Source of the DNA: a virus
IMG/VR virus record: IMGVR_UViG_3300025769_000604
Location: 1 to 28,746 of that record
Reading direction: 5' to 3' (one strand)
Length of the DNA: 28,746 nt
The notes beneath the pieces were generated by a model. It had not been told where the DNA came from and searched no databases. It saw only the letters and a program-made list of their open reading frames with translations. Below, piece after piece: positions 1 to 28,746 of the stretch. The position numbers and the translations under genes are program-made. Position 1 is the first letter of the stretch; each line of letters opens with the position of its first letter.

Positions 1-153
1 CCCACACTTGCCAGCTTCTGCCCTAACAGTCTCAATAACTTCTTCAAGACTGGCATAGTTTGATTTGAAGAATGGATTTTTTGCAGTCTTCTTAGCTGCT
101 GCTCCAGTGTTGTGAAACTGGATGAGTGCTTTGGTTATGTTCTTTAGTTCCAT
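1..153 (-). CDS. erf: ERF-family single-strand annealing protein, N-terminal fragment
   Basis: Partial gene; only the first 51 residues are in the window and the reading frame stays open to base 1. The protein begins MELKNITKALIQFHN and contains NPFFKSNYASLEEVIE (residues 26-41), the signature of the ERF superfamily, which normally has a NPFFKSKYAxL block near the N-terminus. ERF proteins anneal complementary single strands during phage recombination and genome circularisation. The start ATG has an AAGGAGAAC Shine-Dalgarno that overlaps the end of the upstream exonuclease gene; the stop of that gene and this ATG are one base apart (TAAAATG). Exonuclease followed directly by annealing protein is the classic two-component recombination pair (compare lambda exo/bet). 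The family call is firm for a fragment; the C-terminal region cannot be judged. Confidence 0.88.
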   Translation of the reverse strand, partial: MELKNITKALIQFHNTGAAAKKTAKNPFFKSNYASLEEVIETVRAEAGKCG

Positions 154-154
154 T

Positions 155-976
155 TTAGTTCTCCTTGACTGTGATGCGTAATGATCCGCGCTTATCGCGT
201 TTGATGGCTAGAAGATCACAGTATACTTCTCGCTCATCGTCACCAACCATAGCCTTGAGGTCAGACTTGGCTGACTCAAATAGCTTTGCTGATTTCTCTT
301 GTTCGATGTAGTCATGGCATCGGCTGATAAATTCGTTGTCGGCTGATGCATCTCGTTTGACTAGGCCATCGACCTTGATCTTATCTATAGATACAGGTGG
401 CACTTCGTTGTCACCGAAAGGGCGGGTGTCCTCAGTGACATGCCTCCAGAACTCGGTGATGTGTACCTTCATCTTGTTGATGTAGTCCCAATCTTTCTGT
501 ACATATACAGCAGCCCACTTGCGGTTGCCAAAGATTACAGATAGATAGCAGCCCTTGGCTTGATGTAGCCACATGTAGAACTGCATCTGTGGCATGTACA
601 TACTCAAACAGTTTTCCATATTGTTTGTTTCGTATGTATGTTTGCACTCAATGATCTCGTCAGTAAATTTTCTGTCCATCATAATGTGACCATCGACTTG
701 ACCCTTAAGAGGCACACCTTCCCAGTTCATCTCTGCTGTAAGGCCATGACCTTCGCCTTTGTGCATGACATGCTGTACTGTTTCAGTGTCAGTGAACATC
801 TGTTTATCAAACCAACGCTTGTTAAAGTGTTCAGTCTCTGAGCCTAGTTGTACTGCTAAATTATCTGAAAGATCATCAGGCTGTTTCTTGCCTGTCTTCT
901 CTTCCCACAAGGCAACCCAATCGCCTCGCATAATGCGGTTCATATCTGAGCCGCCTAGAAATCCTAGTCTGTTCAT
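155..976 (-). CDS. YqaJ/lambda-Exo-like PD-(D/E)XK exonuclease
   Basis: 273 aa. The N-terminus has a GGSD block (residues 8-11) followed by RIM, and a TE-x-x-N motif near residues 48-51, as in YqaJ-type viral recombinases. The nuclease core shows GQVDG (D95) and IIECKH (E110, K112), which together fit the D...ExK catalytic triad, followed by PQMQFYMW (about 129-136), a glutamine-rich helix also typical of the family. The protein would resect double-stranded ends to make single strands for the ERF protein encoded next to it. The ATG at 976 has the operon-type site AAAGGAGAACTACT, and a good sigma70-like promoter (997-1025) lies just upstream, so exo and erf may have their own start of transcription. 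The length matches the family. Confidence 0.87.
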   Translation of the reverse strand: MNRLGFLGGSDMNRIMRGDWVALWEEKTGKKQPDDLSDNLAVQLGSETEHFNKRWFDKQMFTDTETVQHVMHKGEGHGLTAEMNWEGVPLKGQVDGHIMMDRKFTDEIIECKHTYETNNMENCLSMYMPQMQFYMWLHQAKGCYLSVIFGNRKWAAVYVQKDWDYINKMKVHITEFWRHVTEDTRPFGDNEVPPVSIDKIKVDGLVKRDASADNEFISRCHDYIEQEKSAKLFESAKSDLKAMVGDDEREVYCDLLAIKRDKRGSLRITVKEN

Positions 977-996
977 AGTAGTTCTCCTTTTGATTT

Positions 997-1025
997 ATTA
1001 TACTGCAACTATGCAGTTAGATCAA
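997..1025 (-). promoter_or_regulatory. Candidate sigma70 promoter for exonuclease/ERF
   Basis: On the minus strand: -35 TTGATC (1025-1020), 17-bp spacer, perfect -10 TATAAT (1002-997). Predicted start of transcription is near 990, giving a leader of about 15 bases that contains the AAAGGAGAAC ribosome site. It overlaps the end of the upstream gene (stop at 1009). Promoter activity is inferred from consensus match only. Confidence 0.6.
1003..1016. promoter_or_regulatory. Candidate operator, CTGCA-N4-TGCAG dyad
   Basis: CTGCA ACTA TGCAG, extended by one base each side to a perfect 6+4+6 dyad (ACTGCA/TGCAGT, 1002-1017). It fills the spacer of the promoter at 997-1025, so a bound protein would block RNA polymerase. 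Related YTGCA-N4-TGCAR sites lie at 2951-2964 and 5470-5483, each also within or next to a candidate promoter. Confidence 0.5.
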
Positions 1026-1635
1026 GCTTCTTTTGTTGCAGTGATGAGAGCATCAGCTCTCTACGTCTGAGTCTCCACTTGATATGCTTGTGAAACTCTG
1101 AGTATGCGGGCCAGAAAGTGGTAGTCTCGGACACCTGCTTGATTGCGTACTTAACTATGTCGGCTGGATAGACTGACAGTTCATTAGCTATAGCTTGTAT
1201 TCGCATTGCATGATCGTCTGATGACTCACCTGCTGGCTTCACCACCAGCGCAGCCAGCAGCGTGAGGTCATCGACTAACATTTCTTTAGGCATGGGAACC
1301 ATAGCTTGCATAACTGTAGCTATACATTTGTTTACATCATCGACCGATGTTGATTCTATTCTGTAGCCACTGACAATAATATCTACGCCATCATCCTTGA
1401 AGCTACTGCGACTAATCTCTACTACCTTGCAGCCTGTTGTGCATTCTAGCGAAGTGAGAAGCAGACTGTCGACTCTGGCTGGATTGTTTACCTGTAGCAT
1501 TCGATCCAGACCTGCCTGTATTTGATCGCCACTCAATATGATTTGAACACCAGTATCTGTAGGCTCTGTCGAAGGACGCAAATTTTTTGCCTGTTGCTTG
1601 ATGGTAGTTAACGAACTTATCTGCTTGAGCGACAT
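1009..1635 (-). CDS. Unknown replication-module protein
   Basis: 208 aa, not assigned to a named family. The C-terminal half (about residues 98-200) is helical and has the pattern LAALVVKP...IQAIANELSVYPADIVKYAIKQ, then a WPAYSEFHKHIK segment. I associate ELxxYPADVVxxA and WWPTxxEL patterns with phage proteins encoded beside replication initiators; a helicase-loader-like role is a guess. The ATG at 1635 has AAGGAGG ten bases upstream. This start overlaps the preceding gene (ending at 1412) by 224 bases in another frame. The alternative in-frame ATGs (residues 46 and 110) lack such a site, and the last one would cut into the conserved part, so the long overlap seems real. Confidence 0.7.
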   Translation of the reverse strand: MSLKQISSLTTIKQQAKNLRPSTEPTDTGVQIILSGDQIQAGLDRMLQVNNPARVDSLLLTSLECTTGCKVVEISRSSFKDDGVDIIVSGYRIESTSVDDVNKCIATVMQAMVPMPKEMLVDDLTLLAALVVKPAGESSDDHAMRIQAIANELSVYPADIVKYAIKQVSETTTFWPAYSEFHKHIKWRLRRRELMLSSLQQKKLDLTA

Positions 1636-2074
1636 GATCTATAGCCTCCTTGTGTTTAGCATCTATGGATTTGCAAAGGTCATCGCTTGGAACCCATCCA
1701 TCTGGAACCTGACCCTTTGTATTCTTTGTTTCCTTATTGGTTATTGATAGGTTAGTGTTGCTGTCTGCAACAGGGGTGTTGCTCTCTGCAATAAGGGTGT
1801 TGCAGTGTGCAATATCTTTTGGGAATATTATGTAGCGTGTTGACTTGCCTGTGTGTCCACGATCTCTAGTTAGATAGCCGTGATCCTCCAGCCAGTGCAG
1901 CTTGCGCGTTACTGTAGCTACAGACATAGCAGTACGTTGTGATAGTCGGCTGAGACTAGGCCAGCATAGGTGCTTGTCTTCATCTGCATGATCTGCAAGC
2001 ACAACCATTAGCCATTTTGCATAGCAGTCAGGTATCTCTGACTTGATTGCCCTCGCCATTAGTAGGAATGCCAT
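1412..2074 (-). CDS. Candidate replication initiator with HTH_36-type domain (lambda O-like role)
   Basis: 220 aa. Residues 1-85 look like a HTH_36 winged helix (IPDCYAKWLMVVLADHADED, then WPSLSRLSQRTAMSVATVTR, then LHWLEDHGYL), the N-terminal DNA-binding domain common in phage replication proteins. Residues 88-112 are a linker of three seven-residue repeats (IAHCNTL, IAESNTP, VADSNTN) encoded by three 21-bp DNA repeats that look like origin iterons. Residues 150-182 (DKFVNYHQATGKKFASFDR, then AYRYWCSNH) match the C-terminal segment often seen in phage replication proteins. The tail is Ser/Gln/Arg-rich. The start has AAGGAGAACTACG before ATG. It overlaps the nuclease upstream by 47 bases and the next gene by 224. 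The initiator role is inferred from domain order plus embedded repeats. Confidence 0.78.
   Translation of the reverse strand: MAFLLMARAIKSEIPDCYAKWLMVVLADHADEDKHLCWPSLSRLSQRTAMSVATVTRKLHWLEDHGYLTRDRGHTGKSTRYIIFPKDIAHCNTLIAESNTPVADSNTNLSITNKETKNTKGQVPDGWVPSDDLCKSIDAKHKEAIDHVAQADKFVNYHQATGKKFASFDRAYRYWCSNHIEWRSNTGRSGSNATGKQSSQSRQSASHFARMHNRLQGSRD
1755..1817. repeat. Three 21-bp iterons: candidate replication origin inside the initiator gene
   Basis: Three head-to-tail 21-bp units at 1755-1775, 1776-1796 and 1797-1817. On the plus strand each starts GTGTTGC and carries the dyad TTGC-N5-GCAA (TTGC TGTCT GCAA; TTGC TCTCT GCAA; TTGC AGTGT GCAA). The 21-bp period puts all dyads on the same face of the helix. 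Immediately beyond, at 1713-1754, the minus strand is A/C-rich and thymine-poor, a plausible unwinding element. Iterons in the middle of the initiator reading frame, next to an A-rich stretch, are the arrangement of lambda ori in gene O. Function is inferred. Confidence 0.65.
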
Positions 2075-2399
2075 CGTAGTTCTCCTTCAATAATGGTGCT
2101 ATCTTTTCTTCAAAGACATCACCATCAAAGATGATTAGTGTTTTGGGTTTACCTTCCCTGCGCTTGTAGAACAGCACATCTCTAACTACAGTAAAGGGAT
2201 TGGGAAAGTTTGATTTGTCTCGGTACTTTACTTCAACCACCAAGGCGTTTTGTCCGACTTGCCAGATGATGTCTCCGCTATACTCGCCTCCCAACGCTCC
2301 GCTGAGAGGTTGCCTCTTCGCTTTGAACCCGAGCTTTTGTAACCACTTGACGAATGTTCGCTCATGGTAGTCTCCTTTTGCGCGACTCTTGCTTGCCAT
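2028..2399 (-). CDS. PD-(D/E)XK endonuclease, Holliday-junction-resolvase-like
   Basis: 123 aa. It starts MASKSRAKGDYHER, then has KAKRQPLSGALGGEYSGDI (about residues 27-44) and LVVEVKYRDK (53-62). D43, E56 and K58 fit the D...ExK active site, and E13 may be the helix glutamate of the fold. This is the usual look of small phage nucleases annotated as Holliday-junction resolvases or VRR-NUC-like; the role is probably to process branched DNA in replication or before packaging. The C-terminus (about NPFTVVRDVLF onward) continues the fold. The start at 2399 is chosen because the conserved SRAKGD block begins right after it; its ribosome site is weak (GAGG). The gene overlaps the zinc-ribbon ORF upstream by 172 bases and the initiator by 47. 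Confidence 0.8.
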   Translation of the reverse strand: MASKSRAKGDYHERTFVKWLQKLGFKAKRQPLSGALGGEYSGDIIWQVGQNALVVEVKYRDKSNFPNPFTVVRDVLFYKRREGKPKTLIIFDGDVFEEKIAPLLKENYDGIPTNGEGNQVRDT

Positions 2400-2572
2400 G
2401 TGTCTGCCTCATAACAATCAATACAGATTGTGTGATAGGTTGGTGGTTTTTCTGTAGCTAATATGCATACAAACCAAGGGGTCTTATCATTGCAAGCATC
2501 GCATGGGTATGCTTCACCTACTTTATCGTAGAGTCTTTTTTTTATGGACTTTGATCGTAAGGCCAAGTGCAT
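2228..2572 (-). CDS. Small zinc-ribbon protein overlapping the nuclease gene
   Basis: 114 aa. Residues 24-53 hold PCDAC (C24, C27), C36 and CIDC (C50, C53), arranged as a treble-clef or zinc-ribbon, preceded by a basic N-terminus (RSKSIKKRLYDK). No specific family is recognised. It overlaps the HTH gene upstream by 50 bases and the nuclease by 172 bases. The cysteine part lies entirely before the nuclease start, so the gene is probably real, but the last 50 or so residues (Ser-rich) come from sequence read in another frame by the nuclease and may be under little selection. No strong ribosome site precedes the ATG, so it may depend on coupling to the HTH gene. Confidence 0.55.
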   Translation of the reverse strand: MHLALRSKSIKKRLYDKVGEAYPCDACNDKTPWFVCILATEKPPTYHTICIDCYEADTWQARVAQKETTMSEHSSSGYKSSGSKRRGNLSAERWEASIAETSSGKSDKTPWWLK

Positions 2573-2786
2573 CTAACCAACATGCAAACAAGAATCCAGA
2601 TGGTACTCGTTTGTGTTGTTCCCATTTGTGTATTAAAGATTCAGCGCATCCAATTTTGTAAGCTAAATTTTTCTGAGTCAACTTTTGTTTTGTTCGATGA
2701 ACAACAAGTTGACTAATAACATACTGATATGTATCAGTAACTTCAGTCTCTACTTTGTAGTGCTGAAAGTTTTTCAATAGCTTCAC
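2523..2786 (-). CDS. XRE-family helix-turn-helix regulator
   Basis: 87 aa. Residues 30-64 are a clear HTH_3/XRE motif: RTKQKLTQKNLAYKIGCAES followed by LIHKWEQHKRVPS, with the helix pair near 36-60. The N-terminal extension of about 25 residues and short basic tail (KVHKKKTLR) leave no room for a separate dimerisation domain, so it is Cro-sized. It overlaps the preceding 64-aa HTH gene by 44 bases. As a DNA-binding protein in the early operon it is a candidate ligand for the TGCA dyads at 1003, 2951 and 5470, but nothing in the sequence shows which regulator binds which site. Confidence 0.8.
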   Translation of the reverse strand: MKLLKNFQHYKVETEVTDTYQYVISQLVVHRTKQKLTQKNLAYKIGCAESLIHKWEQHKRVPSGFLFACWLDALGLTIKVHKKKTLR

Positions 2787-2937
2787 TAACTTTATTGGCT
2801 GTATCGTAACGCAAATCTTTGCCTAATCTTGCACGATAAAAGGTAGAGTCAGGCACTCCGGCACAAGCAAAAGCATCCTTGAGTTTGATATGTAAGTGCG
2901 CTGACTTGTCTACTAATTGTTCCATGTATGTAATCAT
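2743..2937 (-). CDS. Small Cro-like helix-turn-helix protein, probably leaderless mRNA
   Basis: 64 aa. Residues 16-42 (KLKDAFACAGVPDSTFYRAR then LGKDLR) form a compact helix-turn-helix of the kind seen in small phage regulators, followed by an amphipathic helix (YDTANKVSEAIEKL). There is no Shine-Dalgarno before the ATG at 2937. A promoter with -35 TTGACA lies directly upstream and would start RNA at or within two bases of this ATG, so translation may be leaderless, as for lambda cI from PRM. The next in-frame ATG (2925) has no ribosome site either. A dyad in the promoter spacer suggests autoregulation. Exact role (repressor, Cro or activator) is unknown. Confidence 0.7.
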   Translation of the reverse strand: MITYMEQLVDKSAHLHIKLKDAFACAGVPDSTFYRARLGKDLRYDTANKVSEAIEKLSALQSRD

Positions 2938-2943
2938 GCAGCC

Positions 2944-2973
2944 AATATGCTTGCAAGATTGCAGTCATGTCAA
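2944..2973 (-). promoter_or_regulatory. Candidate promoter for the small HTH gene with internal operator
   Basis: Minus strand: consensus -35 TTGACA (2973-2968), then GCATAT (spacer 17) or CATATT (spacer 18) as -10. The predicted +1 falls on 2939-2937, the ATG of the HTH gene. The spacer holds TTGCA-AGAT-TGCAG on the plus strand (2951-2964), the same dyad class as at 1003 and 5470. Inferred from sequence match only. Confidence 0.5.
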
Positions 2974-2976
2974 TGG

Positions 2977-3225
2977 TCAAAATTCTGTAGACCCTTTCTC
3001 GTATTCACCAAGGCTTGACCAGCCACCAACTACATGTGTTTCTCTGTGATAGTAATGACCAGTGTCTTCTTCAACTACATCATCAGCGAATGCATTGTCA
3101 GGAAGCATTGCCTTATTTAATTGCCAACCTTTTTTGTTACGCTCAAGTTCTATGTTGTGTCCATAGTTGATACTTGATAGTGGCTTGTCTTCTTCGCGTT
3201 GGTATCTACCATTTCTAGGCATCAT
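2977..3225 (-). CDS. Hypothetical early protein
   Basis: 82 aa, not recognised. It is hydrophilic and charged, with an acidic stretch (FADDVVEEDTGHYYHRE) and no membrane segment or metal motif. The start ATGATG overlaps the stop of the winged-helix gene upstream (GAAGATGATGCCTAG), with AAGGAAGAAG as ribosome site. The gene is followed by the 39-base gap that holds the HTH promoter, so it is the last gene of the upper part of the early operon. Confidence 0.6.
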   Translation of the reverse strand: MMPRNGRYQREEDKPLSSINYGHNIELERNKKGWQLNKAMLPDNAFADDVVEEDTGHYYHRETHVVGGWSSLGEYEKGSTEF

Positions 3226-3574
3226 CTTCTTCCTTGTAAAAATCTTTGCCCCACATTATAAGCTGGCCTCTACCAGACTTACCTTTTCTTTTGCGATGAT
3301 CAACAACTATCAACCCTTTTTCTTTTAATGATTTAAACCTAGCTGTAACTGTGCTGTATCTAAGGTGATCCAACCTATCTAATACGTCATCCATAATGCA
3401 GCCACTGTCAGTGAATGTGCAAATAGCATAGTAAACTTTTTTCTCCATGCGAGTGACATCAAGTGAATCAGCAGCATCATGGCTAGTGCTTGGGTCACGG
3501 CTGCGGGCTAGTTTGAACGCTGGTGTGTCAAACAAATCGTCAGCTATTTTTTGTCCTTGTTCTATGACATTCAT
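3215..3574 (-). CDS. Winged-helix DNA-binding protein
   Basis: 119 aa. Residues 22-37 (LARSRDPSTSHDAADS) are a block seen at the start of many small phage winged-helix proteins. Residues 41-95 form the wHTH: MEKKVYYAICTF, MDDVLDRLDHLRYSTVTARF as the recognition part and KSLKEKGLIVVDHRKRKGKS as the wing, ending GQLIMWG. It probably binds DNA as a regulator or replication accessory; the target is unknown. The start has GGAGAACCAACATG, a variant of the operon ribosome cassette. It overlaps the upstream zinc-ribbon gene by 4 bases and the downstream gene by 11. Confidence 0.72.
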   Translation of the reverse strand: MNVIEQGQKIADDLFDTPAFKLARSRDPSTSHDAADSLDVTRMEKKVYYAICTFTDSGCIMDDVLDRLDHLRYSTVTARFKSLKEKGLIVVDHRKRKGKSGRGQLIMWGKDFYKEEDDA

Positions 3575-3906
3575 GTTGGTTCTCCATCAATCCATATTAA
3601 GTCTTCTGGTTTGCCCATTAAACCTGTGTCTATGACAGGCGTTTTTGATTGGCGTTCAGACTCGATTATAATTTTACCACTTGCTGTTTCAAAATCAGTC
3701 ATCATATCCAATGCTGTTTCGATAGCATCGTCTTCATCTTCAGCGTACACAACTTTGTAAACTGTGTACTGTGTCATCCATTTGAGATCATCACTTTTGC
3801 AATGAGTGCAAGTATCTCGTTCAGAAAACATTTGATTGTTGCATTCTTTGCACTCAAGGAACTCCTCGACTGTGCGTCTGCCAGTTATATCAGTACGGAA
3901 TATCAT
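3571..3906 (-). CDS. Zinc-ribbon hypothetical protein
   Basis: 111 aa. A CxxC...CxxC ribbon is present at C19/C22 and C33/C36 (ECKECNNQMF, DTCTHCKSDD). The middle (residues 45-72) is TQYTVYKVVYAEDEDDAIET, a predicted beta-strand plus acidic helix, and the end holds KPEDLIWIDGEPT. No family name can be given. It overlaps the preceding gene by 17 bases; the ribosome site is weak (AGGATTTG), so it may be coupled. The position in a string of small early genes suggests a host-takeover or replication accessory role, which is inference. Confidence 0.65.
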   Translation of the reverse strand: MIFRTDITGRRTVEEFLECKECNNQMFSERDTCTHCKSDDLKWMTQYTVYKVVYAEDEDDAIETALDMMTDFETASGKIIIESERQSKTPVIDTGLMGKPEDLIWIDGEPT

Positions 3907-4096
3907 CGTTCAAATCCTGTGGTGGGTGGGCTACTTCCCATGCTGCTGTCGCACGTTCAATAAACTTTTGCTTTTTGAAGCGTGGATTTGTAGCTGCAAG
4001 GTTGTCAGCCATGATTAAGATTGCAGTAGGCCAAGGCAGTAACGGTGCTATGTTATCTGCAAGGTATTCAAAGTGACGCTGTTGCATGAGTGGCAT
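3890..4096 (-). CDS. Conserved small phage protein
   Basis: 68 aa. The pattern RHFEYLADNIAPLLPWPTA then NPRFKKQKFIERATAAWEV is one I recognise from small early proteins of other phages, where similar ones read HYxxIADxIA...NPRFxxxxFxxRAxxAWE; no function is known. It looks all-helical and soluble. The ATG overlaps the upstream stop by one base (TAATG) and AAGGAG lies seven bases before it. It overlaps the next gene by 17 bases. Confidence 0.7.
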   Translation of the reverse strand: MPLMQQRHFEYLADNIAPLLPWPTAILIMADNLAATNPRFKKQKFIERATAAWEVAHPPQDLNDDIPY

Positions 4097-4308
4097 TACT
4101 TTATCTCCTTCAAAGGTGGACGATACGATTGATCCTCGTTTGCATCACGATCAAGAACCTCAGTGTATGTGTCATACACTTTGTCGATAGCCCACTTGCA
4201 TTGGCTAATAGTGGTAGCAAACTCAGACTGTTCGTCATGGCAACGATCATTAAGCAAATCAATAATCTGTTTAGCTTCAGTGATCTGATTGATGAATGAT
4301 ATCTTCAT
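4096..4308 (-). CDS. Hypothetical helical early protein
   Basis: 70 aa, not recognised. Mostly one or two charged helices (ITEAKQIIDLLNDRCHDEQS, then ATTISQCKWAIDKVYDTYTE), with a polar Lys-containing tail. The start has AAAAGGAGAACATAATG, the operon ribosome cassette. About 100 bases without a gene separate it from the DUF932 gene upstream, and that gap contains a strong GC-rich hairpin (4370-4407). Confidence 0.6.
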   Translation of the reverse strand: MKISFINQITEAKQIIDLLNDRCHDEQSEFATTISQCKWAIDKVYDTYTEVLDRDANEDQSYRPPLKEIK

Positions 4309-4369
4309 TATGTTCTCCTTTTTGGTTACCGTCAGTATCTGAAATGGAACCGTGTTAATGAATCAGTAA

Positions 4370-4407
4370 GCGACACCGCCCCTCGTATCGGGCGGGGGCG
4401 GTGACGC
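4370..4407 (-). other. GC-rich hairpin between early genes
   Basis: Inverted repeat 4370-4382 / 4395-4407: twelve pairs with one A-A mismatch (4373/4404) around a 12-base loop; the core is CACCGCCCC / GGGGCGGTG. No uridine run follows on either strand, so it is not a standard intrinsic terminator. It may protect or process the early mRNA, or lower readthrough after the DUF932 gene. Confidence 0.6.
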
Positions 4408-4414
4408 GAAACGA

Positions 4415-5284
4415 TTAGACTGAATGCCAGTTGTGTTTCTTGAACACCTTGGCTAGCTGATTGTTACGCAAGCGTTGCGTGTTAGCTGGTGAGTTAGACT
4501 CGTCTGTGTGACTAGCCCAATAGGTGCAAGCATTGTACAATGCCCACTTATTGCTGCCTAGTTTAGCTTTGTCTGCATACCAGTAGCCCATCAGTCGCTC
4601 AAGCTGACGCTCATTCCATTTGAATGTGCTAGTTTTGTTAGGTGTGCGACACATGCTGTGTTTGAAGAACATCTCAGCCATCTCATCATTGACATGAGTT
4701 AACATCCAAGATTGATACACATCTTTTGTATTTAGAAATGCCTCAAGCCCTGCTTGTATCTTGGCTGCGCTGCCTTCTACATTGACATTGGTTGTATGCT
4801 TTGCCCATGTATTAGCTACAGTATCAGCATGTGTGCATCCATTGAGACACCACAAACGCAAGCCGAATGCTGATTGTTGGAATGCCCAGCTACTATCGTA
4901 TGAGTTAAAGAACTGGACGCGGAACCTTACATAGTCACCGACTGCTGGCTCCATTACCAAATCACTGAAGTCAATAGTGCCTCGTAGCTTGGCACCGTTA
5001 TCAAAGATTTCAATTTTTGTATCGTAATCTTTAGATACATTTGATTGACTGACAGCATCCATAACTGAGTTGACTACATCATCATGCTTGATTGCTTTGT
5101 ACTTAGAGCCATGAACACCAAGCACTTCATTGGTATCAGTGCGTACAATACAACGAGCCATTGACTCTGGTACATTGTGATAGGTTGGGTCATTGTCTTT
5201 GATAGCTGCCAAGTTCCAAGTCTCTACTGGGAACGACCAGCAATCTTCTACTAGGCTATTGCCTATAACTGTTACTCCATCCAT
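4415..5284 (-). CDS. DUF932 (phage/plasmid-like) protein
   Basis: 289 aa. The family features are clear: an N-terminal segment with YHNVPESMARCIVRTDTNEV then LGVHGSKYKAIKH (the usual vG.Yk.iqn.d site), FDNGAKLRGTIDF in the middle, and FQQSAFGLRLWCLNGC, the conserved R.vC.NG block. The C-terminal third is helical, ending ANTQRLRNNQLAKVF. DUF932 proteins occur in many phages and plasmids; their biochemical role is not established. The start has AAGGAGAACTAACAATG. It is the second gene after the candidate early promoter and so is probably expressed strongly and early. Length is at the shorter end of the family. Confidence 0.85.
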   Translation of the reverse strand: MDGVTVIGNSLVEDCWSFPVETWNLAAIKDNDPTYHNVPESMARCIVRTDTNEVLGVHGSKYKAIKHDDVVNSVMDAVSQSNVSKDYDTKIEIFDNGAKLRGTIDFSDLVMEPAVGDYVRFRVQFFNSYDSSWAFQQSAFGLRLWCLNGCTHADTVANTWAKHTTNVNVEGSAAKIQAGLEAFLNTKDVYQSWMLTHVNDEMAEMFFKHSMCRTPNKTSTFKWNERQLERLMGYWYADKAKLGSNKWALYNACTYWASHTDESNSPANTQRLRNNQLAKVFKKHNWHSV

Positions 5285-5296
5285 TGTTAGTTCTCC

Positions 5297-5455
5297 TTAT
5301 GAATGATGGCGCAGTATTACGCCGCTGATTATCACAACTAATGAGAACATCAGTAGTGTGATATGAATGTAGAACCCTGCGTCAGTCACAGGATTCAATG
5401 CTGAACATATGATTGTCATCATAAATCCAATTCCGATTAAGCTATTTGCAATCAT
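5297..5455 (-). CDS. Small two-helix membrane protein
   Basis: 52 aa. The ATG at 5455 is chosen because it follows AAGGAGAACTAAC directly; a longer in-frame reading starting at 5509 would have to be translated through the predicted promoter and ribosome site. Two hydrophobic segments are visible: IANSLIGIGFMMTIICSAL (residues 2-20) and FYIHITLLMFSLVVIISGVI (28-47), separated by a short polar turn (NPVTDAG) and followed by RHHS. It is the first gene of the main early operon. The function is unknown; early phage membrane peptides often alter the host envelope or exclude rivals, but nothing specific is seen. Confidence 0.7.
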   Translation of the reverse strand: MIANSLIGIGFMMTIICSALNPVTDAGFYIHITLLMFSLVVIISGVILRHHS

Positions 5456-5469
5456 GTTAGTTCTCCTTG

Positions 5470-5483
5470 TTGCATACTTGCAG
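5470..5483. promoter_or_regulatory. Candidate operator, TTGCA-N4-TGCAG
   Basis: TTGCA TACT TGCAG, same class as 1003-1016 and 2951-2964. It covers the end of the -10 and the start point of the early promoter at 5482-5509. An overlapping smaller dyad ATACT-TGC-AGTAT lies at 5474-5486. Confidence 0.5.
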
Positions 5484-5509
5484 TATAAACTATGTATTGC
5501 AGAGTGCAA
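5482..5509 (-). promoter_or_regulatory. Candidate main early leftward promoter
   Basis: Minus strand -35 TTGCAC (5509-5504), 16-bp spacer, -10 TATACT (5487-5482). The predicted start near 5475 gives a leader of about 20 bases with AAGGAGAAC. It lies downstream of the terminator at 5625-5655, so it would begin an independent unit running through the early genes. Two dyads flank it. Confidence 0.55.
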
Positions 5510-5512
5510 TAC
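5494..5512. repeat. Iteron-like dyad overlapping the early promoter -35
   Basis: Perfect inverted repeat GTATTGCA-GAG-TGCAATAC. Its core TTGC-AGAGT-GCAA (5497-5509) has the same form as the origin repeats at 1755-1817 (TTGC-AGTGT-GCAA in the third unit, one base different). It covers the -35 of the early promoter, so an iteron-binding initiator could repress its own operon from here. Confidence 0.55.
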
Positions 5513-5546
5513 GTAAGATTAAAAATTTGCTATTGAGTTGCTTGAA

Positions 5547-5594
5547 ATTGCGCGGCGCAATAGTCAGCCGTGATCGGAGACCGCCTCCGGCGGT
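5547..5594. other. Two short palindromes upstream of the early promoter
   Basis: ATTGCGC-G-GCGCAAT at 5547-5561 and ACCGCC-TCC-GGCGGT at 5580-5594, both perfect. They lie between the terminator at 5625 and the promoter at 5482, in a stretch with no gene. They could be protein-binding sites; no role is shown. Confidence 0.4.
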
Positions 5595-5624
5595 GGCGTG
5601 TATGACAAGCTCCATAATGAGCAT

Positions 5625-5655
5625 AAAAAAAGCCCCGCAGCCGAAGCTGCGAGGC
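5625..5655 (-). terminator. Rho-independent terminator
   Basis: Read on the minus strand: GCCTCGCAGC, tetraloop TTCG, GCTGCGGGGC (ten pairs with one G-U), then seven T. UUCG is an especially stable loop. It lies 13 bases after the stop of the 136-aa gene and would end that single-gene transcript before the early promoter. There is no T run on the plus strand, so it acts leftward only. Confidence 0.92.
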
Positions 5656-5668
5656 GAGATGCTGTAGG

Positions 5669-6079
5669 TTATGATGCTTTGCGTGCTTGGTACGCTGCTT
5701 CTAATGCGTCCATTGCATTCGCTGATGCCTCTGATTTGTGATGCTCATCAGGAAATAACTGCTGCGAACACTCTGTTAGCAGTTGCTTTAGCAGCTCGTT
5801 GCATTCCAACTGTGTCTGCTGCCATTCGATGTCGCGGTTACGCTGTAGAATCTTGTCGTTATCAAGGACAACACCGTGTTCTTTGTGTTCGATGTAGTCG
5901 TTAAGATTCTCATCTTGCAACTGCTCAATCTTCTTGTTCTTTGAGTTCGTGTTCCAGTCAACATCATTGATGAATTTGTTTACAAAATACTGAAGTGTTG
6001 ATTGGTGTGTACGATCAGAAAGTGTGAAGACACGATTGAGGTCTTGTGCGAAACCGTTTTTGTTTGATTGCTTAGTCAT
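5669..6079 (-). CDS. Hypothetical protein, single-gene leftward unit
   Basis: 136 aa, not recognised. The ATG at 6079 follows AAAGGAGAACTAAG; a longer in-frame reading (to 6148) lacks a ribosome site. The protein is hydrophilic with Gln/Asn-rich helices: TLSDRTHQSTLQYFVNKFIN near the N-terminus, KKIEQLQDENLNDYIEH in the middle, and a C-terminal helix ANAMDALEAAYQARKAS. No membrane, metal or catalytic motif. It is the gene nearest to the divergence point and ends in a strong terminator, so it is expressed separately from the main early operon. The position would suit an early regulator or host-takeover protein, but that is inference. Confidence 0.68.
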   Translation of the reverse strand: MTKQSNKNGFAQDLNRVFTLSDRTHQSTLQYFVNKFINDVDWNTNSKNKKIEQLQDENLNDYIEHKEHGVVLDNDKILQRNRDIEWQQTQLECNELLKQLLTECSQQLFPDEHHKSEASANAMDALEAAYQARKAS

Positions 6080-6186
6080 CTTAGTTCTCCTTTGTGATAC
6101 CGAGACCCTTCTCGGCTTATGCCCCATCCAGATCATGGCTGTTATCAAAAGGCAAGTCAGGCTCGGGCGGCATTGGATGATCGCCT

Positions 6187-6227
6187 ACAGCCCGCTTGCG
6201 CGATAGCGCATGATAAGCGCGGGCTGT
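6187..6227. other. Hairpin with nested inner stem
   Basis: ACAGCCCGC (6187-6195) pairs perfectly with GCGGGCTGT (6219-6227); inside it GCGC-GATA-GCGC can form a second stem at 6198-6209. No T run follows on either strand. Confidence 0.6.
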
Positions 6228-6231
6228 TAGT

Positions 6232-6275
6232 CAGCTTATGAACAGATCGCCTCTATGCGATATGAGCATAAGCTG
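6232..6275. other. 44-base symmetric hairpin
   Basis: CAGCTTATG (6232-6240) pairs with CATAAGCTG (6267-6275); a symmetric 5x5 internal loop (AACAG/ATGAG) follows, then ATCGC (6246-6250) pairs with GCGAT (6257-6261) around CTCTAT. It begins five bases after the hairpin at 6187-6227. The arrangement suggests an RNA element or protein-binding cruciform. Confidence 0.6.
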
Positions 6276-6632
6276 GCGTGGCGACCACCAATGGGCGAGA
6301 CTTGCCTTTGGATGGCAGTTATGATGTGGATAATGGGGCTTGCCGAGAGGGGGATCGGTATCTAGCAAACAAAGGGGAACGCGTAGATGACTTGCAATCA
6401 ATTTACAAAAACGAGTGTAGCGCGAGGCATCAAGCGTGGCTTCACAATAGCTGATCCTTTCATTGGTGCTGTGTATTGGTGAAAATACCCACGTGTATTG
6501 AGCGTGTTTCATGCGCGATGTAACGTCCGTCAGTGATGGGATCAACAGATCACATCTCTGTCGCAACGGCCATCTGGCGCATGAGTATGCCACGCTCATT
6601 GCTTTGTTGCTGCGATGTGTTGCAACGAGACA

Positions 6633-6657
6633 GTCGATGCTACCCTTAGCAATCGAC
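6633..6657. other. Hairpin upstream of the rightward promoter
   Basis: GTCGAT-GCTA (6633-6642), loop CCCT, TAGC-(A)-ATCGAC (6647-6657): ten pairs with one bulged A. It lies about 40 bases before the -35 of the packaging-module promoter. Confidence 0.5.
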
Positions 6658-6685
6658 AGGCTAGTGGTTAGTGGCTAGGTGTCTA

Positions 6686-6694
6686 AATTGTGCG
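6686..6694 (+). promoter_or_regulatory. AATTGTGCG motif, copy 1
   Basis: AATTGTGCG followed by GTTGAC, directly upstream of the candidate promoter for the small terminase; AATAATTG follows at 6709-6716. The same 9-mer occurs at 11304-11312 and 25496-25504, always in a gap before a rightward module. Confidence 0.45.
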
Positions 6695-6695
6695 G

Positions 6696-6724
6696 TTGAC
6701 AAGCCGAGAATAATTGACTGATAG
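6696..6724 (+). promoter_or_regulatory. Candidate rightward promoter of the packaging/structural arm
   Basis: Consensus -35 TTGACA (6696-6701), 17-bp spacer, -10 TGATAG (6719-6724). The predicted start near 6731 leaves about 19 bases to the ATG of the small terminase, including the G-run (GGGGGG) that serves as ribosome site. Inferred from consensus. Confidence 0.55.
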
Positions 6725-6749
6725 TGGGGGGGAACACAAGGGGGGGCAG

Positions 6750-7121
6750 ATGACCGAGATTGTGAAGCTTACCGATAAACAGACTGCATTGGTGGATACA
6801 CTTGTAGCAACAGGCTGTAGCATAACAGAAGCAGCAAAGCTTGCTGGGTACGCTGATGGCGAGTCCGGTAGAGTGAGTGCTAGCAAGGCTTTGCGGACAG
6901 GTCATGTCCAGCAGTACATGATGCAACGGATTGGTGAGAGCCTAGGTCTCAACGCTACGGTAGCTGCGGCTAAGATGCTGAACCTAGCAAGAGGTGCCAA
7001 GAGTGAGTACGTTCAGCTTGAGGCTAGCAAAGATATCTTGGACAGGGCTGGCTTCAAGGCACCGGACAAGCACATGCATTTGCATAAGGGTGATATTAGT
7101 GTCAGTATAGATCTGAGCTAA
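6750..7121 (+). CDS. Terminase small subunit (probable)
   Basis: 123 aa from the ATG at 6750; the frame opens earlier with a TTG at 6714, but this would overlap the -10 of the promoter, and a G-rich ribosome site precedes the ATG. Residues 7-45 (LTDKQTALVDTLVATGCSIT, then EAAKLAGYAD) are the helix-turn-helix of phage small terminases, followed by SASKALRTGHVQQYMMQR, also typical. Residues 63-105 are helical (LNATVAAAKMLNLARGAKSE), the likely oligomerisation part. The protein recognises phage DNA and loads it on the large terminase. It is the first gene of the rightward arm; unlike most phages, nine small genes separate it from the large subunit. Confidence 0.78.
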   Translation: MTEIVKLTDKQTALVDTLVATGCSITEAAKLAGYADGESGRVSASKALRTGHVQQYMMQRIGESLGLNATVAAAKMLNLARGAKSEYVQLEASKDILDRAGFKAPDKHMHLHKGDISVSIDLS

Positions 7122-7141
7122 ATCTGCATTACAGCAGATTT
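7120..7141 (+). other. Hairpin at the end of the small terminase gene
   Basis: AAATCTGC, loop ATTACA, GCAGATTT: eight perfect pairs overlapping the TAA stop. No T run follows, so termination is doubtful; mRNA protection or attenuation is possible. A weak promoter-like pair TTGGCA/TGATAG (7179-7208, spacer 18) lies further down in the 139-base gap before the next gene. Confidence 0.45.
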
Positions 7142-7260
7142 GCTCTGTGGGGTGGGGGCCAAAAACCGCAGTACCTAGTTGGCAAGGTCTCCCTCACTCA
7201 CATGATAGTTAAAAAAGGCTCGCAAAGGTTTAGATTATTTTTTTTAGTTAGAGGTGCGTC

Positions 7261-7425
7261 ATGATGAAAAGAGCAATAGGTCTTGCTGTTGATATGGGTT
7301 TGGTAAGGCCTGTTACTAGCGCCAAGAAACAGTCAGCAAAAACCAAATCGCCTGCTAGGAAGCGCAAGAGTTTAGTGAAGCGTGACATTGTTTATAAGAA
7401 CGTAAAGAGGCGGGGTCAGATGTAA
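7261..7425 (+). CDS. Small basic protein, tandem paralogue A
   Basis: 54 aa, starting ATGATG with AGAGG upstream. It has a short hydrophobic start (AIGLAVDMGLV) followed by a Lys/Arg-rich tail: SPARKRKSLVKRDIVYKNVK then RRGQM. The tail is repeated in the next gene, also in DNA (both end CAGATGTAATG), so the two genes are a tandem duplication. No family is recognised. It is linked to the next gene by TAATG. Confidence 0.6.
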   Translation: MMKRAIGLAVDMGLVRPVTSAKKQSAKTKSPARKRKSLVKRDIVYKNVKRRGQM

Positions 7426-7619
7426 TGAGAAACGATTTTGCGTCTTTTAGGAAAAAACTTCCTACACGTTCATTAGCCGCTTATGACATTCTTACTAATG
7501 AGTTTCGTAAGATAGCCGCGCAGCCACAGTATCAAAAGAAACCTGCAAGCAAAAAGCGAAAGTCTTTAATGAGCCGTGACATTGCTTACAGGAATGTTAA
7601 GACAAGAGGGCAGATGTAA
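7425..7619 (+). CDS. Small basic protein, tandem paralogue B
   Basis: 64 aa. The N-terminus (DFASFRKKLPTRSLAAYDIL) differs from paralogue A, but the end KRKSLMSRDIAYRNVKTRGQ is nearly the same as in A. The gene starts in the TAATG of A and ends in a TAATG with the next gene, so translation is probably coupled. Highly basic; it could bind nucleic acid. No function known. Confidence 0.65.
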   Translation: MRNDFASFRKKLPTRSLAAYDILTNEFRKIAAQPQYQKKPASKKRKSLMSRDIAYRNVKTRGQM

Positions 7620-7888
7620 TGTGTGTTGGTGGCGGTGGTTCTGTTCAAGCGCAACCTGCTTACAAGGACACAAGTGAAGATCCGATTGTAAGCAAGTATC
7701 CGTTGACTGAGGCTCAGAAGAAAGAGAATGAACGGCGTAGAAAGAAGAAGCTTGTCAAGACTGCAAAGACGTTGCTTGGCACCCAAGGCGGCAATGGTGA
7801 TGGTGATAATGGAATGGGTGGCGGCACTTCTACTAGCGATGGTTACGGTAGTGTTGGCGATGCAAGTGGCGGGATGGCACAAGTGTAA
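7619..7888 (+). CDS. Met-Cys small structural-region protein (first copy)
   Basis: 89 aa. Starts MCVGGGGSVQAQPAYKD, continues with a charged helix (TEAQKKENERRRKKKLVKTA, about residues 30-49), then LLGTQGG and a glycine-rich tail. Similar short proteins beginning Met-Cys with Pro/Gly stretches and a central charged helix are common between terminase and portal in podoviruses; a second one is at 11368-11589 here. There is no signal peptide, so Cys2 is not a lipobox cysteine. Function unknown. Confidence 0.68.
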   Translation: MCVGGGGSVQAQPAYKDTSEDPIVSKYPLTEAQKKENERRRKKKLVKTAKTLLGTQGGNGDGDNGMGGGTSTSDGYGSVGDASGGMAQV

Positions 7889-8232
7889 TGGCACCTAGGA
7901 CACCAGCATGGACAAGAAAAGCAGGCAAGAACCCCAAAGGTGGTCTCAACGCTGCCGGACGCGCTTCTTACAAGGCACAAACAGGCGGCACACTCAAAGC
8001 ACCAGTAAAGGGCGGCGCAGACACGCCGCAGAAACTGAAGCGCAAAGGAAGTTTCTTGACACGCATGGGTTCCGCAAAGGGGCCATTGAAGGATGAGAAG
8101 GGCAGACCTACTCGTTTAAAGAAGGCATTAGTTGCGTGGGGTCACAGTGGTGACAAGGCTAGTGCCGTTTCAAAGGGTCGCTCACTTCTCAAGCGTTACC
8201 AGAACACAAAGAAAAGGAAAGCCAATGCCTAA
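7888..8232 (+). CDS. DUF6321-like basic protein
   Basis: 114 aa. Residues 15-35 carry KGGLNAAGRASYKAQTGG then LKAPVK, and 52-75 carry RKGSFLTRMGSAKGPLKDEK, followed by RPTRLKKALVAWG. This GLNxxGRxSY / R+xSFxxRM / L+kW layout matches a small protein family I associate with DUF6321, frequent in marine phages; the name is from memory. It is very basic and has no known function. It starts in the TAATG of the preceding gene and overlaps the following start by 8 bases. Confidence 0.72.
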   Translation: MAPRTPAWTRKAGKNPKGGLNAAGRASYKAQTGGTLKAPVKGGADTPQKLKRKGSFLTRMGSAKGPLKDEKGRPTRLKKALVAWGHSGDKASAVSKGRSLLKRYQNTKKRKANA

Positions 8233-8377
8233 TGTCGCTGGAAAAAGTTACGCCTACAATGCTGCTGGTAAGAAGAAAGCAAAGAAAGCCGCGCAGAGTT
8301 TACTCACTAAGCAACAGAGAACGCTTCCGAAGGCTATCCAAGCCAGCATCGTTAAGAAGAAAATGGAGAAGGCATAA
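8225..8377 (+). CDS. Very small lysine-rich protein
   Basis: 50 aa from the ATG at 8225. About one residue in four is lysine (AAGKKKAKKAAQSLL and IVKKKMEKA). An upstream extension of the same frame reads through the previous gene and is not needed: the ATG has AAAGGAAAG just before it. It ends TAATG with the next gene. Function unknown; the composition resembles nucleic-acid-binding tails. Confidence 0.6.
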   Translation: MPNVAGKSYAYNAAGKKKAKKAAQSLLTKQQRTLPKAIQASIVKKKMEKA

Positions 8378-8952
8378 TGGCAGGTGAAGTTACAGACCCT
8401 AGAGCAAAGCTTGCTTTAGCTGCTGGTGGGGCAACGGCTGCTGGCGCAACTCTTGCGGCTGGCAAGATTGCAAGCAAAAAAAAATCATCAGCGGCTAGGC
8501 GCGAGGCAATTAGAAAAGAAACTGCGGCGCAACGCCAAGCTAAATTAAAACAAATAGCTGCTGGAGAATCTGCAAGATGGAGGGATTGGGACAAAGCTGC
8601 AAAAAAAGGCGAGCGACAAATGGACGATATTCGTAAAAAGAGTGCCGCTGCTGACAGGGATTTTCTAAAAGCTGCAAAAAAAGCTGAACAACAAATGGAT
8701 CGTCTAAGAGCTATTAGCAATGCTGATATGAACAAGCGTGAAAAGTTAATTAAAAAAGGTCACGTTTCAAATCAAAGAAACATAATTAAAGGCAAAACTT
8801 CAAAAACTTTATTACAGATTGCAAAGTCTGTAGGGCTTAAAAGCGTTCCAGCAGTTGGTGCATTTATATCTGCGTTCTCCTCAACGTCTGCTGGTAAAGG
8901 CTCTGATCGCGGCTTACCAAGTCGCAACTACAAATTCACACCAAAGGATTAA
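8377..8952 (+). CDS. Ala/Lys-rich helical protein
   Basis: 191 aa. The N-terminus has an Ala/Gly hydrophobic stretch (LALAAGGATAAGATLAAGKI, residues 12-31) ending in KKKSS. A long charged helix with a heptad look follows (about 38-130, with repeats of AAKK-x-E-x-QMD: KKGERQMDDIRKK and KKAEQQMDRLRAI). The C-terminus has LLQIAKSVGLKSVPAVGAFI (about 146-165), weakly hydrophobic, then a polar tail. No family recognised. It could be a minor virion or membrane-associated protein. Coupled to the previous gene by TAATG. Confidence 0.65.
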   Translation: MAGEVTDPRAKLALAAGGATAAGATLAAGKIASKKKSSAARREAIRKETAAQRQAKLKQIAAGESARWRDWDKAAKKGERQMDDIRKKSAAADRDFLKAAKKAEQQMDRLRAISNADMNKREKLIKKGHVSNQRNIIKGKTSKTLLQIAKSVGLKSVPAVGAFISAFSSTSAGKGSDRGLPSRNYKFTPKD

Positions 8953-8955
8953 ACG

Positions 8956-9207
8956 ATGACTAAGTATCAAAAACATGATGGCTCAGTCTATGAAGGCCCA
9001 GTTCTTGTTATGCCTGATGGACGCATTAAATCTGGGGCTACACTAACTGCTGACTCTGTTCGTTTGTTTCTAATGCCAGAGCGTTCACGAGATGCAGATG
9101 GCGGCTTTCAATCTGATGACCCTTCCACACCAGAAGTCAATGAAGCTTGGGTTGGCGGTAAGGCCCCTAAGAAAAAAGCTGTAAGGAAAAAGAAAAGTGG
9201 CAGTTAA
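8956..9207 (+). CDS. Hypothetical small protein with basic tail
   Basis: 83 aa. The N-terminal half (YEGPVLVMPDGRIKSGATLT) looks like a small beta structure, the middle is acidic (DADGGFQSDDPSTPEVNEAW) and the end is strongly basic (KAPKKKAVRKKKSGS). No family recognised. It begins 3 bases after the preceding stop and its last codons overlap the GTG start of the next gene. Confidence 0.6.
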   Translation: MTKYQKHDGSVYEGPVLVMPDGRIKSGATLTADSVRLFLMPERSRDADGGFQSDDPSTPEVNEAWVGGKAPKKKAVRKKKSGS

Positions 9208-9364
9208 CGCAGCGGGTAATTACACTAAGCCAACTATGCGTAAGTCTTTATTTAATCGCATCAAGGCTGGCAGCAAAGGTGGTGCTAGTGGTCAATGGTC
9301 AGCGCGTAAGGCGCAGATGCTTGCCAAAGCCTACAAAGCCAAGGGCGGAGGTTACACTTCGTGA
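9197..9364 (+). CDS. Small conserved protein with QWSARKAQ motif
   Basis: 55 aa, starting with GTG at 9197 (AAGGAAAAAG upstream), overlapping the previous gene by 11 bases. The sequence NAAGNYTKPTMRKSLFNRIK, then GSKGG, then GQWSARKAQMLAKAYK and GGGY is one I recognise as a frequent small marine-phage protein. The conserved W and the RKAQ helix make a chance frame unlikely. No function known. A 60-residue cutoff and an ATG-only search would both miss it. Confidence 0.75.
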   Translation: MAVNAAGNYTKPTMRKSLFNRIKAGSKGGASGQWSARKAQMLAKAYKAKGGGYTS

Positions 9365-9606
9365 AGAAGCCACAAAAATCTTTGATGAACTGGACAAAGC
9401 AGAAGTGGCGTACCAAGTCAGGCAAGCCATCTACCCAAGGTTCCAAGGCTACTGGTGAGCGTTACTTGCCTGCTGCTGCTATTAAAGCTATGTCTAGTTC
9501 ACAGTATGCAGCTTCTTCTAAGAAAAAACGTGAAGACAAGTCAAAAGGCAAACAGTTTTCTAAGCAGCCTAAAGCTGCGGCTGCAATAGCAAAGAGGTAC
9601 AGATGA
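9361..9606 (+). CDS. Small basic protein, DUF5872-like
   Basis: 81 aa. GTG start at 9361 with GGAGG about nine bases upstream, overlapping the preceding stop by 4 bases. Contains SLMNWTKQKWRTKSGKPST, then GERYLPAAAIKAM, then SSKKKREDKSKGKQFSKQPK, a layout I associate from memory with the DUF5872 family of phage and large-virus proteins. It is strongly basic. It may bind nucleic acid; this is inference. The domain label is tentative. Confidence 0.72.
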   Translation: MKKPQKSLMNWTKQKWRTKSGKPSTQGSKATGERYLPAAAIKAMSSSQYAASSKKKREDKSKGKQFSKQPKAAAAIAKRYR

Positions 9607-9797
9607 GTTTTCTGCACACACTCAAAGTAGAAGAGCGTGACCTGCTTCGCAAAATAGTGAAGAAAGTACACCTTGTTCACCACCCAGAAGAATTTTGTAA
9701 TGACCGCGAGGCTGACAAAGTTATAACCACAATTGGCCCAGAGGTTGTTGAACGCATGATTAGGTTCGGTAAGGACAACAAGGTTGACCAACTTTAA
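9603..9797 (+). CDS. Small conserved protein upstream of large terminase
   Basis: 64 aa. ERDLLRKIVKKVHLVHHPEE, then DREADKVITTIGPEVVERMI. Small proteins of this type with ERDLLRKI and a DxEADKxI helix are commonly encoded directly before the large terminase in marine podoviruses. Helical and soluble, function unknown. The ATG overlaps the preceding stop by 4 bases and the gene overlaps the terminase start by 14. Confidence 0.7.
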   Translation: MSFLHTLKVEERDLLRKIVKKVHLVHHPEEFCNDREADKVITTIGPEVVERMIRFGKDNKVDQL

Positions 9798-11304
9798 TTA
9801 CAAGCCTGATGGCAATGTATTAAAACAATTCATGAAAGATAATAATTTCTTTCGCGGTATTCGTGGGCCAGTAGGTTCCGGTAAATCTGTTGGTTGCTGC
9901 GTTGAAGTGTTTCGCAGAGCCTTAATGCAAGAAAAAAATAAAAATGGTATACGCCGCAGCCGATGGGCAATCATTAGAAACACTAACCCACAACTAAGAA
10001 CAACCACTATAAAAACTTGGCTTGACTGGTTTCCAGAAGATGAGTGGGGTAAGTTTATGTGGTCGGTTCCATATACCCATTGGATTAAACAAGGTGATTT
10101 GGAACTAGAAGTAATCTTCCTAGCACTCGACAGGCCCGAAGATGTCAAAAAGTTACTCTCCCTTGAACTCACTGGCATCTGGATCAATGAGGCTAGGGAG
10201 ATACCTAAATCAATTATTGACGCATGTACTATGCGTGTTGGTCGTTTCCCTTCTATGCGTGATGGTGGGCCTAGTTGGTCTGGGGTCATCGCTGATACTA
10301 ATGCTCCTGAAGAAGATCACTGGTGGCCTATCATGTCTGGTGAAGTTCCTGTACCGGATCATATTCCGATAGAGCAAGCGCGTATGCTAGTTAAGCCTGA
10401 CAACTGGACATTCTATGTGCAGCCATCTGGCATGATAGAAGAAACAGACAAGAATGGCTCTGTACTTGATTACAAAGAAAACAAAAAGGCCGAGAACTGC
10501 AAGAACATGCTCAAGACTTATTACCCTAACTTAATTAGAGGTAAGACAAAAAGCTGGATTGATGTATATGTAATGAATAAACTTGGTTCAATCCAAGAGG
10601 GTAAGCCAGTGTATCAAAGCTTTGTAGGCGAAACACATATAGCAACAGAAGAAATACCTATTGCTCATGGTGTGCCTTTATATATTGGCATTGACTTTGG
10701 GCTTACACCAGCCGCTGTGTTTGGACAGAAGGTCAGAGGCAGATGGCTAATTCAATCAGAGATTGTAGCTATTGACATGGGCATTGTAAGATTTGCAGAA
10801 GTGCTGCGCCAAGAAATTGCTACTAGATTTGCTAACTTGGATGTAAAAATATTTGGTGATCCGGCTGGTGACTTTCGCGCACAGACCGATGAAAGTACAC
10901 CTTTTCAAATACTTAGGGGTGCTGGGTTAAGAGCAACCCCTGCTCCAAGCAACTCTGTCGATCTGCGTCTTGAGGCTGTTGCTTCTTCATTAAACAAAAT
11001 GGTTGAAGGCAAGCCAGCATTTTTAATTGATAGACGTTGCCCAACACTTATTAAAGGTTTTGAAGGTGGTTATTGCTATCGGCGCATGCAGGTTTCTGGT
11101 GAGCGATTTGATGACAAGCCTGATAAAAACATGTATTCACATATACATGATGCGCTTCAATACTTAATGCTTGGTGCTGGTGAGGGTAGAGCTTTAATAT
11201 CTGGTCAAAAACCTTTGAGAGCATTTAATGCAAAGTCTGAATTTGATGTGTTTGCAAGAAAGCCAAAGCAACAAAAACGTCAGGGTCTTTGGGCAAGAAT
11301 GTAA
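9784..11304 (+). CDS. terL: Terminase large subunit
   Basis: 506 aa. The ATPase has Walker A GPVGSGKS (residues 28-35), an adenine-binding region with RSRWAIIRNTNPQLRTTT, and the Walker B-like segment LTGIWINEARE (E136). The nuclease domain begins YIGIDFG (D304), with IFGDPAGD (D359) and HIHDALQYL (D456) as further metal ligands. The motor pumps DNA into the prohead and cuts it. The start is TTG at 9784, with AAGGACAACAAGG upstream; the next ATG (residue 17) would remove the YKPDG block that I remember as conserved in related large terminases. It overlaps the small upstream gene by 14 bases. Its stop overlaps the AATTGTGCG motif at 11304. Confidence 0.95.
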   Translation: MTNFNYKPDGNVLKQFMKDNNFFRGIRGPVGSGKSVGCCVEVFRRALMQEKNKNGIRRSRWAIIRNTNPQLRTTTIKTWLDWFPEDEWGKFMWSVPYTHWIKQGDLELEVIFLALDRPEDVKKLLSLELTGIWINEAREIPKSIIDACTMRVGRFPSMRDGGPSWSGVIADTNAPEEDHWWPIMSGEVPVPDHIPIEQARMLVKPDNWTFYVQPSGMIEETDKNGSVLDYKENKKAENCKNMLKTYYPNLIRGKTKSWIDVYVMNKLGSIQEGKPVYQSFVGETHIATEEIPIAHGVPLYIGIDFGLTPAAVFGQKVRGRWLIQSEIVAIDMGIVRFAEVLRQEIATRFANLDVKIFGDPAGDFRAQTDESTPFQILRGAGLRATPAPSNSVDLRLEAVASSLNKMVEGKPAFLIDRRCPTLIKGFEGGYCYRRMQVSGERFDDKPDKNMYSHIHDALQYLMLGAGEGRALISGQKPLRAFNAKSEFDVFARKPKQQKRQGLWARM

Positions 11305-11332
11305 ATTGTGCGTTGCGTTGTTTAAATAATTG
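11304..11332 (+). promoter_or_regulatory. AATTGTGCG motif, copy 2 (with AATAATTG)
   Basis: AATTGTGCG at 11304-11312 followed by TTGCGT, then AATAATTG at 11325-11332. The copy at 6686 has the same two blocks, 23 rather than 21 bases apart. It lies in the 63-base gap between the large terminase and the head genes. Possible promoter. Confidence 0.45.
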
Positions 11333-11367
11333 TGGTTATCAATTTATCTACAGGATGGAGAAGTCAA

Positions 11368-11589
11368 ATGTGTACATCAAGACCAAAAGCACCGCCACCA
11401 CCAAGACCAGATCCAGTGGTTGAGCAGCAGCAAGAAGAGCAAAAACAGCAAACAACTGAAAAAAAGAAAGACGCTAAAGAAAAAACCTTGCAAAGAACTG
11501 TTACACGTTTGCGTGGTGGCAGTGGCAGGCGATCTTTAATTAAAGGTTCTGGCGGCGGCATGGGTTTTTATAATGAGTATCTTTCATGA
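11368..11589 (+). CDS. Met-Cys small structural-region protein (second copy)
   Basis: 73 aa. Begins MCTSRPKAPPPPRPDPVVE, continues as a Gln/Lys/Glu-rich helix (QQQEEQKQQTTEKKKDAKEK), then LRGGSGRRSLIKGSGGGMGF. The ATG at 11368 has GGATGGAG upstream; a longer GTG frame from 11332 lacks a site. Proteins starting MC plus a proline tract just before the portal gene are common in podoviruses. It shares the Met-Cys start, charged helix and glycine tail with 7619-7888. Its end overlaps the portal start (ATGA). Confidence 0.72.
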   Translation: MCTSRPKAPPPPRPDPVVEQQQEEQKQQTTEKKKDAKEKTLQRTVTRLRGGSGRRSLIKGSGGGMGFYNEYLS

Positions 11590-13172
11590 TTCAATATACA
11601 GATACATCTGCTAGTGTTCACCAAGGTGGCAAGCTTGCTTTAAAATACTTACAAAAGTATGAGCAGGCTAAGTCATTGCGTGAAAACTTTTTGCCGCTGT
11701 TTGAGGAATGCTATGAATATGCATTACCTCAACGTGAATCATTTTATGCAGAATCTGTAGGGCAACGTAGAGATGATAAAATTTTCGATGAAACTGCTGT
11801 GGTTGGAGTACAAGAATTTGCTTCGCGCTTGCAGTCAGGCTTGGTTCCTAACTTTGCTAGATGGGCGGATTTTACTGCGGGGTCTGAAGTTCCGACTGAA
11901 AACAGAGATGAAGTTAATAATCAACTGGATGAAGTTACGGATTATGTCTTTGAGGTTATACAAAACTCTAACTTCGGTCAGGAAGTTCATGAGTCGTTTA
12001 TGGATTTGGCGGTAGGCACAGGCGTTCTTTGCGCTACGGAAGGTGATGCAGTTAATCCTGTAATGTTTTCTGCAATACCATTGCCTCATGTAGTTCTTGA
12101 TACTGGGCCTGATGATCGCGTTGATCATGTGTATCGTGAGCGTTCTGTGCGTAACTCAGATTTACCTGTTATGTACCCAAAGGTTGAACTTTCTGAAAAA
12201 ATAACGCAACGAATAAAAAGTAATCCAGATGAGCGTACTAAAATATTAGAAGTCGTTTGCAAAGATTACAGCAAAATAAACCAAGAAGCGTTCTTCTTTT
12301 ATGCAATAGAAACAAACACTAAAGAGATTATTAAGCAAGAACAGTATAATGGTATTGGTTCAAATCCGTTTATATGTTTTAGATGGTCTAAGGTTTCTGG
12401 TGAAATTTATGGGCGTGGCCCATTGATGAATGCCTTAAGCGCAATTAAAACTACTAACTTGACTATTGAGTTGATTCTTGAAAATGCACAGATGGCAATC
12501 TCAGGCATTTATCAAATGGATGATGACGGTGTTATTAACCCAGATACTATTAATCTTGTCCCCGGAACCGTTATACCAAAAGCCGCTGGCTCCATGGGTT
12601 TGCAGCCTGTTCAAGCTGCTGGTTCTTTTGATGTTGCTAATCTTGTGCTTGGTGATATGCGGTTAAATATTAAACGTGCTTTGTACAATGATATGCTTGG
12701 CAACCCAGATAAAACACCAGCATCTGCTACAGAAATTGCAGAACGTATGGCTGACTTATCTAGGCGCATTGGATCTGCATTCGGAAGACTGCAAGCTGAA
12801 TTAGTGCAGCCTGTATTACAGCGTGTAGTTTACATACTTAAAAAACAAGGACGCATTGAACTGCCGACAATGAATGGCAGGGAAGTAAAGGTTCGTTCTA
12901 TTTCACCTCTTGCACAGGCGCAAGCTAATCAAGATATTTCCTCCGTAGCTAGATTTCTTGAACTTGTGCAAGGCAGATTTGGGCCTGAGCTAACTAACAT
13001 TCTAATTAACTCAGAAGAAACTGCGGCATATTTAGCCAAAAAGTTTGGTGTTCCAGATAATTTAATTAGAGATTTGGAAGAACGTAAACAGTTAGTGGCT
13101 ATGGCGCAGCAAATGGCACAACAACAACAAATGCAGCAAATGCAAGGAGGCCCACCAATTGATCAAGGATAG
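11586..13172 (+). CDS. Portal (head-to-tail connector), T7 gp8-like
   Basis: 528 aa, close to the 536 of T7 gp8. The N-terminus (LRENFLPLFEECYEYALPQR, then FDETAVVGVQEFASRLQSGL with PNFARWADF) is the hallmark of the podovirus head-tail connector family. The middle has GEIYGRGPLMNALSAIKTTN, the usual G-x-YGRGP block. The C-terminal helix bundle (ATEIAERMADLSRRIGSAFG) precedes a Gln/Met-rich tail (MAQQMAQQQQMQQMQ). Twelve copies form the portal through which DNA enters and leaves. ATG overlaps the previous stop. Confidence 0.94.
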   Translation: MIQYTDTSASVHQGGKLALKYLQKYEQAKSLRENFLPLFEECYEYALPQRESFYAESVGQRRDDKIFDETAVVGVQEFASRLQSGLVPNFARWADFTAGSEVPTENRDEVNNQLDEVTDYVFEVIQNSNFGQEVHESFMDLAVGTGVLCATEGDAVNPVMFSAIPLPHVVLDTGPDDRVDHVYRERSVRNSDLPVMYPKVELSEKITQRIKSNPDERTKILEVVCKDYSKINQEAFFFYAIETNTKEIIKQEQYNGIGSNPFICFRWSKVSGEIYGRGPLMNALSAIKTTNLTIELILENAQMAISGIYQMDDDGVINPDTINLVPGTVIPKAAGSMGLQPVQAAGSFDVANLVLGDMRLNIKRALYNDMLGNPDKTPASATEIAERMADLSRRIGSAFGRLQAELVQPVLQRVVYILKKQGRIELPTMNGREVKVRSISPLAQAQANQDISSVARFLELVQGRFGPELTNILINSEETAAYLAKKFGVPDNLIRDLEERKQLVAMAQQMAQQQQMQQMQGGPPIDQG

Positions 13173-13428
13173 GGATTTCTTAGCCCTTGATGGATTTCGC
13201 CGTGATAAGAGTGAAGACACAAAGATAAACTTAAATATAGCTACGTTATTCAACACAGATGCAGGGCGATCTGTATTGAAATACTTGCGTTCCATAACAA
13301 TTGAACAGGTTAATGGTGCTGGCGTTTCTGACGCTGAATTGCGCCATATGGAAGGACAGCGATATATCGTTGGCCTCATTGAAACTCGTATGCAAAATGC
13401 ACACAAAAACAAAGAGGTTAAGACATGA
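13159..13428 (+). CDS. Bbp19-family small phage protein
   Basis: 89 aa. The pattern LFNTDAGRSVLKYLRSITIE then DAELRHMEGQRYIVGLIETR matches the Bbp19 family (Bordetella phage BPP-1), small proteins encoded between portal and scaffold in podoviruses, function unknown. The start is TTG at 13159 with a perfect AAGGAGG eight bases upstream, inside the end of the portal gene (14-base overlap). It ends in ATGA with the scaffold gene. Confidence 0.8.
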   Translation: MIKDRDFLALDGFRRDKSEDTKINLNIATLFNTDAGRSVLKYLRSITIEQVNGAGVSDAELRHMEGQRYIVGLIETRMQNAHKNKEVKT

Positions 13429-14150
13429 ACGAAGAAACACAAGTAGAAGATTCTGGGGTAGTTACTGAAGGTGGAGACCCTTTACTGCAAACAGATGAGC
13501 AGGCTCGTCCAGATTGGCTGCCAGAAAAATTTAAAACAGCAGAGGATTTGCTAGCCTCATATACAAATCTTGAAGGAAAGCTTGGTCAAAAAGATGAAGA
13601 CATTCGCAACGCTCTCATTGAAGAGTTAAGCAATGAGGCTTTTGCTAATCGCCCAGAAACTGCTGGCGACTACCAATTGCCGGAAACAATTGATGACGAA
13701 ATGGCTACTGATAACGAGCTTCTTAAGTGGTGGTCTGAAACTGCATTTGAAAATGGATACAGCCAAGAGCAGTTTGAAGAAGGCATCAACATGTACGCTG
13801 AAGCTTTAAGTGCTGGTGAGCCTGATTATGATGCAGAAGTTTCTAAACTTGGTGACAATGCTGAAGCTAGGCAAGAAGCGGCTAGCTTGTTTGCTAATCA
13901 ATTCTTTGAAGAGCAGCATCTTCCGGCTATTGAGCGTATGTGTGAAACAGCGGATGGCATTGAAGCACTTGAGTTTATGATGCAGTCAATGAAACAAGGT
14001 GGGCCATCTATTGATGGGCAAGCTGTTGCCACAGTTACCCAAGAACAACTCAATCAAATGATGTTAGATCCTCGGTATCATGATCCAGTTAAACGAGATC
14101 AAACATTTATTGCTGAAGTAGACGCTGGGTTCAAACGCCTTTATGGATAA
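13425..14150 (+). CDS. Scaffolding protein, T7 gp9-like
   Basis: 241 aa, acidic (first 150 residues rich in Glu/Asp). RPDWLPEKFKTAEDLLASYT, then LEGKLGQKD, is the usual start of podovirus capsid-assembly proteins. The middle is a helical region (WWSETAFENGYSQEQFEEGI), and the end carries TQEQLNQMMLDPRY then a basic helix (PVKRDQ...GFKRLYG) expected to bind the coat protein. The protein directs prohead assembly and leaves before packaging. Placed between portal and capsid as in T7. ATG overlaps the preceding stop. Confidence 0.87.
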   Translation: MNEETQVEDSGVVTEGGDPLLQTDEQARPDWLPEKFKTAEDLLASYTNLEGKLGQKDEDIRNALIEELSNEAFANRPETAGDYQLPETIDDEMATDNELLKWWSETAFENGYSQEQFEEGINMYAEALSAGEPDYDAEVSKLGDNAEARQEAASLFANQFFEEQHLPAIERMCETADGIEALEFMMQSMKQGGPSIDGQAVATVTQEQLNQMMLDPRYHDPVKRDQTFIAEVDAGFKRLYG

Positions 14151-14661
14151 AGAAATAGGCAGAGCTGGAAGAGTTAGCTTGATAAAAGCTACCCCTGATC
14201 ACGCTAGGTTGATTGCTGACAGCCTTAGAATGCTTGACGCTAGAGAGTGCCTTATACACGGTTTGCAGCCGCTAGAGGCTCTTCTAGAGCCTTTTACGCA
14301 AGATAATCACAGAACCTATTCTATTAGGCATGATGATACTGTGATTGCTATGTGCGGTACAGTGCCTATTAGCAATGATATTGCTAGGGTTTGGATGCTC
14401 GGTACAGATGATATAAACAAAAATTGGGTTGGGTTCTTGCGAGGATGCAAACCAGCTATAGATATCTTGCAAAGTGACTATTCAATAATAGAAAACTTTG
14501 TACCAGAGGATCATACCGACACGGTAATGTGGCTTACATGGTGTGGTTTTGTGTTTGATGAAGAGCCATACAACTTCCATGGGCATAACATGATGCGTTT
14601 TGTGCGTTGCAGAAAACAAGAAAATAATGTTTATTATCTTAATCGGCCTGTAATGCATTGA
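14143..14661 (+). CDS. GNAT-fold protein, T7 gp13-like (DUF2833)
   Basis: 172 aa. The pattern ATPDHARLIADSLRMLDARE, then TVIAMCGTVP, then ARVWMLGTDDI, then LQSDYSIIENFVPEDHTDTV and WLTWCGFVF follows the phage GNAT-like internal virion protein A family. T7 gp13 is needed for correct virion assembly; enzyme activity is not established. Here the gene lies between scaffold and capsid rather than after the tail-tube genes as in T7. The start overlaps the scaffold stop by 8 bases. After it comes an 88-base gap that may hold a capsid promoter; a TTGAAA at 14683 has no good -10. Confidence 0.8.
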   Translation: MDKEIGRAGRVSLIKATPDHARLIADSLRMLDARECLIHGLQPLEALLEPFTQDNHRTYSIRHDDTVIAMCGTVPISNDIARVWMLGTDDINKNWVGFLRGCKPAIDILQSDYSIIENFVPEDHTDTVMWLTWCGFVFDEEPYNFHGHNMMRFVRCRKQENNVYYLNRPVMH

Positions 14662-14749
14662 GCGACCCATACGGATAATCGCATTGAAAGTGAAAAACAG
14701 ACAACCGCAGTAAGTATATCAACCTTAATCCTATGAAGAGGACTGTAAA

Positions 14750-15562
14750 ATGGCGAATACAATTGACACCGCCTTTATTAAACAGTTTGAATCAGAGGTT
14801 CACATGGCTTATCAGCGCATGGGTTCTAAACTGCGGAACACTGTGCGTACTGTATCAAGCGTCCGTGGGAACACTGTTCGATTCCAAAAAATCGGAACAG
14901 GCTCTGCTTCAACTAAATCACGAAACGGTATGGTAACTCCAATGGAGTTGGCACACACCAACGTAGAAGCAACAATGTCTGATTTCTATGCTGCCGAGTA
15001 TATCGACAAGCTAGACGAACTGAAGACAAACATTGATGAGCGTCAAGCTGTAGCAAAATCTGCTGCTGCTGCCCTTGGTCGTAAGACTGATGAGATTCTT
15101 ATCACTGCTATGGATGCTGGCGCAAACTCAACTCAAATTAGCGCAACTGGTGCTGCTCTTACAAAAGCAAATCTGTTGACTCTTTTTGAAACATTTGGTT
15201 CAGCTAACATCCCAGAAGATGGTGGGCGTTATCTTGCGATGCACCCTGCTGGTTACGCTGACTTGTTCAACATTACTGAGTTTGCTTCAAGTGACTTTGT
15301 TGGTGAGCAAAGCCTTCCTTTTGCTGGCGGCATGACAATGAAAGAATTTCTTGGTTTCAAGATTTTCTCTACATCAGCCGTTACTGCTGGTAAAAATATG
15401 GCGTATCACACATCATCTATTGGACTTGGTATCGGTGCAGACGTTACGACTGAACTGAACTATGTCCCAGAGCGTGTGTCACACCTTGCAACCTCAATGA
15501 TGTCCATGGGTTCTATTGTTATTGATGACAATGGTATCTATGAAGTCCTTGACAACAACTAG
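14750..15562 (+). CDS. Major capsid protein
   Basis: 270 aa, HK97-type phage coat protein by pattern: FIKQFESEVHMAYQRMGSKL at the start (N-arm helix), GNTVRFQKIGTG, then MELAHTNVEATMSDFYAAEY (E-loop and spine region), LGRKTDEILITAMDAGAN, and FLGFKIFSTSAVTAGKNMAY. It ends with GSIVIDDNGIYEVLDNN. It is shorter than T7 gp10A (345 aa) but normal for marine podoviruses. It forms the icosahedral shell. Good ribosome site GAGGACTG before ATG. It is preceded by one of the longer gaps in the structural arm, which fits a need for separate strong expression. Confidence 0.9.
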   Translation: MANTIDTAFIKQFESEVHMAYQRMGSKLRNTVRTVSSVRGNTVRFQKIGTGSASTKSRNGMVTPMELAHTNVEATMSDFYAAEYIDKLDELKTNIDERQAVAKSAAAALGRKTDEILITAMDAGANSTQISATGAALTKANLLTLFETFGSANIPEDGGRYLAMHPAGYADLFNITEFASSDFVGEQSLPFAGGMTMKEFLGFKIFSTSAVTAGKNMAYHTSSIGLGIGADVTTELNYVPERVSHLATSMMSMGSIVIDDNGIYEVLDNN

Positions 15563-15573
15563 GAGGATTAGAC

Positions 15574-15837
15574 ATGGCATATGCAGCATCTGGTCTTAAT
15601 CGTCTTGCAGGGGCGTCTAATGGCAACCTGTGGTTTTATAGTACCGCAGACGCTATTGCTACTGTAAACACAGAAGGTTATTTTAATGACGCAGCAAACA
15701 TGCTTAATGTTCGCGATGTTATTATTGTAGCTGACACAAACACACCAACAACAAGTTTTGTTAGTGTGCTTTCTAATACTGGTTCTGTTGTAGATGTATC
15801 TGATGGTACAGCTATAGCTGAAACAGACTCAGACTAA
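15574..15837 (+). CDS. Conserved small protein after the capsid gene
   Basis: 87 aa. MAYAASGLNRLAGASNGNLW, then TADAIATVNTEGYFNDAANM and LNVRDVIIVADT is a very common small protein directly behind the capsid gene in podoviruses. By length and beta content it may be a head decoration or fiber protein, but no role is proved. Strong ribosome site AGGAGG. The stop is at once followed by AAGGAG and the hairpin that serves the next gene. Confidence 0.8.
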   Translation: MAYAASGLNRLAGASNGNLWFYSTADAIATVNTEGYFNDAANMLNVRDVIIVADTNTPTTSFVSVLSNTGSVVDVSDGTAIAETDSD

Positions 15838-15884
15838 AGGAGTAGGGGGGTCAAGGTATTAACTTACCCCCCTAACCATATATG
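15837..15884 (+). promoter_or_regulatory. Hairpin between Shine-Dalgarno and start codon of tail tube A
   Basis: AAGGAG (15837-15842) is followed at once by a stem TAGGGGGGT (15843-15851) / ACCCCCCTA (15866-15874), extended inside by AAG/CTT, then by seven bases (ACCATAT) and ATG at 15882. Unfolded, the Shine-Dalgarno is 39 bases from the ATG; folded, it is seven. No other ribosome site lies close to the ATG. There is no T run, so a terminator is less likely. T4 gene 38 is the known precedent. Confidence 0.65.
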
Positions 15885-16475
15885 GCAGTTACCAGTACAA
15901 CAGCTAACTCACCAATAGATATTTGCGCTAGAGCGTTAATTCTTATTGGCGCAGATCCAATTACATCATTTGATGAGAATACAACTGAAGCACTTGTGGC
16001 TTCAAATATGTATGAAGATGTTGCTAGAGCTTCATTAGTAAATTCACGCTGGAGATTTGCGACAAATCAAGGGTTGTTAAATTTATTATCTGCCAAACCT
16101 ACAGGTAGATACGACAGGGCGTATCAACTTCCGGCAGATTTATTAATGCTACATGCTGTTACAGTAGGTGATTTGCCTATTGAGTATCAAATATATGGTA
16201 ATAAAGTTTTTGCTGATACAGACCCCGCCGACATTGTTGTGGCTGATTACACATTTAGAGCTAATGAGCAAGACTGGCCTTCATACTTTACAATAGCTGT
16301 TGAATATTCTTTGTCTGTAGTTTTTGCAACGTCTATTGCAAGAGACGCAACGCTTGCTGCTCTTATGAAAGAGCAGGCTAGAGAGTCAATGGCAAAGGCT
16401 AGAAGTCTTGACTCACAGCAGCAGACTTCAAGAAAACTTACTACTTCGAGGTTTATTGCTGAAAGGCGTAGCTAA
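15882..16475 (+). CDS. Tail tubular protein A, T7 gp11-like
   Basis: 197 aa (T7 gp11 has 196). SPIDICARALILIGADPITS, then EALVASNMYEDVARASLVNS with RWRFATNQ is the gatekeeper/adaptor family start; the middle has RYDRAYQLPADLLMLHAVTV and the end helical AALMKEQARESMAKARS. Twelve copies join portal and tail nozzle. The ATG depends on the unusual hairpin-spaced ribosome site just upstream. Its stop is joined to the next gene by TAATG. Confidence 0.92.
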   Translation: MAVTSTTANSPIDICARALILIGADPITSFDENTTEALVASNMYEDVARASLVNSRWRFATNQGLLNLLSAKPTGRYDRAYQLPADLLMLHAVTVGDLPIEYQIYGNKVFADTDPADIVVADYTFRANEQDWPSYFTIAVEYSLSVVFATSIARDATLAALMKEQARESMAKARSLDSQQQTSRKLTTSRFIAERRS

Positions 16476-18739
16476 TGCCTAGAATATTGGTTCCGCTTAC
16501 AAACTTTCAATTTGGTGAAGTAAGTCCGTCTTTGATTTCAAGGACAGATACAAAGGTGTATCCAAACGCAGCTAAAACTATTAATAATTTTTTGTTGCGT
16601 AATGAAGGCGGCTTAGTAAAACGCTTTGGCAGCAAAAGAATATATGAGTACGAAACAACTTACGACTCAAGTAAGTCGCAGCAAATAAGACTTGTTCCAT
16701 TTATATTCTCTGATGACGAGCGTTATATTGTTTCGCTTGAGGACGCAAAACTTAGGGTATTTCAAATTGACCCCACAACCGGAAATGTAGCTTTTTGTTT
16801 TGGCACATCAGTAGATTCTAATAATAGTGCTTTACCGTTTACTGATGACATTCTTCCTGAGCTAACATTCGCTCAATCTGGTGATGTAATGTTTATTGCA
16901 CATCAAACTTTTATGACGCGTAAACTTGTACGCACAAGTTTAACTACTTTTGTTATAGAAACATTTTCTTTTGAAGATAGCGCAGATGGATACAGAAACA
17001 ATCAACCATATTATTCTTTTCAACCGCTTGGCGTTACGCTAGACCCATCGGCCTCAAGTGGCAATGGAGTTACAATCGTAACAAGCGCAGCTTATTTTGA
17101 CACTAGCGGTACTGCAAGCGGTGGTGTTTATCCAGATTCAAAACACGTTGGCGTTACATTACGATATCATGATAACGAAATATATATAACTTCTGTTCAG
17201 TCATCAGTGCAGGCAATTGGGAACATACAAAATTCATTAACTGTTCGCCTTGATGTAGATGCGCTGGAAACTACAGATGGCCTTGCCGACATACAAGTTA
17301 CCTTTGCTTTACATGGATTAAAAGTTGGGGATGTTTTTGTAGTAGCTTCAGCAGGTGCTGTTGGTGGAATAGCAAGAACTAATATAAACGGTACGCGAAC
17401 TGTTGCAGAAGTAATTGATGAAAATGTTTTTGTATTTGCAGCGGGTGCAAATGCAAATGAATCTGTTGTTGGGGGTGGCTCTCCCAAGATAACCACGCAT
17501 GCACCTACAACCGCTTGGTCTGAGCAATCATACTCTTCATTGCGCGGCTACCCAGCAGCGGTAGCGTTCCATGAAAATAGGCTGTGGTTTGGGGGTACTA
17601 TTGCTCAACCAGATGGTTTATGGGGCAGCAAAAGTTCTGAATATTTTAATTTTGACGTTGGTGATGGACAGGATAATGATGCAATAGATCTTACTTTAAG
17701 CATTGGTGAGATAAACACTATAAGGCACATTATATCTAATCGTGATTTACAAGTTCTCACATCTACATCTGAGTTTTATATTCCAGCATTTTCAGAAAAA
17801 CCTATTACACCTACTAACGCTCAAATAAAAAGACAAACTCCATACGGTTCAGAGTTTATGAGACCGTATTCTTTTGATGGTGCAACGATATATGTGCAGA
17901 GACATGGGTCTGTAATTAGAGAATTTGTTTATGACGATAGTGAGGGTGCTTATGTATCTAATTCTATAAGCCAGTTATCACCTCACTTAATAAAAAATGT
18001 AATACAAACAAGTGTTTTAAGAGGTGCTATCAATAGACCGGAATCTTATGCGTTTTTTATAAATACTGATGGCACTATAGCAGTGTTTACTTCAAACAGA
18101 AGTGAGCAACGTGCTGGATGGAGCCAGTTTACAACATCAGGTAAGTTCCATTCTATCTGCACAATTGATGAAAGAGTGTTTGTTCTTGGCCTTTATGATG
18201 TTGGAGATGGAACACAAAAATTTATTTTTTCAGAGTTTGATGTTTCTATGAACTTAGACTTCTCAAATAACTTTACAGGAACAGCAGGTGTCTTTGATGT
18301 TTCTTCACACTTTGAAAATGGCGCGGTTGTACAAGTTATTAATGGCACAGATTACATTGGTGAATTTACTGTAGCGGGTGGTAATGTTGATGTGTCTTCT
18401 GTTGCTTTAATAACAAGCGCAGAGATTGGTTATAAATTTGATGTTGTTGCAGAAACATTACCAATAGACGCACAGGTTGCTGGTGGGCCATTAACTGGTC
18501 AACCAAGATCTGTAAACAGAGTTGTGCTAGATTTGCTTAACACCTTATCTATAAGTGTAAACGATAAAGAACTTATTATACGCACTGTCCTTGATGACCT
18601 TAGTCTTGACAGGGTTGCGGTTGAGGGCAAGAAAGAGTTTAGGTTACTTGGTTACAGCAAAGACCCAACAATTAAAATTACACAAAAAGCACCATTGTCC
18701 TTACAGGTAAATGGTTTGATAGCAGAGGTGACATTCTAA
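16475..18739 (+). CDS. Tail tubular protein B (nozzle), T7 gp12-like
   Basis: 754 aa (T7 gp12 has 794). The N-terminus NFQFGEVSPSLISRTDTKVY, then NNFLLRNEGGLVKRFGSKRI is diagnostic. The central part has GYPAAVAFHENRLWFGGTIA and WGSKSSEYFNF, as in other nozzle proteins, with beta-propeller-like strands; the C-terminal domain contains RSVNRVVLDLLNTLSISVND. It forms the short tail tube and holds the fibers. Starts and ends with TAATG, so expression is coupled to both neighbours. Confidence 0.93.
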   Translation: MPRILVPLTNFQFGEVSPSLISRTDTKVYPNAAKTINNFLLRNEGGLVKRFGSKRIYEYETTYDSSKSQQIRLVPFIFSDDERYIVSLEDAKLRVFQIDPTTGNVAFCFGTSVDSNNSALPFTDDILPELTFAQSGDVMFIAHQTFMTRKLVRTSLTTFVIETFSFEDSADGYRNNQPYYSFQPLGVTLDPSASSGNGVTIVTSAAYFDTSGTASGGVYPDSKHVGVTLRYHDNEIYITSVQSSVQAIGNIQNSLTVRLDVDALETTDGLADIQVTFALHGLKVGDVFVVASAGAVGGIARTNINGTRTVAEVIDENVFVFAAGANANESVVGGGSPKITTHAPTTAWSEQSYSSLRGYPAAVAFHENRLWFGGTIAQPDGLWGSKSSEYFNFDVGDGQDNDAIDLTLSIGEINTIRHIISNRDLQVLTSTSEFYIPAFSEKPITPTNAQIKRQTPYGSEFMRPYSFDGATIYVQRHGSVIREFVYDDSEGAYVSNSISQLSPHLIKNVIQTSVLRGAINRPESYAFFINTDGTIAVFTSNRSEQRAGWSQFTTSGKFHSICTIDERVFVLGLYDVGDGTQKFIFSEFDVSMNLDFSNNFTGTAGVFDVSSHFENGAVVQVINGTDYIGEFTVAGGNVDVSSVALITSAEIGYKFDVVAETLPIDAQVAGGPLTGQPRSVNRVVLDLLNTLSISVNDKELIIRTVLDDLSLDRVAVEGKKEFRLLGYSKDPTIKITQKAPLSLQVNGLIAEVTF

Positions 18740-19182
18740 TGTTTCAATTCATAATGGCAGGTGCTTCAATTCTAGGTGCATACGCGACAATCCAAGCTGG
18801 AAAAAGCGCACAAGCTGCTGCAAATGCAGAAGCTGCACAGTTAGAGCAAGAAAAAAAACAAAACGAAGTTATTGCAGGTCAAAGACATACTGATCGTTTA
18901 GATCAGTATGACGCTGCAAGAGCAAACAATCTTGCTTGGTTTGCTTTTTCTGGCAGAGATGTTTCTGATAGGTCGGTAAAAGCATTTATGGATAAACAGC
19001 GCGAGGTTGCCTACACAGACGTTGCTAGATCCGATGCTCAAGGATATGCAGATAGCTCACAACTAGCTATGCAAGCTCAGGTAACAAGGATGCGAGGGGC
19101 AAACGCAAGGCGTTCTGCAAACATACAAGCACTATCAACACTATCATCAGGATTGTATCAATATAATACAGTAAAGAGTTAG
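18739..19182 (+). CDS. Internal virion protein, T7 gp14-like
   Basis: 147 aa. Short hydrophobic N-terminus (FIMAGASILGAYATIQAG) followed by an Ala/Gln-rich helix (AQAAANAEAAQLEQEKKQNE) and SGRDVSDRSVKAFMDKQREV, matching the podovirus internal virion protein B pattern; shorter than T7 gp14 (196 aa). gp14 forms the pore in the outer membrane during DNA ejection. It follows the nozzle gene and precedes gp15- and gp16-like genes, the T7 order. Confidence 0.85.
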   Translation: MFQFIMAGASILGAYATIQAGKSAQAAANAEAAQLEQEKKQNEVIAGQRHTDRLDQYDAARANNLAWFAFSGRDVSDRSVKAFMDKQREVAYTDVARSDAQGYADSSQLAMQAQVTRMRGANARRSANIQALSTLSSGLYQYNTVKS

Positions 19183-19186
19183 CAGT

Positions 19187-21499
19187 ATGGCAGTAATTAG
19201 AGAAAAGCAACAATTCCGCAATCAACGCATTGGTGTTGTGAAGATGGATACTGGTGCTGAAAATTATTATAACACTGTAGCTAATGCAGCCGACAATTTA
19301 ACACAGATTGCTTTTAAAGAAGCTGGTAGGCAAGCTCAAGAAAAAGGTAAGGAAACTGCTGAAGCTGTTAAAACGCAGGCTTTGCGTACTATAAATCCAG
19401 AAACTGGAAAGCCAGAAGCTTACAATGTACCAGAAAAATTTGGCACAGTAGCGCAGGCATCATACGAAGAAGTTCTTGATCGCAGATTTATTAATGACGT
19501 TGATCAACAAATTAAAGACCGTGGGCGTGATTTATTTTTAAAATATCAAAACGATCCTCATGGTGTTGAAAAATATAGTCAATCAATGGAAGACTATGTT
19601 GCTCAGATGATTGAGCCTAAAAACAACGCAGGCATACTAAACGATAGATTTAAAAACATAATTAAAGATACAGGTGCAGCATTCATTGCCAGCACTAAGT
19701 TCAACCTTATGAGCAAGAGAGCAGCTATTGTTGCCGATCAGTTAAGGGCAGGGCTTGATCAAGACGCAATTAATGCAAGTGAAGAAATTGTATCGGTAAT
19801 CCAAGCCGGAGACCCTTTAGATTATGAGGGCGGAGAAGCTACTAGAACAAGTCAGCTTATTGCTGAATCAGCTATTGCTGAAATGGATGCAGGTTTAGAA
19901 TCTGGAATACTTACAGTTCCACAGCATAAAGCTAATGTTCAATCTATTTTAAAAGCACTACCAGAAGGAATGCTTACAAATCGGATGAATTACAATTCTA
20001 GTTATGTTGATGATAATAATGTAACAAAACAAATGAATTCTGATGTTGGCATTCTTATAGAAAGCGCAATTGATACAGGCATTATTCCGGATAATTTACC
20101 TAAGTCCCTTGTGCCTCAAGTGCAAGCAATACTCGATTCAGATGGGTACAAAGAAAACAAAAAGTCTATACAGCAAAAGGTAGGAGACTTGCGCCTAGGT
20201 CTTGAACGGCGTGAGGCAGAAGTTAAGAAAAAAACACAAACGCAAATAAATAGAGACAACGTAGTCGATAAAAATTTTGTTGTTGATTCAACGGACGCGG
20301 GAATAAAAGATGCTGTTGACTTTCATATAGCTGGGCAAATTGATGGAATAGACCCAGAAAACCCTAACATGGTTCCTTATTTTTCTAGCGAAGAATCAAC
20401 TAAAGAAGATGCTGTTTGGAAATTTTTTCTTGCTAAAAAAAATGTAATATCAACAGGTATGGAGTTGAGTTTAAAAAGACTTGCTAGACTTGAGCCAATG
20501 GAATCTCAAGAAATGAGAACACTTCTTAGCCATTACAACTATTTATCTAAAGTAAATATTGGAGGCTCTATTGTTAATAAAACATTAGATTCAACTTTAT
20601 CAAAAGAAGATAACGCATTTTTACGCACTTTAAATGCTGTAACCATAGTTGGTGGTGCTGAAGACATTGTTTCTTTTGCAGCTAAATTAAAAGAAAATAT
20701 GCAAAACACACCTCTTGTAAACAACACAATTAAATCTGTGTTTGATGCAGACGATAATGTTTCGGCTAAAGATGTTTTAACTTCTTATTTGCAAGAAGAA
20801 TTTGGAACTGATTATGAAATGATTGAAACTGTAAGACCATATGCAAAACATTTAATTATGTCTGGCGTTAAAAAAGACGATTTAGATAATCATATAAATG
20901 AAATGTTTGAAACTTCATACATTGAAACAGATGGTGTTGTTGTTGATAGATACAATTCAAACAGCACTAAGTCTATGTTTGCGATAAAAAGAATATTGCC
21001 GGATAACGCAGAAAGACAAACTTTCTACAAAAACGCTACCGAGTTAGTGCAACAATTAAGCGGTGAAAATTTTGTCTTAGATGATAGGTATTTTGGAATT
21101 GATAGAAACAGACAAGTTAAACTTGTTCCAACAACAGCAAGTGCATTCCAACCTGATTCATTGCCTTTAGAATACAAGTTAGAAGATGATTTGTCAGAAG
21201 AGGGGTTTGTTACAAGAAACTCAGAACTAAAAACATTTCAATATATAGCTTATTATGTTGCTGATGATGGTCAACTTAGAATGATACCTAGTAAAACAGG
21301 TGGCCCAATACTTATTGGAACAGAGTTAGCTTATGATGATATTTTCAATATAAGAAAAGAAAGAGAACAAGACGAAATATATGATTCTAATGCAAAAACA
21401 TTAAGAGCAATAGAAATAAACAGAGTAACCAAGGCTAGAATTAACAGAAATATTGAAGCTTTAAGTAATATAAAATCGCCATTTAAGGGTAAAAATTAA
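19187..21499 (+). CDS. Internal virion protein, T7 gp15-like
   Basis: 770 aa (T7 gp15 has 747). Assigned from size, position and mostly helical character rather than clear motifs. The N-terminal quarter (AENYYNTVANAADNLTQIAF, KGKETAEAVKTQALRTINPE, and VLDRRFINDVDQQIKDRGRD) is the part most like other podovirus ejection proteins. No catalytic motif is seen. In T7, gp15 forms the periplasmic tube with gp16. Starts 4 bases after the gp14-like stop and ends in TAATG with the gp16-like gene, giving tight coupling. Its third position is rich in A and T. Confidence 0.8.
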   Translation: MAVIREKQQFRNQRIGVVKMDTGAENYYNTVANAADNLTQIAFKEAGRQAQEKGKETAEAVKTQALRTINPETGKPEAYNVPEKFGTVAQASYEEVLDRRFINDVDQQIKDRGRDLFLKYQNDPHGVEKYSQSMEDYVAQMIEPKNNAGILNDRFKNIIKDTGAAFIASTKFNLMSKRAAIVADQLRAGLDQDAINASEEIVSVIQAGDPLDYEGGEATRTSQLIAESAIAEMDAGLESGILTVPQHKANVQSILKALPEGMLTNRMNYNSSYVDDNNVTKQMNSDVGILIESAIDTGIIPDNLPKSLVPQVQAILDSDGYKENKKSIQQKVGDLRLGLERREAEVKKKTQTQINRDNVVDKNFVVDSTDAGIKDAVDFHIAGQIDGIDPENPNMVPYFSSEESTKEDAVWKFFLAKKNVISTGMELSLKRLARLEPMESQEMRTLLSHYNYLSKVNIGGSIVNKTLDSTLSKEDNAFLRTLNAVTIVGGAEDIVSFAAKLKENMQNTPLVNNTIKSVFDADDNVSAKDVLTSYLQEEFGTDYEMIETVRPYAKHLIMSGVKKDDLDNHINEMFETSYIETDGVVVDRYNSNSTKSMFAIKRILPDNAERQTFYKNATELVQQLSGENFVLDDRYFGIDRNRQVKLVPTTASAFQPDSLPLEYKLEDDLSEEGFVTRNSELKTFQYIAYYVADDGQLRMIPSKTGGPILIGTELAYDDIFNIRKEREQDEIYDSNAKTLRAIEINRVTKARINRNIEALSNIKSPFKGKN

Positions 21500-24400
21500 T
21501 GCCGATTAATCCTTGGGAAAATACACAGCCGACTTTTATTGAGTCAGATGTAGCTGATAGGCAGCCCTTACAACGTGTAGAACAACCTGAGTTTTTTGCT
21601 GACACTATTCCGGCAGCACTTGGCTATCAATACGTTCCTATATTTAATGTTGTTAAAAACGCTGTTAATCATGGAACAGAGATTCAACAAGGGTACAACG
21701 CTCTTGATGATATGGGTGGTTATGAAGAATATAAACATCATCTTATGAACGCTGTAAGCGAAGATCACATGCAAGATCTTAAGATGCAATTAAACGAAAA
21801 CAAAAAACGCAGACAAGTTTTAGCTGATTCATCATTTTGGGCAAATCTTGGTGCTGGTGTATTTGATCCAATTAACTTAGTAGCCTTACCATTTGGCGGT
21901 GTAGCGGCTACTGCTGGCAGACAGTTTTTGCGTACTGGTGTTGGCGTAGGTGTAACACAAGCTGGCTTAGAGGCCGCTCGTGCGCCGTTTGATCCGCTTT
22001 CAACGAAGACTGAAATAGCAATGAACATAGGTTCAGCTTTTGTTATTGGCGGTGCTATTGGAACTCTTGCGTCTATACCATCTAGACGCAGAGGTGCTGT
22101 AATAAAAAAGACAGAGGAAGATGTTTTTGAGTTTACAGAAGCTGTAAAAGATTTTACGGCTGAAGATGTTGCTTTGATTGGCACACGAGAGCAAAGGCCA
22201 CTTGGCAAAAAAACTGTAAATGAAATTAATGACCTTGAGGTTAAAACTCCAAAGACTATTGAGGGTCTTCAAAAAGCATTAGAAGACAACAGGCGCAAAC
22301 TCAATGCTAAAACAATAACTCTTAAAGAACATAATGCCGCAGAAGCTGCAATATCGAATGACATTGCCGCTGCCAAAACAAGATTGGGTGCAGCAAAGCA
22401 AGAACGGTTGTTACGCCGCGCAGAAGAAATACAAGGTTTAGAAAAACCAGAACCGTTTAATATGCCAAGCAATGTGTTTACTGATTCATGGCTCTATACA
22501 GGCGTATCAACAGGCATGAAGCGTATTTTGCGTAGTAAGGTGCCTCAAAGCGTAAAGCTTGCTACAATCAAGTTAGCAGGCGATAGCGGCATATTGTTAA
22601 AATTAAATCAATACGGCATGGCTACACCTAAGTCTGTATATCAATATGCACAAACTAGAAATGGTGAGTGGGTAAAAGCATACACTGATATGATGCGCCA
22701 ATTTGGCGAGCATACTAAACGAGGTGGTTCTGTAGTAGTAGCTGATGTAAACCTATCAAACTTTGATGGTTCATTTTCTGCATATTTAAAAGAAGTAAAT
22801 CGCAAATATATTAATGGCGATAAGCCAACAACCACTGCGGAAAAAGAATCTATTGAAGCATTAAAAGCTTTCTATAAAACATGGGAAGATAGGCTTAAAG
22901 AAGTTGGTATGCTTGGTGATGTTAAGCGTTTGCAGCGTAGTATTGTTGAAAAAGAACAACAGCTTATGGAAATACAAGACAAAATTGATGAGCTTGAATC
23001 TGCGTTTAATAACAAACAAAAACAAGGCGGAACGCCTAAACAGTTTGATTACTTGCAAAAATTAAAAGAACGCTATGATCGCAAAGAACAATCACTTCTT
23101 AATGATGAAACAAGTTTACAGTTTGCAAAAGACACAACAGTCACACCATCTGGTGAAGAATTTATGTTTCCTAGATATTGGAACAGAGATGCTATTAGGG
23201 AAAACAGGCAGCAGTTTGAAAAAATATTAGCAGATCATTTTGAAGAACATAATGTAATTTATGTAGCTAATGAATCTCAAGAGCGTCCTCTTTCTAATTT
23301 TATTGATATGTCTAATGAGCAGCTTGTATCTAAGCTAGGGCAAAATTTTAATGTTAGAAAAGTTGTAGATGGTTTTGAAGCTGTTCAAAAAATTAAAGAG
23401 CATCATCCTGATGGTGCGCTTGGCATGCATATGTATTTTGATAATGAGGCTGGCATTGTCTACATTGACAAGGCTGGTGCGTTTCGTAAGTACGGACGCT
23501 TTAAAGAAGCTTTGCTAGATAAAAAAGCTGCTTACGCAAAGAACGACACCTTTGGTGCTAAAAGTAATTTTAGCAATGAAGTGTATCATCACAATGCATT
23601 TATGTTGAATAATTCAGATGCATTTCGCTCATATAGAGACTATGCAGATTTTGTTTTGTTGCATGAGTTTCAACACGGAACTTTAAAACGTAAGTACAAA
23701 GAAGATAACGTAAGCTATGAGATGCGTGTAAATGAAGCTGCACTTGATTTTATGAAACAGCAGCATTTGCAAATGCGTAAAACATCACCACGTTTTGTTA
23801 GACAGGAGCTAGACAACAGCAGAGCCGCTGTTGAATTGCGAGCAAAAGAAGCTGTAGATAATATTTTAGATATGGCTAACACGGCAGATGATATGAATGC
23901 TTTCTATGGTGCTGGCAAATCTAAACACACACGCCACAGAACATTAGATATACCAAATGCAAAAGTATTAGATTACATACAGAATGATCCGCTGGCTGTT
24001 ATGAGAGCGTACACACAAAGAGTTGCCCCGCAGTATGAGTTTGCAAAAATGTTTGGCGGCAAGTCTATAGAAGATGTTCTTGATGATGTAGAAGCAGACA
24101 TGATTGTTAATGGCAATACTGTTAATGAAATAAACGCAACACGCAAAGACATATTGCATTTACACGACCGTGTAGTTGGCACAGTATTGCGTGAACCGCA
24201 TTCATGGGATCAACGTACAGCTACAGTCCTCAGAGACTTTGCACAGCTTAACTATCTTGGTTCTGCTGGGTTTTCAACATTGCCTGATTTTGCAAAGATT
24301 ATGATGGAGCATGAACTTGGTGATGTGTTCAAGTCTTTATTTAGCACAATCTCAGACTCAAGAATACGCCAAACATCAAAGGAAGCTGGGCTAAGTGGCG

Positions 24401-25497
24401 AAGCTATTGAGGTTCTGTCAGGCGATGTTCACATGCGTCTTATAGACGATGTAACTAACAATCCGTTTAATGAAGGCACTTACGACAAGTACATGAGCAA
24501 ACTTAAGTGGGGCTTTTACCAAGCAAACTTACTTGCTCCTATGACTAACACTATGAAGAAGTTAGACGCTATTGTTAGAGGACATTCACTAATACAAATG
24601 TCTATGCGCCTTGCTGGTAGCGGTAAGAAAGCTACTAAGTTCGAGGTAGAGTATCTTGCTCGTTATGGCATTGATCAAGCAAAAGCTAAACGTATTCGTG
24701 AACTTGTTGATAACGGCACTATTGAACAAACAGATAAAGGTTTGTATTTACCGAACACAGAAAAATGGCCTAGACAGTACGAAGATTTAAAACTAGAGTT
24801 TCGTAGCTCGCTTAACAGCGGGATTATGAATACAATTTTAATGGGTACACCAGCAGATAAACCAAACATTGTTGATGGCGTTGTTTATGTCCCATACCGC
24901 ATAGCTAAACAATTTGGCGGCAAAGAAGACCCTAAATACCGTGGCTACACACGAATAGAAAACGGATTGCTTGGTCTTCCATTCCAGTTCTACTCATACA
25001 CATTAGCAGCGGTGAACAAAATTACAGCTTCATATGCTACAGGTCAGGCAAGAAACAGAGCAGTAGCATTAGCGGCATCTATGGGTTTAGCTTACATGGG
25101 CCTTGAGCTAAAGAACCCTGATTTTGTTATGGATGAAATGCCGCTATCAGACAAGATTGCTCGTTCTTTTGACATGTCTGGTATAGCTGCTTTGTATTCA
25201 GATAGTCTTTACACAGCAATGAATACTTCAATGGCTCTTGGTGGGCCTGATATTTCTATGGGTTTGCTGCAACCAAAATTTCCACAAGAAGAAAACATTG
25301 CTGATGCTTTTGTGGGTCTAGCAGGTGCTGGCCCAAGTTATGGTTTAGATGTTGGCAGAGGTGTCAAAGAATTTATTGACGGTAATTATGGTGAAGGCAG
25401 CAAGAAGTTAATTAGAGCATTGCCAACTGCAAGACTTTGGATGTGGAAAGATTTTATGAATGAAGCTAGTAATGCTTTTACAGCAAAACGTTACTAA
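21499..25497 (+). CDS. Internal virion protein, T7 gp16-like, with HEFQH metallopeptidase-like domain
   Basis: 1332 aa (T7 gp16 has 1318). Residues 110-200 have hydrophobic segments (FWANLGAGVFDPINLVALPF, TGVGVGVTQAGLEAARAPFD, IGSAFVIGGAIGTLASIPSR) as in gp16-type ejection proteins. Residues about 475-537 form a coiled coil (RLQRSIVEKEQQLMEIQDKI). Near 650-760 lies a zincin-like domain: HEFQH at 722-726 and NEAALDF with E746, which fits an HExxH...E gluzincin site (compare ImmA-like HExxH...E). The rest resembles the long C-terminal gp16 region. T7 gp16 has an N-terminal lytic transglycosylase; none is visible here, so the zincin may do the wall-opening. The catalytic role is inferred. Confidence 0.85.
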   Translation: MPINPWENTQPTFIESDVADRQPLQRVEQPEFFADTIPAALGYQYVPIFNVVKNAVNHGTEIQQGYNALDDMGGYEEYKHHLMNAVSEDHMQDLKMQLNENKKRRQVLADSSFWANLGAGVFDPINLVALPFGGVAATAGRQFLRTGVGVGVTQAGLEAARAPFDPLSTKTEIAMNIGSAFVIGGAIGTLASIPSRRRGAVIKKTEEDVFEFTEAVKDFTAEDVALIGTREQRPLGKKTVNEINDLEVKTPKTIEGLQKALEDNRRKLNAKTITLKEHNAAEAAISNDIAAAKTRLGAAKQERLLRRAEEIQGLEKPEPFNMPSNVFTDSWLYTGVSTGMKRILRSKVPQSVKLATIKLAGDSGILLKLNQYGMATPKSVYQYAQTRNGEWVKAYTDMMRQFGEHTKRGGSVVVADVNLSNFDGSFSAYLKEVNRKYINGDKPTTTAEKESIEALKAFYKTWEDRLKEVGMLGDVKRLQRSIVEKEQQLMEIQDKIDELESAFNNKQKQGGTPKQFDYLQKLKERYDRKEQSLLNDETSLQFAKDTTVTPSGEEFMFPRYWNRDAIRENRQQFEKILADHFEEHNVIYVANESQERPLSNFIDMSNEQLVSKLGQNFNVRKVVDGFEAVQKIKEHHPDGALGMHMYFDNEAGIVYIDKAGAFRKYGRFKEALLDKKAAYAKNDTFGAKSNFSNEVYHHNAFMLNNSDAFRSYRDYADFVLLHEFQHGTLKRKYKEDNVSYEMRVNEAALDFMKQQHLQMRKTSPRFVRQELDNSRAAVELRAKEAVDNILDMANTADDMNAFYGAGKSKHTRHRTLDIPNAKVLDYIQNDPLAVMRAYTQRVAPQYEFAKMFGGKSIEDVLDDVEADMIVNGNTVNEINATRKDILHLHDRVVGTVLREPHSWDQRTATVLRDFAQLNYLGSAGFSTLPDFAKIMMEHELGDVFKSLFSTISDSRIRQTSKEAGLSGEAIEVLSGDVHMRLIDDVTNNPFNEGTYDKYMSKLKWGFYQANLLAPMTNTMKKLDAIVRGHSLIQMSMRLAGSGKKATKFEVEYLARYGIDQAKAKRIRELVDNGTIEQTDKGLYLPNTEKWPRQYEDLKLEFRSSLNSGIMNTILMGTPADKPNIVDGVVYVPYRIAKQFGGKEDPKYRGYTRIENGLLGLPFQFYSYTLAAVNKITASYATGQARNRAVALAASMGLAYMGLELKNPDFVMDEMPLSDKIARSFDMSGIAALYSDSLYTAMNTSMALGGPDISMGLLQPKFPQEENIADAFVGLAGAGPSYGLDVGRGVKEFIDGNYGEGSKKLIRALPTARLWMWKDFMNEASNAFTAKRY

Positions 25498-25504
25498 TTG
25501 TGCG
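25496..25504 (+). promoter_or_regulatory. AATTGTGCG motif, copy 3
   Basis: AATTGTGCG overlapping the stop of the gp16-like gene, followed by TTGAGC, in the 42-base gap before the tail fiber gene. TTGAGC with TAGGGT 17 bases on could be a weak promoter; AATAATTG is absent from this copy. Confidence 0.4.
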
Positions 25505-25539
25505 TTGAGCATTTTGTTAAACAGGAGTAGGGTTTTGGC

Positions 25540-26913
25540 ATGACAATAAATTTAGCTGATAACGTACCAAGAAATAGTTACGATCTTGCTGCTGGTGCCA
25601 CGCAGCAAGTATTTACTGTTGATTTTGAATTTTTTGATGATGCTGATTTAAATGTATACATAGATGGCGTTCTAAAAACATTAACATCAGATTATCTTAC
25701 AGCAGATAACAATGATGTTAGTGCTAGAACTGTACATACATCAGGCACAGATGGATTTATTCATTTTACAAGTTTAATTACAGGTGCTGCTGGTAATTCA
25801 AAAATTGTTATAACTCGTGAAATTGATATTGAACGAGTAACTGACTTTCCATCATCTGGCCCATTTGACATTGGCTCTTTAAACACAGGCTTAGATAGAC
25901 TTACAGCTATTTCTGCCGACCTAAACGATGAAATTAAACGGTCAATACGCCTTGTAGATTATGACGAATCTGTATCATTAACTATACCAGAAGCTGCAAC
26001 TAGAGCAGGTAAATTTATTGCATTTGATTCGACAGGCGCAGCAATTGCTTCTTCTCAAGGTTCTTGGCAAGGCAATTGGTCATCTGGGTATACATATGCA
26101 CAAGGTGATCTTATTAAAGATACGTCTAATGGCAGTATTTATATTGCCAATACATCACACACTTCGTCTGGATCTCAACCAATATCATCAAATGCTGATG
26201 TTGCTAAATGGGATCAGTTAATTGATCTTACTTCTGTAACAACATCAGAAAATAATGCAGCTAGCAGCGCAACCGCTGCGGCTGGTAGTGCCACGGCTGC
26301 GGCAGCAAGTGCAACAGCGGCAGCATTTTCTGATGATTGGGCAGTCAAAACGGATGGCGTTGTTAATGATGGCGTAACAACAGATTACTCATCGAAAGCC
26401 TATGCCATTGGCGGCACTGGTGTAACTGATGGTGCTGGTTTAGGGCCAGCAAAAGACTGGGCAATTGAGACTACTGGCAAGGTAGACGGAACAGAGTATT
26501 CGGCAAAAGAATATTCCATTGGCACTGGTGACAACTCAGGTATGAACACTGGCTCTGCTAAACAGTGGTCTATAGGTGGCGGCACAGGTTTTGATCGTGA
26601 CACTGCTGTTACTGGCTCTGGTGGTACTGCTGAATACTCAGCTAAGTATTGGGCAAATCAGGCTAAGAATGAAACACAGACGCAGCGTGATGTGTATTAT
26701 GGAGCATTTACTAATGATGCTGCCGCAGAAGCATATCAAACAGGTGCTGCACCAACAGGTAATGCTGGCACAGTAGATGCTGGTGATTTGTATTTTGACA
26801 GCAGTAACAACATTCTAAGAGTTTATGATGGCACTAACTGGAACAATGCAGCGGCAGACACTACAAGTTTTGCAACAAAAGGCTTTAGTATAGCTGTGGC
26901 GATTGCCTTATAG
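25540..26913 (+). CDS. Tail fiber, T7 gp17-like N-terminus
   Basis: 457 aa. Residues 1-140 (NSYDLAAGATQQVFTVDFEF, then IVITREIDIERVTDFPSSGP and IGSLNTGLDRLTAISADLND) are the T7-type tail-fiber anchor that binds the nozzle. Residues 176-225 (GNWSSGYTYAQGDLIKDTSN, then YIANTSHTS...KW) look like a small chitin/carbohydrate-binding module (CBM5/12 pattern W..Y..GD.I...G..Y). An Ala-rich stalk follows (239-262), then three degenerate repeats (DWAVKTDG...YSSKAYAIG, DWAIETTGK...YSAKEYSIG, QWSIGGG...YSAKYWA; 266-376), and a C-terminal domain with GDLYFDSSNNILRVYDGTNW. AGGAG is 13 bases before ATG. Confidence 0.88.
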   Translation: MTINLADNVPRNSYDLAAGATQQVFTVDFEFFDDADLNVYIDGVLKTLTSDYLTADNNDVSARTVHTSGTDGFIHFTSLITGAAGNSKIVITREIDIERVTDFPSSGPFDIGSLNTGLDRLTAISADLNDEIKRSIRLVDYDESVSLTIPEAATRAGKFIAFDSTGAAIASSQGSWQGNWSSGYTYAQGDLIKDTSNGSIYIANTSHTSSGSQPISSNADVAKWDQLIDLTSVTTSENNAASSATAAAGSATAAAASATAAAFSDDWAVKTDGVVNDGVTTDYSSKAYAIGGTGVTDGAGLGPAKDWAIETTGKVDGTEYSAKEYSIGTGDNSGMNTGSAKQWSIGGGTGFDRDTAVTGSGGTAEYSAKYWANQAKNETQTQRDVYYGAFTNDAAAEAYQTGAAPTGNAGTVDAGDLYFDSSNNILRVYDGTNWNNAAADTTSFATKGFSIAVAIAL

Positions 26914-26922
26914 GAGTAACAA

Positions 26923-27270
26923 ATGGCACAAGATTTTAGACGATATATGCTTCAAGGGGTCGGAACTGTAGCTGCTGACATTCCTGATGGTGGCAACTTT
27001 GATAGTTACGATACGCTGGTAGGCATTCACCTGACCAATATATTAACAAATGCCATCACGGTTGATGTTTACATTCAGCATACAATCAACGGTACACCTA
27101 CCAACCATTACCTTATTAAAGGCGCACCCATTGCTGCTGGCGGGGCTTTGCAGTTGCTTGATGGCGGTGCAAAGATAGTAGTCCAAACTGGCGATAGATT
27201 GTGGGTAAAGTCAGACACTGCATCATCGTTGGATGTATGGGTATCCGCTGTTGACGCGATTAGCGCATAG
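26923..27270 (+). CDS. Conserved small tail-region protein
   Basis: 115 aa. The sequence YMLQGVGTVAADIPDGGNFD, then SYDTLVGIHLTNIL, then AIAAGGALQLLDGGAKIVV-like and DTASSLDVWVSAVDAI blocks are well known to me as a frequent marine-phage protein near tail fiber genes; probably a beta-sandwich virion protein, function not established. Ribosome site AGGAG at about nine bases. The short fixed spacing with its neighbours suggests co-expression with the fiber set. Confidence 0.78.
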   Translation: MAQDFRRYMLQGVGTVAADIPDGGNFDSYDTLVGIHLTNILTNAITVDVYIQHTINGTPTNHYLIKGAPIAAGGALQLLDGGAKIVVQTGDRLWVKSDTASSLDVWVSAVDAISA

Positions 27271-27279
27271 GAGCAATTG

Positions 27280-28047
27280 ATGGCTTACATAGGCAATCAA
27301 CAGACACAAGGCTTTAGCAGCATCCCTGCCAAACAAGACTTGACTGGTGCTACTGGCACTAGCCTGACGCTATCTCACGCTGTAGCCAGTGCAGAAGGCA
27401 TTGACCTGTTTATCAATAATGTCCGGCAAGAGCCAACCACAGCTTATTCTGTTGGTGCTGATGGCGTAACAGTAACGCTCACAGGCTCAGTGGTAGCCTC
27501 TGATGATATTTATGTTGTCTACAATTCACTGGCTTTGCAAACCACAGTAACGCCTGATGCGTCTGTAAGCACAGCCAAGATTATTGATGGCTCTGTTACT
27601 AGCGCAAAGCTAGATACCAACATCGACATTGCTGGAACATTAGATAGCACAGGCATTATTACTGCTGACGCTGGGATTAAGTTAGGCACTGGCACAGATA
27701 TTCTAAATTCGTTTGAAGAGGGAACTTGGACACCAACTAATACCGCTGGTGTTACTCTTACCGTTTCAGCAAATCGTTATCAACGAATTGGAAATTTAGT
27801 TTTCATCAACGCTTTTATAAATTTCCCATCAAGTGTCGTTGCTTCTGGAGTAGTGCTTGGCGGTGTGCCTTATGCACCAGCGGGTAGTTTTTCTGTAGGT
27901 GCGTTCAATAATACCTCACAAATGTTATACGCTTATTTTGATGCGAATGGAATTTCCATACGAAATAGCGCTAACAATACACGTTCATTCGCAGAGGTAA
28001 GCGGTGGGTTCGTTGCTTTCCAAATTACTTACTATACAACCGCATAG
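27280..28047 (+). CDS. Tail fiber/receptor-binding protein
   Basis: 255 aa from ATG at 27280 (AGGAG seven bases upstream; a TTG three bases earlier is not needed). N-terminal domain about 1-95: IDLFINNVRQEPTTAYSVGA and VVASDDIYVVYNSLALQTTV, a fiber anchor seen in many marine phages. Then a short triple-helix-like stalk (SVSTAKIIDGSVTSAKLDT). The C-terminal domain begins FEEGTWTPT, a common start of a beta-rich fiber tip, with RYQRIGNLVFINAFINF. Likely binds the host surface; specificity unknown. Confidence 0.8.
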   Translation: MAYIGNQQTQGFSSIPAKQDLTGATGTSLTLSHAVASAEGIDLFINNVRQEPTTAYSVGADGVTVTLTGSVVASDDIYVVYNSLALQTTVTPDASVSTAKIIDGSVTSAKLDTNIDIAGTLDSTGIITADAGIKLGTGTDILNSFEEGTWTPTNTAGVTLTVSANRYQRIGNLVFINAFINFPSSVVASGVVLGGVPYAPAGSFSVGAFNNTSQMLYAYFDANGISIRNSANNTRSFAEVSGGFVAFQITYYTTA

Positions 28048-28056
28048 GGGGCTGAT

Positions 28057-28587
28057 ATGGCTTTATCTAAAATAAAAGTTGCCTCTACAGATGGCTCAAT
28101 CGGAAGCGAAGTTGGCTCTATTGTTCCTTGGGGCGGCGCATCTGCCCCAACAGGTTGGCTTGAGTGCGATGGCTCTGCTGTTTCAAGGACAACATACGCA
28201 GCTTTATTCACTGCTATCGCAACAACCTACGGTGCTGGGGATGGCTCAAGCACCTTTAATTTACCAGACATCCGTGGACGAACAATAGCTGGTAAAGACA
28301 ACATGGGTGGCTCTGCGGCTAATAGACTGACATCAGGTTCAACGATTGATGGCTCAACTTTGGGTACGGCTGGCGGTGGTCAGACACACACACTTACAAC
28401 AAGCGAGTTAGCTGCACACAATCACGCTACAACAGCAACATCTACCCAGCACGATGGCGGCAATGCTAGAAATGTTCTGGGTGCTTGGGATTTTGCGGGT
28501 ACTGATGTTAACCCAAATGCGGGTAGTGGTTCAGCCCACGCGAATGTGCAGCCAACCATAGTTCTCAATTACATTATAAAAACATAG
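28057..28587 (+). CDS. Phage tail collar domain protein
   Basis: 176 aa. Residues 22-80 (IVPWGGASAPTGWLECDGSA, then YAALFTAIATTYGAGDGSST and FNLPDIRGR) are a clear tail-collar domain, followed by the HTLTTSELAAHNHATTAT metal-binding-like His region and NVQPTIVLNYIIKT, the typical end. Such proteins form fiber tips or are close to short tail fibers. Position after two fiber genes fits. Confidence 0.9.
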   Translation: MALSKIKVASTDGSIGSEVGSIVPWGGASAPTGWLECDGSAVSRTTYAALFTAIATTYGAGDGSSTFNLPDIRGRTIAGKDNMGGSAANRLTSGSTIDGSTLGTAGGGQTHTLTTSELAAHNHATTATSTQHDGGNARNVLGAWDFAGTDVNPNAGSGSAHANVQPTIVLNYIIKT

Positions 28588-28594
28588 GTGTCGC

Positions 28595-28746
28595 ATGGCT
28601 AAATGGACAATTATTGCCGAAGGAAACCAGATTTACAAAGACGGTGTCAGTTACACTGGACTTGATACAAGCTGGTTGCCCGAAGGTATTAGGGCAGTGC
28701 AGTCATCCAACGGCACTGAGGCTTTTATAGAATATGACAATCAACA
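28595..28746 (+). CDS. Small tail-fiber-region protein, partial
   Basis: Fifty residues, open at the right edge. MAKWTIIAEGNQIYKDGVSY then DTSWLPEGIRAVQSSNGTEA matches a frequent small protein downstream of fiber genes in marine phages (the DTSWLP and AVQ blocks are typical); some related ones are called tail fiber assembly or chaperone-like. The function is not proved and the C-terminus is missing. Confidence 0.7.
   Translation, partial: MAKWTIIAEGNQIYKDGVSYTGLDTSWLPEGIRAVQSSNGTEAFIEYDNQ

What the first reader, a model, noticed from the sequence alone, without database searches (positions are those of the whole stretch)
21499..25497. Zinc-protease motif inside the gp16-like ejection protein
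Seen: HEFQH (residues 722-726) and E746 in a region of about 110 residues between the coiled coil and the long C-terminal part; no lytic transglycosylase motif in this protein or in the gp15-like one. Known: T7 gp16 carries a transglycosylase to open the cell wall. Inference: a metallopeptidase has replaced it, cutting peptide cross-links or a host protein during DNA entry, or processing virion proteins.
Basis: partly seen in the sequence, partly recalled or inferred. Interest (0 to 1): 0.62.

Follow-up and report, generated by a model that had tools for sequence, protein, structure and literature searches.

The report
Roaming zinc-protease cassette in phage ejection protein
A protein that this marine phage is predicted to push into its host with its DNA carries a plug-in zinc-protease domain that related phages keep, lose, swap or place elsewhere on the inward-facing part of the same protein, so it looks like injected cargo aimed at something inside the cell rather than a tool for opening the cell wall.

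Summary
In detail: HEFQH lies at residues 722-726 of a 1332-aa T7 gp16-type ejection protein (window 23662-23676). It is the active-site helix of a real zincin domain of about 180 residues (590-767). Two predicted models (pLDDT 86) match zincins in nearly every leading row. H722, E723, H726 and E741 are invariant across diverse relatives.

The protein aligns with T7 gp16 from T7 residue ~245 on (E 3.7e-20): the transglycosylase part is missing, and the zincin is a separate insertion at T7 ~706/707, in the part modelled in the host cytoplasm. Relatives carry homologous zincins at three sites of the scaffold (A, B, C), all in that part; others have none. In one clade the zincin coexists with an endolysin-like domain at the N-terminus. 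Two scaffolds with 9/1160 residue differences differ at 47/194 in the zincin. So it is a mobile, purifying-selected cargo cassette.

Best reading: an effector protease delivered with the DNA, cutting a host (perhaps DNA-bound) protein; self-processing is the main rival. The substrate is unknown and activity untested. The only cultured carrier found has lost both zinc histidines.

The parts
21499..25497 (+). gp16-type internal virion (ejection) protein, 1332 aa, carrying the zincin
   Evidence: phrog_342 E 6e-54; profile-profile with T7-family gp16 Prob 99.3, E 3.7e-20
21847..22083 (+). hydrophobic region, residues 117-195, aligned with T7 gp16 TMH-I
   Evidence: hydropathy, hhalign to T7 gp16, T7 topology from PMC8954989
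22933..23142 (+). coiled-coil-like charged segment, residues 479-548, absent from T7 gp16
   Evidence: insertion between T7 654 and 655 in the alignment; sequence reading
23266..23799 (+). zincin cassette, residues 590-767 (insertion site A)
   Evidence: profile match E 4e-60; insertion 588/780 between T7 706 and 707; AF2 model pLDDT 86
23662..23676 (+). HEFQH, residues 722-726: two predicted zinc ligands and catalytic Glu723
   Evidence: invariant in A1, A2 and A9
23719..23721 (+).
   Evidence: invariant column E154 of A1 and A2, on the helix after the HExxH helix
19187..21499 (+). gp15-like protein by position, 770 aa, no enzymatic domain found
   Evidence: no Pfam or PHROG match
18739..19182 (+). 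gp14-like internal virion protein, 147 aa
   Evidence: phrog_418 internal virion protein E 1e-9
16475..18739 (+). tail nozzle protein; supports T7-like gene order portal-capsid-tail-ejection proteins
   Evidence: PF25675 4.7e-11, phrog_376 4e-113

Best explanation
The cassette is an injected effector protease. It is packaged as part of the gp16-type ejection protein, passes with the first DNA into the host, is placed on the cytoplasmic face of the DNA-translocating gp16 assembly, and there cuts a host protein, most plausibly a DNA-bound or defence/regulatory protein met at the entry point. Shown here: it is a zincin-fold domain (by prediction) with an invariant HExxH + Glu site under purifying selection; it is an insertion in gp16-C separate from the missing transglycosylase part; across relatives it is gained or lost, relocated among three sites of gp16-C, and exchanged as a cassette. 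Inferred from the T7 model: virion packaging, ejection and cytoplasmic exposure. Inferred only: proteolytic activity and the class of target.
For: Invariant catalytic residues with motif-blind control. Zincin-like models; nearly all leading VIA rows of the minimal module are zincin-type metalloenzymes, led by YbeY (Z 7.0) and IrrE/PprI (Z 6.4-6.5, rmsd 2.1-2.2 A over 78), with PrpR, ArdC, Wss1, SPRTN and CapP. Alignment to T7 gp16 places site A at T7 706/707, B at ~1063-1071, C at ~445-523, all within 411-1118, modelled in the cytoplasm in PMC8954989. Scaffold tree with lack of the module nested inside the site A and site B clades and one relocation. Cassette exchange: L045/L047 aa differences 47/194 in the module vs 9/1160 elsewhere, p 3e-33, four-fold sites p 5e-7; L040/L041 87/196 vs 94/1354. 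dN/dS 0.05-0.13 in the module. A further accessory domain in the same region of L103: DUF7831, E 2e-18. Precedent: metallopeptidase domains of polyvalent proteins (PMC5512222).
Against: No substrate, no activity, no proof of packaging in this phage. The cytoplasmic placement rests on a T7 model whose gp16-C part is low resolution. VIA Z values stay under 8 and Foldseek gave no significant PDB match. The cultured relative Hodr (KKEVYRG instead of HExxH) and L101/L135 (HEAEN) have broken active sites, so proteolysis is not needed in all carriers. In the plasmid antirestriction protein ArdC the protease site was dispensable for the function tested (PMC7213743).
Confidence: 0.5

Rival explanations
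1. Self-processing: the zincin cuts the ejection protein itself, in the capsid or after injection, to free or reshape parts of gp16.
For: Proposed for metallopeptidase domains of polyvalent proteins; phage P1 DdrB is processed before packaging (PMC5512222). In relatives with extra domains (L038-type, L103) cutting could release them.
Against: Relatives without the module keep the same scaffold with clean junctions; the module changes place among three sites, so the geometry to any fixed cut site changes; in the window there is no second enzymatic cargo to release; N4 virion RNA polymerase with such a domain is packaged uncut (PMC5512222).
Confidence: 0.22
2. Non-proteolytic or decaying role: the fold serves as a binding or spacer domain and catalysis is dispensable.
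For: Dead sites in Hodr (H to K, H to R) and L101/L135 (HEAEN); dispensable site in ArdC.
Against: All 78 domains found motif-blind keep HExxH although distant copies share only about 20-35% identity; low dN/dS.
Confidence: 0.13
3. One reading: the zincin took over the transglycosylase's job by cutting peptide cross-links of the cell wall.
For: The window's gp16 lacks the T7 N-terminal transglycosylase part and no other wall enzyme was found in the window proteins scanned.
Against: Different place, downstream of TMH-I; coexists with an N-terminal endolysin-like domain in L038-L043, L051, L090; many relatives have neither.
Confidence: 0.07
4. HExxH marks another metalloenzyme of zincin-like fold (YbeY-like nuclease or an HExxH hydroxylase), not a peptidase.
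For: YbeY is in the best structural rows (Z 7.0); HExxH in radical-SAM-linked enzymes is noted for N4 in PMC12633501.
Against: YbeY uses an HxxxHxxxxxH site (own knowledge) with no catalytic Glu of this type; here HExxH plus a downstream invariant Glu is the gluzincin pattern described in PMC7213743.
Confidence: 0.08

Closest known systems
T7 gp16 (phrog_342 internal virion protein with endolysin domain)
   Same: Same position after gp14/gp15-like genes; collinear homology window 56-1198 to T7 245-1147.
   Different: No counterpart of T7 1-244 (transglycosylase and tape); ~190-residue insertion at 706/707 with the zincin; extra coiled coil at 654/655.
Metallopeptidase (MPTase) domains of polyvalent proteins, Iyer et al. 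2017 (PMC5512222); Pfam PF18818
   Same: Zincin fold, HExxH then Glu helix, embedded in large proteins delivered with DNA, appears at varying positions, combined with lysozyme and other domains.
   Different: Does not reach PF18818 (best member 15.4 of 27.5 bits; window no match). T7-type gp16 as carrier is not mentioned in that paper (terms gp16, T7-like, ejection absent).
Coliphage N4 virion RNA polymerase C1 domain (HExxH)
   Same: HExxH domain in a giant ejected podovirus protein (PMC12633501).
   Different: Profile-profile match covers only 10 columns of the motif (Prob 6.7); no RNA polymerase here.
IrrE/PprI (M78) and R388 ArdC metalloprotease domains
   Same: Predicted fold: IrrE/PprI Z 6.4-6.5, 78 residues at 2.1-2.2 A; ArdC Z 5.2, 82 residues at 2.7 A. 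Both act in DNA contexts.
   Different: No PF06114 match in the window; HExxH and Glu separated by only 14 residues; different host protein.
Pelagibacter phage EXVC031P Hodr gp16-like protein (WDQ27578.1)
   Same: Closest cultured relative of the scaffold; zincin profile match at site C (E 8e-9).
   Different: Both zinc histidines lost (KKEVYRG); site C not A.

Membership tests
T7 gp16-type ejection protein | Sequence homology to the gp16 core | tested here: met
   hhalign Prob 99.3, E 3.7e-20 over ~800 columns; phrog_342 6e-54
T7 gp16-type ejection protein | Gene order nozzle - gp14 - gp15 - gp16 in late operon | tested here: met
   the gp15-like gene is assigned by position only
T7 gp16-type ejection protein | N-terminal lytic transglycosylase domain | tested here: not met
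   Alignment begins at T7 ~245; no Pfam hit. The review says this domain is phage-specific, so it does not exclude kinship (PMC8954989)
T7 gp16-type ejection protein | Membrane regions TMH-I and TMH-II | tested here: inconclusive
   TMH-I region aligned and hydrophobic; no strong C-terminal segment in the window by hydropathy
Zincin metallopeptidase superfamily | HExxH helix | tested here: met
Zincin metallopeptidase superfamily | Third ligand on the following helix | tested here: met
   Invariant E741 on the predicted glutamate helix; geometry itself not measured
Zincin metallopeptidase superfamily | Zincin core fold | tested here: met
   Predicted models; nearly all leading VIA rows of the minimal module are known or putative zincin-type enzymes, Z up to 7.0. 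Foldseek itself weak
Zincin metallopeptidase superfamily | Metal binding and peptidase activity | not testable with these tools
   needs purified protein
PF18818 MPTase-PolyVal | Score above the Pfam gathering cut-off | tested here: not met
PF06114 Peptidase_M78 (IrrE/ImmA) | Score above the Pfam gathering cut-off | tested here: not met
Polyvalent proteins | Several unrelated effector domains in one injected polypeptide | tested here: inconclusive
   Window: one enzymatic domain on an ejection scaffold. Relatives: endolysin-like + zincin (L040), DUF7831 + zincin (L103)
N4 vRNAP C1 domain family | Sequence-profile similarity | tested here: not met
   Prob 6.7, motif only

The most novel reading that the evidence does not exclude
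T7-type ejection proteins work as a two-sided cargo rack: wall glycosidases plug in before the first membrane segment (periplasmic side) and exchangeable effector domains, chiefly this unnamed zincin family, plug into several loops of the cytoplasmic ring, giving many uncultured aquatic podoviruses an injected, readily swapped protease acting on the host at the moment of DNA entry.
Probability: 0.4. Interest if true: 0.78.

Novelty: new variant of a known kind. Interest (0 to 1): 0.6.

Why it matters
Injected virion enzymes are known (T4 Alt, N4 RNA polymerase, polyvalent proteins), but T7-type gp16 is usually treated as a DNA-translocation machine with one wall enzyme. Finding three insertion sites on its inward part, all used by the same protease family, makes the question of what gp16-C can carry directly testable in a very well studied model protein, and offers independent natural tests of the gp16 topology model. 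It also gives a compact, widespread, unclassified zincin family from aquatic phages with a defined active site and two natural inactive forms.

Tried and rejected
Pfam, NCBIfam, PDB-sequence and PADLOC scans gave no significant family for the domain. Sequence kinship with the N4 vRNAP domain was tested and not found. tblastn of the window's domain against cultured phages found none. The E746 assignment was rejected on conservation. Assembly chimera rejected: the same architecture occurs in contigs from many separate metagenomes. Possible nucleotide-binding hits (cpYpsA, phrog_289) in L103 are noted but cpYpsA is below its Pfam cut-off. One script read a multi-line FASTA wrongly and gave an empty table; repeated correctly. 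The first scaffold-tree run failed on a thread setting and was repeated. A paper on the Hodr phage was sought and not found in the library.
Full report
WHAT WAS CHECKED. HEFQH lies at residues 722-726 (23662-23676) and is its only HExxH; shuffles of the protein give such a motif in 3% of cases. The protein matches phrog_342, internal virion protein with endolysin domain (E 6e-54), and follows a nozzle protein, a gp14-like protein (phrog_418) and a 770-aa protein in the gp15 position. The window is a 28.7-kb virus record.

THE DOMAIN IS REAL. 57 relatives came from viral contigs. An alignment of 25 domains has seven invariant columns, among them H722, E723, H726, E741 and A748; with more distant copies the same residues stay invariant. 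Because these rows were partly picked by the motif, I repeated the search blind: a profile made only from the part upstream of the motif finds 78 domains and all have HExxH (these include overlapping loci of the same contigs, so they are not 78 independent sequences). AlphaFold2 gave pLDDT 86.2 for the window's domain and 85.9 for a minimal 160-aa relative. Z values below 8 are modest; the uniformity of the list is the argument. dN/dS of the domain in close pairs is 0.05-0.13, so it is under purifying selection.

WHERE IT SITS. A profile of 20 window-type gp16 proteins aligns with a T7-family gp16 profile at Prob 99.3, E 3.7e-20; window 56-1198 matches T7 245-1147. T7 residues 1-244 (transglycosylase and molecular tape) have no counterpart. 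The zincin is a 190-residue insertion between T7 706 and 707. In the published T7 model, residues 411-1118 (gp16-C) are placed in the host cytoplasm and 243-410 and 1119-1290 cross the inner membrane (PMC8954989). So the missing wall enzyme and the zincin are on opposite sides of the first membrane region. This is inference from a model of T7.

IT ROAMS. Homologous zincins occur at three places of the same scaffold: site A (between the middle and core-1 segments; window), site B (window ~1090/1100; T7 ~1063-1071) and site C (window ~232-345; T7 ~445-523); a further set has none, with clean junctions. All three sites are inside gp16-C. A 45-tip scaffold tree puts module-less proteins inside the site A clade (L020; L031/L036 beside L065-L068) and inside the site B clade (L027, L029), and a site A protein (L093) inside a site C group; the nodes that matter mostly have support of 99-100. 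I do not separate gains from losses. Cassette exchange is visible directly: L045 and L047 differ at 9 of 1160 residues outside the module but at 47 of 194 inside (p 3e-33; four-fold sites 21/52 vs 61/540, p 5e-7); L040 and L041 at 94/1354 outside and 87/196 inside.

NOT A SUBSTITUTE FOR THE WALL ENZYME. L038-L043, L051 and L090 carry an N-terminal domain similar to phrog_873 (endolysin; tested on L040, the others by similarity to it) and, at site B, the zincin; L044 has the N-terminal domain but is cut off before site B. L021 has an N-terminal Phage_lysozyme domain (PF00959, above cut-off) and no zincin, while L020, 95% identical over the shared 1236 residues, has neither. Many zincin-less relatives have no recognised wall enzyme in gp16 or in the gp15-like protein. 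Presence of the two kinds of domain is therefore not complementary, and glycosidases sit before TMH-I, zincins after it.

OTHER CARRIERS AND DEAD FORMS. The same zincin occurs in other large phage proteins, e.g. ~1250-aa proteins with a phrog_839 stretch (L095, L123 and others; L123 lies near connector and tail-fibre genes) and at the C-terminus of a 2778-aa ORF (L149-L151). In genome contigs only one locus was found (L154, a Rhodobiaceae MAG). The 2141-aa gp16-like protein of L103 carries DUF7831 in the same insertion region as the zincin, plus weaker nucleotide-binding matches. The cultured Pelagibacter phage Hodr has the domain at site C with both zinc histidines lost (KKEVYRG where relatives have RHExxHx), and L101/L135 have HEAEN.

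MECHANISM. Most likely (0.5) an effector protease delivered on the cytoplasmic face of the entry machine, acting on a host protein. Structural neighbours include proteases of DNA-bound proteins and repressors (IrrE, CapP, Wss1, SPRTN; own knowledge except where PMC7213743 states it) and the plasmid antirestriction protein ArdC; this suggests, but does not show, a DNA-bound target. Self-processing (0.22) is a proposal made for related domains in PMC5512222; the changing position and the module-less relatives weigh against a required cut in the scaffold. A non-catalytic role (0.13) is supported by the dead forms and by the dispensable site in ArdC. Wall cleavage (0.07) is least consistent with position.

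KNOWN OR NEW. The zincin is outside PF18818 and PF06114 cut-offs and not alignable with the N4 vRNAP domain beyond the motif. What it works like is known (metallopeptidase domains of polyvalent proteins). The T7-type gp16 as carrier with three exchangeable sites was not found in the papers searched; the library is partial. I therefore call it a new variant of a known kind.

Noticed in passing
L105:3612-7355 (Pelagibacter phage EXVC031P Hodr, WDQ27578.1), residues ~259-371: Zincin profile match with both zinc histidines lost (KKEVYRG in place of HExxH), an apparent natural pseudo-protease in the only cultured carrier found.
   Followed up: partly
L101:6822-11039 (same contig as L135): HEAEN instead of HExxH, followed by a YHGTS...-type stretch that by eye resembles an ADP-ribosyltransferase start; no Pfam match.
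   Followed up: partly
L103:4827-11249, residues ~603-871: DUF7831 (PF25176, E 2e-18) and weaker GTP-binding/cpYpsA-like matches inside a 2141-aa gp16-like protein, beside the zincin: further candidate injected domains.
   Followed up: partly
L021:6885-11663 versus L020:7953-11663: Two gp16 proteins 95% identical over 1236 residues, one with an added N-terminal Phage_lysozyme domain: a wall enzyme gained or lost as a plug-in.
   Followed up: yes
L045 and L047, module residues ~921-1122 of gp16: Nearly identical phage proteins with strongly diverged zincin cassettes, indicating recombinational exchange of the cassette.
   Followed up: yes
L036:4653-7922, L031:4601-7906 versus window 19187-21499: The protein in the gp15 position is 1090-1102 aa in zincin-less relatives but 770 aa in the window; no domain was recognised in the extra length.
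   Followed up: no
window 155-976 (-) and 4415-5284 (-): YqaJ/lambda-exonuclease-type recombinase (PF09588) and a TIGR03299-like protein on the opposite strand, a recombination module in the left arm.
   Followed up: no
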